The translations under genes were made by a program, and so were the position numbers. Below are positions 1 to 64,000 of a DNA stretch of 64,000 bases, piece after piece (position 1 is the first letter of the stretch; each line of letters begins with the position of its first letter). A model generated the notes under the pieces. That model did no database searches. It was not told where the DNA came from and was given only the letters and a program-made list of their open reading frames with translations. Origin of the DNA: Flavobacteriales bacterium (GTDB taxonomy: Bacteria > Bacteroidota > Bacteroidia > Flavobacteriales_C > GCA-002722245); contig JAHEZL010000022.1 of NCBI GenBank assembly GCA_023251095.1, forward strand, positions 1 through 64,000, written 5' to 3'.

Positions 1-22
1 AACGTTTTTTATCCCTTAAAAC

Positions 23-115
23 TACTGCTCACTTTGCTCAGGATTTACTGCTCACTTTACTTGGGATTCCATTACCCACTTTTGTGTAGATTCTATTGCT
101 CTGCTTAGTAGGATT
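23..115. repeat. Imperfect tandem direct repeats, ~23 bp period, about 4 units
   Basis: TACTGCTCACTTTGCTCAGGATT (23-45), TACTGCTCACTTTACTTGGGATT (46-68), then two more degenerate units each ending in GATT (69-92, 93-115). Confidence 0.6.
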
Positions 116-122
116 TTCCAAA

Positions 123-1379
123 TTAGAACTTCATTAAATTTTCCATAAAGTCTTTTTTTGCCTCATCTTCAAAGCCAGAAAAATACCCTTGCGTTACTTT
201 TAAATTACTGTGATTTAATGCTTCGCTAACAAATTCCATACTTGCACCGCTTCTTATTGCATTTGTAGCAAATGAATGCCTTGCCCAGTAAGTAGAAATT
301 TCATTTGTAATTCCATTGTGTTTGGCTAATTTTTTAAGATTTTGGTTTATAAACTTAGTGAAATTCTTAATTGCTCTGTGTCGTTCCAATAAGCTTTGGT
401 TTTCGTTGGCAATAGAAAACACAAAATCATCGGACGCGTTCTTTTTGTTGCCGTATTCTGCAATAATGCGTTTACCAAAGTCACTCAAATAAACAGTAAT
501 TGGTTTTAAATCTGCTTTTCCCGTATTTATAGTCTTTGCTCTGTAATAAACTATTTTACCTTCCTGTACGTCTTTATGCTTTATTAAAGCAACATCTTTA
601 ATGTTCATACCATTGCAGGAATACGAAAAAAACCAAAAATCTTTTGCCTTTCGTTGCTCTGGGGTTAATGGAACAGCATCGAACAAGGTTTTTAGTTGCT
701 CCTTGCTTAATGATTTTTTTACGCTGCGCACAGCAGGCATTTGATATTTGCGCTTTCCAAATGGGTAAATTTCTGAATCAATTTCCTTTTCTTCAATGGC
801 TTTATTGAAAATTGCCCTTAATGCTCTTAAATACATTGATACAGTAGTAAGACTTTTGTTTTTTGGTGCACCAGTCATGAACTTTTCATAACCATTCAGC
901 CACTTTGGTGTAACCTCAATAAATGATAATGTGCTCTGTTCCTTTGTATTCAGGATTGTTAAATACTCCTTTATTGATTTTAGACTTAACTCATAAGTAC
1001 TAGCAGTGCCAATTTGCCCCTGTGCTTTTAGATATTTTATTGTTGCTTCATATTGGTAAAAGATATTTGTGCCGTCACCGTCCTTTCTAAAAAGTTTCTT
1101 TTCAAATTGCTCAAATGTAAAAGGACTTAATTCTTTCGCCGAATCAACCGCCTTATTTTCAACTGCTTGCATTTGTCGACGCACTTCTTTGTATTCAGTT
1201 CGTGGTTTTGTAGTAAGCCAAATACTTTCAAATTCTTTTTCGGTGAACTCAAACACGGTAGGATATAATTTTTGTTTTCGTGGTGAAGAGGTAAACGCCC
1301 TTAATTTCAAGGGGAATTTGCCACTTTTCTTTGCTCTTCGGGTATCTAAAAAGTACGAAATATAAAACGATTGTTCCAT
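123..1379 (-). CDS. Tyrosine recombinase / phage integrase family (SAM-like N-terminal domain, Bacteroidetes type)
   Basis: 418 aa; C-terminal motifs ARHSFATNAI, LNHSNLKVTQGYF (catalytic Tyr); adjacent to a tRNA 3' fragment. Confidence 0.93.
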   Translation of the reverse strand: MEQSFYISYFLDTRRAKKSGKFPLKLRAFTSSPRKQKLYPTVFEFTEKEFESIWLTTKPRTEYKEVRRQMQAVENKAVDSAKELSPFTFEQFEKKLFRKDGDGTNIFYQYEATIKYLKAQGQIGTASTYELSLKSIKEYLTILNTKEQSTLSFIEVTPKWLNGYEKFMTGAPKNKSLTTVSMYLRALRAIFNKAIEEKEIDSEIYPFGKRKYQMPAVRSVKKSLSKEQLKTLFDAVPLTPEQRKAKDFWFFSYSCNGMNIKDVALIKHKDVQEGKIVYYRAKTINTGKADLKPITVYLSDFGKRIIAEYGNKKNASDDFVFSIANENQSLLERHRAIKNFTKFINQNLKKLAKHNGITNEISTYWARHSFATNAIRSGASMEFVSEALNHSNLKVTQGYFSGFEDEAKKDFMENLMKF

Positions 1380-1562
1380 AATAAGGTATTGATTTCAACA
1401 TCAAATTTAATCATTTGCATACAATTTGCATACAGAAACAATCAACAAACAACTAACAAAACAAAGTAACCAAAGCACTAAAACACTTATAATACCTATA
1501 TTTACATGACTTTAATGATAAACAGAATAAAAAGAAGGTACCATGAATTAGTTAAATATTAT

Positions 1563-1606
1563 GCCTTACAAGCAGAGGGTCATAGGTTCGAATCCTATAG
1601 CTCCCA
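1563..1606 (+). pseudogene. 3' fragment of a tRNA-Val(TAC) gene; probable att site of the adjacent integrase
   Basis: gccTTACAAGCAGAGGGTC-ATAGG-TTCGAAT-CCTAT-AGCTCCCA: part of anticodon loop, variable loop, perfect T-arm and acceptor 3' strand; the matching 5' strand GGGAGCT is absent upstream. Confidence 0.8.
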
Positions 1607-1613
1607 CAACAAA

Positions 1614-1643
1614 ACCCCGATATCGAAAGATGTCGGGGTTTTT
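1614..1643 (+). terminator. Rho-independent terminator downstream of the tRNA fragment
   Basis: ACCCCGATATC-GAAA-GATGTCGGGGT hairpin followed by a T run. Confidence 0.85.
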
Positions 1644-1773
1644 GCTTGAAATAAACAATGGATTTTTAACATCTTCTTCCTTCCCTTCTCTTTTTCCTTT
1701 AGCAATAAATATATTTTAGTAGCAATAATTATTTTGTTCTTGCTTACGTTAACCTTATTATAAAACAACTCCT

Positions 1774-2466
1774 ATGTTCTCATTCTCACTTCTTCAAGCT
1801 ACAGCAGCCTCTTCGGTAGTTACTCCTCCCGTTGAAAAAGCTGCAGAGTCATTGGATTTACTGGATGTAATTGTAAAAGGTGGAGTCATCATGATTCCCA
1901 TTGCTATTTTATCGATAGTGACCATTTACATTTTCGTGGAGCGCTACCTGTACATCAAACGTCAGGTTTCCGCCGATAATAATTTCATGAATACCATTCA
2001 GGATTTTATCCGAAACGGAAATATTGATTCTGCCTTAACTTTTTGTAAAAGCTCCAGCAAACCTGTAGCCCGCATGATTGAAAAAGGAATTTCCCGCATC
2101 GGAATGCCGATCAAAGAAATTGAAGAATCAGTGGAAATCGTTGGGAAATTTGAAGTGTACAAAATGGAAAAAAACGTACACATGCTCTCCATCATCGCAG
2201 GTATAGCGCCAATGCTCGGTTTCCTTGGAACTATCTTTGGTGTGATTCAGCTTTTCTCCGACATTGCAGCGGTAGGATCTCTGGAAATAGGAACTGTATC
2301 TCACGGTTTGTACACTAAAATGGTAACGAGTGCCTCGGGCTTAATCGTTGGTATTTTGGCTTACGTTTGCTACAACTGGATCAACTCTCTGATCAATAAA
2401 GCAGTTCACCAAATGGAATGGAACACCATGACTTTCCTTGATGTACTTAAAGAACCAACACGATGA
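1774..2466 (+). CDS. exbB: MotA/TolQ/ExbB proton channel family protein
   Basis: TM segments, motif IAPMLGFLGTIFGVIQLF; followed by exbD with ATGA overlap. Confidence 0.93.
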   Translation: MFSFSLLQATAASSVVTPPVEKAAESLDLLDVIVKGGVIMIPIAILSIVTIYIFVERYLYIKRQVSADNNFMNTIQDFIRNGNIDSALTFCKSSSKPVARMIEKGISRIGMPIKEIEESVEIVGKFEVYKMEKNVHMLSIIAGIAPMLGFLGTIFGVIQLFSDIAAVGSLEIGTVSHGLYTKMVTSASGLIVGILAYVCYNWINSLINKAVHQMEWNTMTFLDVLKEPTR

Positions 2467-2858
2467 ATCTGAGAGCGAAAAAGAAAGAAAACGCTGAGGT
2501 ATTCACCTCTGCAATGAATGACATCATGTTCTTCCTCATGTTGTTTTTCATCATTGCTTCTACCTTATTGAATCCAAGTATTATCAATGTTGCTTTACCC
2601 AAAGCAACCGACCATGAAGTGTTGCACAAAAAAGAGATGGACCTCACCATCACCAAAGACGCTCACTATTTCATCAACAATAAAGAAACTTCTTTCGATA
2701 ATCTGGAAACCTCTATTACCGGAGAAATGAAAACAGGAGAAGAACTGGTGATTAAATTGCGTTTGGATAAAGATTGCAACATTCAGCAACTGGTGGATAT
2801 TTTAGCACTTGGTAAAAAACTAAATGCTAAAATGGTAATCGCTACAGATAAGAATTAG
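2463..2858 (+). CDS. exbD: Biopolymer transporter ExbD/TolR family
   Basis: N-terminal TM with MNDIMFFLMLFFIIAS; coupled to exbB. Confidence 0.9.
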   Translation: MNLRAKKKENAEVFTSAMNDIMFFLMLFFIIASTLLNPSIINVALPKATDHEVLHKKEMDLTITKDAHYFINNKETSFDNLETSITGEMKTGEELVIKLRLDKDCNIQQLVDILALGKKLNAKMVIATDKN

Positions 2859-4068
2859 AAGCCAGCACATCAGCCACTACAAAAGTACTTCCACCCACAA
2901 AAATAAAATCATCGGCAGCAGCATTTGCTCTCGCCGCTTTCAACGCCGCAGCCGGACTTTCATACATGTTTGCATTTAAATTAAATTGTATGGCCAGCGC
3001 GTATAATTCCTCCACAGGCAAAGCCCTTCCAATCGCAGGCTGACAAAGATAATAGCTGGCGTCTTTCGGTAACAAAGGCAAAATTTTCGATTGATCTTTA
3101 TCGTTTACCGATCCCCAAACGATGTGTAAATTTTTATATTTTTCTTGTTTCAACTGCGCCACCACTCTTTCAATTCCTTCCTTGTTGTGACCCGTATCAC
3201 ATACCATCACAGGATGATTATTCAGTTGCTGCCAGCGCCCTATGAAAGCTGTATTTTGAGCTACTTTCATCAATCCGTCGGAAATATTTTTATCGGAAAT
3301 TTTCCATCCCGATGCTCTTAATTTTTCAATAGAAGCTAAGGCGGTGGAAATATTTTCTTTTTGATAAAGGCCTTTCAAATCACTTTCCATTTCTACACTT
3401 TCAGCAAAAAATAAAGGAGCACTTTTCTCTGTTGCAATTTTCAGGAAAACACTTTCGGTTTCCTTGCGCTTTTCTCCGATGACAACAGGGATTCCCGACT
3501 TGATGATTCCTGCTTTTTCAAAAGCAATTTTTTCCAGGGTATCACCTAAAATATTGGTGTGATCCAAACCAATATTGGTGATCACCGAAAGCTCGGGAGT
3601 AATGATGTTAGTAGAATCCAATCGTCCGCCCAAACCCACTTCCACAATGGCTATATCCACTTTCTCTTTCGCGAAATAATGAAAAGCCATAGCGGTGGTA
3701 TATTCAAAAAAAGAAGGTTCAATGTTTTTAAAAAGCGGAGTGAATTTTTCAACGAAAGAAGTCACTTCTTCTTCAGAAATCATTGCTCCGTTTATTTTTA
3801 TCCGTTCACGAAAATCGATTAAATGCGGACTGCAATAAATGCCGGTTTTATATCCCGCTTCCTGAAAAACAGAAGCCAACATATGTGTCACCGAACCCTT
3901 GCCGTTGGTTCCTGCAACATGAATGGATTTGAATTTATTTTCAGGATTACCCAATACTTTTTCAAGCGCTATGATGTTATGTAAATCGGCTTTGTAAGCG
4001 GATTGCCCGATGCTTTGGTACATGGGCAATTGCGCAAAAAGGAAGTCGGTGGTTTCCTTGTAGGTCAT
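2842..4068 (-). CDS. folC: Bifunctional folylpolyglutamate synthase/dihydrofolate synthase
   Basis: Mur-ligase-like GTNGKGSVTHMLASV, GLGGRLDSTN, TNIGLDHTNILG, CDTGHNKEGI. Confidence 0.95.
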   Translation of the reverse strand: MTYKETTDFLFAQLPMYQSIGQSAYKADLHNIIALEKVLGNPENKFKSIHVAGTNGKGSVTHMLASVFQEAGYKTGIYCSPHLIDFRERIKINGAMISEEEVTSFVEKFTPLFKNIEPSFFEYTTAMAFHYFAKEKVDIAIVEVGLGGRLDSTNIITPELSVITNIGLDHTNILGDTLEKIAFEKAGIIKSGIPVVIGEKRKETESVFLKIATEKSAPLFFAESVEMESDLKGLYQKENISTALASIEKLRASGWKISDKNISDGLMKVAQNTAFIGRWQQLNNHPVMVCDTGHNKEGIERVVAQLKQEKYKNLHIVWGSVNDKDQSKILPLLPKDASYYLCQPAIGRALPVEELYALAIQFNLNANMYESPAAALKAARANAAADDFIFVGGSTFVVADVLASNSYL

Positions 4069-4844
4069 TGCAAATTGAAAACAAAAGTGGCGGTGTATTC
4101 TCTTAATTCCGGACCTTTAGGATCGGCATTGTAGGTTTCTTCTTTGGCTAATTTTTCAGCTCTGGCTCTTAAACAAGGATCAGGATTTTGAGTTCCTTTT
4201 GCATTGCCTGTAGCAGAGACTACTATTCCTTGTCGGTTGATTTTCACCTTCACCATCTGAACCCCTTCTTCCTGACAATCATGCGTAGCGTACTTTGTAT
4301 GTGAACTCACCAAAACCGGATTGTGGCCCGCTCCCGGATTCTTGCTATTTCCTTGTCCTTTACCTCTTCCCGGGTTCTCTCCGTTTGCCCCTTCGTTGCC
4401 CGCTTTATCCGAATCACCATCTCCCTCTCCTCCTATCAGATTTTTCAATCCTGCTAAATTAGTATCCACCTGCTGCGTTTTTTGAACATCGGTTTTCTTG
4501 TTATTTGTTTTTTCCGTTTTGATTTTTTGCTTCTCCTGTTTCTTTTTTACTTGTACGTCGGCATCGGCATCATTCGCCGCAAGCGTTTGCTCCTCAGGAT
4601 TACTTTCAGGCTCTGAAGCTTGTTGTTGCTCTTGCTGAGCTGCAACAACAGCCGATTCAACATTGCCACTGCCCTCCGGAGCATCTCCATAACTTACTTC
4701 CATTGTGGATCCAGCTCCTTCCGGTTCCTCGGGGATTTCCACAGAAACCACCATAAGTAAAAACACTATAAACAATATCGCATGAAGAACAATGGTGACT
4801 ACGGCACCCACTACTCTATCCGATGTTTCTGCGTTTGCATTCAT
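4065..4844 (-). CDS. TonB-like energy transducer
   Basis: N-terminal TM, charged/low-complexity linker, TonB/TolA-like C-terminus; overlaps folC start by 4 nt. Confidence 0.75.
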   Translation of the reverse strand: MNANAETSDRVVGAVVTIVLHAILFIVFLLMVVSVEIPEEPEGAGSTMEVSYGDAPEGSGNVESAVVAAQQEQQQASEPESNPEEQTLAANDADADVQVKKKQEKQKIKTEKTNNKKTDVQKTQQVDTNLAGLKNLIGGEGDGDSDKAGNEGANGENPGRGKGQGNSKNPGAGHNPVLVSSHTKYATHDCQEEGVQMVKVKINRQGIVVSATGNAKGTQNPDPCLRARAEKLAKEETYNADPKGPELREYTATFVFNLQ

Positions 4845-4889
4845 ATTTTCCCGTTTTTAAATTAACGACTGCTTTTTATCATTATTACT

Positions 4890-6143
4890 TTACATACAAA
4901 GATACACTAGTGCTCCTGCCATATAACCGGCAATCGCGAGAGGCGATATTTTTTTTAAATACCACATGAAATTCATTTTCTCCATGCCCATCGCCGCAAC
5001 GCCTGCAGCTGAACCAATCACCAAACAACTTCCTCCTGTGCCCGCACAATACGCCAGAAACTGCCAGAAGGAATCGTCCTGAGGCATTGCATACATTTCC
5101 ATTCCTGCTGCCACCAAAGGGACATTGTCTACCACTGCCGAAGCAAAACCGATGACCACCGCTATCATATTTTTGTCACCAATAGCGACATCAAGTTTTG
5201 AAGATAAATCCTGCAACAAGCCTGTGGCCCCCAAACTCCCAACAGCCAGCAATATTCCGAGAAAAAATAAAATACTGGACGTGTCAATATTTTTAAGAAC
5301 ACTAATCACTTTAGTTGCAGGACGTATCAAGTGATCTAATTGGGGATTAATAATTTCCGACACCACCCATATAACAGCCAATACAAACAAAATACCCATG
5401 AAAGGTGGAAGATGAGTAAAATGCTTAAATAGCGGAACAAACAATAAACCACCTATTCCCAATGCTAAAATCAATTTTTTATGAATCGGTTTAATCGTGA
5501 TTTCGTTATTGTCGTTCAATACAGGACGAATAACATGACCTTTCATTTTAAATGATAAAATAATCAAAGGCACCAACAAACAAATCAAACTTGGAAGCAA
5601 GAGCGTTTTCATCACTCCTATCACAGAAATCTTTCCTTTAATCCACAACATCGTTGTAGTAACATCACCAGTTACCGTCCACGCCCCACCTGCATTTGCG
5701 GCAATCACTATCATACCTGCAAAAAGCAAGCGGTCATTTTTATCATCTACCAGTTTCCGCAGCAAAGAAATCATCACAATAGTAGTGGTCAGATTATCCA
5801 GCACAGCCGAAAGGAAAAAAGTGAGGATACCTAAAATCCACAAAAGCTTCACTTTATTTGTTGCAGTAATTCTATCGGTGATTAAAGAAAATCCTTCAAA
5901 GGCATCTACTATTTCAACGATCACCATGGCGCCCAAAAGAAAAAACAAGATTTCAGAGATGTCACCAAAAGCATGAAACAACTGTGAATTCACCAATTCT
6001 GAATCGGCACTGAAAACATAAATCACCCAGCACAAAATCCCCGTCAGCAAAGCCGATGCAGCCTTATCTATCTTTAAAGGATGTTCAAAAGCTATCGCCA
6101 GATAACCCAAAATAAACACCACAATAAGCAGACTTGTTGCCAT
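4890..6143 (-). CDS. nhaD: NhaD-type sodium:proton antiporter
   Basis: Multi-TM; VLDNLTTTIVMISLLRKL, NAGGAWTVTGDVTTTMLW, SAVVDNVPLVAA. Confidence 0.92.
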   Translation of the reverse strand: MATSLLIVVFILGYLAIAFEHPLKIDKAASALLTGILCWVIYVFSADSELVNSQLFHAFGDISEILFFLLGAMVIVEIVDAFEGFSLITDRITATNKVKLLWILGILTFFLSAVLDNLTTTIVMISLLRKLVDDKNDRLLFAGMIVIAANAGGAWTVTGDVTTTMLWIKGKISVIGVMKTLLLPSLICLLVPLIILSFKMKGHVIRPVLNDNNEITIKPIHKKLILALGIGGLLFVPLFKHFTHLPPFMGILFVLAVIWVVSEIINPQLDHLIRPATKVISVLKNIDTSSILFFLGILLAVGSLGATGLLQDLSSKLDVAIGDKNMIAVVIGFASAVVDNVPLVAAGMEMYAMPQDDSFWQFLAYCAGTGGSCLVIGSAAGVAAMGMEKMNFMWYLKKISPLAIAGYMAGALVYLCM

Positions 6144-6220
6144 ATTATAAAAATAAGAAAAGAGGGAAGAGGAAGTGAGTTAAACCCTTGAAGATATTGA
6201 CAACAGAGGGTTAATAGGGA

Positions 6221-7387
6221 TCAAGCTTTTCGGCGATGCTTCTCCGCCATAATCAATTTGAGTTCTCTTCCGGTTTGACCGGCAATGGAGGTATTTTCTT
6301 TTGCACGGCGGATAAGGTAAGGCACCAGTTTTTCCACCGGACCGTAAGGCACGTATTTCGCCACATTGTAACCTTCCGCTGCGAGATTGTAACTGATGTG
6401 ATTGCTCATTCCATACAACTGCGCGAAAAACACACGTTCATCAGTAGTTTTAATTCCTTTTTGTTTGATCATGTGCACCAGATGCAAACAGCTGGATTCA
6501 TTATGTGTTCCGGCACAAATGCTCACTGCATCTAAATTTTCAACGCAAATAGTTAATGCTTTATTGAATAACCTATCGGTATCTTCTTTATTGGGATTAA
6601 TGGGAGAAGGGTAACCATTCACCTCCGCACGCTTGCGCTCCTTTTCCATGTAGGCGCCACGCACCAGTTTTAATCCGAGATGATAACCTTCTCCTCTTGC
6701 GCTTTCAATCTGATCTTTTAAATAAGTGATCCTATCGTTGCGGTACAGCTGAATGGTATTGTACACAATGGCCTGTTCGCGATTGTATTTTTTTATCATT
6801 TCCTCGGCGATACTATCGATTACTTTTTGAATCCAGGTTTCTTCCGCATCCAAAAATATGCGCACTTTGTTTTCGTGAGCGGCTTTACAAATATCCTCTA
6901 TCCTTGCCCTTACCTTAACGTATTCTTCTTTTTCGTCATCCGTGAGTGCTTCACCCGATTGCACTTTAACCAACAAATCAAAACGGGCCAGACCCGTAAT
7001 TTTAAAAACAGTAAAGGGAATTTTTCTGTTTCCTTTGGCCAGCTTTATAGTTTCCAGAACCTGTTGTTTTGAAGTTTCAAAAGATTCATCATTCTCCTGG
7101 CCTTCTGCCGAATAATCTAAAATGGTTCCTACTTTGTATTTATTGTACATCTCCCACATCACATCCTTACATTCTTCAATGTCTTCCCCTCCGCAAAATT
7201 GTTTGTATAAAGTTTTTTTGATCAATCCTTTTATAGGTAAATGGATTCTGAAAGCCCATCTCATTATGCCTTTTCCGTATTTTACCAAGGAGGGATAACC
7301 CATCATTTTAAATAAAACGAAGGATTGGTTGAGCTCTTTGTTTGAGCGGCCTTTAAAAGCAATTTCAGTGTTTAGAAAACTAAGCAT
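6221..7387 (-). CDS. Proline dehydrogenase family protein
   Basis: FLDAEETWIQ, LKLVRGAYMEKER, YVPYGPVEKLVPYLIRRAKENTS. Confidence 0.93.
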   Translation of the reverse strand: MLSFLNTEIAFKGRSNKELNQSFVLFKMMGYPSLVKYGKGIMRWAFRIHLPIKGLIKKTLYKQFCGGEDIEECKDVMWEMYNKYKVGTILDYSAEGQENDESFETSKQQVLETIKLAKGNRKIPFTVFKITGLARFDLLVKVQSGEALTDDEKEEYVKVRARIEDICKAAHENKVRIFLDAEETWIQKVIDSIAEEMIKKYNREQAIVYNTIQLYRNDRITYLKDQIESARGEGYHLGLKLVRGAYMEKERKRAEVNGYPSPINPNKEDTDRLFNKALTICVENLDAVSICAGTHNESSCLHLVHMIKQKGIKTTDERVFFAQLYGMSNHISYNLAAEGYNVAKYVPYGPVEKLVPYLIRRAKENTSIAGQTGRELKLIMAEKHRRKA

Positions 7388-7440
7388 AGCGTTGCTTTTT
7401 CATTTAAATACGACAGATAGAAAAAGAAGTTTGAAAAAAT

Positions 7441-8319
7441 TTATCGTTTCTTTTTTCTTAAATATAGCTTTTCTCCTGCAACGGGAGAACTTCCGGGAAG
7501 GATATTGTTCTTTTTATACAGATGCTTTAACTGAATGGCAAATTTTTGAGAAATCCCGAGGTAAGTATCGTTTGACTGAACAACGTAGATGGCTTCCGTT
7601 CCTCGGCGGCGTTTGGGTTGAGTGTAAATAAAATCTCCCTCTTTTAAAGAAACGCTGTCGTTCACATCATTGTATTTTTTTAAGCGGCGGATACTGATTT
7701 GCAGTTCTTTCGACAAGCTTTCAAAATCATCTTTCTTTCTGGCCACAACATATTTTACAAAATTCTTACTTTGTAAAATGGGATGCAGTGTGGTGTCTTT
7801 CTCCGCTGTCAGTTCTTTTTCCGTCCAGCTGTCAAACTGATGTAAGTTATAACGTTCAACAATATCGGTGAGCAATTGCGGATATTTTGGATTGGTGGCA
7901 TATCCGGCGGCTTTCAATCCCTGAGCCCAGGCTTTATAATCGGTCATTTTCAATTGGAAGAGCCCTGCATACCTGGATCTTTCCTTCAAAAATTTTGAAT
8001 GATCGCGGTAAGATTCCAAAACATCATTGTATTTTCTGAAGCATTCATTTTTGGTATCATCGTCCATGTGGTAAGTATCGCCCGTCCAATCGGAATGGCA
8101 TTTTATACCAAAATGATTTTTGGCATTTTGCGCCAGTTTACTGTTGCCATAATTGGATTCCAGCATTCCCTGCGCCAGCGTAATGCTTGCAGGAACGCCA
8201 TACTCCAGCATTTCCTTAATGGCGTCATCTTTATATTCCTCAATGTATTGTTCGGCAGTAAGAGTTGCAAATACAGCCGTCTGCATAAAAAACAATGCTA
8301 TGAGTAATACTTTTTTCAT
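7441..8319 (-). CDS. Secreted glucosaminidase-domain protein with LysM domain
   Basis: Signal peptide; GVPASITLAQGMLESNYGNSKLAQNAKNHFGIKC; C-terminal LysM YVVQSNDTYLGISQKF. Confidence 0.92.
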   Translation of the reverse strand: MKKVLLIALFFMQTAVFATLTAEQYIEEYKDDAIKEMLEYGVPASITLAQGMLESNYGNSKLAQNAKNHFGIKCHSDWTGDTYHMDDDTKNECFRKYNDVLESYRDHSKFLKERSRYAGLFQLKMTDYKAWAQGLKAAGYATNPKYPQLLTDIVERYNLHQFDSWTEKELTAEKDTTLHPILQSKNFVKYVVARKKDDFESLSKELQISIRRLKKYNDVNDSVSLKEGDFIYTQPKRRRGTEAIYVVQSNDTYLGISQKFAIQLKHLYKKNNILPGSSPVAGEKLYLRKKKR

Positions 8320-8336
8320 CGCCTTAAAATTACTTA

Positions 8337-9203
8337 TTAAAATAAGTCAATGTCAAATCTCTCTTTAATTCCTGCATTTCCCTGCAAGCCTCCAGTATGA
8401 ATTACCAACACTTTACTGTGTTTTAAAAAATAGTTTTTGCGCAGTAAATCCATCACTCCCATCATCATTTTCCCAGTATAAATTCCGTCCAGCGGAACCT
8501 CATATTGTTGCTTAAACATTTTGATGAAAGTCACCAGCTCATCGTTGATTTTACCATAACCACCGCAATGATAATCCAACGCGAGATCCCAGTTTTTATT
8601 GGTATTTTGAAAGGAAATCAAATGCTGATTGATTTCTTCTTTCAGAAATCCGGCTCCTTTTAAAACGGGAATTCCCAAAACTTTTTGCTGTGGCAAAGCC
8701 GACAAAATCAATCCGCTTAAAGTCGCTCCCGTACCACAGGCACAAACAATACAATCGTACTTTTCACCAATTCCGGCCAGCATTTCCGAGCAGCCCTGAA
8801 CGCCAAATTTATTTGAACCTCCTTCGGGAATAACATACACATCCGAAAAAGAAAATCGCGAAAGATCTTTGTTTCTATATTCCTCTCTCGACAAAAAATA
8901 AAGCTCCATTCCCTGCTCCTTACAAAACTGTAAAGTAGGATTTAAAGCAGCCTGCTCCTCACCCCTAACCAGGCCGATGGTTTTAATGTTGTGCTCTTTT
9001 CCCGCAGCGGCCGTTGCCGACAAATGATTAGAGTAAGCCCCACCAAAAGTGACAATGGCAGAGGATTTTAATCGTTTTGCTTCTTCCAGATTGTACTTCA
9101 GCTTCCACCATTTATTTCCCGATACAAAAGGATGTCGCAAATCCTCCCGCAAAATATCGAGCTGAATGTTTTCGTTAAAAATTCCTAGTGGCTGCAACAA
9201 CAT
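8337..9203 (-). CDS. PLP-dependent D-cysteine desulfhydrase / ACC deaminase-like protein
   Basis: GNKWWKLKYNL (PLP Lys), FGGAYSNHL, ACGTGATLSGL. Confidence 0.87.
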   Translation of the reverse strand: MLLQPLGIFNENIQLDILREDLRHPFVSGNKWWKLKYNLEEAKRLKSSAIVTFGGAYSNHLSATAAAGKEHNIKTIGLVRGEEQAALNPTLQFCKEQGMELYFLSREEYRNKDLSRFSFSDVYVIPEGGSNKFGVQGCSEMLAGIGEKYDCIVCACGTGATLSGLILSALPQQKVLGIPVLKGAGFLKEEINQHLISFQNTNKNWDLALDYHCGGYGKINDELVTFIKMFKQQYEVPLDGIYTGKMMMGVMDLLRKNYFLKHSKVLVIHTGGLQGNAGIKERFDIDLF

Positions 9204-9236
9204 ATATTTGTAAATTTACTTCAAATAAATATTCCA

Positions 9237-9422
9237 TTGAACGAAATATTTGAAAGTAAGAACCCGCTTGAACCCGATGATTTTTATTGGGAAAACGGCT
9301 ATCGTGTGTTTACGGCCAAATATTTGCTAAAGAGAGGTCACTGTTGCAAATCCGGCTGCAGGCATTGTCCTTATGGATTTAAGAAAGAAAATAAAACTCA
9401 AAATAACTCAAAACAAATATGA
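9237..9422 (+). CDS. Short Cys-rich protein (DUF5522-like)
   Basis: 61 aa, HCCKSGCRHCPYGF motif; ATGA overlap with next ORF. Confidence 0.7.
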   Translation: MNEIFESKNPLEPDDFYWENGYRVFTAKYLLKRGHCCKSGCRHCPYGFKKENKTQNNSKQI

Positions 9423-9838
9423 AAACTCCTTTCAAAGCACTCATCGCCCTTTGCGGCATTCTGGTTCTCGCTGCTTGTCAGAAAGACGACGGCATTAACG
9501 ACGGCGATATCCGCGCCGACTTTATCGGTTCATGGAAATGCACCCAAACCAGTAAAATCATTGCTCCGTCGGAATTTACCGTTACTATCACCAAAGACAC
9601 TACCAATGCCTCCCGCATTAAATTGTCGAATTTTTATAAGCTCGGAAGCTCTTCAGGCGTATATGCCAACGTAAGCACTGTTACTGCCAGCGCCATCGAT
9701 ATTCCAGTGCAAACAGTACAATCCAATATCATTAAAGGAAGCGGAACACAAATCAATACCACAAAAATAAATTTCACTTATACTGTTGACGATGGTAATG
9801 AAACCGACACCTTAACAGCAGTATTCACGAAATTATAA
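9419..9838 (+). CDS. Hypothetical lipoprotein
   Basis: Lipobox LVLAAC at N-terminus. Confidence 0.75.
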   Translation: MKTPFKALIALCGILVLAACQKDDGINDGDIRADFIGSWKCTQTSKIIAPSEFTVTITKDTTNASRIKLSNFYKLGSSSGVYANVSTVTASAIDIPVQTVQSNIIKGSGTQINTTKINFTYTVDDGNETDTLTAVFTKL

Positions 9839-9886
9839 GCAACTGTATTTCTATTTTACTAAATTTACCGCTCAAAATTTATCAAT

Positions 9887-10699
9887 ATGGCTTCAATCAA
9901 TAAAATTGCAATTCTCGGTGGCGGTAACATGGGCCTGGCCTTTGCACGCGGACTCGTGAAATCAGGAAAATTTAAACCTGAACAAATTACTTTAACCCGA
10001 AGAATGCTTCGCAATGTTGAAGCCATCCAGGCCGAAGGATTTCCTGCAACCAGAGACAATGCAGAAGCCATCAAAGGTGCTGACGCAATTGTTTTGGCAG
10101 TTTTACCACAACAAGTAAACAACGTGTTAGACGATATTAAAAGCACAGTGGACGTAAGTTCACAATTCATCATCTCTTTGATTTCAGGCGTTACTTCCAG
10201 CGACATCAAAGGTTATTTAAATGCAAAAATTCCTGTGGTAATTGCCATGCCTAACACGGCCATTGCCATTCAGCAATCCATGACTTGCCTCGCCGCTACC
10301 AACAACGATAAAAAATACATCGACATCTCTACCGAATTATTCAATACAGTAGGTGAAACCGTAACCATCGACGAAGGACAAATGACTGCCGCAACAGCTC
10401 TTTGCGCTTGCGGCGTGGCTTTCTTTCTGCGCTCTATACGCGCTGCATCTCAAGGCGGAACCGAAATTGGTTTCCACTCTCACGATGCTTTGAAAATGGC
10501 TGTACAGGTGGCTCGCGGTGCTGCCGAATTATTGCACCAGCACAACTCTCACCCGGAAGATGAAATTGATAAAGTAACTTCTCCTAAAGGTTGTACCATT
10601 GCCGGATTAAACGAAATGGAGCATCAGGGATTCAGTTCAGCAATGATCAAAGGAATTATTTTGGCGAATGATAAAGCGGGGACACTTTATAAGAAGTAG
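9887..10699 (+). CDS. proC: Pyrroline-5-carboxylate reductase
   Basis: IAILGGGNMGLAFARGL; VIAMPNTAIAI; C-terminal VTSPKGCTIAGLNEME. Confidence 0.95.
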   Translation: MASINKIAILGGGNMGLAFARGLVKSGKFKPEQITLTRRMLRNVEAIQAEGFPATRDNAEAIKGADAIVLAVLPQQVNNVLDDIKSTVDVSSQFIISLISGVTSSDIKGYLNAKIPVVIAMPNTAIAIQQSMTCLAATNNDKKYIDISTELFNTVGETVTIDEGQMTAATALCACGVAFFLRSIRAASQGGTEIGFHSHDALKMAVQVARGAAELLHQHNSHPEDEIDKVTSPKGCTIAGLNEMEHQGFSSAMIKGIILANDKAGTLYKK

Positions 10700-10725
10700 A
10701 TCTCCAAAAAAATACTTGCTTTATT

Positions 10726-11178
10726 ATGAAAAAGACAATCGCCTTCTTATTGTCATTGTACACACTATTGCTTTTTAGTTCCTGTGACCAAGAAGTTCAA
10801 GTTGATGAAAACTTAGCAGGTATGTGGTCTTATATTGACGAAGCACATGTAAAAGGGCTTGGCGGAGGCAAAATATATTTTAGTGCTGAAGGTTATGCAA
10901 CTATGTATACCGGACAAGACTCAACAGGAGGGAAAAGTTTTAACATTGATGGAGTAAATTGTCAATTGATATATTCAACCAATACCGATGTTATTCCAAA
11001 TCAAATTGACTTTATTGTTAAAGAAATTGATTCGGGAAAAACATTAAGAGAAATACTATGTATTTATGAATTTATTGAAAATGGGAAATTGAAAATCAAT
11101 CTTAATTCTGACATTTCTCCTAACCGACCAATAGATTTTTCTGACACTAAAAGTATAGGAATACTTGAAAAGAAATAG
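10726..11178 (+). CDS. Hypothetical lipoprotein
   Basis: Signal peptide with LLFSSC lipobox. Confidence 0.7.
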   Translation: MKKTIAFLLSLYTLLLFSSCDQEVQVDENLAGMWSYIDEAHVKGLGGGKIYFSAEGYATMYTGQDSTGGKSFNIDGVNCQLIYSTNTDVIPNQIDFIVKEIDSGKTLREILCIYEFIENGKLKINLNSDISPNRPIDFSDTKSIGILEKK

Positions 11179-11210
11179 TGTCAGAATCTGAAATCCTTTT
11201 TTATTTTAAT

Positions 11211-11380
11211 AAATCCCTCTTGCCTTCGCACCATAAGCTTTCGCGCTCTCCCTTTTCCAAAGGGAGAAGTGCAGTACTCATCCATACTTGGGCTATACTT
11301 TTCAGAGAATGGGCGCTAACTAACTTCCTCCTTTGGAAAAGGAGGAGTGCGAGAGAATTGTGTGATGGCAAGGAGGATTT
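11211..11380. repeat. ~170-bp palindromic intergenic repeat, family A copy 1
   Basis: Begins AAATCCCTCTTGCC and ends GGCAAGGAGGATTT (imperfect terminal inverted repeats); internal hairpins CTCCCTTTTCCAAAGGGAG and CTCCTTTGGAAAAGGAG. Confidence 0.75.
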
Positions 11381-11385
11381 TATAC

Positions 11386-12432
11386 CTAAACCTTTTTTAT
11401 TTTCAATCCCACCCATAAACTCAGCGGAAATAAAAACCATATCCCCAACACTGCCAACCAAGGTATACTCAATGCCTTGATAATTATTACCGAAAGTATC
11501 ATCCAGTAAATCGGAAAAAATAAAGTGCACAGTCCGTATTTTATAGACGGGAAAAATTCATCTCTGCCCGTCATTTTCTCTGCTATTTTATCTATGGTAA
11601 AATACAAGGGGCGATGAACAAGTAATAAAGGAAAAGACAAAATATTGCGCAATAAATCACGAGTCTCTTCTGGTTGTTCACTAGTAATTTTCGACTTTTC
11701 TATTTCCACCAAATGTCTACCCGACAATGGTTCCAGCGCAGCCATATTCCTTCGCATACTTTCATCAGACGCTTCATACCCCTCTTTTTCCAGATGCAAA
11801 ACCATGGTGCGCAATTCACTTTCCACCTGAGCCGTCAAAATATTTATTCTGTCGCCCGAGCCTGAATATTCTTTCACTACTTTTTGCACCGAAACAGGTT
11901 CTCCGTAATCAATCCAAACATCAGAACGGAATCCCATGTGATCCGAGTAATTGAGTCCGACAGGCACTATATGCAAATCCAAATCAGGATATTTTTCCAC
12001 TGCACCCAAAGCAATACGCGCCATTCCTTTTTTCAGCGAAAACATATGTTTGTGCGGTTCACAAGTTCCTTCCGGAAAAATTAAAACCCATTTATTTTCA
12101 GCTAAAGTTTGATAACACCAATTGAAAATCTCTCCGTTATTTTTCACTCCCGTACCATCCTGAGATCTGTAAATGGGCACAATATTCAAGCCTCTCAGGA
12201 TTTTTCCGACGATAGGATTTTTAAAAGCATCTGACCGGGCCAGAAAATACGCTTGCTTCTTCATTTGGTACACAACGAGCACCGCATCTAAAAAAGCATT
12301 CTGATGATTTACGGCCAGCAAAACCGGTTTATCTAAAGATAAATTTTCCTTCCCTGTCACTCTCACCCGCCGGTAATACAACGGCAAAGTAATCTTTACC
12401 AAACGGTGCAATATGTAATAAACCAGATTCAT
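11386..12432 (-). CDS. 1-acyl-sn-glycerol-3-phosphate acyltransferase family protein
   Basis: PlsC motifs NHQNAFLDA, FPEGTCEPH, VPVGLNY. Confidence 0.9.
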   Translation of the reverse strand: MNLVYYILHRLVKITLPLYYRRVRVTGKENLSLDKPVLLAVNHQNAFLDAVLVVYQMKKQAYFLARSDAFKNPIVGKILRGLNIVPIYRSQDGTGVKNNGEIFNWCYQTLAENKWVLIFPEGTCEPHKHMFSLKKGMARIALGAVEKYPDLDLHIVPVGLNYSDHMGFRSDVWIDYGEPVSVQKVVKEYSGSGDRINILTAQVESELRTMVLHLEKEGYEASDESMRRNMAALEPLSGRHLVEIEKSKITSEQPEETRDLLRNILSFPLLLVHRPLYFTIDKIAEKMTGRDEFFPSIKYGLCTLFFPIYWMILSVIIIKALSIPWLAVLGIWFLFPLSLWVGLKIKKV

Positions 12433-12441
12433 TTTTTAGGA

Positions 12442-12894
12442 TTAAGCACCCAACTCCAGATCTCTTAAAACATTTGCCCTGGTTGGTCGCAGAACGATAA
12501 ACGTAACAACTATTATTACTGCGAATCCGATGAAAATATAATTAGAAGTCAACAAATAACACACGATGGTAAACAACGATGCGGCTTCCATTAATGCAAA
12601 GCGAATAATGAGTGCCGTAGAATAATCATTTAATTTATCCACCAGATTATTACTGGACTGAATCGCCAAAAGTTTGCGTTTAAACAAAAAAGTGCCCATT
12701 GCTATTCCTCCCGAAACCATCAAAACAGCCATTACCAGCAACATGTTATTGATATCGGATTCGGCAGGATTCATTTCACTCCCGTTTTTAGCAATGAGGG
12801 TAACGCCCGCAAACAAAAGCTGTCCGACGGTTAATGCACCATGAATAATCATTAATGTGCGGAGATATTGTTTTGAAATAATCTGGGTAAACAT
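12442..12894 (-). CDS. Hypothetical membrane protein
   Basis: 150 aa with four predicted TM segments by eye. Confidence 0.7.
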   Translation of the reverse strand: MFTQIISKQYLRTLMIIHGALTVGQLLFAGVTLIAKNGSEMNPAESDINNMLLVMAVLMVSGGIAMGTFLFKRKLLAIQSSNNLVDKLNDYSTALIIRFALMEAASLFTIVCYLLTSNYIFIGFAVIIVVTFIVLRPTRANVLRDLELGA

Positions 12895-12969
12895 AGTATT
12901 GTGTTAAAAGATTTCGACCTCAAGATAAAAACATTTTGTGAAAACTTATTTTGAACTTACCTTTAATGC

Positions 12970-13161
12970 ATGTTCACTGAAGGCAGACTTTACTTTATTC
13001 TCTTTTTCATATTAACTTTTATAGGCGGACTCATCTTTGCTTATCGTAAGGACATTAAAAAAAATCCTAAAATTTTTAAGGGTGCTTCAAAAACACTCCT
13101 CATCATTTTTCTTTTTTTTATGGCTTTTGTAGCCATCGTCAAAATGATGAAATTCTTTTAG
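12970..13161 (+). CDS. Small hypothetical membrane protein
   Basis: 63 aa with two hydrophobic segments; stop overlaps that of the convergent gene. Confidence 0.6.
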   Translation: MFTEGRLYFILFFILTFIGGLIFAYRKDIKKNPKIFKGASKTLLIIFLFFMAFVAIVKMMKFF

Positions 13162-16100
13162 CGCAGCGCTAATTTGTGAGCAAGCTTTTGCTGTGCCGAA
13201 TTCACTACTATAGAATAAATGCCGGGAGCAAAATCTGTTACCATGTTCGCATTGTATTTTCCTTCTGCATCAACCGTTAACATAGAGCAGTATACTTCTC
13301 TGCCGGTTAAATCATAAATAGAAATAGTTATTTTTTCATTTACAACATATCCCGATAACTGTATACACAATTCATTGGAAGCACCTGAATAAGTAAACAA
13401 TTCAGGAGTTTTACTTTCGTTAACCGGCACTACTTTTGAGTAAGAAACACTACCATTGAAATCATTTTGATTTAAGCGGTAATAAGAAATGCCTCCTAAA
13501 GGATTTTCATCTATTGAAGAGTAATGTAAAACTTTGTTGCTGTTACCGGCACCTTGCACATGCGCAACTTCACTGAAATTTTTCCCATCTGCAGATCGCT
13601 CCACAATAAAAAAATCATTGTTTATTTCAGTGGCCGTCGACCATTTTAAATCTACTTTACTTTTGTTTAAAACAGCTGTAAAATCAAGTAATTCTACAGG
13701 TAAAGGATTACTTCCACCCACTAAATTTGCCAAAGTAAATTTGCTAAAGGAAGTAAAAGATCCCGAAGAAATACTTCCGTCGTTGTTAGCCGTTGCAGTA
13801 CCCACAATATCTATCCATGCACCGGCGCCATTAGATTTACAAAGAGTAATGCCTGTATAATCCGCAACATGATCATTCGTACCGCTGCTTCCGTAATAAA
13901 AAGTAACTACTGCACTTGTAAGATTAGCAGAAGAAGAAGCCGTACGACTGATATCCCAATAACTATAAGTTGACACAGCATTCACCGATGCAGGTAAAGT
14001 GTATCCAAAAGCATCGGCTGAAGCATTGAATCTCTCGGCGGTGTATGTGTAAGCAGTTGCAGCATTGTGCGTAGGAGTAAGAGAAATTGGTCGCCAATCA
14101 CTGCCTTTCCCAACAGGAAAATTTAAAATACTTGCTCCGTTATTCGACATAGTGTAAGCCAGTGGACCGTCAATATACGCCGATGAATTGCCGGTTGTAG
14201 AACTAATGCTCTCATCCATCAGCGTTAAAATATTGGTAGAAGTAGTCGCGATTTTCCCATTCGACATCGCCAGATCACCTCCCGTACTAATATTTACAGG
14301 AACATTCAGGGTTAAAGTCCCGCCACCTGAAACCGTTAATCTTTTAATCACCGGCGTTTGCGCAGAAGATCCTGTGAAAGATTGCGAAGCACCGTCAATA
14401 TTTACTCTTCCAGAAGCTGCCGACGCAAAAGTAATGGCGGTAGAAGTTCCGGTAGTGGATATATTTCCTGAGAAAGTAGAAGTGCTGTTGTACGCAGGAG
14501 ACAAAGCGCCTGCACCTGTTTGAATGAAGGTTACGTCAGCGTTAAAATCATCGCCGCTGGTATTTCCTAAATACAAAATTCCACTTCCGCTGTTTTTAAT
14601 AGTGGTGGCAGCATTAAAAACATTTGCTCCGGTACCGGTGTTATTTGTTGCGCCATTTTTTTCAATAGAGGTAGCTCCGTTAAAGGTTGTTCCGTTCAAA
14701 TAAACCTGAGGCGCAAGAGCAGTTAAATTGCCATTGAAGGTAGTACCGGTTAGAAAATACAAAGCTGCAGTTCCGGTAAGTGTAATACTTTGAGCAGTAG
14801 ATCCTGTTTGTGTGAAATTTTTGAAATAGAGTATTCCTGAAGCAAAACCACCTGCTCCTACCGTAATTGTTTTCCCCGACGCAAGCGTTGCTGTTCCTGT
14901 GCTTGCACCAAAACGAATATCACTTCCACCGGTTGAATTCACAATAATATTTTCATTGTAAATATCGCTTCCTGTATAATCGATGTAAAAAATTCCTGTT
15001 CCGCTATTGGTAAAAGTGACCACACTATTGAAAGTATTTCCACCGCTGCTTTGATTGGTTCCTGCTCCTGTACGATTGAAAGAAGCGGTTCCATTATATG
15101 TGCAGCCGTTGATCAAAATAATTGGCGCGGTAAAATCAACATTGCCATTGAAGGTAGTTCCGGCGCCAATGGTTAATGTAGCTGTTCCTGTGAGTGTTAA
15201 CGATTGGGCGGTAGATCCTGTTTGTGTGAAATTTTTCAAGACTAAAAGTGAAGAAGAAGAAAATCCTGAGCCGCCAATTGTTATTGTTTTTCCTGATGCC
15301 AGTGTGGAAGAGCCTCCATTGTTTCCAAAATAAATTCCACCGGTGTTGATTGCATTTACTATGATGTTATCGTTGAACGAAGATGCTGCTGTTGCGTAAG
15401 CCAAATGAAGATTTGCAGTTCCTGTATTCGTTAGGGTTAATGCTCCATTGAATACATCAGCATTTCCATTGCCACTCATGAAATAACCAGAACCACTTAA
15501 AGTGAGTGAAGTTGTGCTGTTAAAAGTATTTCCGCCAACGCCGGCATTATTCGTTGCGCCATTTTTTTCAATGCTCACTGTGCCGTTGTAGGTTGTTCCG
15601 CTCAATAAAACCTGAGGCGCAATAAAAGTAACATTGCCATTGAAAGTATTTCCTGCGAGTAAGCTCAGCGTTGAAGCCCCTGTTAATGTTAGTGCTTGAG
15701 CAGTTGCTCCTGTTTGCGTAAAGTTTTTAAATTGCAAAACTCCCGATCCTGAAAATCCGCTTCCTCCTATTGTTACCGTTTTTCCCGACGCCAGAATAGA
15801 GCTGCAAGAAGCACCATTTCCTAAATAAATCCCTCCCGATGAAGCTGAATTCACAACAATATTTCCATTGAAAACAGTTCCTGCAGAAACATAGGCGAGA
15901 TAAATGGAACCCGTGTTGGCGGCCGTTAAAGTAAGATCGTTGTTGTAAGTGTCGGCAGTAGTATTTCCCGAAATCATGTTGGCAGTTCCGCTGTTTTTCA
16001 AAATAGTTACTCCGTTAAAAGTATTTCCTCCCAAGCCTGTATTCCCTGTTGCACCTGTCTTTTCAATATAAGTCGTCCCGTTAAAAGTTGTTCCGTTTAA

Positions 16101-17990
16101 ATAAATCTGAGGAGCCAAAGCTGTTACAGCTCCATTGAAAGTGGCTCCGGTTTCAAAATAAATAATAGAAGTTCCTGTTAAAGTAAAGCTCTGAGCGGTT
16201 GCTCCTGTTTGCGTAAAATTTCTGAATTCCAAATCCCCTGCACTATAACCTGTTCCGCCCACCGTTACTGTCTTTCCCGCAGCGAGCGTCACTGTTCCGG
16301 CACCTTGTCCGAAACGAATCCCCGTACCTCCGGTTGAATTCACTATTACATTTTCATTCAAAGAACTTCCTGCTACTGCCCCGTAGGCGATATCAATATA
16401 ACTTGTGCCGGTATTGGTTAAAGTAAGTGTTTGATTGAAAACATCACCATTGGTATTTGCCAAACGCAAATTTCCCGAACCACTATTTATAAATGATGCT
16501 ACTCCATTAAAAGTATTATTACCAGTACAAGCATTGTTTGTTGCTCCTGTTTTTTCCATAGTCACAGTACCATTGTAGGTGCAACCATTCAAATAAATTT
16601 GTGGCGAGATGAAATTTACATTTCCATTAAAAGTTGATCCCGAACCAATAGTTAATACTGATGTTCCTGTAAGAGTAAGAGTTTGAGCAGTGGATCCGTT
16701 TTGAGTAAAGTTTTTAAGCAACAATGTTCCCGAACCTGAAAATCCTGCACCTCCAACGGTGATCGTTTTTCCTGACGCGAAATTTACTGCACCGCCATTG
16801 CTTCCGAAAGCAACACCTCCCGAAGATGCGGAAGTCACTACAATATTATCGCTGATAGTTGCAGTAGCGGTGGCATAAGCAATATGAATAATGGCCGTTC
16901 CTGTGTTGTTTAAAGTCAGAGGTGCAGAAAAAACATCGGCACTTCCGTTACCTGTCATGAAATAACCGCTTCCGCTCAAAGCCAGAGTAGTTGCTGCATT
17001 AAATGCATTTCCTCCCGTACCTGCATTGTTAGTAGCTCCGTTTTTTTCTAAAGAGACCGTACCGTTGAAAGTAGTTCCGTTCAAATAAATTTGGGGAGCC
17101 ACCATGCTGATATTAGCATTGAATGTAGATCCTGATTGAAAATACAATATTGCAGTTCCTGTGAAAGCCAGACTTTGTGCTGTTGATCCTGTTTGTGTAA
17201 AGTTTCTAAAGTATAGCGCACCGGCAGAAAATCCTGTACCTCCAACATTCACTGTTTTCCCTGAAGCTAAATTCACCAATCCCGATCCTTGTCCGAAACG
17301 CACCCCGGTACCCGAAGTTGAATTCACATACACATCTCCGTTCAACTGCGTTGTTCCTGCTCCATAACCCACATCAATATAACTGGAACCCGTGTTGGTG
17401 AAGGTCACATTTTGATTGTAAATATCGGCAGTAGTATTAGCCATGCGCAGTATAGTAGTGCCGCTGTTTATGATATTTGTGGTAGCATTGAAAGTACAAC
17501 CTCCATTACCGGTATTGTTTGCAGCACCTGTTTTTTCAATTGTGGTAACAGCGTTAAATGTGCCGCCGTTCAAAGTCACCGCAGCGCATACTGCATTAAC
17601 AATAGTATTGAAAGTACTTGCAGTAAAAGTAACTGCCGCACCACTTGGGGCTATGGTTCCGTTGTTGAGCGTTCCTGCCGTAAAAATTGCTGTACCGTTA
17701 ATCGTGAGGGTATTGGCTCCCAAATCAATACTTCCGGAAGTCATGGTGAAATTATTGACTGAAGTATTTCCTGGCAATACAGGAGTATTGGTTGAGTTTA
17801 CAATCACCACATTATCTGTGGAAAGTGGTGTTCCGGCAGGACTCCAGTTGGTACTTGTGTTCCAGTTGGAAGAAGCTGCAGTGGCCGACCAGGTATAATT
17901 TGTTTGAGAAAAAGAAGATAAGGATAAAAACAAAAAAGCAACTACGTGTATAACATAGCTCTTCCTTATAAAATCCATACAAATCATCAT
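13158..17990 (-). CDS. Large T9SS-secreted repeat protein (beta-solenoid-like) with type-A C-terminal sorting domain
   Basis: 1610 aa; signal peptide; ~six ~164-aa repeats each with NFTQ(T/N)G(S/A)TAQ; C-terminal FAPGIYSIVVNSAQQKLAHKLALR. Confidence 0.9.
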   Translation of the reverse strand: MMICMDFIRKSYVIHVVAFLFLSLSSFSQTNYTWSATAASSNWNTSTNWSPAGTPLSTDNVVIVNSTNTPVLPGNTSVNNFTMTSGSIDLGANTLTINGTAIFTAGTLNNGTIAPSGAAVTFTASTFNTIVNAVCAAVTLNGGTFNAVTTIEKTGAANNTGNGGCTFNATTNIINSGTTILRMANTTADIYNQNVTFTNTGSSYIDVGYGAGTTQLNGDVYVNSTSGTGVRFGQGSGLVNLASGKTVNVGGTGFSAGALYFRNFTQTGSTAQSLAFTGTAILYFQSGSTFNANISMVAPQIYLNGTTFNGTVSLEKNGATNNAGTGGNAFNAATTLALSGSGYFMTGNGSADVFSAPLTLNNTGTAIIHIAYATATATISDNIVVTSASSGGVAFGSNGGAVNFASGKTITVGGAGFSGSGTLLLKNFTQNGSTAQTLTLTGTSVLTIGSGSTFNGNVNFISPQIYLNGCTYNGTVTMEKTGATNNACTGNNTFNGVASFINSGSGNLRLANTNGDVFNQTLTLTNTGTSYIDIAYGAVAGSSLNENVIVNSTGGTGIRFGQGAGTVTLAAGKTVTVGGTGYSAGDLEFRNFTQTGATAQSFTLTGTSIIYFETGATFNGAVTALAPQIYLNGTTFNGTTYIEKTGATGNTGLGGNTFNGVTILKNSGTANMISGNTTADTYNNDLTLTAANTGSIYLAYVSAGTVFNGNIVVNSASSGGIYLGNGASCSSILASGKTVTIGGSGFSGSGVLQFKNFTQTGATAQALTLTGASTLSLLAGNTFNGNVTFIAPQVLLSGTTYNGTVSIEKNGATNNAGVGGNTFNSTTSLTLSGSGYFMSGNGNADVFNGALTLTNTGTANLHLAYATAASSFNDNIIVNAINTGGIYFGNNGGSSTLASGKTITIGGSGFSSSSLLVLKNFTQTGSTAQSLTLTGTATLTIGAGTTFNGNVDFTAPIILINGCTYNGTASFNRTGAGTNQSSGGNTFNSVVTFTNSGTGIFYIDYTGSDIYNENIIVNSTGGSDIRFGASTGTATLASGKTITVGAGGFASGILYFKNFTQTGSTAQSITLTGTAALYFLTGTTFNGNLTALAPQVYLNGTTFNGATSIEKNGATNNTGTGANVFNAATTIKNSGSGILYLGNTSGDDFNADVTFIQTGAGALSPAYNSTSTFSGNISTTGTSTAITFASAASGRVNIDGASQSFTGSSAQTPVIKRLTVSGGGTLTLNVPVNISTGGDLAMSNGKIATTSTNILTLMDESISSTTGNSSAYIDGPLAYTMSNNGASILNFPVGKGSDWRPISLTPTHNAATAYTYTAERFNASADAFGYTLPASVNAVSTYSYWDISRTASSSANLTSAVVTFYYGSSGTNDHVADYTGITLCKSNGAGAWIDIVGTATANNDGSISSGSFTSFSKFTLANLVGGSNPLPVELLDFTAVLNKSKVDLKWSTATEINNDFFIVERSADGKNFSEVAHVQGAGNSNKVLHYSSIDENPLGGISYYRLNQNDFNGSVSYSKVVPVNESKTPELFTYSGASNELCIQLSGYVVNEKITISIYDLTGREVYCSMLTVDAEGKYNANMVTDFAPGIYSIVVNSAQQKLAHKLALR
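14793..17200 (-). repeat. Six in-frame coding repeats (~490 bp period, last 414 bp)
   Basis: Conserved blocks near 17178, 16686, 16197, 15690, 15207 and 14793 (plus-strand form GATCCTGTTTGTGTGAAATTTTT). Confidence 0.85.
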
Positions 17991-18098
17991 AATTCTTTCA
18001 CTAATTTACCCCTAGTTCATACAAGTTGCGCGAAGATAAGTAAGAAAGACAAAGCTGTCAATTTTATATCGATGGAAGGTAGAAAAAAACGGATGGAA

Positions 18099-20717
18099 TT
18101 ATTGCCCTAGTCTTTTCTTGATTTCACTCAGCTTCATCAAGGCTTCCACAGGGGTGAGTGTATTGATATTTAATCGGGTTAAATCGTCGCGTATTTCCTC
18201 CAAAACAGGATCATCCAACTGAATAAAACTCAATTGCATTCCGGATGTAGTAGTTTCAGGTTTTATTTTTTCACGCAAATCATTTCCACCTTCACGTTGT
18301 TTTTCCAATCGCTCCAAAACCGCATTGGCATTGGAAATTACGAGTTTTGGCAAACCGGCCAGTTTAGCCACATGAATACCAAAACTATGCTCACTTCCGC
18401 CTGCTGCGAGTTTTCGCAGAAAAATTATTTTGCCTTCAATCTCTTTTACCGATACGTTGAAATTTTTTACGCGCGAAAAAATATTAGTCATTTCATTCAA
18501 CTCGTGATAATGTGTAGCAAACAAGGTTTTCGGCTTGAATAAAGGATATTCGTGAATGTATTCTGCTATCGACCAGGCAATGGAAATACCGTCGTAAGTG
18601 CTGGTACCCCTACCAATTTCATCCAGCAAAATCAAAGAACGCTCCGATAAATTATTGAGAATATTTGCTGTTTCATTCATCTCCACCATGAAGGTAGATT
18701 CGCCTGTAGAAATATTATCCGATGCGCCAACACGCGTGAAAATTTTATCTACCACACCCATTCTTACATGCTTTGCGGGAACATAAGAACCAATTTGCGC
18801 CATCAAAACAATTAAGGCCGTTTGACGCAGCAATGCTGATTTTCCCGACATGTTAGGCCCCGTCACCATTATAATTTGCTGCAGCTGGTCATCTAAATAA
18901 ATATCGTTGGCAATGTATTTTTCGCCAACGGCAAGATTTTTTTCAATCACCGGATGTCTTCCGTCTTTGATATCAATTACTAATGAATCATCAACTTCCG
19001 GACGAACATAATCATACTCCATCGCCTGTTTTGCAAAGCCTGTCAAGCAATCCAGAGTTCCAACCAAAGCCGAATTTCTTTGCAAAGTCACAATGTGATC
19101 GGCAGCATTAGAAACCAATTCATTGAAAAGTGCAAATTCAATTTCATTGATTTTATCTTCTGCCTGCAAAATTTTTGTTTCAAAAACTTTCAACTCTTCA
19201 GTGATGTATCTTTCAGCATTCACCAGTGTTTGCTTGCGAATCCAGGTTTCAGGAACTTTATCTTTGTGCGTGTTGCGTACTTCTATGTAATAACCGAAAA
19301 CATTATTGAAGGCAATTTTCAAAGAAGTGATTCCGGTGGCTTCAATTTCGCGCTGCTGAACATCCAATAAATAATTTTTTGAATCGGTAGACAACTTTCG
19401 ATATTCATCCAATTCGGCATGAACACCATCGGCTATCAATCGGCCTTTGCCTATCAATGAAGGTGGATCGGGATATAATATTCTTTCTACTTTTTGTACA
19501 AAAGCAGAAAGTGCATCCATCTCATCCAGCAAAATTTTGAATTCAAGATTGGAAGAATCATTGAAGGATTTCAATTTTTCAATGCATTGCAAAGAATATT
19601 TTAAATTCCATATTTCACGTGGAGAAACGCGCGCCATTGCAATTTTGGAAGCGATGCGTTCGATATCGGAAATGCTGGATAATACTTTTCTTATTTCATC
19701 TGCAGCCTCTTTGTTTTTGAGCAAATGGCCAACAAGCGCATGACGGTAAGATATTTTGTCTTTGTCTTTTAAAGGCAAAACCATCCACTTGCGCAACATA
19801 CGTCCGCCCATGGGTGTAAGCGTTTGATCAATTACGTCCAGCAGCGTAATCGCCCCTGGATTTGCCGAATACACCAACTCTAAATTCCTAATGGTAAAAG
19901 GATCCAGCCACACATAATCATCACTTACGATCTTGGAAATTTTATTGATGTGCGCGAGTTTGTCTTGCTGATTGAAATGCAAATAATGAATGATAGATCC
20001 AGCTGCAGTAACCGACAAAGGTTCTTTTTCAATACCGTATCCTTTCAAACTATCCGTCTCAAAAATCTTTTGAATTTGTTCTTTGGCGTAATCCGTTCCG
20101 TACACCCAATCCTCTAAACCATAAGTATAATAGCGGCCTCCGAAGAGTTCCGTGAAACGTTGTAATTTATTTTTTTGGAAGAGAACTTCCTTTGGTAAAA
20201 AACTATTTAAGGTTTTAGAGATGTATCCGAATTCACCTTCGGTCACATAAAATTCTCCTGTACTGATATCTACTAAGGCAAGACCTGCGCGGTTTTTATC
20301 AATGCTGACAGATGCTAAATAATTATTGCTTTTGTGATCGAGCACTTTATCACTCATCGCAACACCCGGAGTTACAACTTCTGTAACGCCACGTTTTACA
20401 ATGGTTTTGGTCATTTTCGGATCTTCCAGCTGATCACATACGGCAACACGCTGACCGGCTTTCACCAACTTAGGCAAATAAGTTTCCAGTGAATGGTGCG
20501 GAAAGCCCGCCAATGCTACTTCTGAAGCAGTGCCATTGGATCGTTTGGTTAAAACTATTCCTAAAATTTTGGAAGTTTTAACTGCATCTTCATTGAAGGT
20601 TTCGTAGAAATCGCCCACACGAAAGAGCACCAAAGCATCAGGATACTTTTCCTTAACGCCATAGTATTGCTTCATTAATGGCGTTTCATTTTTATCTTTG
20701 GTGGGCTGCTCAGTCAA
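18099..20717 (-). CDS. mutS: DNA mismatch repair protein MutS
   Basis: TPLMKQYYGVKEKYPDALVLFRVGDFYE; Walker A TGPNMSGKSALLRQ; DEIGRGTSTYDGISIAW. Confidence 0.98.
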   Translation of the reverse strand: MTEQPTKDKNETPLMKQYYGVKEKYPDALVLFRVGDFYETFNEDAVKTSKILGIVLTKRSNGTASEVALAGFPHHSLETYLPKLVKAGQRVAVCDQLEDPKMTKTIVKRGVTEVVTPGVAMSDKVLDHKSNNYLASVSIDKNRAGLALVDISTGEFYVTEGEFGYISKTLNSFLPKEVLFQKNKLQRFTELFGGRYYTYGLEDWVYGTDYAKEQIQKIFETDSLKGYGIEKEPLSVTAAGSIIHYLHFNQQDKLAHINKISKIVSDDYVWLDPFTIRNLELVYSANPGAITLLDVIDQTLTPMGGRMLRKWMVLPLKDKDKISYRHALVGHLLKNKEAADEIRKVLSSISDIERIASKIAMARVSPREIWNLKYSLQCIEKLKSFNDSSNLEFKILLDEMDALSAFVQKVERILYPDPPSLIGKGRLIADGVHAELDEYRKLSTDSKNYLLDVQQREIEATGITSLKIAFNNVFGYYIEVRNTHKDKVPETWIRKQTLVNAERYITEELKVFETKILQAEDKINEIEFALFNELVSNAADHIVTLQRNSALVGTLDCLTGFAKQAMEYDYVRPEVDDSLVIDIKDGRHPVIEKNLAVGEKYIANDIYLDDQLQQIIMVTGPNMSGKSALLRQTALIVLMAQIGSYVPAKHVRMGVVDKIFTRVGASDNISTGESTFMVEMNETANILNNLSERSLILLDEIGRGTSTYDGISIAWSIAEYIHEYPLFKPKTLFATHYHELNEMTNIFSRVKNFNVSVKEIEGKIIFLRKLAAGGSEHSFGIHVAKLAGLPKLVISNANAVLERLEKQREGGNDLREKIKPETTTSGMQLSFIQLDDPVLEEIRDDLTRLNINTLTPVEALMKLSEIKKRLGQ

Positions 20718-20796
20718 AATACACTTGGATTACAGAGTAAATTTAACAAAGTAGAGATGTAATGCAGGAAATAGCAGCTATATAATATTAACATTT

Positions 20797-21330
20797 ATGA
20801 AGAAATTATCCATGGATGAACTCAACCGGATGTCGGTTGAAGAATTCAAACAAGCTGAAAAAACACCACTCATCATTATTCTGGATAATATCAGAAGCTT
20901 AAACAATGTTGGCGCTATCTTCCGCACAGCAGATGCTTTCCTAATAGAAGGAATTTATTTGTGCGGCATCACAGCTACTCCGCCTCATCGTGAAATTCAA
21001 AAGACGGCATTAGGAGCCACTGAATCGGTGAACTGGAAGCATTTTGAAAACATCTCTGATGCAATTACTGAACTCAAAAACAATTCATACAAAATCATCT
21101 CTATAGAACAAGTAGAAAATCCTATTTACCTCAACGACTTTCAACCCGTCAAAGGCGAGAAATATGCGATTGTAATGGGCAATGAAGTAGAAGGCGTGAG
21201 TCAGGATGTAATCCATCAAAGTGATTATTGTATTGAAGTTCCTCAATTGGGCACAAAGCATTCTCTCAATGTTTCTGTTTGCGCGGGAATATTGATTTGG
21301 GATTTGTTTGTGAAGATGCGCAACTTGTAA
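20797..21330 (+). CDS. TrmH/SpoU family RNA methyltransferase
   Basis: LDNIRSLNNVGAIFRTADAF; IVMGNEVEGVS; IEVPQLGTKHSLNVSVCAGI. Confidence 0.92.
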   Translation: MKKLSMDELNRMSVEEFKQAEKTPLIIILDNIRSLNNVGAIFRTADAFLIEGIYLCGITATPPHREIQKTALGATESVNWKHFENISDAITELKNNSYKIISIEQVENPIYLNDFQPVKGEKYAIVMGNEVEGVSQDVIHQSDYCIEVPQLGTKHSLNVSVCAGILIWDLFVKMRNL

Positions 21331-21500
21331 AATCCCTCTTGCCATCGCACAGCATCCCACCACACTCTCCCTTTTTTCAAAGGGAGAAGTGCACCACCTG
21401 CTAACCATATTCAAAAATGTACTTCACGAAATGGGCCGCTAACTTCGTGCGCAGGCCCGAGCTAAGAGGCGGGCGCGCGAAAGATTTTCGTGCGATGGCA
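21330..21500. repeat. Palindromic intergenic repeat, family A copy 2 (diverged/interrupted)
   Basis: AAATCCCTCTTGCCATCGCAC...CTCTCCCTTTTTTCAAAGGGAGAAGTGCA...GTGCGATGGCA; shares blocks with 11211-11380. Confidence 0.65.
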
Positions 21501-21525
21501 GCATCTCTTAGCTCTTGATTTTTTG

Positions 21526-21551
21526 TTACTTTTTCATCAAGGAAAAAGTAA
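21526..21551. repeat. Hairpin element
   Basis: TTACTTTTTC-ATCAAG-GAAAAAGTAA perfect 10-bp arms. Confidence 0.7.
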
Positions 21552-21693
21552 AAGAAAAGAGGCTGAAAGCCTCAAAATAAAGATTCCGAGAAATTACAAG
21601 ACCAAAGCCATTACCTATGGCTTTTCCTCTTAATATCAAATGCTAAACTTCACGGAGCAAGTGTGCACTTCACTATGACTGACGAAGTAAAAC

Positions 21694-21723
21694 AAAAAAC
21701 GCCCCTGGTTTCCCAGAGGCGTT
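21694..21723 (-). terminator. Rho-independent terminator of the OmpA-family gene
   Basis: On the minus strand AACGCCTCTGG-GAAA-CCAGGGGCGTT followed by TTTTTT; lies just 3' of the stop at 21747. Confidence 0.85.
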
Positions 21724-21746
21724 CTTCCTAAATTATTCTTTTACTA

Positions 21747-23192
21747 TTATTTTCCGATAGAGAAGTCAACTCTTCTGTCAACAATTGATCCCTTACCTTT
21801 AGTAAGAACATCAGAGCTTCCTTTAGAATCAACTGATAATCTTGACTTATCGATTCCGTATACTTTCACTAAGTGACTAACAACCGCCTCAGCACGTTTA
21901 AGAGCTAATTTTTTGTTGTACTCAGGAGAACCTACGTTGTCAGCATGTCCAACTACTACTAATTTCAATTTAGCGTTAGCTTTCAAAGCCTGAGCGATAG
22001 TTGTCATTGAAGGGTAGTTGTTGTATTCTACTACTGCAGAGTTAACTTGGAAATAGATAGAAGGCAATCCAGATGGTTGGTAAGCAGAACCACCGTCTGT
22101 TTTAGTAGCAGCAATTCCATTTCCTGTTTGGATAGTAACACCTTTAGCATCTACTTGAGCACCTTTAGCTGTGTTTGGCTCTAAGTCTCTGCTATCACCT
22201 ACACCGTCACCGTCAGCATCAACTTCAACACCGTTTTCGTTTACTTTAGCGCCATTTGCAGAGAATCTCTCTTGGTCCATATAATCAGGTACACCGTCAC
22301 CGTCAGTATCAACTGAAGTACCGTCACCGTAAGCTTTAGCTCCTTTTGGAGTATTGTTGTCTTTGTCATATTTATCAGCAATACCATCACCGTCTTTATC
22401 TCCGAATCCGTCGATCAACTCACTAACAGCAGCCATTTTGTCTTCCATAACAGCTTCGTCGGTTTTTTGTACTTTACCGCTGAAGCTATAAACAACTCCT
22501 GCATTTGTGTATTGATAGATATCTCTTTTTGTTCCTGCTGTAAAAGCATCCATTTTATCTGAATTCAAGAATCTGAAGCTTGATTCCAAAGTAACTGCCC
22601 AATGGTCATTTAATTTATATTTTCCACCAATTCCAAGAGGGAAAGCAACTTCATTGGTTCTTTTATCTTTCACTAAATCAGCATTAGAATTAGCTAAAGT
22701 ATATCCCTGATAAGAGATAAGGTCATTATTATTCAAGTAATGAAGCGTGCTTCTGAATGAAGTAATTCCAATACCCAGGTAACCATAAGCTGTAAGTTTG
22801 CTTTTACCAACTTTCGTAGGGAAAAACAAGTTACTGAAATTAACATGGAGGTTTAAAGTTGGTTCAGTAAACCCGGCATCAAAATACATGTTTTTTGCTC
22901 TGTTTGATCCGTGAGCATCACCCCAGTTGAACTGCCCTTGAATACCAAATACCGGACTAAGCGTATACATTGCATTAATTCCGGCTCCGAATCCAAGCTC
23001 GTTGTGATGTTTTAAAGAAATACCATAAGTATATTGTTTAATATCCGTGTAAGTGAAGATAGTACCTACATTAACTCCTACGGATAATCTATCCAAAAAA
23101 GAAGTCTTCTTAGTCGTATCAACCTGCGCTGATATTGTATTTAAGCCCATTATTAGTGCTAAGCCTAAAGTTAGTTGTGATTTAAATTTCAT
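21747..23192 (-). CDS. OmpA family outer membrane protein with thrombospondin type 3 repeats
   Basis: DGDG(V/I)xD repeats; C-terminal VVGHADNVGSPEYNKKLALKRAEAV. Confidence 0.93.
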   Translation of the reverse strand: MKFKSQLTLGLALIMGLNTISAQVDTTKKTSFLDRLSVGVNVGTIFTYTDIKQYTYGISLKHHNELGFGAGINAMYTLSPVFGIQGQFNWGDAHGSNRAKNMYFDAGFTEPTLNLHVNFSNLFFPTKVGKSKLTAYGYLGIGITSFRSTLHYLNNNDLISYQGYTLANSNADLVKDKRTNEVAFPLGIGGKYKLNDHWAVTLESSFRFLNSDKMDAFTAGTKRDIYQYTNAGVVYSFSGKVQKTDEAVMEDKMAAVSELIDGFGDKDGDGIADKYDKDNNTPKGAKAYGDGTSVDTDGDGVPDYMDQERFSANGAKVNENGVEVDADGDGVGDSRDLEPNTAKGAQVDAKGVTIQTGNGIAATKTDGGSAYQPSGLPSIYFQVNSAVVEYNNYPSMTTIAQALKANAKLKLVVVGHADNVGSPEYNKKLALKRAEAVVSHLVKVYGIDKSRLSVDSKGSSDVLTKGKGSIVDRRVDFSIGK

Positions 23193-23277
23193 GGTTTGAA
23201 TAATTTAGTATTCCTGTTAATTTGATTGCAATTATAAAGAATGTTTTATTTTCTGCAAAACATTCGCGTTTTTTTTT

Positions 23278-23766
23278 CTATATTATGTTTACTTTCATAT
23301 TATCTTTACAATCCCTTAATAAAGCAAACATTGATTTTCGGGTAACGGGATGCTCAACGTTTCCGCCTATCTCTACTAAAGGTATTAAGGCAAACTTGCG
23401 TTCGGTGAGTTTGGCATGAGGAATTATCAACCTTTCGGTATTAACAACTTCGTTTCCATACAACAAAATATCAATGTCTATTGCCCTGGATGAATACCCC
23501 TCTGTCTCTGAATGCACACGCCCTATCACTGTTTCAATGCTTTTTATTTTTTCAAGAACTTCATGAGGAGTGAATGCCGACTCTATTTTTAAAACCTGAT
23601 TCAAAAACATGGAATCCGTGTAAAAACCCCATGGTTCAGTTTCATAAACAGATGACTCTTTAATAATTTCACCCAGCTCGTGCTTTATATAATTGCGTGC
23701 CACAGAAAGGTTTTCCTCCCTGTTTCCAAGATTACTGCCCAGTAAAAGAAAGATTTCTTTTTTCAT
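23278..23766 (-). CDS. folK: 2-amino-4-hydroxy-6-hydroxymethyldihydropteridine pyrophosphokinase
   Basis: LLLGSNLGNREENL; SRAIDIDILLYGN; IPHAKLTERKFALIPL. Start set at MKKEIFLLLG, trimming the ORF start at 23799. Confidence 0.92.
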   Translation of the reverse strand: MKKEIFLLLGSNLGNREENLSVARNYIKHELGEIIKESSVYETEPWGFYTDSMFLNQVLKIESAFTPHEVLEKIKSIETVIGRVHSETEGYSSRAIDIDILLYGNEVVNTERLIIPHAKLTERKFALIPLVEIGGNVEHPVTRKSMFALLRDCKDNMKVNII

Positions 23767-23851
23767 TTCAGCAGCTAAGGTAATAAGCAGTATTAACAAA
23801 AGAGATGCTGAAAGCCCAAAAAAAGAGATATTTTTGAGCCAAATAAAAATT

Positions 23852-25642
23852 ATGAGTTTTAAAACATCATTTTGGGCGGGCTTAACGGCTTATCTGGTAG
23901 GTAAAATTGTTTACACCATTATATTTGTCATTCTACTGATTGCAGCAATTGCTATTGCTGCGGCATCTCTGGATTTATCGGGCGACAAAGAAAAAATAAG
24001 TATCAGCGAGCCGGTTTTTTTAAAACTTAATTTACAAGGCAATATTGAGGAAAGAAAAAACGACAACCCTTTAGCGGCAATGATAGCGGGCGAAAAAGCT
24101 GCCACTCCTTCACTGGAAGCCATTAAAGAAGGTTTGGATTATGCCAAAAAAGATCCTTTGGTAAAAGGTGTTCTTCTTGATTTCTCAGGATTAGCAACAG
24201 GAATAGCAACTATAGAAGAATTTCGCAACGAATTACTCACCTTCAAGAAATCAGGAAAAAAAGTATACAGCTACAGCAACGGCTATTCTCAAATCGATTA
24301 TTACCTTGCCTCCTGCTCCGATTCCATCTGGCTCAATCCCCAAGGCGCTATTGAGTTTAAAGGTTTATCCATGAAATTTCTTTTCTTCAAAAACCTTTTG
24401 GCAAAACTAGGGATCCAACCCCAAATTTTCCGTCAGGGAAAATACAAAAGTGCCATTGAACCTTTTGAGCTGGACTCCATGAGCGCAGCCAGTGAAGAGC
24501 AATCGTCGGCTTTAATTCATTCGGTGTGGAACGATATACTTGTGAAAATTTCCACCAACAGAAAATCAAATGTGGCTGCTTTAAATGGTATTGCCGATAG
24601 TTTGGTGCTGGTGAATGCAGAGCAGGCTATGCAAAATCATTTGATTGATGCGGTATATTATCGCGATCAGGTGGAAGCACAAATTGTTAAATTTTCCAGT
24701 AAAAATCAACCTTTGGTAGATTTCGCCGCTTATGTAAAAAGTAAAACGCCTATCGAGATTGAGCCTTCCGAAACTAAAAAAACAAGTATCGCAGTGCTGT
24801 ATGCCGAAGGTGAAATTGTTGACGGCAAAGGGGCGAAAGATCAAATCGGCGATGTTACGTTTATTGCCGAACTCAAAAAAATCAGAGAAGACAGCAACAT
24901 CAAAGCCTTAGTACTGCGCATCAATTCTCCGGGAGGAAGCGCACTGGCTTCCGAAAATATTTTAAGAGAAGTGGAACTCATCAAAAAAATAAAACCGGTT
25001 GTTGTTTCCATGGGGAATGTGGCTGCATCGGGCGGATATTACATTGCGTGTAAATCCGATGTGATTGTTGCGCAACCCAACACCATTACGGGTTCTATCG
25101 GTGTTTTCGGAATGATGTTCAACATGCGTGAACTTTTTCAGGAGAAAATCGGTGTTAGCTTTGATGGCATAAACACCAACAAACACTCTGATTTCCCTGC
25201 TTTCACAAGAGAAATCTCTGCGAAAGAAAAAGAAATCATTCAAAAGGAAATCGTTGCCGTGTATACTATCTTCAAACAAAGAGTAGCAGCGGGGCGCCAC
25301 TTTTCTGTTGAAATGGCCGACAGTTTGGGAAGAGGCAGAGTATGGTCGGGAATTGACGCAAAAAGAATCGGACTCGTGGATGAACTCGGCGGATTGGATG
25401 ATGCCATTGCTATTGCTGCTAAAAAAGCAAAATTGAAAGATTACGAAATCGCTTCTTATCCGCATCAGGAGTTTAAACTGGCCGATGTCATCAAAGATTT
25501 CTCGTCTCTGGAAATTCAGAAAACAATCAGCGAAAGCGCCGAACTCAAAAATCATTATTCGGCCATCATGAATTTACTGCGCCAAATGCAGTCGATGAAA
25601 GGTATTCAGACGCGACTACCCGGACAAATCATCATAGAATAA
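23852..25642 (+). CDS. sppA: Signal peptide peptidase SppA, 67K type
   Basis: Start at MSFKTSFW; LRINSPGGSALASENI; MGNVAASGGYYIA; trimmed from the ORF start 23693. Confidence 0.93.
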   Translation: MSFKTSFWAGLTAYLVGKIVYTIIFVILLIAAIAIAAASLDLSGDKEKISISEPVFLKLNLQGNIEERKNDNPLAAMIAGEKAATPSLEAIKEGLDYAKKDPLVKGVLLDFSGLATGIATIEEFRNELLTFKKSGKKVYSYSNGYSQIDYYLASCSDSIWLNPQGAIEFKGLSMKFLFFKNLLAKLGIQPQIFRQGKYKSAIEPFELDSMSAASEEQSSALIHSVWNDILVKISTNRKSNVAALNGIADSLVLVNAEQAMQNHLIDAVYYRDQVEAQIVKFSSKNQPLVDFAAYVKSKTPIEIEPSETKKTSIAVLYAEGEIVDGKGAKDQIGDVTFIAELKKIREDSNIKALVLRINSPGGSALASENILREVELIKKIKPVVVSMGNVAASGGYYIACKSDVIVAQPNTITGSIGVFGMMFNMRELFQEKIGVSFDGINTNKHSDFPAFTREISAKEKEIIQKEIVAVYTIFKQRVAAGRHFSVEMADSLGRGRVWSGIDAKRIGLVDELGGLDDAIAIAAKKAKLKDYEIASYPHQEFKLADVIKDFSSLEIQKTISESAELKNHYSAIMNLLRQMQSMKGIQTRLPGQIIIE

Positions 25643-25653
25643 TAATTGTACAT

Positions 25654-27192
25654 TTGTCCGCACTGCTGAAAAACTCAATGTCGATAATTAATTCTATCAT
25701 AACCCGTCAAATGAAAAAACGCTATCAGCGGGTAGAATTTTTCATGACGCATCCGCACGAGGTTCAAAAAAAGTGTTTGATGGAATTGGTGGATGCAGCA
25801 AAAAACACTGAATTCGGAAAAAAACATTCTTTCAAAAAAATATATTCTTACGAGGATTTCCGCAACAATATTTCTCTCCACAGCTACGAAGATATTTTTC
25901 CTTACATCAACAAAACTTTACAAGGCGAACACAATGTTTTATGGCCAGGTGAAATCAAATGGTTTGCCCGTTCATCGGGTACTACCAATGATAAAAGCAA
26001 ATTCATTCCGGTAAGCAGTGAAGCTCTTTTCGATTGTCATTACAGAAGTGGAAAAGACATGCTGGCTATTTACTGCAATGAATTTAAAAAGGCTAAAATT
26101 TTTGAAGGCAAATGTTTGTTCATGGGTGGCAGTCATGAAATAAATATGCTGAATGAAAAAAGTTATGTAGGAGATTTATCGGCCATCATCATCGACAATC
26201 TTCCTTTCTGGATCAACTGGAGAAGGAGTCCGGATAAAAAAACAGCGCTACTCGGCAACTGGGAAGAAAAACTGGAAAAAATGGCCGATATTGCCATTAA
26301 AGAAAACATCACTACACTATCGGGAGTTCCTTCCTGGACCTTGGTTTTACTGAAACGTGTTTTAGAAAAAACCGGTAAAGCCAATATCGAAGAAGTTTGG
26401 CCGAACATAGAAATGTTTATGCACGGCGGCGTGAAATTTGATCCTTACATTGGACAATTCAACAAACTTTTCCCATCGGGAAAAATGAAATACATTGAAA
26501 CTTTCAATGCTTCGGAAGGCTACTTTGGCGTACAATTGGAAAATAAAGTGCGGGATTTACTGTTATTAACTGATCACGGAATTTTTTATGAATTCATTCC
26601 GCTCAACGAAATTGACAAAGAACAACCAAAAGTTATTCCCTTAAATGAAGTGGAAGTCAACAAAGCATACGCCATGGTAATTTCAACCAACGCCGGATTG
26701 TGGCGCTATATGCTGGGCGACACCATTAAATTCACGTCCGTAAATCCTTACCGCTACATTATTTTAGGACGCACAAAATATTGCATCAATGCTTTTGGCG
26801 AAGAACTCATGATCGATAACGTTGAAAAAGCCATTCAAATCGTTTGCGAAAAATTAAAAGTGAAAATCAATGATTATACCGCTGCTCCTATCTTCCTGAA
26901 CGCCGAGGGATGCGGCGCTCACGAATGGGTGATTGAATTTGAAGAAAATCCCAACGACTTAAATTATTTCATTGAAAGTTTAGATAACGCATTAAAAACA
27001 CTAAATTCCGATTACGAAGCGAAACGCTATAAAAATATGGTGCTGCATAAACCTGAAGTAATTGCGGTTCCAAGAGGAACTTTTTATAAATGGTTTAAAA
27101 GCAAAGACAAGCTAGGCGGACAAAATAAAATTCCACGTTTGTCCAACGACAGAGTGTTTGTGGAAGAAATTAAAAAAATGATGGGGCAATGA
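25654..27192 (+). CDS. GH3-family (auxin-responsive promoter family) adenylating acyl-amidosynthetase-like protein
   Basis: FARSSGTTNDKSKFIPVS; ETFNASEGYFG; LWRYMLGDTIKF. Confidence 0.9.
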   Translation: MSALLKNSMSIINSIITRQMKKRYQRVEFFMTHPHEVQKKCLMELVDAAKNTEFGKKHSFKKIYSYEDFRNNISLHSYEDIFPYINKTLQGEHNVLWPGEIKWFARSSGTTNDKSKFIPVSSEALFDCHYRSGKDMLAIYCNEFKKAKIFEGKCLFMGGSHEINMLNEKSYVGDLSAIIIDNLPFWINWRRSPDKKTALLGNWEEKLEKMADIAIKENITTLSGVPSWTLVLLKRVLEKTGKANIEEVWPNIEMFMHGGVKFDPYIGQFNKLFPSGKMKYIETFNASEGYFGVQLENKVRDLLLLTDHGIFYEFIPLNEIDKEQPKVIPLNEVEVNKAYAMVISTNAGLWRYMLGDTIKFTSVNPYRYIILGRTKYCINAFGEELMIDNVEKAIQIVCEKLKVKINDYTAAPIFLNAEGCGAHEWVIEFEENPNDLNYFIESLDNALKTLNSDYEAKRYKNMVLHKPEVIAVPRGTFYKWFKSKDKLGGQNKIPRLSNDRVFVEEIKKMMGQ

Positions 27193-28058
27193 TGTCGAAA
27201 TTTCTGTTGAGTATCGGTTTAATGGCTATTATACTGGGCTGCGGATTCACCGCCGGCGCGAAACTCAGCGCTGAAAAAGCAAAAAGCGACAGCTCGATTT
27301 TTGCAGCAGATACTTCCCGAATGAATAAATTCAAATTGGAAAAAATCATCAAGGTTTCCGGCTCAAAACTATACACCGATCCTGTAGAAAATTATTACGT
27401 GAGCAATCAGATTTCTATCTGGAAAACCAGCTCGCAAAACAACCTCAATTTTGTTTACAGTTTAAAACGCTCAGGAAGAATTACCTCAATAGACGCAGGT
27501 GATCCGATGAAGGTATTGGTATTTTACAAAGATCTTTCCCTCATCACTTTTCTGGATAATTTTTTAGCCGAAGAAAGCAGTATTCAACTGATGGATTTCA
27601 ACCTCGATCAGGCCGAAGTAGTGTGCAAAGCGCTGAACAACGGAATTTGGGTATACGACATCAAACAAGACAAACTGGTAAAAATAAATGCGGTCACTTT
27701 AAACGTTGATATTGAAATTTTAAACATCCAGCGCATCATCGGCGAAGCATTTTCACCTACGTTGATGATGGAAAGAAACAACGGATTGTATCTCAATGAT
27801 CCACAAAAAGGAATTTATGTTTTTGATAATTACGGCGCTTTCATTCGCAAGATACCCGAAGCAAACATCAGTAATTTCAACGTTATCGATGATAATCTTA
27901 CCTTTCGCAGAAACAACGATATCTTCACTTTAAACAAGGAAACGCTGGTCTTATCTAAAATATATTCCGACTCCACCATGACCGACTTCAGTATCACCGA
28001 AAAAAAACTATACATTCTTAATGGAGATAGTCTTCATATTTATAAATTAAAGCCCTAA
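27189..28058 (+). CDS. Hypothetical protein, possible lipoprotein with beta-propeller-like character
   Basis: N-terminal LGCGFTAGAK; 4-nt overlap with upstream gene. Confidence 0.65.
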   Translation: MMSKFLLSIGLMAIILGCGFTAGAKLSAEKAKSDSSIFAADTSRMNKFKLEKIIKVSGSKLYTDPVENYYVSNQISIWKTSSQNNLNFVYSLKRSGRITSIDAGDPMKVLVFYKDLSLITFLDNFLAEESSIQLMDFNLDQAEVVCKALNNGIWVYDIKQDKLVKINAVTLNVDIEILNIQRIIGEAFSPTLMMERNNGLYLNDPQKGIYVFDNYGAFIRKIPEANISNFNVIDDNLTFRRNNDIFTLNKETLVLSKIYSDSTMTDFSITEKKLYILNGDSLHIYKLKP

Positions 28059-28091
28059 TTTAGCCTGAAGTTAAATTTCAAATAGTATCAT

Positions 28092-28706
28092 ATGCATGTA
28101 GCTGTCGCAGGAAATATCGGATCAGGAAAAACCACGCTCACTTCAATGCTCGCAAAGCATTACGGATGGGAGGCTCATTATGAAGATGCCGATGACAATC
28201 CTTACTTGAACGACTTTTACGAAGACATGCAACGCTGGTCATTCAACCTGCAAATTTACTTTTTGAACAGCCGCTTCAGCAAAATTCAGGAAATCCGCGA
28301 ATCAGGAAAAAGCGTTATTCAGGACAGAACCATCTATGAAGATGCTTATATTTTCGCTCCCAACTTACACGCAATGAATTTAATGATCAAGCGTGATTTC
28401 ACTACCTACTCCAATTTATTCAATCTTTGCAATAGCTTGATACAAGCACCGGATCTATTGATCTATTTGCGTGCAAGCGTTCCAACTTTAGTAAATCAAA
28501 TTCAAAAAAGAGGTCGCGAATACGAAGCTGCCATCCGCTTGGATTACCTCACTCGTTTGAACGAACGTTACGAGGCATGGATCTCTACTTACGCTTCAGG
28601 CAAACTCTTGATCATCGATGTTGACAGTAATAACTTCCCTGAGAATAAAGAAGATTTAGGAAAGATTATTAATAAGATTGACGCGGAGATCAACGGGTTG
28701 TTTTAA
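28092..28706 (+). CDS. Deoxynucleoside kinase
   Basis: P-loop GNIGSGKTTLTSML; QDRTIYEDAYIF; LIYLRASVPTLVNQIQKRGREYE. Confidence 0.92.
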   Translation: MHVAVAGNIGSGKTTLTSMLAKHYGWEAHYEDADDNPYLNDFYEDMQRWSFNLQIYFLNSRFSKIQEIRESGKSVIQDRTIYEDAYIFAPNLHAMNLMIKRDFTTYSNLFNLCNSLIQAPDLLIYLRASVPTLVNQIQKRGREYEAAIRLDYLTRLNERYEAWISTYASGKLLIIDVDSNNFPENKEDLGKIINKIDAEINGLF

Positions 28707-28775
28707 GCACTCACCCTGGTCATTGCAAGAATTTTTGTGCTCAAAAATTGAAGCAATCCCATAATTAGCAAACAA

Positions 28776-28910
28776 ATAAAAAAATTATTCTACCTCATAA
28801 TAATAATTTTATTTTGTTTTGGCTGTGCTATTCCTATAACAAAAGAAGAAATAGGAACCACTAGGAGAAAAGATTATTCACTAACTCCCGTTCAGTTTAG
28901 CGAAGCGTAA
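28776..28910 (+). pseudogene. Lipoprotein gene remnant ending inside a palindromic repeat
   Basis: Open frame IKKLFYLIIIILFCFGCAIPITKEEIGTTRRKDYSLTPVQFSEA* with lipobox CFGC, no ATG; last codons lie in the hairpin at 28888-28918. Confidence 0.45.
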
Positions 28911-29022
28911 CTGGACGGAATCTTCTCTTGAAGCTTTCAGCTTCTTTTTAATTCAAACATTTTAAAGTAAACCGAAGCTGAAAGCTTCAAAAAAAGATTC
29001 CGCTAAGTTGAAAACTTAGCGG
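28888..29022. repeat. Composite of three hairpins in the intergenic region, family B
   Basis: CCGTTCAGTT...AACTGGACGG (28888-28918); TTGAAGCTTTCAGCTTC / GAAGCTGAAAGCTTCAA (28928-28944 / 28974-28990); CCGCTAAGTTGAAAACTTAGCGG (29000-29022). Confidence 0.8.
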
Positions 29023-29041
29023 AGCGAATGAACCATTCTCA

Positions 29042-29953
29042 TTACCTCTTCAACAACCTCAACGGAAAGCCCAATCTATTAATCTTCACAAACAAATAAG
29101 GGTTATTTACCGCACCAAAGCTCTGATAAAATCTTCCAAGATTTTCATCGTTAGATCCTTCAAAATCAAAGGTGATTTTTTGTCCGCTGTATTCCTGAAT
29201 AACGCTATCAATTAAAAAAGGCATAGCGCCTGAGTTACGCGCTAATTCATTATTTCCAGAGAAAAGAAAAATAATTTTTCCTTCTATTTTTAAAAAACAT
29301 GCTCCGGCACAAACTTTACCTTCCAACAAAACATGCTTTACTTTTAGTATGCCTTTATAATCACAAACATCCATCAATTCTTCAAAGCGGATGTAATCTT
29401 TTTTTGAAAGCGTTTTTATGCTTTTTCCTTTTTCAGTCTGGAATAAATTGATCACTTCCAAAGCCTTTGGAGCATCTGCGATCGTTAAACCTTTTTGACT
29501 TGCTTTTTTAATATTTCGACGGCAGTTTTCGGAATAGTTTTTTTTGATTTCTTCGTAGGAAGACGAAAGACCTAATTCGTAATTCACCCGTTGATTGATC
29601 AATCCCGGCGCTTTTAATCCGTTAGAAGAATTCAAATAATACTCTAAAAATTTAAATTTTGAATTCGCCAGTTGCAACACTTCAGCTAAAATATTTTCAC
29701 CGATTTCTGACTTTGAATACAATCCCAACTGCTGAATAAAAAACGGAGGATAAACATATTTAATTCCAAATTTTTTATTCCAGGGCAAAGGAAAAACCGC
29801 GTCGTAATCGCCTACCACTGCTCCATCCCAGTTTTTACAAAGTTCATTTAAATACCAACTGTAAGCATAAGGCAATTGTTGAATGCTTTGCTGAACACAA
29901 GCATCCCATTTATGTTTGTCGATGTTTTTATTTTCGAGGTACTTAATTTCCAT
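29042..29953 (-). CDS. GNAT/FemAB-like acyltransferase
   Basis: Start at MEIKYLENKNIDKH; NCRRNIKKASQKGL, ...FDFEGSNDENLGRFYQSFGA. Confidence 0.75.
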   Translation of the reverse strand: MEIKYLENKNIDKHKWDACVQQSIQQLPYAYSWYLNELCKNWDGAVVGDYDAVFPLPWNKKFGIKYVYPPFFIQQLGLYSKSEIGENILAEVLQLANSKFKFLEYYLNSSNGLKAPGLINQRVNYELGLSSSYEEIKKNYSENCRRNIKKASQKGLTIADAPKALEVINLFQTEKGKSIKTLSKKDYIRFEELMDVCDYKGILKVKHVLLEGKVCAGACFLKIEGKIIFLFSGNNELARNSGAMPFLIDSVIQEYSGQKITFDFEGSNDENLGRFYQSFGAVNNPYLFVKINRLGFPLRLLKR

Positions 29954-31256
29954 CGGGCTTCGCGTATTCCACCATATCAATATATACTTTGCGCCATCCC
30001 TTCCACAAACCCAAATCATTCATGGAATCGTTGTGCCATAAAGAAATAAAAATTCCATTTACCGCTTTCACCTGATCAATCACAGTTTTATAATGTTCCA
30101 TGGCTCTTTCGGGCGGAATTTTCTGGTAATATTTCAAGGTTCCTTCCATGATGGCAAAAGGGAAAATTTTGAGTGAAGTTTCTACTTCGAGATCCAAATC
30201 GTAAAAGAAAAAAGGCGTACACAATCCGGCTCTGAAGCCATAATCAGAAGCATAACCCATCGTGTAATCTTCCTGAATATCGAGTTCAATTAAATTGCGG
30301 TAAGTATCGGGCAAGGATATTTTCAAAAAATGTTGTCGGCTTTTAAATACTTCTCTGTTGATCACTCCTTGTAAACGCGAAACTTCCTTTGCCAATTGTG
30401 CCGGATTGCCGTTAGACCCAAAAGATGGATGGATACCCACTTGTGCATAATCAGCAAGCGATTTAATGAGTGAACGAAATCTTTTACTCTCTACCGAAAT
30501 GTTTTTATCGTTTACGCCATAGTCGCCCAACAGCAGAAAATACAAATATTCCAGTTGGTGTTCTTTTTGCAACTCCAATTGAAAATCATAAGTATCGTAA
30601 GGATCTTTTTCAGCTCCGGTCAATACCTTCAAACGTTGTTTAAAACCTTTGATATCCATAGTGGATAAAGATTTTAAAAATCCGCCCAACGTCCGCACCA
30701 CTCCTTTTTCCAGATAAGCATAAGCATTATCAATATCTATGGAAGAAATGAAACGGTATTTTTTCACCGGAAAAACCAGCTGAGGATATTTTTGCAAAAG
30801 CGCTTCTTTAAAATGCAGTGCCCATTTGTTCACCACGGGCTGATGCAAAAAATTATAGCTGTAGGCTAAACTCGCCTGAGCATCAAAACGGTCGTAAACG
30901 TCGCGGATGTGCGGAAGATATTCTTCGTAGCGACTCGCCAGAAAAAAACTGGCCGAAAAAATATCGAAAGGCAAGGCCGATTTCGGACCTACAGAAAAAA
31001 ATGCTTTCGTGTCTTTCCAGTTGAAAACCGCAATGTCCTGATCAATGATTCCTGTTTCAAACAATAACCCTTTCGATTGTATGAAAAGCTCATCGGCAAA
31101 GGGCTGATTACTATAGGTGAGCTTCGCTCCCGAATGAGCCAGATAGGCCTCTTTATCGGCAGTGAGCTCAAACTTAATTCCATAAATATCCCTGAACACC
31201 AGATTGAAGGCGTACTTCGCCCTGCTGGTTATTTTTGGAGTGTAAATGAGAATCAT
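29943..31256 (-). CDS. Polysaccharide deacetylase-like protein (DUF7033-type)
   Basis: RFISSIDIDNAYAY, VGIHPSFGSN, ETSLKIFPFAIMEGTLKYY, SLWHNDSMND. Confidence 0.78.
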   Translation of the reverse strand: MILIYTPKITSRAKYAFNLVFRDIYGIKFELTADKEAYLAHSGAKLTYSNQPFADELFIQSKGLLFETGIIDQDIAVFNWKDTKAFFSVGPKSALPFDIFSASFFLASRYEEYLPHIRDVYDRFDAQASLAYSYNFLHQPVVNKWALHFKEALLQKYPQLVFPVKKYRFISSIDIDNAYAYLEKGVVRTLGGFLKSLSTMDIKGFKQRLKVLTGAEKDPYDTYDFQLELQKEHQLEYLYFLLLGDYGVNDKNISVESKRFRSLIKSLADYAQVGIHPSFGSNGNPAQLAKEVSRLQGVINREVFKSRQHFLKISLPDTYRNLIELDIQEDYTMGYASDYGFRAGLCTPFFFYDLDLEVETSLKIFPFAIMEGTLKYYQKIPPERAMEHYKTVIDQVKAVNGIFISLWHNDSMNDLGLWKGWRKVYIDMVEYAKPDGN

Positions 31257-31350
31257 TACGGAAAGGTAAAAGAAACAATGATAAAAAGGAAGAAATTACC
31301 TTTCTGCTTTTAACTTTTTACCTTAAGTTTGCTGTATAAAATAACAACAG

Positions 31351-32049
31351 ATGAAATTTGGAGTAATTACTTTTCCGGGATCAAATTGTGATCAAGACAT
31401 GGTTTATGTTTTAAAAAACATTTTAGGTCAGGAAGTTGAAACCTTATGGCACAAGGACCGCGATCTGAAAGGCTGCGATTTTATTGTGCTTCCGGGCGGA
31501 TTCTCTTATGGTGATTACCTGCGTTCAGGCGCTATTGCCCGCTTCTCTCCGATTATGGAAGAAGTGATCAAGCATGCCGACAAAGGCGGATATGTGCTGG
31601 GCGTGTGCAACGGATTTCAAATTTTGTGTGAATCGGGATTATTGCCCGGAGCCTTGTTGCAAAACAACTCTCAAAAATTCATTTGCAAAAATGTATTCGT
31701 TACTCCGCAAAGTGCTGATGCGCCAATATGCACTTCGTTAGAAAAACACAAAGCTTATAAAATTCCAATCGCTCATCAGGAAGGAAGATATTATGCCGAC
31801 AAAGAAACTTTGTGGCTATTGAATGAAAACGATCAGGTGATTTTTCGTTACTGCGATGAAAAAGGCACTATCAATGACGCTGCTAATCCAAACGGAGCGC
31901 TGGACAACATCGCGGGGGTTTGCAACAAAAAAAGAAATGTATTTGGTATGATGCCGCATCCTGAAAGAGCTGCGGATAGTGAATTATCCAATATCGACGG
32001 ACGATTGATTTTTGAATCGTTGATTGACGGGATTTTGGCGAAAATCTAA
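31351..32049 (+). CDS. purQ: Phosphoribosylformylglycinamidine synthase subunit PurQ
   Basis: FPGSNCDQDM; GGFSYGDYLRSGAIA; GVCNGFQIL; MMPHPERA. Confidence 0.96.
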   Translation: MKFGVITFPGSNCDQDMVYVLKNILGQEVETLWHKDRDLKGCDFIVLPGGFSYGDYLRSGAIARFSPIMEEVIKHADKGGYVLGVCNGFQILCESGLLPGALLQNNSQKFICKNVFVTPQSADAPICTSLEKHKAYKIPIAHQEGRYYADKETLWLLNENDQVIFRYCDEKGTINDAANPNGALDNIAGVCNKKRNVFGMMPHPERAADSELSNIDGRLIFESLIDGILAKI

Positions 32050-32055
32050 TTTCTT

Positions 32056-32120
32056 TTCCCACAGATTTCACAGATCTTCACAGATTTGGATTCTGTGTAA
32101 ATCTGTGAAATCTGTGGGAA
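32056..32120. repeat. Palindromic repeat, family C copy 1; possible bidirectional terminator
   Basis: TTCCCACAGATTTCACAGAT ... ATCTGTGAAATCTGTGGGAA, perfect 20-bp arms between convergent purQ and anmK. Confidence 0.85.
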
Positions 32121-32122
32121 CT

Positions 32123-33178
32123 TCACTCCAACTGAACAATAACCCCTCCACTACAATCCTTCTTCGCTCCCGTTACACTCGCCAAGCAATTCGGTAAATT
32201 CAAATATCTCAGTACGCCCAGGAAGGCAAAAATTATTGCTTCTTTAAAATCAATCACCGCCACTTCCGGCACCACCACTTCTCCGTTTTTGAAATTGTGT
32301 TTTATTCTTTCTATCAAAAATGAATTTTTTGCTCCACCTCCTGTAACCAGCAAAGAACCCGGTTTTACATTGGATACAATGCTTTGAGCGATGTATTCTA
32401 CAAATGTGCACATTTGATCCTGCACACTTAAAGTTGAAGATTTTAAAATCGGGAAATATTCTTTTTCAATGTATTCGATGCCTAAAGACTTTGGAGCAGG
32501 CAAGAGATTAAACTCCACAGCATTCAATAACTTCAGAAGCTCAGCATCTACTTTTCCTTCTGCGGAAATTTTTCCGCCATCGTCGTAGGCCTTTCCGAAA
32601 TGTGCAGCCAACGCATTCAATACAATGTTCACCGGACAAATATCAAAAGCTTTTCTTTTTCCATCATTATTGAAAGAGACATTGGCAATTCCACCCAGAT
32701 TCAAACAATTATCATATTGAGCAAAAAGCAATTCATCACCAATGGGAACCAGCGGAGCACCTTGTCCGCCCATCGCTACATCCAATGTTCTGAAATCACC
32801 GATAGTAGTTTTTTGCGTAGCGGAAGCAATGTGATTCAAATCGCCAATTTGCAAAGTGAGGCCGATTTCCGGTTGATGAAAAACCGTGTGGCCATGCGAT
32901 GAAATAAAATCAACTTGCAGTTTATGTTGAGCAATAAAATTTTTCACTTGCAGGCCTGTCCATTTTCCATAGTCAACATGTAACCTGCTCAGTTCATAGC
33001 CTGTATAAGATCGTGCGTTTTGCAGTTGTTCTTTAAGAGAATTATCGTAGGATATGGTGACACCCGGACCCGATTTAAAAGTCCATTTACCGCCATTTTG
33101 TGTAAATTCACAATAAGCGATATCCAAACCATCCAAAGAGGTTCCCGACATTAAACCGATGACGCGCAATTCTTTCAC
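32123..33178 (-). CDS. anmK: Anhydro-N-acetylmuramic acid kinase
   Basis: VIGLMSGTSLDGLDIA; NLGGIANVSF; VTGGGAKNSFLIERI. Confidence 0.95.
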   Translation of the reverse strand: MKELRVIGLMSGTSLDGLDIAYCEFTQNGGKWTFKSGPGVTISYDNSLKEQLQNARSYTGYELSRLHVDYGKWTGLQVKNFIAQHKLQVDFISSHGHTVFHQPEIGLTLQIGDLNHIASATQKTTIGDFRTLDVAMGGQGAPLVPIGDELLFAQYDNCLNLGGIANVSFNNDGKRKAFDICPVNIVLNALAAHFGKAYDDGGKISAEGKVDAELLKLLNAVEFNLLPAPKSLGIEYIEKEYFPILKSSTLSVQDQMCTFVEYIAQSIVSNVKPGSLLVTGGGAKNSFLIERIKHNFKNGEVVVPEVAVIDFKEAIIFAFLGVLRYLNLPNCLASVTGAKKDCSGGVIVQLE

Positions 33179-33208
33179 CGTGAAAAATTAATGATTTAAA
33201 TTTACTTT

Positions 33209-34348
33209 ATGAACATACAACTTTCCGAAGAACATAAAATGATTCAGCAAGCCGCAAGAGATTTTGCGCGCAACGAACTTTTGCCAGGCGTAATTGAAAG
33301 AGATGAAACTCAAACTTTCCCGAAAGAACAAATTAAAAAACTCTCAGAACTTGGATTCATGGGCATGATGGTGAATCCAAAATACGGTGGTGCCGGGATG
33401 GATACCATTTCTTATGTACTTGCGATGGAAGAAATTTCAAAAATTGATGCTTCAGTTTCTGTATGTATGAGCGTGAACAATTCCCTTGTTTGCTGGGGAT
33501 TGGAAACTTACGGCAGCGAAGCACAAAAACAAAAATATTTAGTGCCTTTGGCCAAAGGAGAAAAAATAGGAGCCTTTTGTTTATCCGAACCAGAAGCCGG
33601 ATCTGATGCTACTTCACAAAGCACTACCGCTATTGATAAAGGGGATTATTACTTACTCAACGGCACCAAAAACTGGATCACCAACGGAAGCTCTGCTTCC
33701 ACTTATCTGGTGATTGCGCAAACTGATGTAAGCAAAGGACATAGAGGCATCAACGCTTTCATCGTTGAAAAAGGATGGGAAGGATTTGTGGTAGGTAAAA
33801 AAGAAAATAAGCTTGGAATCCGTGGTTCCGACACACATTCCTTAATGTTTACCGACGTAAAAGTTCCAAAAGAAAACAGAATTGGTGAAGATGGTTTCGG
33901 ATTTAAATTCGCGATGAGTACGCTCTCCGGCGGACGAATCGGAATTGCTTCACAAGCGCTGGGTATTGCCAGCGGTGCTTTTGAACTTTCCACTCAATAT
34001 GCAAAAGAAAGAAAAGCTTTTGGCAAACCCATTTCAGATCATCAGGCCATAGCTTTCAAACTCGCTGATATGGCTACGCAAATCAACGCTGCGCGTTTGC
34101 TTTGCCTCAAAGCTGCATGGTTGAAAGATCAGCACGGTGATTATACTGAAGCCGGTGCGATGGCAAAATTATTCTCATCAAAAGTTGCAATGGATACTAC
34201 TATTGAAGCTGTACAAATTCACGGTGGCTATGGTTTCGTGAAAGAATATCATGTGGAGCGATTAATGCGTGACGCAAAAATCACACAAATTTACGAAGGA
34301 ACAAGTGAGATTCAAAAGTTGGTAATTAGCAGAGGGATATTGAAGTAA
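33209..34348 (+). CDS. Acyl-CoA dehydrogenase
   Basis: GAFCLSEPEAGSDATS; ERKAFGKPISDHQAI; QIYEGTSEIQKLVISRGIL. Confidence 0.96.
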   Translation: MNIQLSEEHKMIQQAARDFARNELLPGVIERDETQTFPKEQIKKLSELGFMGMMVNPKYGGAGMDTISYVLAMEEISKIDASVSVCMSVNNSLVCWGLETYGSEAQKQKYLVPLAKGEKIGAFCLSEPEAGSDATSQSTTAIDKGDYYLLNGTKNWITNGSSASTYLVIAQTDVSKGHRGINAFIVEKGWEGFVVGKKENKLGIRGSDTHSLMFTDVKVPKENRIGEDGFGFKFAMSTLSGGRIGIASQALGIASGAFELSTQYAKERKAFGKPISDHQAIAFKLADMATQINAARLLCLKAAWLKDQHGDYTEAGAMAKLFSSKVAMDTTIEAVQIHGGYGFVKEYHVERLMRDAKITQIYEGTSEIQKLVISRGILK

Positions 34349-34369
34349 TAAAAAAATCAACTCATTTGT

Positions 34370-34449
34370 CTGAACCTTGATTCACTTGATTAAAGGATTA
34401 TCCTGATTGCAGATCCTTCAATCTTTTAATCAAGTGAATCAAGGTTCAG
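34370..34449. repeat. Long palindromic repeat, family D
   Basis: CTGAACCTTGATTCACTTGATTAAA (34370-34394) / TTTAATCAAGTGAATCAAGGTTCAG (34425-34449), perfect 25-bp arms between convergent genes. Confidence 0.9.
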
Positions 34450-35114
34450 ATAATCTCCCCATCCTTCATCTCAATAATCCTGTCTGATTTTTCAGCGAAG
34501 TCTGTATCGTGCGTAACAGCAATAATAGTATTTCCTTTTGCCGCAAGATCTTTAAAAATATCAAATACGATTCCTGTATTTACAGAATCTAAATTCCCTG
34601 TAGGTTCATCGGCCATGATGACTTTAGGTTCATTGATGAGTGCGCGCGCAACAGCTACACGCTGTTGTTGTCCGCCCGATAATTTCCCTGAAAGTTTGTG
34701 TGCATAATCCTTCATTTGAACTTGCGCTAATTTTGCCAAAGCTCTTTCTTCAATTTCTTCTTTACTGTATTTACCTAGTTTAAGCGCGGGCATCATTACA
34801 TTTTGCAAAGCGGTGAATTCAGGCAAGAGAAAATGAAATTGAAAAATGAAACCGATGTTTTCATTGCGGAAAGCCGCGAGTTCATTTTGTGTTAATCCCG
34901 TTACTTTGGTGTTGTTGATGAAAACTTCACCTTCGTAATCATTGTCCATAGTGGACAATAAATACAACAAAGTAGATTTTCCGCAACCCGATTTCCCGGT
35001 GATACAAACGAATTCACCGCTGTTAATCGACATGTTGATGTTCTTAATCACGTGAAATTCTTCAATCTCCCGAAAGTATTTATTGAGTTGTATGGTTTTT
35101 AAAATCTCTCCCAT
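34446..35114 (-). CDS. ABC transporter ATP-binding protein (LolD/MacB/DevA type)
   Basis: Walker A GKSGCGKSTLL; LSGGQQQRVAVARAL; MADEPTGNLDS. Start set at MGEILKT. Confidence 0.94.
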   Translation of the reverse strand: MGEILKTIQLNKYFREIEEFHVIKNINMSINSGEFVCITGKSGCGKSTLLYLLSTMDNDYEGEVFINNTKVTGLTQNELAAFRNENIGFIFQFHFLLPEFTALQNVMMPALKLGKYSKEEIEERALAKLAQVQMKDYAHKLSGKLSGGQQQRVAVARALINEPKVIMADEPTGNLDSVNTGIVFDIFKDLAAKGNTIIAVTHDTDFAEKSDRIIEMKDGEII

Positions 35115-35115
35115 A

Positions 35116-36375
35116 TTATCCGCGTAAAATTGCAACAGGATCTATTTTTGATGCTTTCAGCGACGGCATAAATCCCGCCACCAGCGTGGTAATTACGCCA
35201 AACAAAATACCAAAGACATAATATTTCACTTCAAAAATTACCGGAAATGTTTTCAAGCTCACAAAACCTTTTGCCGGGAAAGGCACACAGGATAAGCCAT
35301 ACGAAAGCAGAAATCCGAAAAGCAATCCCGCCAACGCTCCCAATAATCCAATGGTAATGGATTGTGCCAGAAAAATCTGCACTATATCTTTTTGTGCAAA
35401 ACCCTGTGCTTTTAAAATAGCAATATCTTTCATTTTATTGGTGATGAGCATGTTCATGATATTGTAAATTCCAAAACCTGCTACGATCAGCATTGTTGCA
35501 CTCACCACTATCGTTAGCACATCCCGCACAGTGTTGGAAGCCTCCACCGAAGCATTGGTTACTTCCCAGTCTTCCGCTTTGTATCCGTATTTTTTTTGAA
35601 AAGAAAATGCCTCAGCGTGCGCATAATTAATGTCTTTCATTTTCACATTGATGGCCGTGATGTAATTTTTATCTTTTCCCAACACCTGCTGAACGGTAGA
35701 AATATTCACGTAGCTGTTTACGTCATCCACTGCTGCAATTCCAATCTGATAAGTTCCCACAACACGCAAGCGCATAGATGTACCGCTGGGTGTAGCCAAG
35801 GTCACCATATCACCGATAACAACGTGTAATTTTTCTGCGAGTCCCACCCCCATCACAATTCCATTATCAATGGTGAGTAGATTTTCCAAACGACCACTGA
35901 TGATTTTACTTTTCAAATCGAACAGTCGGATTTCATCCAGAATATTCACACCTTTCAAAATTCCATTCAATTGCACCGGACCGTAATTGTAAAAAACCTG
36001 TGACGTCACCACAGGAGAAACCGCCAACACTTTAGGATTTTGGTGCAAATCACTAATGATTTGTTGTGCATTTTTTAAGTTCAAACTAATGTCTTTCGGT
36101 TTTGGATGATGAACGATAGTGAGTTGATTGCTATCCTTAAAATATTCGGAAGTGATGGACGAAGAAAAATCGGTTTTGTAATCGTTGAAAATACGAACGT
36201 CGGGTGTTGACGACAACATCGTATCCTGCAAAAACTGATTCACACCCTTCATGAAACTGATCATGAGAATAAACATGGCTATCCCGAAAGTCACGCCTAG
36301 CATGGCCACTATCGACTGCTTTTTGCGCGACAGCAGATGAGTTTTCGCTATTTCAAGATTTACCGGAAGCGCCAT
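35116..36375 (-). CDS. FtsX-like ABC transporter permease (MacB/DevC type)
   Basis: N-terminal TM, large extracytoplasmic domain, C-terminal FtsX-type TM helices; DIAILKAQGF. Confidence 0.9.
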   Translation of the reverse strand: MALPVNLEIAKTHLLSRKKQSIVAMLGVTFGIAMFILMISFMKGVNQFLQDTMLSSTPDVRIFNDYKTDFSSSITSEYFKDSNQLTIVHHPKPKDISLNLKNAQQIISDLHQNPKVLAVSPVVTSQVFYNYGPVQLNGILKGVNILDEIRLFDLKSKIISGRLENLLTIDNGIVMGVGLAEKLHVVIGDMVTLATPSGTSMRLRVVGTYQIGIAAVDDVNSYVNISTVQQVLGKDKNYITAINVKMKDINYAHAEAFSFQKKYGYKAEDWEVTNASVEASNTVRDVLTIVVSATMLIVAGFGIYNIMNMLITNKMKDIAILKAQGFAQKDIVQIFLAQSITIGLLGALAGLLFGFLLSYGLSCVPFPAKGFVSLKTFPVIFEVKYYVFGILFGVITTLVAGFMPSLKASKIDPVAILRG

Positions 36376-37470
36376 TTATTTTTCTACAGATAAAATAATT
36401 TCAGTTTTTTCATCGGCACCTGACACAATCTCAGCATCATCCAAAGTAAGAATTCCTGTTTTTACGGGAATGAGTTTTTGATCACCATTTTCGTTAACCA
36501 TAATACTGTCGTTCACTAAAGAATTGCGCGGAATGACCAATGCATTTTTTTTACTTTGAATGATAATATTGGCTTCCACTGAAGTATGAATAAAAGGCAT
36601 AGAAATATGATCAGTAAATTCAGCATCCACGCGGAAAGACTGATCAGCCTCATTCATCAAAGGATACAGGCGCGTCACTTTAGCTTTATAAATAGTTGCG
36701 CCGCTCACATCGGTTTTCAATAAAACTTCCTGATTCAGTTTTATTTTATCTACATCCTGCTGATCCACCGACAATTTAAGAACACGCTCTCCCATCGATC
36801 CTACCAAAGCAATCAACTCACTTATGCGCACCGACTCTCCTTCTTCTTTATAGGTTTTAAAAACCACACCATCAATATCGCTGCGGATGATGAAATTATT
36901 TAAATCGCTTTGGGCTGAGGCCATCTGACTTTGCGCATTGGACAAAGAAACTCTCAAATCATTTTTGGCAGCTTGGTATTTCTCTTTTGCCGATTTATAT
37001 AAATTTTCGGAAGTGCTGTATTGCAAGGCTTTGACATCATAATCCATTTGCGATACCGCGTTACTTTCCAATAGTTTTTTGTATTTGGTAAAAGTCAAAG
37101 AATCCAGCTTGAATTTATCTTGTGCATTTTGCATATTCAATTTCAAATCATTGAGAATATGTGAATTTCCCGAAGCATCATCCGATGATTTATCCAACAA
37201 TTGCTTTGCCGAGTTCAATCGCGCAGCTTGTGATTCATTGCTGATTTCATAGAGTATTTGTCCCTTCTTAATGCTGTCCCCGTCATTCACGTATTTCTTA
37301 ATGATGGTTCCGTTGATGAGCGCAAAAATACTGTGCTCGTTTTTAGGAATAATACTTCCTGAAGCATAGACCGATTCAACAATATTTTTCCTAACCGGAT
37401 GAATGATTTCCGTTTTGTCGCAGCTCACCAGAGCCAGCAACAAGAATATAGACAAGAGACGAAGTGACAT
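36376..37470 (-). CDS. HlyD/RND-type periplasmic adaptor subunit (MacA/DevB type)
   Basis: Lipobox LVSC; biotinyl-lipoyl-like and hairpin regions; operonic with the permease and ATPase. Confidence 0.9.
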   Translation of the reverse strand: MSLRLLSIFLLLALVSCDKTEIIHPVRKNIVESVYASGSIIPKNEHSIFALINGTIIKKYVNDGDSIKKGQILYEISNESQAARLNSAKQLLDKSSDDASGNSHILNDLKLNMQNAQDKFKLDSLTFTKYKKLLESNAVSQMDYDVKALQYSTSENLYKSAKEKYQAAKNDLRVSLSNAQSQMASAQSDLNNFIIRSDIDGVVFKTYKEEGESVRISELIALVGSMGERVLKLSVDQQDVDKIKLNQEVLLKTDVSGATIYKAKVTRLYPLMNEADQSFRVDAEFTDHISMPFIHTSVEANIIIQSKKNALVIPRNSLVNDSIMVNENGDQKLIPVKTGILTLDDAEIVSGADEKTEIILSVEK

Positions 37471-37555
37471 AAAAGAAGAATTGGTGAAGTAAATTTAAGG
37501 TATTACAGGAATGAAAAGGTGATCTTCGTCAGGAAAATTTATGAGAATGGTTTTT

Positions 37556-39658
37556 TTAACTTATCCTGCTCCAATTACTTTTCGGATCGGTGAGTAAATT
37601 CAAATGCGCGGCGATGTATTTATTTTCTTCTTTTTTAATTTCAGGATCATCCGATAAAATTTCCATCGCTTTTTGTCGTGCGATTTGCATGGTTTGAGAA
37701 TCCTTCACGAGATCAGCAATTTTAAAATCCATCATTCCGCTTTGGCGCGTTCCTTCTATGTCTCCCGGACCACGGAGTTTTAAATCCACTTCGGCAATTT
37801 TAAATCCGTCGTTGGTTTCGCACATGGTTCTCATGCGCAGCTTTGCTTCGGGACCGAGTTTATCGGCTGTCATTAAAACACAATACGATTGCTCGGCACC
37901 ACGACCAACCCTTCCGCGCAGCTGATGCAATTGCGAGAGTCCGAAACGCTCCGCACTTTCAATAACCATCACCGATGCGTTGGGAACATTTACCCCAACT
38001 TCAATTACTGTTGTAGCCACCATTATTTGTGTGACTCCCGTTTTAAAACGATGCATTTCAAAATCCTTGGCATCCGATTTCATTCGTCCGTGCAACACAG
38101 AAATCTGATAATGCGGCGGTTCAAAAGCACGTTGAATACTTTCATAACCGTCCATTAAATCTTTGTAATCCATTGCTTCCGATTCTTCAATGAGAGGATA
38201 CACAATGTATACTTGTCGGCCCAGCGCAATTTGATCGCGCATAAATCCAAACACGCGCAAACGACCGCCATCCTTATAATGCAAAGTAGTGATTGGTTTT
38301 CTTCCTGGAGGCAATTCATCAATGACCGACACGTCCAAATCGCCATACAAAGTCATGGCGAGTGTGCGCGGAATAGGTGTTGCCGTCATCACCAAAACAT
38401 GTGGCGGACGTGTATTTTTTCTCCACAATTTAGAGCGTTGTGCCACACCAAAACGATGTTGTTCATCAATGACAACGAGTCCGATATTTTTAAACTGAAC
38501 AGGATCTTCAATTAATGCATGCGTACCAACAATTACTTTTAATTCGCCGGATTGTAATTTTTCAAAAACGTTTTGGCGCTCTTTTCCTTTTACCGAACCG
38601 GTGAGTAATTTCACTTCAATTCCAAGCGGCCGAAGCATTTCCTCAAAGGAAGCAAAATGCTGATTGGCTAGTATTTCCGTAGGCGCCATGATAGCAGCCT
38701 GATAACCGTTATCCAGCGCAATTAATATACTCAACAGCGCCACCATTGTTTTTCCGCTACCTACATCACCTTGCAGCAAACGGTTCATGTGCTGACCGGA
38801 ACCCATGTCTTTGCGAATTTCTTTGACCACTCTCTTTTGTGCGCCGGTGAGTTCAAAGGGAAGATATTTAGTGTAAAAGCCATTGAAATAATCTCCTACT
38901 TTATCGAAAATAAATCCGGAATAATTTATTTGCCGACCTTGCTTCACTTTTAAAATCCGCAACTGCGCAAAAAACAATTCATCAAATTTCAAACGCGCAA
39001 TGGCGCGATTGGCCAACTCCATATTTTGCGGTTGATGAATTTGCTGAAAGGCCTGATCTCTCGACATAAACTGCATATCCACCATCATCTCGGCATTCAA
39101 AATCTCGGGGATTTTTCCTTTCACTTGCGGCAATAAAACCGAAAATAATTTACGAAGGCCTTTACTGTCTAAGCCTCTGTTCTTCATATTTTCCGAAGAA
39201 TTGTAAATCGCCTGCAAGCCTTTCAATTCATTGAAAGCAGCAATGGAATACAAAATCATTTCGGGATGAGAAATATTCATTTTGCTACCGAATAAAGTCG
39301 GCTTGCCATACACGATATATTCCTTCCCTAAGATCAATGATTTTTTAAAAAACATCGCGCCGCGGAACCACACCAACTCCAACGCTCCCGAGTCATCGCG
39401 AAGAACAGCAGTTAATCTTTTTGCTTTTCCGGTTCCAACTTCTTCAATGCCCACCAACACACCTTTCACCTGCACATATGACTGATCGGAAATGATGCTG
39501 CTTATTTTTTGAAAGTTCGTGCGATCCACATATTTAAAAGGAAAGTGATTGAGTAGATCTTCAAAAGTAAATATGTTTAAATCAAGCTTCAACACGTCGG
39601 CGCGGTTAGGACCAACGCCTTTTAAAAATTCTATGGACGTGCTTAAAATAGCTGACAT
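37556..39658 (-). CDS. recG: ATP-dependent DNA helicase RecG
   Basis: LLQGDVGSGKTMVA; DEQHRFGV; MTATPIPRTLAMTLYGDLDVSVIDELPPGRKPI; QLRGRVGRG. Confidence 0.98.
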   Translation of the reverse strand: MSAILSTSIEFLKGVGPNRADVLKLDLNIFTFEDLLNHFPFKYVDRTNFQKISSIISDQSYVQVKGVLVGIEEVGTGKAKRLTAVLRDDSGALELVWFRGAMFFKKSLILGKEYIVYGKPTLFGSKMNISHPEMILYSIAAFNELKGLQAIYNSSENMKNRGLDSKGLRKLFSVLLPQVKGKIPEILNAEMMVDMQFMSRDQAFQQIHQPQNMELANRAIARLKFDELFFAQLRILKVKQGRQINYSGFIFDKVGDYFNGFYTKYLPFELTGAQKRVVKEIRKDMGSGQHMNRLLQGDVGSGKTMVALLSILIALDNGYQAAIMAPTEILANQHFASFEEMLRPLGIEVKLLTGSVKGKERQNVFEKLQSGELKVIVGTHALIEDPVQFKNIGLVVIDEQHRFGVAQRSKLWRKNTRPPHVLVMTATPIPRTLAMTLYGDLDVSVIDELPPGRKPITTLHYKDGGRLRVFGFMRDQIALGRQVYIVYPLIEESEAMDYKDLMDGYESIQRAFEPPHYQISVLHGRMKSDAKDFEMHRFKTGVTQIMVATTVIEVGVNVPNASVMVIESAERFGLSQLHQLRGRVGRGAEQSYCVLMTADKLGPEAKLRMRTMCETNDGFKIAEVDLKLRGPGDIEGTRQSGMMDFKIADLVKDSQTMQIARQKAMEILSDDPEIKKEENKYIAAHLNLLTDPKSNWSRIS

Positions 39659-39680
39659 GAGATAAAAATAGGAAAAAATC

Positions 39681-39730
39681 TCCCACAGATTTCACAGATG
39701 GCTCTGTGTAAATCTGTGAAATCTGCGGGA
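39681..39730. repeat. Palindromic repeat, family C copy 2
   Basis: TCCCACAGATTTCACAGAT...ATCTGTGAAATCTGCGGGA, 19-bp arms with one mismatch. Confidence 0.8.
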
Positions 39731-39753
39731 AACAAATCTATTTAAAAAAATGA

Positions 39754-41601
39754 CTATTGAAAACTCTGCATCTGACACAACTGGAAATAAATTCCTTTTT
39801 GCGCAATGAGATCATTGTGTTTCCCTCTCTCCGCAATTTTACCTTTATCCAGAACAATGATTTCATCGGCATGTTGAATCGTTGACAAACGATGCGCGAT
39901 GACCACTGAAGTTCTGTTCGACATTACTTTTTGCAAAGCCTCTTGCACCAGTTTTTCAGAAGCAGTATCTAAAGCAGAAGTGGCTTCATCTAAAATTAAA
40001 ATCGGCGGATTTTTCAGTACCGCACGCGCAATACACAAACGCTGACGCTGTCCGCCTGAAAGCTTATCGCCTTTGTCACCAATGATGCTATCGTAGCCGT
40101 TTGGCAGCTGAGCAATAAATTCATGAGCATTGGCAACTTTTGCGGCTTCTATCACCGCTTCCTTAGTATAAGATCCGCCAAAAGAAATGTTATTGAAAAC
40201 AGTATCGTTAAACAAAATAGAATCCTGCGTCACCACAGCGATCAAAGAGCGCACAGCAGAAATTTTGCAGGAACGGATATCGATCCCGTCAATTAAAATC
40301 TCACCTTTTGTAACATCATAAAATCGTGGAATCAAATCGGCCAGTGTGGACTTCCCTCCTCCGCTATGCCCTACCAATGCTATTGATTTTCCTTTTTGAA
40401 TTTTTAAATTAATGTTGGACAACACTTCGTCTTTTTCGTAAGAGAAGCAAACGTTTTTAAATTCTATTTCTTTTTCAAAACCATTTAAAGGTTGTGGATT
40501 TTGAGGATCAACAATTGAATTTTCAGCTTTCATTATTTTATCAATCCTGTCGATGGCCGCCGCTCCTTTTTGCACACTGCTGTAAGCACCTGCTATATTT
40601 TTAATGGGGGCTATCGCCAGATACAACAATAAAATATAACCGATAAAAATAGAACCACTCATCCCGCCATCAAACACAAAATAAATTCCACCTATTACCA
40701 AAACCGAAGCAATGGTAATCATTCCCAACACTTCACTGAGCGGAGAAGCTAGATCGCGTTTGCGAAATAAACGAATCGACAATTGTTTGAAACGGTTGTT
40801 GTTTTCTTCGAATTTAGCACTCGTATACTTTTCGGCACCAAAAGCTTTGATCACTTTTAATCCCGACAACATTTCTTCCATAATGGATAGTAAATCGCCC
40901 ATCTTATCCTGAGCCTTACTGGAAGTGCGCTTCAACCCTCTTCCTAAAAATGCAATGGCCAAAATGGAAATGGGCATAAAAAGCAACATGAAAAAAGTGA
41001 GTTTCGCATCAATAAAAAACATGGAGCCTATCACCAGTATAATGCTCACCGGCTCGCGGAAGATAGCTTCCAGAGAACCCAATATCGACCATTCCACTTC
41101 CTGCACATCATAAGTCATTCTCGACATGATATCTCCCTTCTTTTCATCACTGAAAAAGGAAAGCGGCAAATGCATTGATTTTTGAAACATTGCATTTCTT
41201 AAATCGCTGATCACACCATTGCGTATGGGCGACAGGAAAAACATGGCGAAATAGCGACAAGCATTTTTTAATAAAAAAGTAACAACAATAATTCCGGCAA
41301 TCAGTAATAAAACTCTTGATTTCCCGGCAGTGATGGATTCGGCCTGCAATATGATTTCGGAAGTCCATTGCTGCATGCCATACTGCACCGATTTGATATT
41401 AATGCCATGATGAGGATTGGGCGCTAAAAACTTTTGCAATTCGACTGCTGTAGATTTTTCAAACAAAATCTCTAAAACAGGAATGAAAAAAGCGAAGGAA
41501 AGCAGGTTGAATACAGCATACAGGACATTAAACAGCACGGTTAGCCAAACATATTTTTTATAGCCCGACGCGTACTTTAAAACCCTGAAAAAATTCTTCA
41601 T
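39754..41601 (-). CDS. ABC transporter ATP-binding/permease, MsbA-like
   Basis: Six-TM domain; VGHSGGGKSTLADLI; LSGGQRQRLCIARAVL; LDEATSALD. Confidence 0.94.
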   Translation of the reverse strand: MKNFFRVLKYASGYKKYVWLTVLFNVLYAVFNLLSFAFFIPVLEILFEKSTAVELQKFLAPNPHHGINIKSVQYGMQQWTSEIILQAESITAGKSRVLLLIAGIIVVTFLLKNACRYFAMFFLSPIRNGVISDLRNAMFQKSMHLPLSFFSDEKKGDIMSRMTYDVQEVEWSILGSLEAIFREPVSIILVIGSMFFIDAKLTFFMLLFMPISILAIAFLGRGLKRTSSKAQDKMGDLLSIMEEMLSGLKVIKAFGAEKYTSAKFEENNNRFKQLSIRLFRKRDLASPLSEVLGMITIASVLVIGGIYFVFDGGMSGSIFIGYILLLYLAIAPIKNIAGAYSSVQKGAAAIDRIDKIMKAENSIVDPQNPQPLNGFEKEIEFKNVCFSYEKDEVLSNINLKIQKGKSIALVGHSGGGKSTLADLIPRFYDVTKGEILIDGIDIRSCKISAVRSLIAVVTQDSILFNDTVFNNISFGGSYTKEAVIEAAKVANAHEFIAQLPNGYDSIIGDKGDKLSGGQRQRLCIARAVLKNPPILILDEATSALDTASEKLVQEALQKVMSNRTSVVIAHRLSTIQHADEIIVLDKGKIAERGKHNDLIAQKGIYFQLCQMQSFQ

Positions 41602-41657
41602 GCGTCAAATTTAGGTTTTTTAGTTTACAGCTCAGAGTTAATTCTTAATTTTAAGCC

Positions 41658-41996
41658 ATGGAGTCAAGAAGACAAAACAAAATATCATCACTCATACAGG
41701 AAGAATTAGGAACGATTTTTCAGAAAGAAAGCAAAAATCTTTTTGGAGGTTCCTTCATCACGGTAACGCAGGCACGCGTTGCTCCCGACTTGTCGGTAGC
41801 CAAAATATATGTCAGCATTCTCAATCCTGAAAGAGATGTAGTGATGAAAATCATTAAGGAACAAAGCAACGAAATCAGAAAGCGCTTAGGCAATAACGTT
41901 CGCCATCAACTGCGAAAAATCCCGGAACTCATTTTTATACTCGATGATTCACTGGATTATGCTGAAAAAATCAACAACCTGCTTAAAAAAAAATAA
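41658..41996 (+). CDS. rbfA: 30S ribosome-binding factor RbfA
   Basis: ESRRQNKISSLIQEELGTIF; VTQARVAPDLSVAKIYVSI. Confidence 0.93.
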   Translation: MESRRQNKISSLIQEELGTIFQKESKNLFGGSFITVTQARVAPDLSVAKIYVSILNPERDVVMKIIKEQSNEIRKRLGNNVRHQLRKIPELIFILDDSLDYAEKINNLLKKK

Positions 41997-42014
41997 CGCC
42001 TTGAATTTCTCATT

Positions 42015-43226
42015 TTGAACTTTGAACTCAAAATAGCTTCCCGTTATTTCCTGGCCAAAAAATCCAAAAACATCATCAATTGGATCACATGGATTTCCAT
42101 CCTTGTGGTATCCATCGTTTCAGCAGCGATCATCATCGTGCTTTCCGCTCTTAACGGGATGAACGAAACGGTAATGAACCTGTATACCAACTTCGATCCC
42201 GATATTAAAATTACTGCCATTGAGGGGAAAACTTTCACTGCTTCCGATTCCTTGGAAAAAAGCATCCGGAAAATCAACAACGTTAAATACTATGTTGAAG
42301 CGGTAGAAGAAAATGTTTTGCTGAAATACGACGACAATCAGGAAGTAGCCAAACTAAAAGGAGTAAGTGCCGAATTTGCGGCGATGACGCAAATTGAAAA
42401 GATGATGCCGAACAATGAAAACAAAGGTTTTCTGCTTTCGGGGAACGGACAGCAATTCACTGTACTTTCTATTCAGCTGGCCATGAAACTGGGCATCAAT
42501 GCAGATAATCCTCACTCTTTCGTCAATATTTATTTACCCGTATTTGACAATGGCACCGGCATTCAAACCGAATATTTTAAAACCATTTCCGCTTTGCCGA
42601 GAAACACTTTTGAAATCAATGAAGATTTTGGAAATTACATCATCGTGAATAAAAATTTCGCCAATGAATTGCTCGACTTTGGCGACAAGGTTTCAGCCAT
42701 AGAAATTGGTATTACAGATCCCTCTAAAGCAGAGGAAACCAAAGCTACACTGCAAAAATTGCTGGGAAATAAATTTGAAATAAAAACGCGTTTCGAACAA
42801 AATTCTTTTCTTTTTAAAACGCTGCAAACCGAAAAATGGATTACCCTTTTTATTCTGGCAGTGATTACTTTTCTGGCCATTTTCAATGTCATCGGATCCT
42901 TGTATATGTTGATTATCGACAAGAAAAAAGATGTTTTTATTTTGCAAAGCATGGGGGCTACCAGCGGACAAATAAAACGCATCTTTTGGCTCGAAAGCTT
43001 TATCATTGGCGTGGTTGGAGTGAGTATTGGTTTAATACTCGGACTCACACTTTGCGTTGTACAAGATATGTACGGCTTTATTGAAATAGGTGCCAATTTC
43101 AGCATAACAGCCTATCCCGTTGCTATTGAAGCCGGTGATGTTGTAATTACTTTGCTCCTGGTAACAGCAGTGAATGCCTTAACATCATTGATTCCTGTGC
43201 TGGCAATGAAAATTGAAAAGCCTTAA
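42015..43226 (+). CDS. FtsX-like/LolE-type ABC transporter permease
   Basis: FELKIASRYFLAKKSKNIINWITWISILVV; DVFILQSMGATSGQIKRIFWLESFIIG. Confidence 0.92.
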   Translation: MNFELKIASRYFLAKKSKNIINWITWISILVVSIVSAAIIIVLSALNGMNETVMNLYTNFDPDIKITAIEGKTFTASDSLEKSIRKINNVKYYVEAVEENVLLKYDDNQEVAKLKGVSAEFAAMTQIEKMMPNNENKGFLLSGNGQQFTVLSIQLAMKLGINADNPHSFVNIYLPVFDNGTGIQTEYFKTISALPRNTFEINEDFGNYIIVNKNFANELLDFGDKVSAIEIGITDPSKAEETKATLQKLLGNKFEIKTRFEQNSFLFKTLQTEKWITLFILAVITFLAIFNVIGSLYMLIIDKKKDVFILQSMGATSGQIKRIFWLESFIIGVVGVSIGLILGLTLCVVQDMYGFIEIGANFSITAYPVAIEAGDVVITLLLVTAVNALTSLIPVLAMKIEKP

Positions 43227-44582
43227 TTATCTGATTACTATTTTTCCTGTGGTTGTTTGTTGATCAGGGGATGTCAATTGATAAAAATACACTCCGCTTT
43301 GATTCCCTAAATTAATTTCCGTTTTTGAAGAAGTGATTTTTGCTTCATAAACTTTTGCTCCTAAAATGTTATAAAAGAAAATTACCTGACCGCCAACCAT
43401 AGCTGTTTCCAGAGTAATTACTCCACTGGAAGGATTGGGATACACGGAGAATTTCTCTTCACTTACCAAAGCAGAAACACCTGCCGCTGTAGTCATATCG
43501 AAAGTTGAAGAGCAAGTCACTCCGTTGTAGGTAGCTTTAAAAGTATAGGTGCCGGCAACAGTTGGTAGTTTTTTCGACCAACCGAAAGTTTTTATTTTAT
43601 TATCGGCCGTGCTGGTATAAGTCCAGGTTGCAAAAGTACTTTGATCGGGATTTAAAATACTCATCGTTCCACTCATTCCATTGATTTCATCTCTGATGAA
43701 AATATAAAATTTAGCATAACCCGCAGGTAAACCCGGCCCTTGAAAAGGCATTTCATAAATTGAACTTTCATTGAGCGTTTCAGTAGTCGGACAACCAGGA
43801 AGTACTATATCAGTGCTGTGCACAGAAGCTCTCACCACACCTGTTTCTTTTGCCGCTTTTTGCGAAGCCCACCAGGAATTTTGATTTAAACTATTGCAAT
43901 TTCCTGCAAAAGGATCTATTCGTGTGGAAACATCAGCACCTGCCCATACTTCAAAATGCAAATGCGGACCGGAGGCGCTTCCCGAGCTACCCACCACACC
44001 AAGTTTTTCACCGGCCACCACCGTTTGGCCAACAATTTTTTGTGTGACCGAATTCTTTTTCATGTGCCAGTACAAAGCGGTTGAACCGTCGCTGTGTTGA
44101 ATCATCACATAGTTTGCTGTTAAGTTATTAGACGAGCAATTTCTATCGAATTCGCCATCATGAACGGCGATAATGGTTCCGTCGGCAGCAGCTATAACCT
44201 CCACTAAATCATTGTCCATTTTATAAAAATTAAACGGCCAGGTAGCGATATCCGTTCCTCGGTGTCCGTCATAAGAATTGGTACCGCAATTGAAATCTTT
44301 AAACGGTCCAACGGCAGCGTCATGATCAACATAAGCTGCAATGTTATAATAACTGCAATCAGTTAATCCAGCAGCAGGTTTAAGAGGCCAATTCAAGGTA
44401 ACCGAAGCTCCTCGGTAGCCGCTTTGAGGAAGGTGTTTGAGATTTTCTGAAATTTGTTTTTGAAGTTCAGCGTATTCTACATCCGTGATACACGGATTTT
44501 CACTATTGTTTTCAGTAAGCTTGTTTTGGGCTTGTGACGAAAAAAATAACAATAGACTTATGAATGTAGTTGTGATTTTCAA
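43227..44582 (-). CDS. M23 family metallopeptidase with T9SS C-terminal sorting domain
   Basis: HRGTDIATWP, HLHFEVWAG; C-terminal SVYPNPSSGVITLE...KIVIR. Confidence 0.93.
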   Translation of the reverse strand: MKITTTFISLLLFFSSQAQNKLTENNSENPCITDVEYAELQKQISENLKHLPQSGYRGASVTLNWPLKPAAGLTDCSYYNIAAYVDHDAAVGPFKDFNCGTNSYDGHRGTDIATWPFNFYKMDNDLVEVIAAADGTIIAVHDGEFDRNCSSNNLTANYVMIQHSDGSTALYWHMKKNSVTQKIVGQTVVAGEKLGVVGSSGSASGPHLHFEVWAGADVSTRIDPFAGNCNSLNQNSWWASQKAAKETGVVRASVHSTDIVLPGCPTTETLNESSIYEMPFQGPGLPAGYAKFYIFIRDEINGMSGTMSILNPDQSTFATWTYTSTADNKIKTFGWSKKLPTVAGTYTFKATYNGVTCSSTFDMTTAAGVSALVSEEKFSVYPNPSSGVITLETAMVGGQVIFFYNILGAKVYEAKITSSKTEINLGNQSGVYFYQLTSPDQQTTTGKIVIR

Positions 44583-44675
44583 AAGAAGAAATTTTAAGTA
44601 AATGCAATATCGTTTCTCCTATTTGAACAATTCCGAATGCAAAAAAGTTACAAAGACAGTACAACTGGAATGCAT

Positions 44676-46007
44676 TTATTTATTTCTTAAGCCCTGACTT
44701 TTTATCGCTTCTTTTAACGCCGTTTCAGCTTCCGCTTCATTTTGAATGAATAGATAAAAACCTTGTCCGGCCTCAGCCAAACGAACAATAAATTTTTTAC
44801 CCAATTTTTTTTGTCCGAAAGTAAGCGCAGAAAACTGAATTGGTTTTTTTGCTTTTTTTCGGATCAATTTCATCATCTGATCTTCTGTTTTACCCAGACC
44901 GTCAAAGCCGCCGTCGGTGGCAATAATAATTTGATTCACTCCTCCTTTGATATAACTTTTCTCCACAAAATTATACGCTTCACGTATGGCCTCATCGCCC
45001 GCAGTTGAACCTCCTGCTTTTAAACTTTGAATGACTGCAATAATTTTCTCGGGATCATCCCCGGCGGTTGTTTCCAGTTGAACTTTCACATTGTCGGAAT
45101 AAGTGATGATGGTGATTTTATCTTCCTTGCGCATGAGTCGGGTTAGCGCTATCATAGAGGATTTCAGCAAAGGCAAACGATCGGGTCCATCCATACTTTT
45201 TGACACATCAATTAAAAACACAATGTTGTTTTCTTTGTAATTCGCAACAGAAAAAACAGTGGGATCAACAGTTACATTTTGCTCCACCTTTTCAGGAAGA
45301 ATTGCTGTAACAAGCGTATCCTTTTTTTCTTCAGATTGGAGAGGAACTAAAGCTATTGTGATTTTGCGATTGTTGGGATTAAAATAACCCTGCACCTCTT
45401 TACTTCTATAACCGATGTGTTCGGCATAAAAATAAAACAAACCAATATTCGATTTGATTTTTAATTCTCCTTTTGAATCCGTTTTATAAGAAGTATAAAT
45501 CTCCCCTTTTCCCATCTCCACTATGGAAGAAGACAATGGTTTTCGGGTAAGAGAATCAATCACTAAAATTTCCAGATCAAATTCGGGACGTTTGTAATTC
45601 GGATCGGTAAATGAAGGACAGGCTGCATTCGCAAAGGGATCAAAACTCACCACTTCTCCCACATAAGAAATTACAACAGGGTCGGCCGCAGCAGTATGAA
45701 AAACAGAAATAGCAACTTTGAATTTCCCGATATTTAAAGGATTGTAAATGATTTCTATAAATTTTGTTTCGCCGGGATTAATGCCTTCTGCAGGAAAACG
45801 GATTTGAAATTCACGAGGATAATGCTGCTTGAGTAAAAACACTTTTTTAGCAGTGGTGTTGGTCACTTCAATTGTATCTACCCTGCTGATCCAATTTTCA
45901 ACTTTGTGAAAATTAAAGGCTGTTGTATTAAAAATTAATCCGTGATGATTTGTTTGCGCAAACAATGAAGTGGAAAACAACAATAACAAATAAAGCCAAC
46001 TCTTCAT
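44676..46007 (-). CDS. Secreted von Willebrand factor A domain protein with carboxypeptidase-regulatory-like domain
   Basis: Signal peptide; MIDAS NIVFLIDVSKSMDGPDRL; GGSTAGDEAI. Confidence 0.9.
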   Translation of the reverse strand: MKSWLYLLLLFSTSLFAQTNHHGLIFNTTAFNFHKVENWISRVDTIEVTNTTAKKVFLLKQHYPREFQIRFPAEGINPGETKFIEIIYNPLNIGKFKVAISVFHTAAADPVVISYVGEVVSFDPFANAACPSFTDPNYKRPEFDLEILVIDSLTRKPLSSSIVEMGKGEIYTSYKTDSKGELKIKSNIGLFYFYAEHIGYRSKEVQGYFNPNNRKITIALVPLQSEEKKDTLVTAILPEKVEQNVTVDPTVFSVANYKENNIVFLIDVSKSMDGPDRLPLLKSSMIALTRLMRKEDKITIITYSDNVKVQLETTAGDDPEKIIAVIQSLKAGGSTAGDEAIREAYNFVEKSYIKGGVNQIIIATDGGFDGLGKTEDQMMKLIRKKAKKPIQFSALTFGQKKLGKKFIVRLAEAGQGFYLFIQNEAEAETALKEAIKSQGLRNK

Positions 46008-46045
46008 AGTAACAAATATGACGATTCCATTTCAATTTTATTACT

Positions 46046-47272
46046 TTGCAGCAACAAATTAAACCAGGCATTTTGAAAGTCCACCGCAATTTAGTTTTAG
46101 CAACGATACAAGCCCTTCAGCAAATTTTCACGGAAAACAAACAAGCTGATCGCGTGGTAGAAAGCTTACTGAAATCCAACAGCAAATGGGGAAGCAGAGA
46201 TCGTCGTTTCATTGCCGATACTATTTATTCGATAGTTAGATGGTACCGTTTGTTTTATGAAAACTTGGGTCATGAACCTCAAACAGAACAAGACTGGTGG
46301 AATATTTTAGCCATTCACTGGACTTTGCAAAATGAAGAACTTCCTGTATTCCCTGAAATAGAAAAAGTTGACAAAAACAGCATTCTTCAAAAAAATGAAG
46401 CACTGCAAAAAGTGAGGAAAATAAGGGAATCCATTCCCGACTGGCTGGATGAAATTGGTGAAAAAGAATTGAAAGAAAATTGGGCTACTACCGTAAACGC
46501 ACTTAATGAAACTACCTCTGTTTCATTACGAACAAACACGCTAAAAACCAACAAAAACAACCTTATTCAAGCTTTATACAAAGAAGGAATTATCGTAAAA
46601 AAAGAAATCGACGAAGGATTAACTTTAGAAAAAAGAACCAAACTCACCCACCTCAAAATTTATGAAGAAGGTTGGTTTGAAGTTCAGGATATCAGCTCAC
46701 AAATGGTGGCTCCGCTTTTGGATGTAAAACCCGGAATGACAGTAGTAGATGCCTGTGCAGGAGCGGGTGGAAAAACTTTACATCTTGCTGCACTGCTGCA
46801 AAACAAAGGCAAGCTCATCGCTTTGGATGTTTCTGAAAATAAACTGACCGAATTAAAAAAACGAACAAAACGTGCAGGGGTTAATATCATTGAAGTGGAA
46901 ACTATTAACGGACTTCAGAGCATCAAAAAACATTACAATACCGCCGACAGATTGTTGCTCGATGCTCCCTGCACAGGTTTAGGTGTTTTGCGCAGAACTC
47001 CGGATTCGAAATGGAAAATCACTCCCGACTTTCTTCAGCAAATTCAAAATACACAACAGAATATTTTACAAAATTATAGTGCTATTTGTAAACCAGGCGG
47101 ACAAATGATTTATGCTACCTGTAGCATACTTCCATCGGAAAATGAAAATCAGGTAGATCACTTTTTAAAAAGTGAAGCAGGAAAATCCTTCACTTTAATT
47201 GAACAAAAAAGTATCCTTCCCCAGGAAAACGGACACGATGGGTTTTATATGGCATTGATCAGCAGAAAATGA
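46046..47272 (+). CDS. RsmB/NOP family class I SAM-dependent RNA methyltransferase
   Basis: VVDACAGAGGKTLHLAALL; LLDAPCTGLGVLRRTPDSKW; MIYATCSILPSENE. Confidence 0.94.
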   Translation: MQQQIKPGILKVHRNLVLATIQALQQIFTENKQADRVVESLLKSNSKWGSRDRRFIADTIYSIVRWYRLFYENLGHEPQTEQDWWNILAIHWTLQNEELPVFPEIEKVDKNSILQKNEALQKVRKIRESIPDWLDEIGEKELKENWATTVNALNETTSVSLRTNTLKTNKNNLIQALYKEGIIVKKEIDEGLTLEKRTKLTHLKIYEEGWFEVQDISSQMVAPLLDVKPGMTVVDACAGAGGKTLHLAALLQNKGKLIALDVSENKLTELKKRTKRAGVNIIEVETINGLQSIKKHYNTADRLLLDAPCTGLGVLRRTPDSKWKITPDFLQQIQNTQQNILQNYSAICKPGGQMIYATCSILPSENENQVDHFLKSEAGKSFTLIEQKSILPQENGHDGFYMALISRK

Positions 47273-47350
47273 AATTTTAATTGATTGTAAAACCATCCTG
47301 AATCCTATCAATTTTATACTGATACAACGATTTGATTGACAAGTAATGCA

Positions 47351-47380
47351 TTGGATTGTATTTTCGCAAGAATATATTTG
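47351..47380 (+). promoter_or_regulatory. Putative Bacteroidota promoter for the first Gly-rich paralog
   Basis: TTG (47351-47353) - N19 - TATATTTG (47373-47380), fits TTTG-N19/20-TAnnTTTG; ATG at 47407. Confidence 0.5.
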
Positions 47381-47406
47381 TATTTTTATAAACCAGTTAT
47401 TAAAGA

Positions 47407-49872
47407 ATGAGTTCCGCAGAAAACAGATTGAACATTACTTTTCTATCACTCAACTGCTCCTTAAAGGAAGCTTTATCTTTTCTGTGTTTATACCTAATAT
47501 GGACCAGTAACATGTTTGCTTCCGGTAATGCCGATGTTGTTTTATCAGCAAGTTCAGCAAATGGCGCCTGGTCTTTTGCGTCTTCAACATACACCTGGAC
47601 ACCTAATGCTAATAGCTCCACGGTAAATACAGCTGACATTATAGCTTGTCTTCAAGGATCCAACACCACCATTGGAGCAGGTTCAGGAGTCACAAACGCA
47701 TCAACCAATGGCATTGGAAGCGTAACTATTCTCACTGCATGCAGTGGTGCTGGGAGTCAATCCGGAAATGTTACTACTTCTTCGGCTTTAAATACAAATA
47801 CGTCCACTTCCACGCAATTAACTATAACAATCACCGCGGCAGGATCAATTACGATTAGTCAGGTGATCAATACAACTCCTGGTTCTAGTACCACAACAGG
47901 TTACCCTGGTGTACACTTGGTTTTAACCGGCCCAACCGGAATTACAATTAATGGAAGTGGAGCTATTACTACAACTGGTGGTATTTCTTCAAGTGCTAAT
48001 GCGCCGGGAGGTTCAGGAGGATCAATAACTATGACTTCCTCTGGAGGTGCTGTCAGCGTAGCTCAAACCATCACAGCCAAAGGCGCAGGTGGTGGTACAG
48101 GAAGCACCGGATCGAGCTGTACCGGAGGTGCCGGAGGAGCCTTAAATTACAGTGGTACCAGCATTGCGGTTTCAGTAGCCTGTGATAATTCGGGAGGAAA
48201 TGCAACGGGTACAGGAGTTGGTGGTGCAGGAGGTTCAGTTTCTTTTACCGCTACTTCTACAACCGTTACAATCACCAACAATGTCACTTCTACTGGTGGT
48301 ACAGGCGGTACAGCCAACGGCGCTCCCGGTACCGGTGGTGCAGGAGGTGCTGTTACCTATTTAGCTCAAACAAGTATCTCTATGAATACTGCGCTGAATA
48401 CTACAGGTGGAGCAGGTGCAGGAAATGGTGACGGAGGTGTAGGCGGCGCAATAACATTTACAGCTACCACCGGCTCCATAACTATTACAAATAACGTTAC
48501 TGCCAGTGGCGGAGCATCAGGATCAAGTATTGCCAATCAAAGTGGCGGAAATGGCGCTGCTATTATTATGACTGCAGCTACTACATACAGTAATACTACA
48601 GCCATGACTACATCAGGCGGTACATGTAGGGGAACCGGAACTTCAAATGGTGGCACTATCACCATAACAGGACCAACCGGAATAGCCATTTCCAATACAA
48701 TTACTAGTTCAGCTGGAACTGGTGGAGGAACTGGAACTGGTGGCACTCTTACAATTAATGATGGTAACACTACAATCACATCTGGTGGTGCAAACGATGG
48801 ACAAACTGCGGCTGCATGGACGGTTGGTGCTTTTGTAAAAACTGGAGCCGGGAATTTAAACCTTACAAGAGTGAATGTTTGGACAGGAACCACCACCATC
48901 ACAGCTGGAAAATTAACCCTTGGAGCCGCCACTGTTATCCCTGATGCCAGTCAGCTTGTTTTCAATGGCGGAAGACTAGTAATGGGCGCGTATAGTGAAA
49001 CCGTTGGAACTATAATGGTCAGTGCTTATTCTGTATTGGATCTGCCTTCAGGAAATTATACATTAACATCTTCAGCAAGTAATGGTATTACCTGGACTAC
49101 CGGAAAAAAACTAGGAATCAATTATTGGGGAGATGTTGGCGACAATTACAATGGCACCCTTGCCGGTGGATCTGACCCGAAATTTATGAATGGAGCAAGC
49201 GCTGGATTGGACGCCACTCATTTGGCCGCAATATACTTTAGAAGAACTTCTAATGGATCAACCTATACCGCTACTCAACTGGCCTCAGGAGAAGTTGTTC
49301 CTACTGCTACTCTACCCGTTAAATTAGTTTCTTTTGATGCTAAAAAAAATAAAGAACAAGTGGATATTACCTGGGAAACTGCATCAGAAATCAACAGCGA
49401 CTATTTTGAAATCCTCAGGGCAAGCAGCGATATGCAATGGGAAAGCATTGGAAAAACAAATGCTGCGGGAAGTAGCAATAAAACAATCAATTATTCTTTT
49501 CTTGACCCATTTCCTGCTCCCGGTGTGAATTACTATCACCTCATAGAATATGATTTTGACGGGGCGCATCAGGAATCAAAAATTGTTTCTGTGGCAAATC
49601 AAAATACTACCGAAACTCAATTAGCTGTTTACCCTAATCCAACCAGCGGCGCAACAACTTTCGATTTTTATTCTGTAGAAGGCGGGATTTATTATTTAAA
49701 AGGATTCACCAACAATGGTGAAGAAATTTATGCAGCAAAAATTTTCGGAATCCCTGGTGAAAACCGCTTTAATTTTTCCATGCAGGATTTTTCTCCCGGA
49801 GTTTATTCTTTTCAAATCACAAACAACACAAATCAGCCTGTTGCATCAACCAAAATAGTGAAAACAAATTAG
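47407..49872 (+). CDS. Gly-rich beta-repeat T9SS surface protein, paralog 1
   Basis: 821 aa; TGGAGG-rich repeats; autotransporter-associated beta-strand-like FVKTGAGNLNLTRVNVWTGTTTITAGKLTLGA; C-terminal AVYPNPTSGATTF...KIVKTN. Confidence 0.9.
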   Translation: MSSAENRLNITFLSLNCSLKEALSFLCLYLIWTSNMFASGNADVVLSASSANGAWSFASSTYTWTPNANSSTVNTADIIACLQGSNTTIGAGSGVTNASTNGIGSVTILTACSGAGSQSGNVTTSSALNTNTSTSTQLTITITAAGSITISQVINTTPGSSTTTGYPGVHLVLTGPTGITINGSGAITTTGGISSSANAPGGSGGSITMTSSGGAVSVAQTITAKGAGGGTGSTGSSCTGGAGGALNYSGTSIAVSVACDNSGGNATGTGVGGAGGSVSFTATSTTVTITNNVTSTGGTGGTANGAPGTGGAGGAVTYLAQTSISMNTALNTTGGAGAGNGDGGVGGAITFTATTGSITITNNVTASGGASGSSIANQSGGNGAAIIMTAATTYSNTTAMTTSGGTCRGTGTSNGGTITITGPTGIAISNTITSSAGTGGGTGTGGTLTINDGNTTITSGGANDGQTAAAWTVGAFVKTGAGNLNLTRVNVWTGTTTITAGKLTLGAATVIPDASQLVFNGGRLVMGAYSETVGTIMVSAYSVLDLPSGNYTLTSSASNGITWTTGKKLGINYWGDVGDNYNGTLAGGSDPKFMNGASAGLDATHLAAIYFRRTSNGSTYTATQLASGEVVPTATLPVKLVSFDAKKNKEQVDITWETASEINSDYFEILRASSDMQWESIGKTNAAGSSNKTINYSFLDPFPAPGVNYYHLIEYDFDGAHQESKIVSVANQNTTETQLAVYPNPTSGATTFDFYSVEGGIYYLKGFTNNGEEIYAAKIFGIPGENRFNFSMQDFSPGVYSFQITNNTNQPVASTKIVKTN

Positions 49873-49922
49873 CCTTTTAAGCCGAATTACCTGGGTTTTA
49901 CCACTTTATTAACAAACTTAAA

Positions 49923-49953
49923 TTGACAACTTAGGGTTATTGCCGTATTTTTA
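49923..49953 (+). promoter_or_regulatory. Putative Bacteroidota promoter for the second paralog
   Basis: TTG - N20 - TATTTTTA upstream of ATG 49997. Confidence 0.35.
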
Positions 49954-49996
49954 CATCTGCCACTTTTTATTTTTGCATTACCAGTTGTAAAAAATA

Positions 49997-52393
49997 ATGG
50001 ATCTCTTAGAAAAAAGACCAAATACTACTTTTCTTCTTTTAGACTGCTCCCTCCGAGAAGCCTTATCTTTATTGTGCTTATATTTTGCATGGACCAGTAC
50101 CATGTTTGCTTCAGGTAACGCTGATGTTTCGATTAGCAATGCTGCTACAGCCAATGGATCATGGAGCGCTCTTTCCAGCGGTGTTTATACTTTTACTCCA
50201 AGTGCCAATAGTGCCGTTATACTTTCTACCGAAATTGAGAACCGATTAACAGGAACCGGTTTTACCGCAGGAAGCGTAACCATTGTTACGGCGTGTAGCG
50301 GTGCAGGAAGTCAAACAGGAAATGTCACCCACTCTACTGTAGGAATTACAGCAGCAACTACAAGTACCACACAATTAACTTTTACAATTACAGCGGCGGG
50401 ATCCATCACTATCGGACAAACTATCACCTTCACTCCCGGTTCCAACGCAGGCACGGGATATCCTGCTACGAGCATTGTTTTAACAGGGCCTTCAGGGGTA
50501 AGCATTACCCAGGGAATCAATTCTACAGGAGGAGCTACAACAGGCGTGGCTACAACAGGCGGTGTTGGAGGTAACTTAACCTGTACCGCTTCGGGCGGAA
50601 CGGTAACGATTGGTAATACTGTTACATTAACAGGTGGCACCGGAGGAAGTGGCGGTGGCGCAGGTGCAGGAGGTACAGGAGGCGCAATGACTTTATCAGG
50701 ACAGATCATTTCTATCACGCAAGGTGTCAATTCCTATGGAGGAGCTGGCAGTACTTCGGGAGCAGGCGGAGCAGGCGGTACATTTTCCATTACATCCACT
50801 TCTACAACTGTGACAATAGGCAATACTGTTACTGCTTCAGGAGGTGCAGGAGCTACCACAGGCACAGGAGGAGCTGGAGGTTCGATTACCATCAACGCTG
50901 CAACAACCGTAAGCTTTACGCAACCCGTTTATTCAGTAGGTGGTAATTCAGGTACAGGTAATGGAGGAAATGGTGGTGCAGTGAGTGTCACCTCATCCAG
51001 CGGCGCGTTATCAATTGCAAATACAATTAATACAAGTGGAGGAAGTCCCGGAGGTGGCGTTAATAAAAATGGTGGAACGGGAGGAGCTGTTACCTTAAGC
51101 GCAAGTGGTTCTTTAAATGTATCACAACCTGTTTATGCCAATGCAGGAACACCAACAGGTTCGGGCACAGCTACTGGCGGAGACGTGACTTTGGTAGGAA
51201 CTGGCGGAATAACCTTGTCAAATATTATTCAAACTACCGGTAGCACTGCCGGGGGAGCTATAACCATCAACGACGGAAACAGCACTATAACAACAGGTGG
51301 TGGTGCAAACGACGGACAAGGTGGTGCTGCTTATTTTCAAGCTGGATCAATTAACAAAATAGGAACGGGTAATTTTAATTTAGCTCACGCAAGTAATTCA
51401 TGGACGGGTTTCACCAAAATCACAGCCGGCAAATTAACGCTTGGAGCAACCAGTACAGTTCCCGATGCTAGTCAACTCTATTTTAATGGGGGCAGATTAG
51501 TAATGGGAGCGTATAGTGAAACTGTGGGTACTATTATGGTAAATGATTATTCCGTTTTGGATCTTCCTTCAGGAAATTATACATTAACCACGTCAGCAAG
51601 TAATGGTGTTACCTGGACTACCGGTAAAAAACTGGGGATTAATGGCTTTGGAGTAGTGGGCGATAATTATAATGGTACTCTTGCAGGTGCATCTGACCCT
51701 AAATTTATGAATGGTGCAAGTGCCGGATTGGATGGAACTCACCTGGCTGCCATCTATTTCAGAAGAACTTCCAATGGATCAACCTATACTGCAACTCAAC
51801 TGGCTTCAGGTGAAGTTGTACCTACAGGCACTTTACCGGTTGAACTGGTTTATTTTGATGCCAAAAAAAATAAGGATCAGGTAGATATTACCTGGGAAAC
51901 TGCCTCAGAAATCAACAGCGATTATTTTGAAGTTTTCAGATCTAATAATGGAATAACTTGGGAAAGCATTGGGAAATCAAGTGCTGCAGGAAACAGCAAT
52001 AAAATTATTGATTACGCTTTCATTGATGCATTCCCTCTGGCAGGTGTAAACTACTACCAACTGGTAGAATATGATTTTGACGGTGCTCATCAAGTGTCGA
52101 AAGTTGTTTCTATTTCTATTGCCAATGACACAGAAATGCATTTGGTGGCTTATCCCAATCCTACTTCTACTGTTACTACCTTTAATTTTTATTCGGAAAA
52201 AGGGGAGATTTATTATTTCACAGGATTTACCACTAACGGAGACGAAATTTATTCAGCTAAAATATTTGGTATTCCAGGTGAAAATCGTTTTAATTTTTCT
52301 ATGCAAAATTTTGCTCCCGGAATCTATTCCTTTCAAATTACCAATAGCTCAAAGCAAGCAATATCCTCAATCAAAGTGCTTAAATCAAATTAA
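49997..52393 (+). CDS. Gly-rich beta-repeat T9SS surface protein, paralog 2
   Basis: 798 aa; same architecture and C-terminus as paralogs 1 and 3. Confidence 0.9.
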   Translation: MDLLEKRPNTTFLLLDCSLREALSLLCLYFAWTSTMFASGNADVSISNAATANGSWSALSSGVYTFTPSANSAVILSTEIENRLTGTGFTAGSVTIVTACSGAGSQTGNVTHSTVGITAATTSTTQLTFTITAAGSITIGQTITFTPGSNAGTGYPATSIVLTGPSGVSITQGINSTGGATTGVATTGGVGGNLTCTASGGTVTIGNTVTLTGGTGGSGGGAGAGGTGGAMTLSGQIISITQGVNSYGGAGSTSGAGGAGGTFSITSTSTTVTIGNTVTASGGAGATTGTGGAGGSITINAATTVSFTQPVYSVGGNSGTGNGGNGGAVSVTSSSGALSIANTINTSGGSPGGGVNKNGGTGGAVTLSASGSLNVSQPVYANAGTPTGSGTATGGDVTLVGTGGITLSNIIQTTGSTAGGAITINDGNSTITTGGGANDGQGGAAYFQAGSINKIGTGNFNLAHASNSWTGFTKITAGKLTLGATSTVPDASQLYFNGGRLVMGAYSETVGTIMVNDYSVLDLPSGNYTLTTSASNGVTWTTGKKLGINGFGVVGDNYNGTLAGASDPKFMNGASAGLDGTHLAAIYFRRTSNGSTYTATQLASGEVVPTGTLPVELVYFDAKKNKDQVDITWETASEINSDYFEVFRSNNGITWESIGKSSAAGNSNKIIDYAFIDAFPLAGVNYYQLVEYDFDGAHQVSKVVSISIANDTEMHLVAYPNPTSTVTTFNFYSEKGEIYYFTGFTTNGDEIYSAKIFGIPGENRFNFSMQNFAPGIYSFQITNSSKQAISSIKVLKSN

Positions 52394-52488
52394 CAGTATA
52401 TTTTCAAGCTATACTTAACTGGATTGCTATCAATCTCCTAAAACGCCTTGTAAGAAACTATTTACGAATAAAACCGTAAATAAAAACC

Positions 52489-52502
52489 CGTGATTAATCA
52501 CG
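52489..52502. promoter_or_regulatory. 14-bp perfect palindrome upstream of paralog 3
   Basis: CGTGATTAATCACG, 53 nt upstream of ATG 52556; follows a TTTACG/CGTAAA inverted repeat. Confidence 0.3.
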
Positions 52503-52555
52503 AAAGGAAAACTTGGGTAAGTATTTGCAAAATACTAATTAAAGAAATTTACTTT

Positions 52556-54955
52556 ATGAATACATATATTAAGAGAAAAAAAAGTTTATCTCTTTCAGCA
52601 TTTATACTGATATGTAGCATGAATACTTTATTTGCGCTTACCAATCATCGCAATGTTGATATCACCAGCAGTGCTTCAAGTAATGGAGGATGGACCTTTG
52701 CTTCTTCCACTTATACATGGACTCCAAGCGCAAATAATTCAGTGGTAAACACTACCGATATTGTAGCCTGCTTATTGGGTTCAAATACAGCATTAGGAGG
52801 CGACAACGCTCTCAACTCTCAAACCAATGGAGCCGCTAGTGTTACTATTCTGACAGCAAATGCCGGTGGGAACCAAACTGGTGACCTAACCATCAGTCAG
52901 GGAATTACCGCCGCTACAACCAATGCTACTCAAATGACATTCACAATAACTGCAGCCGGCAGCATCACTGTCAATAACACTGTCATTTTAACGCCTGCCT
53001 CAAATGCGGGTGCAGGTTATCCAGGTACCAATATTGTTTTAACAGGACCAACAGGTGTGAACATTACCCAAGGCATCACTTGTATAGGAGGAGCTACAAC
53101 TGGGGCAGCCACTACGGGTGGAGTTGGAGGCAACTTAACCTGCACGGCATCGGGCGGAACAGTGACGATTGGTAGCACGGTAACACTAACCGGCGGAACG
53201 GGAGGAAGTGGCGGTGGTGCAGGTGCGGGAGGTGCAGGAGGTGCAGTAACTTTATCAGGACAGATCATTTCCATTACACAAGGCGTCAATTCCTATGGTG
53301 GAGCCGGCAGCACTTCGGGAGCGGGGGGCGCAGGAGGCACAATTTCCATTACTTCTACTTCTACAACAGTGACTATAGGCAATACTATTTATACTGATGG
53401 AGGAGCGGGTGCTACTACTGGTACCGGAGGTGCCGGAGGCTCTATTACCATTTCCGCTGCAACAACAGTAAGCTTTACGCAACCTGTTCATACATCAGGT
53501 GGAAATTCAGGAACAGGCAATGGAGGAAATGGCGGTGCAGTAAGCATTACTTCTTCCAGTGGCGCTTTATCTATCGCCAATACAATTACCACAAGCGGTG
53601 GAAATCCGGGAGGTGGCGTCAATAAAAATGGAGGAACGGGAGGTGCCGTTACCTTAACCGCAAGCACCACTTTAAATGTATCGCAACCTGTTTATGCCAA
53701 TGGAGGAACACCAACAGGTTCGGGAACCGCCACCGGAGGAGACGTAACTCTGGTAGGTCCGAGCGGAATAACCTTGTCGAATATTATTCAAACCACCGGT
53801 ACTACTGCCGGAGGAACTATAACCGTTAACGATGGAAATACCTCAATAACATCAGGAGGAGGTGCAAACGACGGACAAGGCGGTGCTGCCTATTTCCAAG
53901 CCGGAGCACTTACAAAAATAGGAGCCGGAAATTTTAATTTAGCGCATGCAAGTAATTCCTGGACAGGAGCCACTACCATTACTGCAGGTAAATTAACGCT
54001 TGGAGCAACCAGTACCGTTCCGGATGCAAGTCAATTGGTATTCAACGGCGGAAGACTGGTGATGGGTGCATACAGTGAAACTGTTGGAACTATTAAAATC
54101 AGTGCTTACTCTGTTTTGGATTTACCTGCTTCTGCAAACTACACTTTAACTTGTTCTGCAAGTAATGGCATAACTTGGACTGCCGGTAAAAAACTGGGGA
54201 TTAATTACTGGGGAGACGTTGGCAACAATTACGATGGTACTGCTGCTGGAGGTTCGGATCCGAAATTTAAAACAGGTGCCAGTGCTGAATTAGACGCTAC
54301 ACATTTAGCAGCAATTTATTTCAGAAGAACTTCCAACGGATCATCTTATACTGCTACTCAATTGGCTTCCGGTGAAATTGTTCCTACGGGTACTTTACCC
54401 GTTGAACTGGTTTCTTTTAATGCTAAGAAAAACAATGATCAAGTAGATATTACCTGGGAAACTGCTTCTGAAATCAACAGCGAATATTTTGAAATTTTAC
54501 GCGCAAAAAATGATATGCAATGGGAAAGTATTGGTAAAGTAAGCGCTGCAGGAAACAGCAATAAAATTATTGATTATACTTCCCTTGATGCCTTTCCTGC
54601 ACCGGGAATAAATTACTATAAGTTAGTCGAATATGATTTTGATGGTGCCCATCAGGAATCAAAGGTTGTTTCTGTTAACAGTGATAATGTTACTGAAACA
54701 AAACTGACCGCTTATCCTAATCCGGCCAATACTTCTACCACTTTTGATTTTTATTCGGAGAAAGGCGGGATTTATTTCTTAAAAGCTTTTACTACCAATG
54801 GAGAACAAATTTATTCAGCAAGAATATTCGGCATTCCCGGCGAAAATAAATTCTCATTATCGATGCAGGATTTCTCATTGGGGATTTATACTTTTCAATT
54901 GTGTAACAGCGATGAAAAAACATTGGCAACAACAAAGGTGATTAAAGCAAATTAA
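52556..54955 (+). CDS. Gly-rich beta-repeat T9SS surface protein, paralog 3
   Basis: Start at MNTYIKRKKSLSL (signal peptide), trimmed from ORF start 52490; same C-terminal module. Confidence 0.9.
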   Translation: MNTYIKRKKSLSLSAFILICSMNTLFALTNHRNVDITSSASSNGGWTFASSTYTWTPSANNSVVNTTDIVACLLGSNTALGGDNALNSQTNGAASVTILTANAGGNQTGDLTISQGITAATTNATQMTFTITAAGSITVNNTVILTPASNAGAGYPGTNIVLTGPTGVNITQGITCIGGATTGAATTGGVGGNLTCTASGGTVTIGSTVTLTGGTGGSGGGAGAGGAGGAVTLSGQIISITQGVNSYGGAGSTSGAGGAGGTISITSTSTTVTIGNTIYTDGGAGATTGTGGAGGSITISAATTVSFTQPVHTSGGNSGTGNGGNGGAVSITSSSGALSIANTITTSGGNPGGGVNKNGGTGGAVTLTASTTLNVSQPVYANGGTPTGSGTATGGDVTLVGPSGITLSNIIQTTGTTAGGTITVNDGNTSITSGGGANDGQGGAAYFQAGALTKIGAGNFNLAHASNSWTGATTITAGKLTLGATSTVPDASQLVFNGGRLVMGAYSETVGTIKISAYSVLDLPASANYTLTCSASNGITWTAGKKLGINYWGDVGNNYDGTAAGGSDPKFKTGASAELDATHLAAIYFRRTSNGSSYTATQLASGEIVPTGTLPVELVSFNAKKNNDQVDITWETASEINSEYFEILRAKNDMQWESIGKVSAAGNSNKIIDYTSLDAFPAPGINYYKLVEYDFDGAHQESKVVSVNSDNVTETKLTAYPNPANTSTTFDFYSEKGGIYFLKAFTTNGEQIYSARIFGIPGENKFSLSMQDFSLGIYTFQLCNSDEKTLATTKVIKAN

Positions 54956-57813
54956 TGTGCCTCCAGCCAGTTTTTCCCTGTGCTCATTTCTACTTCTAAA
55001 GGAACACGAGTTTTTACCGCATTCTCCATTCCCCGCTTAACGATTGGTTTTAATAGTTCCACTTCATCCACCGGACAGGTAAACACCAACTCATCATGCA
55101 CCTGTAAAACCATTTTAGCCTTCAAGGTAGTTTTATCCAGTTCAGCCTGAATATCAATCATCGCTTTTTTGATAATATCAGCAGCAGATCCCTGAATCGG
55201 AGCATTGATCGCATTTCGTTCAGCATAGCCACGAACAACAGCATTGGCTGAATTGATATCTTTTAAATAACGTTTGCGCCCCATCAAAGTAGTGACGTAT
55301 AAATTCTTTTTTGCGTTGTCAATGCTCTCATCCATGTACTGACGGATGCGCGGATATTTCATGAAATAATTATCAATAATTTCTTTCGATTCAGTGCGTG
55401 AAATATTCAATCGCTGTGCCAATCCGAAAGCAGAAATCCCATAAATAATTCCAAAATTCACCATTTTCGCTTTGCTACGCATCGTGCGATCCACCTGCTC
55501 CAGCGGGACATTAAAAACTTTTGCTGCAGTGGCCGAGTGAATATCTTGTCCGCTTTGAAAAGCTGCTATCATATCTTCATCACCACTCAACTCTGCAATC
55601 AAACGCAATTCTACTTGAGAATAATCTGCAGAAAGTAAAACATGATTTTCGGCATTGGGAATAAAAGCGCGACGCACCTCCCTCCCTCTTTCCGTTTTAA
55701 TAGGAATGTTTTGCAAGTTGGGATTCACTGAACTGAGGCGACCTGTAGCAGCTACCGCCTGATTATAAGTAGTATGAATTTTTCCTGTTTCTTTATTTAC
55801 AATTTCAGGAAGTGTATCTACATAAGTTGATTTCAATTTGATTAGTCCGCGGTAATCCAGAATCAATTGTATGATAGGATGCTTATCAACCAACTTCTGC
55901 AAAACCTCTTCCGACGTGGCATACTGACCGGTTTTGGTTTTTTTAGCTTTCTCATCTATCTTCAAAATTTCAAACAATATATCCCCCATTTGTTTCGGAG
56001 AATTAATATTGAATTGCATTCCTGCAGCAGCATAAATTTCTTTTTCAAGATCAATGAGTTCATTCAATAAATCTTTTGAATATTCTTTCAATGCAGGAAT
56101 ATCAATTTTAATTCCTTCCATTTCCATTTTCGACAAAACATGAACGAGCGGCATTTCCACTTCCTCAAATAATTTTTTTTCGTCTTTCAATTCTTTATCC
56201 AAAATACTTTTGAGTTGCCAGGTTACATCAGCATCTTCGGCAGCGTATTCAGTAAGTTTATCCAATTCAACTGAGCGCATACCCAATTGATTTTTTCCTT
56301 TTTTACCGATCAATGTTTCTATTGAAACAGGTTTATAACCCAAATAAGTTTCCGATAAATAATCCATGTTGTGACGCATATCCGGCTCAATTAAATAATG
56401 CGCGAGCATGGTGTCAAACAATTTTCCTTTCACTTCAATTCCGTATTGCAGCAAAACATTGATATCGTATTTTATGTTTTGTCCGATTTTAGAAATATTT
56501 TCATTTTCAAAAAACGCTTTGAATTTTAAAATGCGCTGTCTGCCCTCTTCACCTTCGGGAAGATGGACATACCAAGCTTTGTGCGCCTGAAAAGAAAACG
56601 ACAAACCGATGGCTTCTGCAATGTGAGAATCAATACCGGTGGTTTCGCTATCAAAACAAATTTCTTTTTGAGCACTTAAAATTTCTATCAGTTGTGAAAT
56701 TTCGGCATCGCTGTTTACTAAAATATATTCGTGCGGAACATCGGCAACAGTTTTGTAATTGACGGGAACTGCTTCAGCGGGAATATCTTCCTCAACTGTC
56801 ATCGCAAACATATCCATCTGTCCGGCACTTTCAGCCGCTACCATTTTTTTATTTACAACAGATGCTTCGGCCACAGGTGCCGATGGAGCAGGCGCAACAG
56901 CACTTCCGGCCAGGATGCGCTGCATCAGAGTTTTAAATTCCAGTTCATTAAAAAGTTCAGTGATTTTTTCCGTATCGTGATTTTGTAATTTTAAATCTTC
57001 AGTAGAAATTTCCAGCGGAACATTGAGTTCTATCGTAGCTAATTTTTTAGATAGCAATCCTTGTTCGGCAAATTGAATTACATTTTCTTTTTGTTTTCCT
57101 TTTAATTCTGCAGAATTGGCAATCAAGCCTTCCACACTGCCGTACTTGGCAATTAAAATTTTCGACGTCTTCTCTCCTATTCCGGGAATACCGGGAATAT
57201 TATCGGCAGAGTCACCCCACAATCCTAAAATATCAATCACCTGTTCAACACGTTCTACTTCAAACTTTGCGCACACTTCCTTGATGCCCCAAACTTCGGC
57301 GGCATTTCCGTTTTTAGCCGGACGATACAACTTAATATTATCGGTAACGAGTTGCGCAAAATCTTTATCTGGCGTCATCATGTAAGTAGTATATCCTTCT
57401 CTCTCCGCACGTTTGGCGAGCGTACCAATAACATCATCTGCTTCAAAGGTTGGCACCACTACCGATTTAATATTAAAAGCATCGGCCAGTTTAAAAATAT
57501 ACGGAATGGCTTTCTTAATGTCTTCGGGCGTTTCATCGCGATGTGCTTTGTAGGCGGGAAACATATCTTCACGAAATGTTTTTCCCTGCGGATCAAAAAC
57601 AATAGCGATGTGCGATGGTTTTTCTTTCGATAAAATTTCGAGTAAGGTATTGGTAAAGCCCAACATTACAGATGTATTTAATCCTTTTGAATTGTATCGT
57701 TGATTGCTTCCAAACGCAAAATAAGAACGAAAAATGATGGCGAAAGCATCAATAAGAAATAATTTTTTTTCTGAAGACATGCGATGAGTTTTTTTCAGCT
57801 TTAAATGTAGCAA
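54952..57813 (-). CDS. polA: DNA polymerase I
   Basis: 5' nuclease domain FLIDAFAIIFRSYFAF; 3'-5' exo CFDSETTGID; LLSADYSQVELRLIAELSGDED; LQVHDELVF. Probable start at MSSEKKLFLIDA (57780). Confidence 0.98.
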   Translation of the reverse strand: MLHLKLKKTHRMSSEKKLFLIDAFAIIFRSYFAFGSNQRYNSKGLNTSVMLGFTNTLLEILSKEKPSHIAIVFDPQGKTFREDMFPAYKAHRDETPEDIKKAIPYIFKLADAFNIKSVVVPTFEADDVIGTLAKRAEREGYTTYMMTPDKDFAQLVTDNIKLYRPAKNGNAAEVWGIKEVCAKFEVERVEQVIDILGLWGDSADNIPGIPGIGEKTSKILIAKYGSVEGLIANSAELKGKQKENVIQFAEQGLLSKKLATIELNVPLEISTEDLKLQNHDTEKITELFNELEFKTLMQRILAGSAVAPAPSAPVAEASVVNKKMVAAESAGQMDMFAMTVEEDIPAEAVPVNYKTVADVPHEYILVNSDAEISQLIEILSAQKEICFDSETTGIDSHIAEAIGLSFSFQAHKAWYVHLPEGEEGRQRILKFKAFFENENISKIGQNIKYDINVLLQYGIEVKGKLFDTMLAHYLIEPDMRHNMDYLSETYLGYKPVSIETLIGKKGKNQLGMRSVELDKLTEYAAEDADVTWQLKSILDKELKDEKKLFEEVEMPLVHVLSKMEMEGIKIDIPALKEYSKDLLNELIDLEKEIYAAAGMQFNINSPKQMGDILFEILKIDEKAKKTKTGQYATSEEVLQKLVDKHPIIQLILDYRGLIKLKSTYVDTLPEIVNKETGKIHTTYNQAVAATGRLSSVNPNLQNIPIKTERGREVRRAFIPNAENHVLLSADYSQVELRLIAELSGDEDMIAAFQSGQDIHSATAAKVFNVPLEQVDRTMRSKAKMVNFGIIYGISAFGLAQRLNISRTESKEIIDNYFMKYPRIRQYMDESIDNAKKNLYVTTLMGRKRYLKDINSANAVVRGYAERNAINAPIQGSAADIIKKAMIDIQAELDKTTLKAKMVLQVHDELVFTCPVDEVELLKPIVKRGMENAVKTRVPLEVEMSTGKNWLEAH

Positions 57814-57909
57814 TTGGAAAGGATTTGGATGAAGAAGTGCTAAAATAAATTTTAATCAATTAGCATTTTTACTTATCTTAAACCTACCCAGAACATCTAT
57901 ACCTAACCC

Positions 57910-60345
57910 ATGAATTTTAGAATTTTCATTTTATTGGCCATTTTATGTGTTGCTCAAATTGGGAGAGCGCAGTTTTCATATGTCGGATCAGCAACATCGC
58001 TGGGCCCGAATTCTTATCTCGTCACTCCTAATACCTCCAGTCAGATAGGCGCAATGTGGAATTCATCCAAAGTGAATTTAAACACCTCTTTCGATTTAAT
58101 TTTTGATATTTTTTTAGGCGCAAATGATTTAGGTGCCGACGGAATGACCTTTACTTTACAACCCATCAGCACCAGTATGGGCGGTGGCGGAATAGGCATG
58201 GGAGCGGGTGGTATTGTGCCTTCTGTGATTATTGAATACGATACTTATCAAAATCCCGGCGACCCTGCTTACGATCATATTGCCATCAGCAAAAACGGAG
58301 ATGTTGTTCATTCCACCGCTAATTTATTAGCCGGACCTGTTTCAGCAAATCCTTTGTTTTTAAATATTGAAAACAACAACTACCATACTTCAAGAATTAA
58401 GTGGGATGCCAATAAAAAAACATTAGAAGTTTATTTTGATTGTGCTTTCCGTGTGAAATACACCGGTGATATCATTAACAATATTTTCTCAGGTGATCCC
58501 AATGTTTTCTGGGGATTCAGCGGAGCTACAGGAGGATTGGCCAATGAACAAAAAGTAAGAAACATTTATTTCAATCAAAGTCCGGATGTAACGATTTGCG
58601 AAGGAGATTCAACTCAATTTTCTTTGGCCGGTGCTGATACTTACATCTGGCTTCCTGCAACAAACATTAGTTCTACAGCAGTAGGTAATCCAAAAGTATA
58701 TCCAAAAATCAGCACACAATACACTGTAACAGCAAGCAGCGCTTGCTTAGGAAACTGGAAAGACACTATAATGGTAAATGTTAGCTCTAAACCTTTTGTA
58801 AATTTAGGAGCCGATCAATCCATATGTATCGGTGGATCTCCCGTTACTTTCGATGCCGGAGTTATCGCTGGAGCAACATATTTATGGAGTAACTCGAGTA
58901 CCAGTCAAAGTATCAGTACAGCAGCAGCGGGACAGTATATTGTTGAAGTAAGCAAAAGTTTATGCAAAGTAAAAGATACGGTAAATCTGGCGGTGAGTGC
59001 TTCTTTAATTGTCAATTTAGGCAACGACAAAGAAATTTGTGCAGGTGATCCTGCGGTGACATTTGATGCAGGATTAACCAATGTAACTTATGCATGGAAT
59101 ACAGGAAGCACTCAAAAAACAATCAGTACTTCCGCTGCCGGAATATATTCTATTGAAGTAAATAAAAACGGATGTGTCGGAAAAGACTCTGTTCAATTGA
59201 CGGTAAATACTTTGCCTGTAGTTAATTTAGGTCTCGATAAAAATATTTGCAAAGGTGATTCTGCACTTCTATTTAATGCAGCTAATCCGGGAGCTTCTTT
59301 TTTATGGAGCAGTGGTGAAACAAACGCAAGCATCAGCAAAAATTCAGCTGGAAATTATTCAGTAAAAGTAACAAACAATAAAGGATGCGTAGGAAAAGAT
59401 ACTGTTGCATTAATAGTAAATAATCTTCCTTCTTTTTCATTAGGTGCCGATATCAATATTTGTAAAAATGCCAATCCTGTTTCTATTTCTGCAGGAGCAT
59501 GGAGCGCTTATTTATGGGACAACGGAAGCACCAATTCTTCTTTAGTAACCAATACGGAAGGCTTGCATTGGGCTCAAATAACCGACAGTTATGGCTGCAA
59601 AAAAAGAGATTCATTAATGCTCACTAAAATCAATAACACTAAAATTGATATCCTTGGCGACAGCATGCTTTGCTTAGGCAAAAACACCACTCTGAAAGTA
59701 CAAGCTTCTGCTGCTGTAAAAAGTTATTTGTGGTCCACAAATGAAAAAAGTGCTACCATAAAAGTTCAAAACAAAGGACTTTATTCTGTTGCGATCACCG
59801 ATGTAAACAATTGCAGCGCTACCGATACTTTTGTTGTTTCACTTTATCCCTCTCCTTTATTTCAGGTAAATGATTTGGAATATTGTTTTGCGGGAGACTC
59901 TATTACTGTGAGTGCTCCGGCCTCTCACTACAACTGGGAATGGTCGAACAAGGATCAAAATTCAACTACTCAATTTTATCAGGAAGGAACTTATTTTTTA
60001 AAAGGCAGCAATGAATTTCAATGCAGCTCAACTGCAACTTTTAAAATAAGCAGTAATTGCTCCAGTGAAATATTTGTTCCCAACACCTTCACGCCAAACA
60101 ACGACACTTACAACGATGTTTTTTATTGTGTCAATTCGGGAATAGAGAATTTTCAGATTTTAATTTTCAATCGTTGGGGTGAAGAAATTTTTTCCAGCAA
60201 CGACAGCCATTTCGAATGGAACGGAACCTATCATTCCTTACAATGTGAGAATGATGTTTATGTGTACAAATTAAATTATAGTGCTTATTCCAACGGCATT
60301 AAAAAGAAAGTGGAAAAGATTGGAAGCATCGCTCTTTTGAGATGA
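57910..60345 (+). CDS. L-type lectin-like domain protein with Ig-like repeats and gliding-motility-associated (type B) C-terminal domain
   Basis: N-term DLIFDIFLGANDLGADGMTFTLQ; repeated (V/F)xLGxDxxIC motifs; C-terminal VPNTFTPNNDTYNDVF...FNRWGEEIF. Confidence 0.92.
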   Translation: MNFRIFILLAILCVAQIGRAQFSYVGSATSLGPNSYLVTPNTSSQIGAMWNSSKVNLNTSFDLIFDIFLGANDLGADGMTFTLQPISTSMGGGGIGMGAGGIVPSVIIEYDTYQNPGDPAYDHIAISKNGDVVHSTANLLAGPVSANPLFLNIENNNYHTSRIKWDANKKTLEVYFDCAFRVKYTGDIINNIFSGDPNVFWGFSGATGGLANEQKVRNIYFNQSPDVTICEGDSTQFSLAGADTYIWLPATNISSTAVGNPKVYPKISTQYTVTASSACLGNWKDTIMVNVSSKPFVNLGADQSICIGGSPVTFDAGVIAGATYLWSNSSTSQSISTAAAGQYIVEVSKSLCKVKDTVNLAVSASLIVNLGNDKEICAGDPAVTFDAGLTNVTYAWNTGSTQKTISTSAAGIYSIEVNKNGCVGKDSVQLTVNTLPVVNLGLDKNICKGDSALLFNAANPGASFLWSSGETNASISKNSAGNYSVKVTNNKGCVGKDTVALIVNNLPSFSLGADINICKNANPVSISAGAWSAYLWDNGSTNSSLVTNTEGLHWAQITDSYGCKKRDSLMLTKINNTKIDILGDSMLCLGKNTTLKVQASAAVKSYLWSTNEKSATIKVQNKGLYSVAITDVNNCSATDTFVVSLYPSPLFQVNDLEYCFAGDSITVSAPASHYNWEWSNKDQNSTTQFYQEGTYFLKGSNEFQCSSTATFKISSNCSSEIFVPNTFTPNNDTYNDVFYCVNSGIENFQILIFNRWGEEIFSSNDSHFEWNGTYHSLQCENDVYVYKLNYSAYSNGIKKKVEKIGSIALLR

Positions 60346-60351
60346 TGCATA

Positions 60352-61320
60352 TTATTCTACACTCAACAAATACATCAGCGTTTGTCCGACAGCTTTCAAC
60401 GTTTTCGGACTAATATTTTGAATATTGTCATCGTGCTTGTGCCATGTTTTTGCAAAACCTGCAGACCGGTCAATAATATCAATGCAAGGAATAGAAGTAT
60501 ATTGATTCACATAAGCATGATCATCCGTAATTGAGGATGTTTCTTCGTACGAAAAATATTGTCCGTAACCCAAACCATGAGCTGATCGCCACACTTTATC
60601 CAAAACATTTTTTGCAGTTTGAACAGACACACCTTCATAGGTAAATTTAGCCTCTGCATCCCCTACCATATCGAGATTAATTCCATAGAAAGGTTTGACA
60701 GCAAAAGGATAATTTTTCGCCCAATACTGTGATCCCAAACAGTAAGAATCTTTCTCTTCAGGCTTACCGTAATCTTCCAAATCAAACAAAACAAAATCAA
60801 CTCCTACATTTAATTTTTCTTTAGCAAGTACTCTTGCCAGTTCCATCATAATGCCAATTCCACTGGCACCATCGTTAGCGCCATCAAAAGGTGCCTGAGG
60901 ATTTTTGTTGTCCTGATCGGCCCATGGACGCGTATCCCAATGCGCAGAGATCATTATTCTATTTGTTTTTTCAGGCTGATATTGAGCTGTGATGTTATTG
61001 AAGTTAAATGTTTTTCCATCATACACTTTAACACTTCCTTTTTGCTGATGTACTTTCAATCCATGGGATTCAAAATGTTTTATCAAAAAAGCCGCACACG
61101 CATCATGCGCTTTGGTATTGGGAATTCTTGGTCCGAATTCAACTTGTTTTTTTACATATAAAAAAGCCGAATCAGCAGAAAATTCAGGAGAAGTAATTTT
61201 TATTTCGGGTTGAGTTTCAGTGGTAGATTTTGGCGGAGTATCAGGACCGCAGGAAGTAAAAAACACAATGATTAAAACAACAAATTTCAATGCTTTGATC
61301 AGCAATATTTTTTTCATCAT
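60352..61320 (-). CDS. M28 family zinc peptidase (glutaminyl-cyclase-like), lipoprotein
   Basis: MMKKILLIKALKFVVLIIVFFTSCG signal/lipobox; SAHWDTRPWAD, DGANDGASGIGIMMELAR; start trimmed from 61410. Confidence 0.9.
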   Translation of the reverse strand: MMKKILLIKALKFVVLIIVFFTSCGPDTPPKSTTETQPEIKITSPEFSADSAFLYVKKQVEFGPRIPNTKAHDACAAFLIKHFESHGLKVHQQKGSVKVYDGKTFNFNNITAQYQPEKTNRIMISAHWDTRPWADQDNKNPQAPFDGANDGASGIGIMMELARVLAKEKLNVGVDFVLFDLEDYGKPEEKDSYCLGSQYWAKNYPFAVKPFYGINLDMVGDAEAKFTYEGVSVQTAKNVLDKVWRSAHGLGYGQYFSYEETSSITDDHAYVNQYTSIPCIDIIDRSAGFAKTWHKHDDNIQNISPKTLKAVGQTLMYLLSVE

Positions 61321-61399
61321 ATCACCTTCTCCGCTTCTTCTTTTTTCAATTTCTGATTTTTGAAATAAATTCAAAACATCTTCCCACTCTTTGTTTTTA

Positions 61400-62890
61400 C
61401 TAGGTTTCATAAGTCCACTCTGCTCCGTCTTTAGTGTCTTTAACTGTAATTTTTAATTCCTTAAGTGTATCGCGAATTTTATCGGACATCGCATAATTTT
61501 TGTTTGTCTTCGCATCTTTTCTTAACTCAAGAATAACATCCATCAATCCTTTCGATAAATCATTTTCATTGTCTTCGGCATTCTCTAATTTCAAGCCCAT
61601 GATAGTGAAAAGAAAATCTTCAAATAATTTTTTCAAGGCATTTAAATCCTCCTGAGAAATTGTTTTAGTTCCCAGTTTCAATAAATTAATTTCTTTCACC
61701 GCATCAAATAAAACAGCCACTACCATTGGTGTATTAAAATCGTCGTTCATTGCATCGTAACAACGTTTCTTCAAAGAAGAAACATCCACATCAGATTTTT
61801 CAGCAACTTTAATTTCATTCAATTGATTCAATGCAATCAAAATTCTTTTGTAGCCTTTTTCTGCAGCTTGTAAAGCTTCGTTAGAAAAATCAAGCGTACT
61901 TCTGTAATGACACTGCATCATGAAAAAACGAACTGTCATTGGCGAATAAGCTTTATCCAGCAATTCACTTTCACCGGTAAAAAGCTGAGCAGGAAGAAAA
62001 AATTTACCGGTGCTTTTCGACATTTTTTCACCATTCAGCGTCAACATATTCGCATGCATCCAATACTTCACAGGTTCTTTTCCTGTTGCTGCTTTATTCT
62101 GTGCTATTTCACATTCATGATGCGGAAATTTCAAATCCATACCGCCACCGTGAATGTCGAATTCTTCTCCTAAATATTTTGAACTCATTACCGAACATTC
62201 CAGATGCCAGCCCGGAAATCCTTTTCCCCATGGTGAATTCCATTGCATGATGTGTTCCGGTGAAGCTTGCTTCCACAAAGCAAAATCAAGTGAACTTTTT
62301 TTGTCTTCCTGACCGTCGAGATTTTCACGAGTGGCCGATAGTAACTCATCGATTTTTCTTCCTGATAATTCTCCGTAATTATTTTTTTCAGCAAATTTCT
62401 TTACATCAAAATATACTGAGCCATTGGCTTCATAAGCAAAACCATTATCAATAATCTGCTGAGTGGTTTCAATTTGTTCCAGTAAATGCGCAGTGGCTGT
62501 GGGCTCAATACTCGGCGGTAAATTATTGAAAGCTTGCATTACATCATGAAAACCATTGGTGTACTTTTGTACAATTTCCATCGGTTCACAATTTTCAAGC
62601 TTTGCTTTTTTAGCTATTTTATCTTCTCCTGCATCAGCATCATTTTCTAAATGACCAACATCAGTGATGTTTCTTACATATCTGACTTTATATCCCACAT
62701 GTGTGAGGTAGCGATAAATGATATCAAAAGAAATGAAAGTACGGCAATTGCCTATGTGCACGTCGCTATATACGGTTGGCCCGCATACATACATTCCAAC
62801 AAAGGGCGGATTGATGGGCTTAAACTCTTCCTTTTTTCGGGATAAAGTATTGTAAATAATTAATTCACTTTGCATTTTAACTGATTTCAA
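61400..62890 (-). CDS. cysS: Cysteinyl-tRNA synthetase
   Basis: [46 protein letters not shown]. Confidence 0.97.
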
Positions 62891-62956
62891 AAACGAAAGG
62901 TGAAAATAAGAATAAAAGGGAAGAGTTAAAACAAAAGCGCAGGCTTAGAATAAGAG

Positions 62957-63841
62957 TTACCTGCCCGATTCCTCGTGATTGATAATCTCAACGATTTTGC
63001 CTTGTTTGTAAACTGTGGTTTTAAATAATTTTCCGTCGGAAGTATATTGAAACACCTTTCCGTCTTTTAAGAATCCGTTTTCAAATAAGCCCTGACGTGC
63101 AACACGGCCCTGACGGTCTTTTAATCGATACATACCATTACCGTCAAATACTCCGTCTTTATATTTCACTTCTTCGCCAGACTCCGCTGCTGCTTTGTTT
63201 TCTTTCACCGGCTCGGTTTTTTTAACAGAGGCCGTACTTTCAGTTGGGGTTTTTCTTTCAAAAACCTTAGAAGTGGCTGCGTCAAACTTACCGTCCTGAT
63301 AATTTTTTTCCGACTTCAATTCTCCGTTGTCGTAGTATTCTTTAATTACCCCCGACTCTTTTCCATCCGTCCACTCCCCTTCAATCATTATTTTTCCGTT
63401 TTCGTGATAATATTTCTGAACACCTGTGCGGGTTCCCTGATTGTTGTATTTCCAGTCGCTGGCGATTTGTCCGTTTTCGTAGTAGTATTTGTATTCCCCT
63501 ATCCATCTGTTGTTTTTCCATATACCTTCCTCTCGCTTATTTCCATTAGGGTAGTAAAAAATCGCGTATCCGTTGGGGCGATTGCTTACATAGGTAATTA
63601 CGTCTTTTACTTTATCATTATTGAAGTAGTGGGTCCATTTACCGTTTTTCAGGTCATCCAGATAGTCACCTTCTTCTACTTTTTGATCATCCTTATAATC
63701 AGGAAGCTTTTTATCTCTGTTGAAGTAAATCCAGTGACCTTGTTTAAGATTGTTTTGATCTATTACATTATAAGTGCCGGTTTGGGCGTTCAAAGAGGAC
63801 CCAATCCCTACAATTAATAATATGACAATCAATTTTTTCAT
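62957..63841 (-). CDS. Secreted MORN/YwqK-like repeat protein
   Basis: Signal peptide; repeats YYENGQIASDWKYNN, YYHENGKIMIEGEW, YYDNGELKSEKNYQDG. Confidence 0.85.
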   Translation of the reverse strand: MKKLIVILLIVGIGSSLNAQTGTYNVIDQNNLKQGHWIYFNRDKKLPDYKDDQKVEEGDYLDDLKNGKWTHYFNNDKVKDVITYVSNRPNGYAIFYYPNGNKREEGIWKNNRWIGEYKYYYENGQIASDWKYNNQGTRTGVQKYYHENGKIMIEGEWTDGKESGVIKEYYDNGELKSEKNYQDGKFDAATSKVFERKTPTESTASVKKTEPVKENKAAAESGEEVKYKDGVFDGNGMYRLKDRQGRVARQGLFENGFLKDGKVFQYTSDGKLFKTTVYKQGKIVEIINHEESGR

Positions 63842-64000
63842 CCTCTTTTATTAGTGTATCAAGCTCTACAGTGTTTTACTTGGGTTTAACATATTTTGTT
63901 ACGTTTCAAACAATAATTTAAGTAAAAACACGTAGGGAGCGTTTTCAAATATAAGACCATTTTATTTATTTATTGTTAAGCCAAGGTCAACTAATTGTTT

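Follow-up and report, generated by a model that had tools for sequence, protein, structure and literature searches.

Among the closest described systems is NBU1, an IME of Bacteroides that targets the 3′ end of tRNA-Leu and that, like the element reported here, is small and carries a tyrosine integrase of the IntCTnDOT subgroup (PMC5704250, PMC8138268). NBU1 differs in encoding a relaxase and in keeping Arg I, whereas here the Arg I position is occupied by Asn and the relatives have no clear relaxase. A further likeness is found in circular cfxA elements of Bacteroides (NZ_OY725959 and OY726037), which we take to be Tn4555-like and which share the order integrase, ORF, HTH, AAA ATPase and toprim; their integrases, however, are only about 32% identical to ours and mobilisation genes have been added, both having a relaxase and one also MobC. 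The first of these (NZ_OY725959.1, L200) is a 15.7 kb circle from Bacteroides finegoldii in which the int-HTH-AAA-toprim backbone is accompanied by cfxA, MobC and the relaxase; in OY726037 a simple motif scan found no tRNA T-arm. Since these circles, with their distant integrases, share the backbone and add a relaxase, a link with mobilisable elements is plausible.

Tycheposons, other relaxase-less tRNA-targeting hitchers and the PICI and PICMI satellites are likewise small, with a tyrosine recombinase, replication genes, often a tRNA target and defence cargo, and the need for a helper. They differ in phylum and in gene set, which here includes a DUF6371 primase and HTH_17, and packaging of the present family is hypothetical. 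The tmRNA islands of SBW25, such as I55, also pair a tyrosine integrase with restriction-modification cargo and direct repeats and are without transfer genes, but I55 has a tmRNA target in Pseudomonas and has been shown to be moved by a jumbo phage (PMC12595487).

The window, by which we mean the whole 64,000-nt stretch of Flavobacteriales DNA analysed, begins at base 1 of contig C13 in a draft genome of 43 contigs and 3.59 Mb; the missing left part is therefore due to a contig break and not merely to the window edge. We conclude, with near certainty, that a small integrative element entered tRNA-Val(TAC) through site-specific recombination in the anticodon stem-loop and that positions 1–1612 are its end on the integrase side (attR). 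The features concerned are given below; C1 is a second contig of the same genome, also numbered as locus L005.

1–120, no strand: terminus of a multicopy IS-like repeat, its outer end (TGGAAAATCC...) at 120; five identical copies, all at contig ends
123–1379, minus strand: tyrosine integrase, 418 aa, IntCTnDOT-like, from the ORF, domain matches and alignment
1411–1434, no strand: arm-type repeat CATTTGCATACAATTTGCATACA(G), 24 nt, with the same 24-nt match at the C1 end (L005 about 2221–2244)
1562–1612, plus strand: attR, the tRNA-Val(TAC) 3′ half from anticodon stem to 3′ end plus 5 nt, 51/51 identical to C1:2284–2334 (minus strand)
1614–1643, plus strand: original terminator of the tRNA gene, which stayed with the displaced fragment, from folding energy and the T run downstream
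1774–2466, plus strand: MotA/TolQ/ExbB-type gene of the host flank, directly downstream of tRNA-Val in the G002 empty site

An earlier, sequence-only reading of the window had noticed a recombinase gene beside an isolated tRNA 3′ piece, and both components are indeed present. The 418-aa ORF matches Phage_int_SAM_5 (4e-16) and Phage_integrase (3e-14), and its start at 1379 adjoins the att site, which begins at 1562. ARAGORN finds no complete tRNA in the window, and the 5′ half is therefore absent there, as had been claimed. The att repeat that the reading placed at 1563–1606 is real but longer, occupying 1562–1612 (51 nt), of which 1562–1607 (46 nt) is the displaced tRNA-Val(TAC) 3′ half and the last 5 nt lie beyond it. 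The strong terminator described after the fragment is borne out by folding, with a hairpin in 1600–1650 at −23 kcal/mol (z −5.6) and a T run after it.

The second tRNA-Val(TAC) copy, which the reading expected to share the same 3′ block, is found on C1. The intact gene lies at C1 2289–2364 (minus strand), and the 51-nt block at C1:2284–2334 (minus strand) is 100% identical to that in the window, which is far beyond chance. With up to three mismatches allowed, the 24-nt core occurs in two places in the genome, the window and the intact tRNA on C1, while a control pattern gives no match; by a 42-nt pattern at the same tolerance, the C1 gene is the sole intact copy in the genome. The order on C1 is an MMPL-type gene, tRNA-Val, element DNA and the contig break, in the orientation predicted. 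Element DNA runs from C1 2283 down to 1 and from C13 1 to 1561, so that both contigs are broken inside it. We conclude that C1 carries attL together with the working tRNA, and we infer that C1 and C13 are linked through the element, whose two ends stand on different contigs of the draft genome.

The uninterrupted site is seen in G002, a genome of the same genus without the element. On its contig C4 an MMPL gene, tRNA-Val(TAC), a terminator and MotA/ExbB follow one another, with 209 bp from the tRNA to ExbB, and this arrangement is that of the C1 flank joined to the C13 flank. All four same-genus genomes compared (G001–G004) have the MMPL gene on the upstream side of the tRNA; one of them (G002) has a clean empty site, and the other three have different DNA or a contig break there. 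The exact 51-nt copy in an intact tRNA, the other element end and the empty site together uphold the claim of tRNA 3′-end integration, and the comparison confirms that the 44-nt tRNA scrap spotted by eye is a true att site.

By the mechanism that we propose, the integrase would have recombined the chromosomal tRNA with an attP in which its 3′ half was duplicated. The functional tRNA on C1 is now completed by the 3′ half that came with the element, which also gives it a new terminator, and the host's original 3′ half, with its terminator, would have been pushed to the far side and into the window.

Sixty related integrases were collected from Bacteroidota genomes, one of the records being labelled Chlorobi. 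In the 55 that were aligned the Arg I position is Asn throughout (N259), and R280, K282, R367, H390 and Y399 do not vary. For the IntCTnDOT subgroup, loss of Arg I and the use of an alternative arginine have been described (PMC8138268), and R280 would be the functional substitute, equivalent to the alternative Arg of IntDOT. In nearly all of the ∼55 related integrases a tRNA 3′ piece lies at the same distance upstream of the gene, and these pieces begin in the anticodon stem. The anticodons, read by eye, are most commonly Val(TAC), followed by Asn(GTT), Arg, Thr(TGT), Met(CAT), Gly(GCC), Lys(CTT) and Pro.

Eleven of the relatives are complete, with both att copies, among them L142 in Algoriphagus aquimarinus and L143 in Litoribacter ruber, both cultured organisms. 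They measure 4.8–10.6 kb, occupy tRNA-Val, Lys, Thr and Asn genes, and share a layout of integrase, HTH_17 protein, replication module and cargo such as restriction-modification. The families found among their 68 proteins include HTH_17 (11), DUF6371 (6), AAA_25 (4), D5_N/DUF5906 (3), Rep_1 (3) and Terminase_2 (2), and the cargo seen in relatives includes a type II restriction-modification pair, a type ISP/IIG restriction-modification enzyme and an Abi-like protein. In support of the sequence-only reading, these relatives differ in size as well as in the tRNA gene that they occupy. We conclude that they and the present element form a Bacteroidota-wide family of 5–11 kb elements that target tRNA genes, carry a replication module and vary in their cargo; a description of such a family was not found in the limited set of open-access papers searched. 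As no clear transfer genes are seen in the relatives, these elements would have to borrow the transfer machine of a helper. The mechanism is that of classical tRNA insertion, the coherent family being the less ordinary part. At the distal ends of L114, L119, L140, L142 and C1, the genes nearest the restored tRNA encode different proteins, which nevertheless often begin with a signal- or lipoprotein-like N-terminus.

Common features are also seen just inside the element ends. Measured from the cores, the 24-nt repeat (CATTTGCATACAATTTGCATACA plus one base) sits 127 nt inward on the integrase side and 39 nt inward on the distal side, and TGCAAAT repeats in the 11 complete relatives lie 112–155 nt from the integrase-side core and 32–56 nt from the distal core. 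The longest word common to both ends is 16–22 nt in the clearest elements, compared with at most 14 when windows are drawn at random from these elements; in L120, L121, L137, L140 and L143 it is 10–12 nt, by itself not above the control. Arm sites are known for IntDOT (PMC8138268), and by analogy we read the tandem TGCAAAT repeats within the two ends as probable arm-binding sites of the integrase. Between arm and tRNA on C1 (L005 2244–2290) lies a hairpin, with its T run on the same strand as the tRNA, that folds at −22.5 kcal/mol (z −6.5), and corresponding hairpins are found in all 11 complete relatives (−19.5 to −24.4 kcal/mol). Placed directly behind the restored tRNA, this structure means that the element supplies a terminator along with the tRNA 3′ half, which suggests selection to keep expression of the host tRNA unharmed. 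The ends thus described provide a signature for finding a widespread class of small Bacteroidota islands with restriction-modification and similar cargo, namely a tRNA 3′ piece, ∼120 nt, tandem TGCAAAT arms and integrase at one end, and tRNA, terminator and TGCAAAT arms at the other.

A bolder reading of these observations is more tentative, and rather less likely than not. This element may be a decayed representative of a family of satellite-like islands, undescribed, spread across the Bacteroidota and without a relaxase, that is characterised by an integrase without Arg I, HTH_17, an exchangeable DUF6371/AAA, D5 or Rep_1 module, defence or exported-protein cargo and a tRNA terminator of their own. 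The integrase would have switched among tRNA genes while the anticodon-stem crossover was kept, and the islands would travel by means of phages or other helpers. 

Two other views of the family's transfer seem to us rather unlikely, and equally so. The first is that the element is an IME mobilised by conjugation, of the NBU or Tn4555 type. The integrase subgroup is common to CTnDOT and NBU1 (PMC8138268), and in the circular OY726037 and NZ_OY725959 the int-HTH-AAA-toprim series is followed by MobC and/or a relaxase, but no relaxase appears among the best 25 of the 28 families listed for the 68 proteins of the 11 complete relatives. The second is that these are phage satellites packaged by helper phages. 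The small size, the primase and the defence cargo resemble those of PICI-like elements and tycheposons (PMC11389934), and a terminase small subunit is encoded by two of the 11 complete relatives; the other nine, however, have no Terminase_2 match, and none is seen in the visible part of the present copy, whose interior is missing. Moreover, no close relative is found in IMG/VR, and matches in phage collections reach at most about 35% identity, the best looking like a piece of Bacteroides chromosome. MT836474 was considered as evidence of packaging and rejected, since by our reading it carries SusC/SusD-like chromosomal genes.

The present copy appears damaged. The element genes visible on C1 encode a protein of 348–364 aa, a protein of 123 aa and a DUF6371 primase that is truncated on the 5′ side. 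The first (L005 1045–2091) has a signal-like N-terminus of exported type, belongs to no named family and gives weak matches in only 2 of ∼118 other genomes, and the 123-aa protein weakly matches unknown phage families. DUF6371 has a single match in the genome, covering domain positions 55–150 only, so that the C-terminal part of the primase remains. On C1 this remnant stops at TGGATATTCC...; in the window, ...GGATTTTCCA finishes at base 120, which lies two bases beyond the integrase stop.

C13 breaks inside the IS-like repeat, the other terminus of which is present in five identical copies, at C1:1–113 (L005 1–113) and at four more contig ends. IS-like tips are also found at contigs C9, C10, C17, C23, C27, C28, C32 and C38, and the terminal inverted repeat, as read from the sequence, is imperfect, with 21 of the first 30 bases alike. 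Searching ∼59 other genomes with the IS ends gave no full copy and one weak 49-bp match (G009), with no transposase nearby. By eye, the truncated genes at IS-bearing contig ends show no mutual match, and no pair of IS tips shares a target-site duplication of 4 nt or more, so that an IS-like element beside which the helicase and HTH genes were lost is a tentative reading. The replication module of this copy has probably disappeared beside the IS-like repeat, and the copy is likely to be incapable of independent movement. As both contigs break at the repeat, the hidden cargo is largely not recoverable. The sequence-only reading suggested that unseen cargo could hold an accessory system; the visible part, beyond its two unknown genes, contains no recognisable system of this kind.

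It is improbable that the element is instead intact and much larger, with two IS copies flanking a hidden interior that holds a working replication module and cargo. Although both broken ends stop in a repeat found at the tips of eight other contigs, which could lie between them, the single DUF6371 match, confined to positions 55–150, shows that the missing half of the primase is not elsewhere in the genome. Nor did a search of contig tips and small contigs reveal homologues of the family AAA or HTH proteins, apart from a weak HTH_17 match on C25, and the complete relatives measure 4.8–10.6 kb. C25 (L029, G000:C25, 1826–4040), which overlaps the far end of C13 by 120 bp, carries an HTH_17-like gene together with another, distant integrase, and this locus is possibly another mobile element.

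A decayed tRNA pseudogene, or a duplication from a rearrangement, with an integrase beside it by coincidence, is a very improbable explanation of the block: tRNA fragments can arise without integrases, and odd partial tRNA copies lie beside a GIY-YIG ORF at the same locus in G003, but here the match of the fragment is 100%, extends 5 nt past the tRNA and is accompanied by the arm repeat at both ends, the integrase-arm-core geometry recurs in dozens of relatives, and the second element end on C1 in our view refutes it.

The element is not the only DNA at this position, as the content downstream of the tRNA differs among G001, G003 and G004 and the site is therefore variable within the genus. 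In G001 the tRNA is followed by DNA with repeated TTTGCAATG-type words and then the contig end. In G004, the nearest relative, 7.4 kb of genes separate tRNA-Val and ExbB (L190, G004:C1:60000-76000, 1414–8835), among which we read MBOAT acyltransferase, FkbH-like and MscL-like genes; this cluster was rejected as a sibling element, since it contains no second copy of the tRNA end. The G003 site holds a GIY-YIG ORF and partial tRNA copies (L191, C114:9000-14286, 4910–5287), the end of the ORF overlapping one such copy, and a second tRNA-Val 3′ piece is present on C120. Small GIY-YIG endonuclease ORFs lie directly 3′ of a tRNA gene (Val, Asn, Ala or Asp) at 4 of 30 GIY-YIG loci (L191, L214, L227 and L236), and may represent tRNA-targeting, homing-like insertions.
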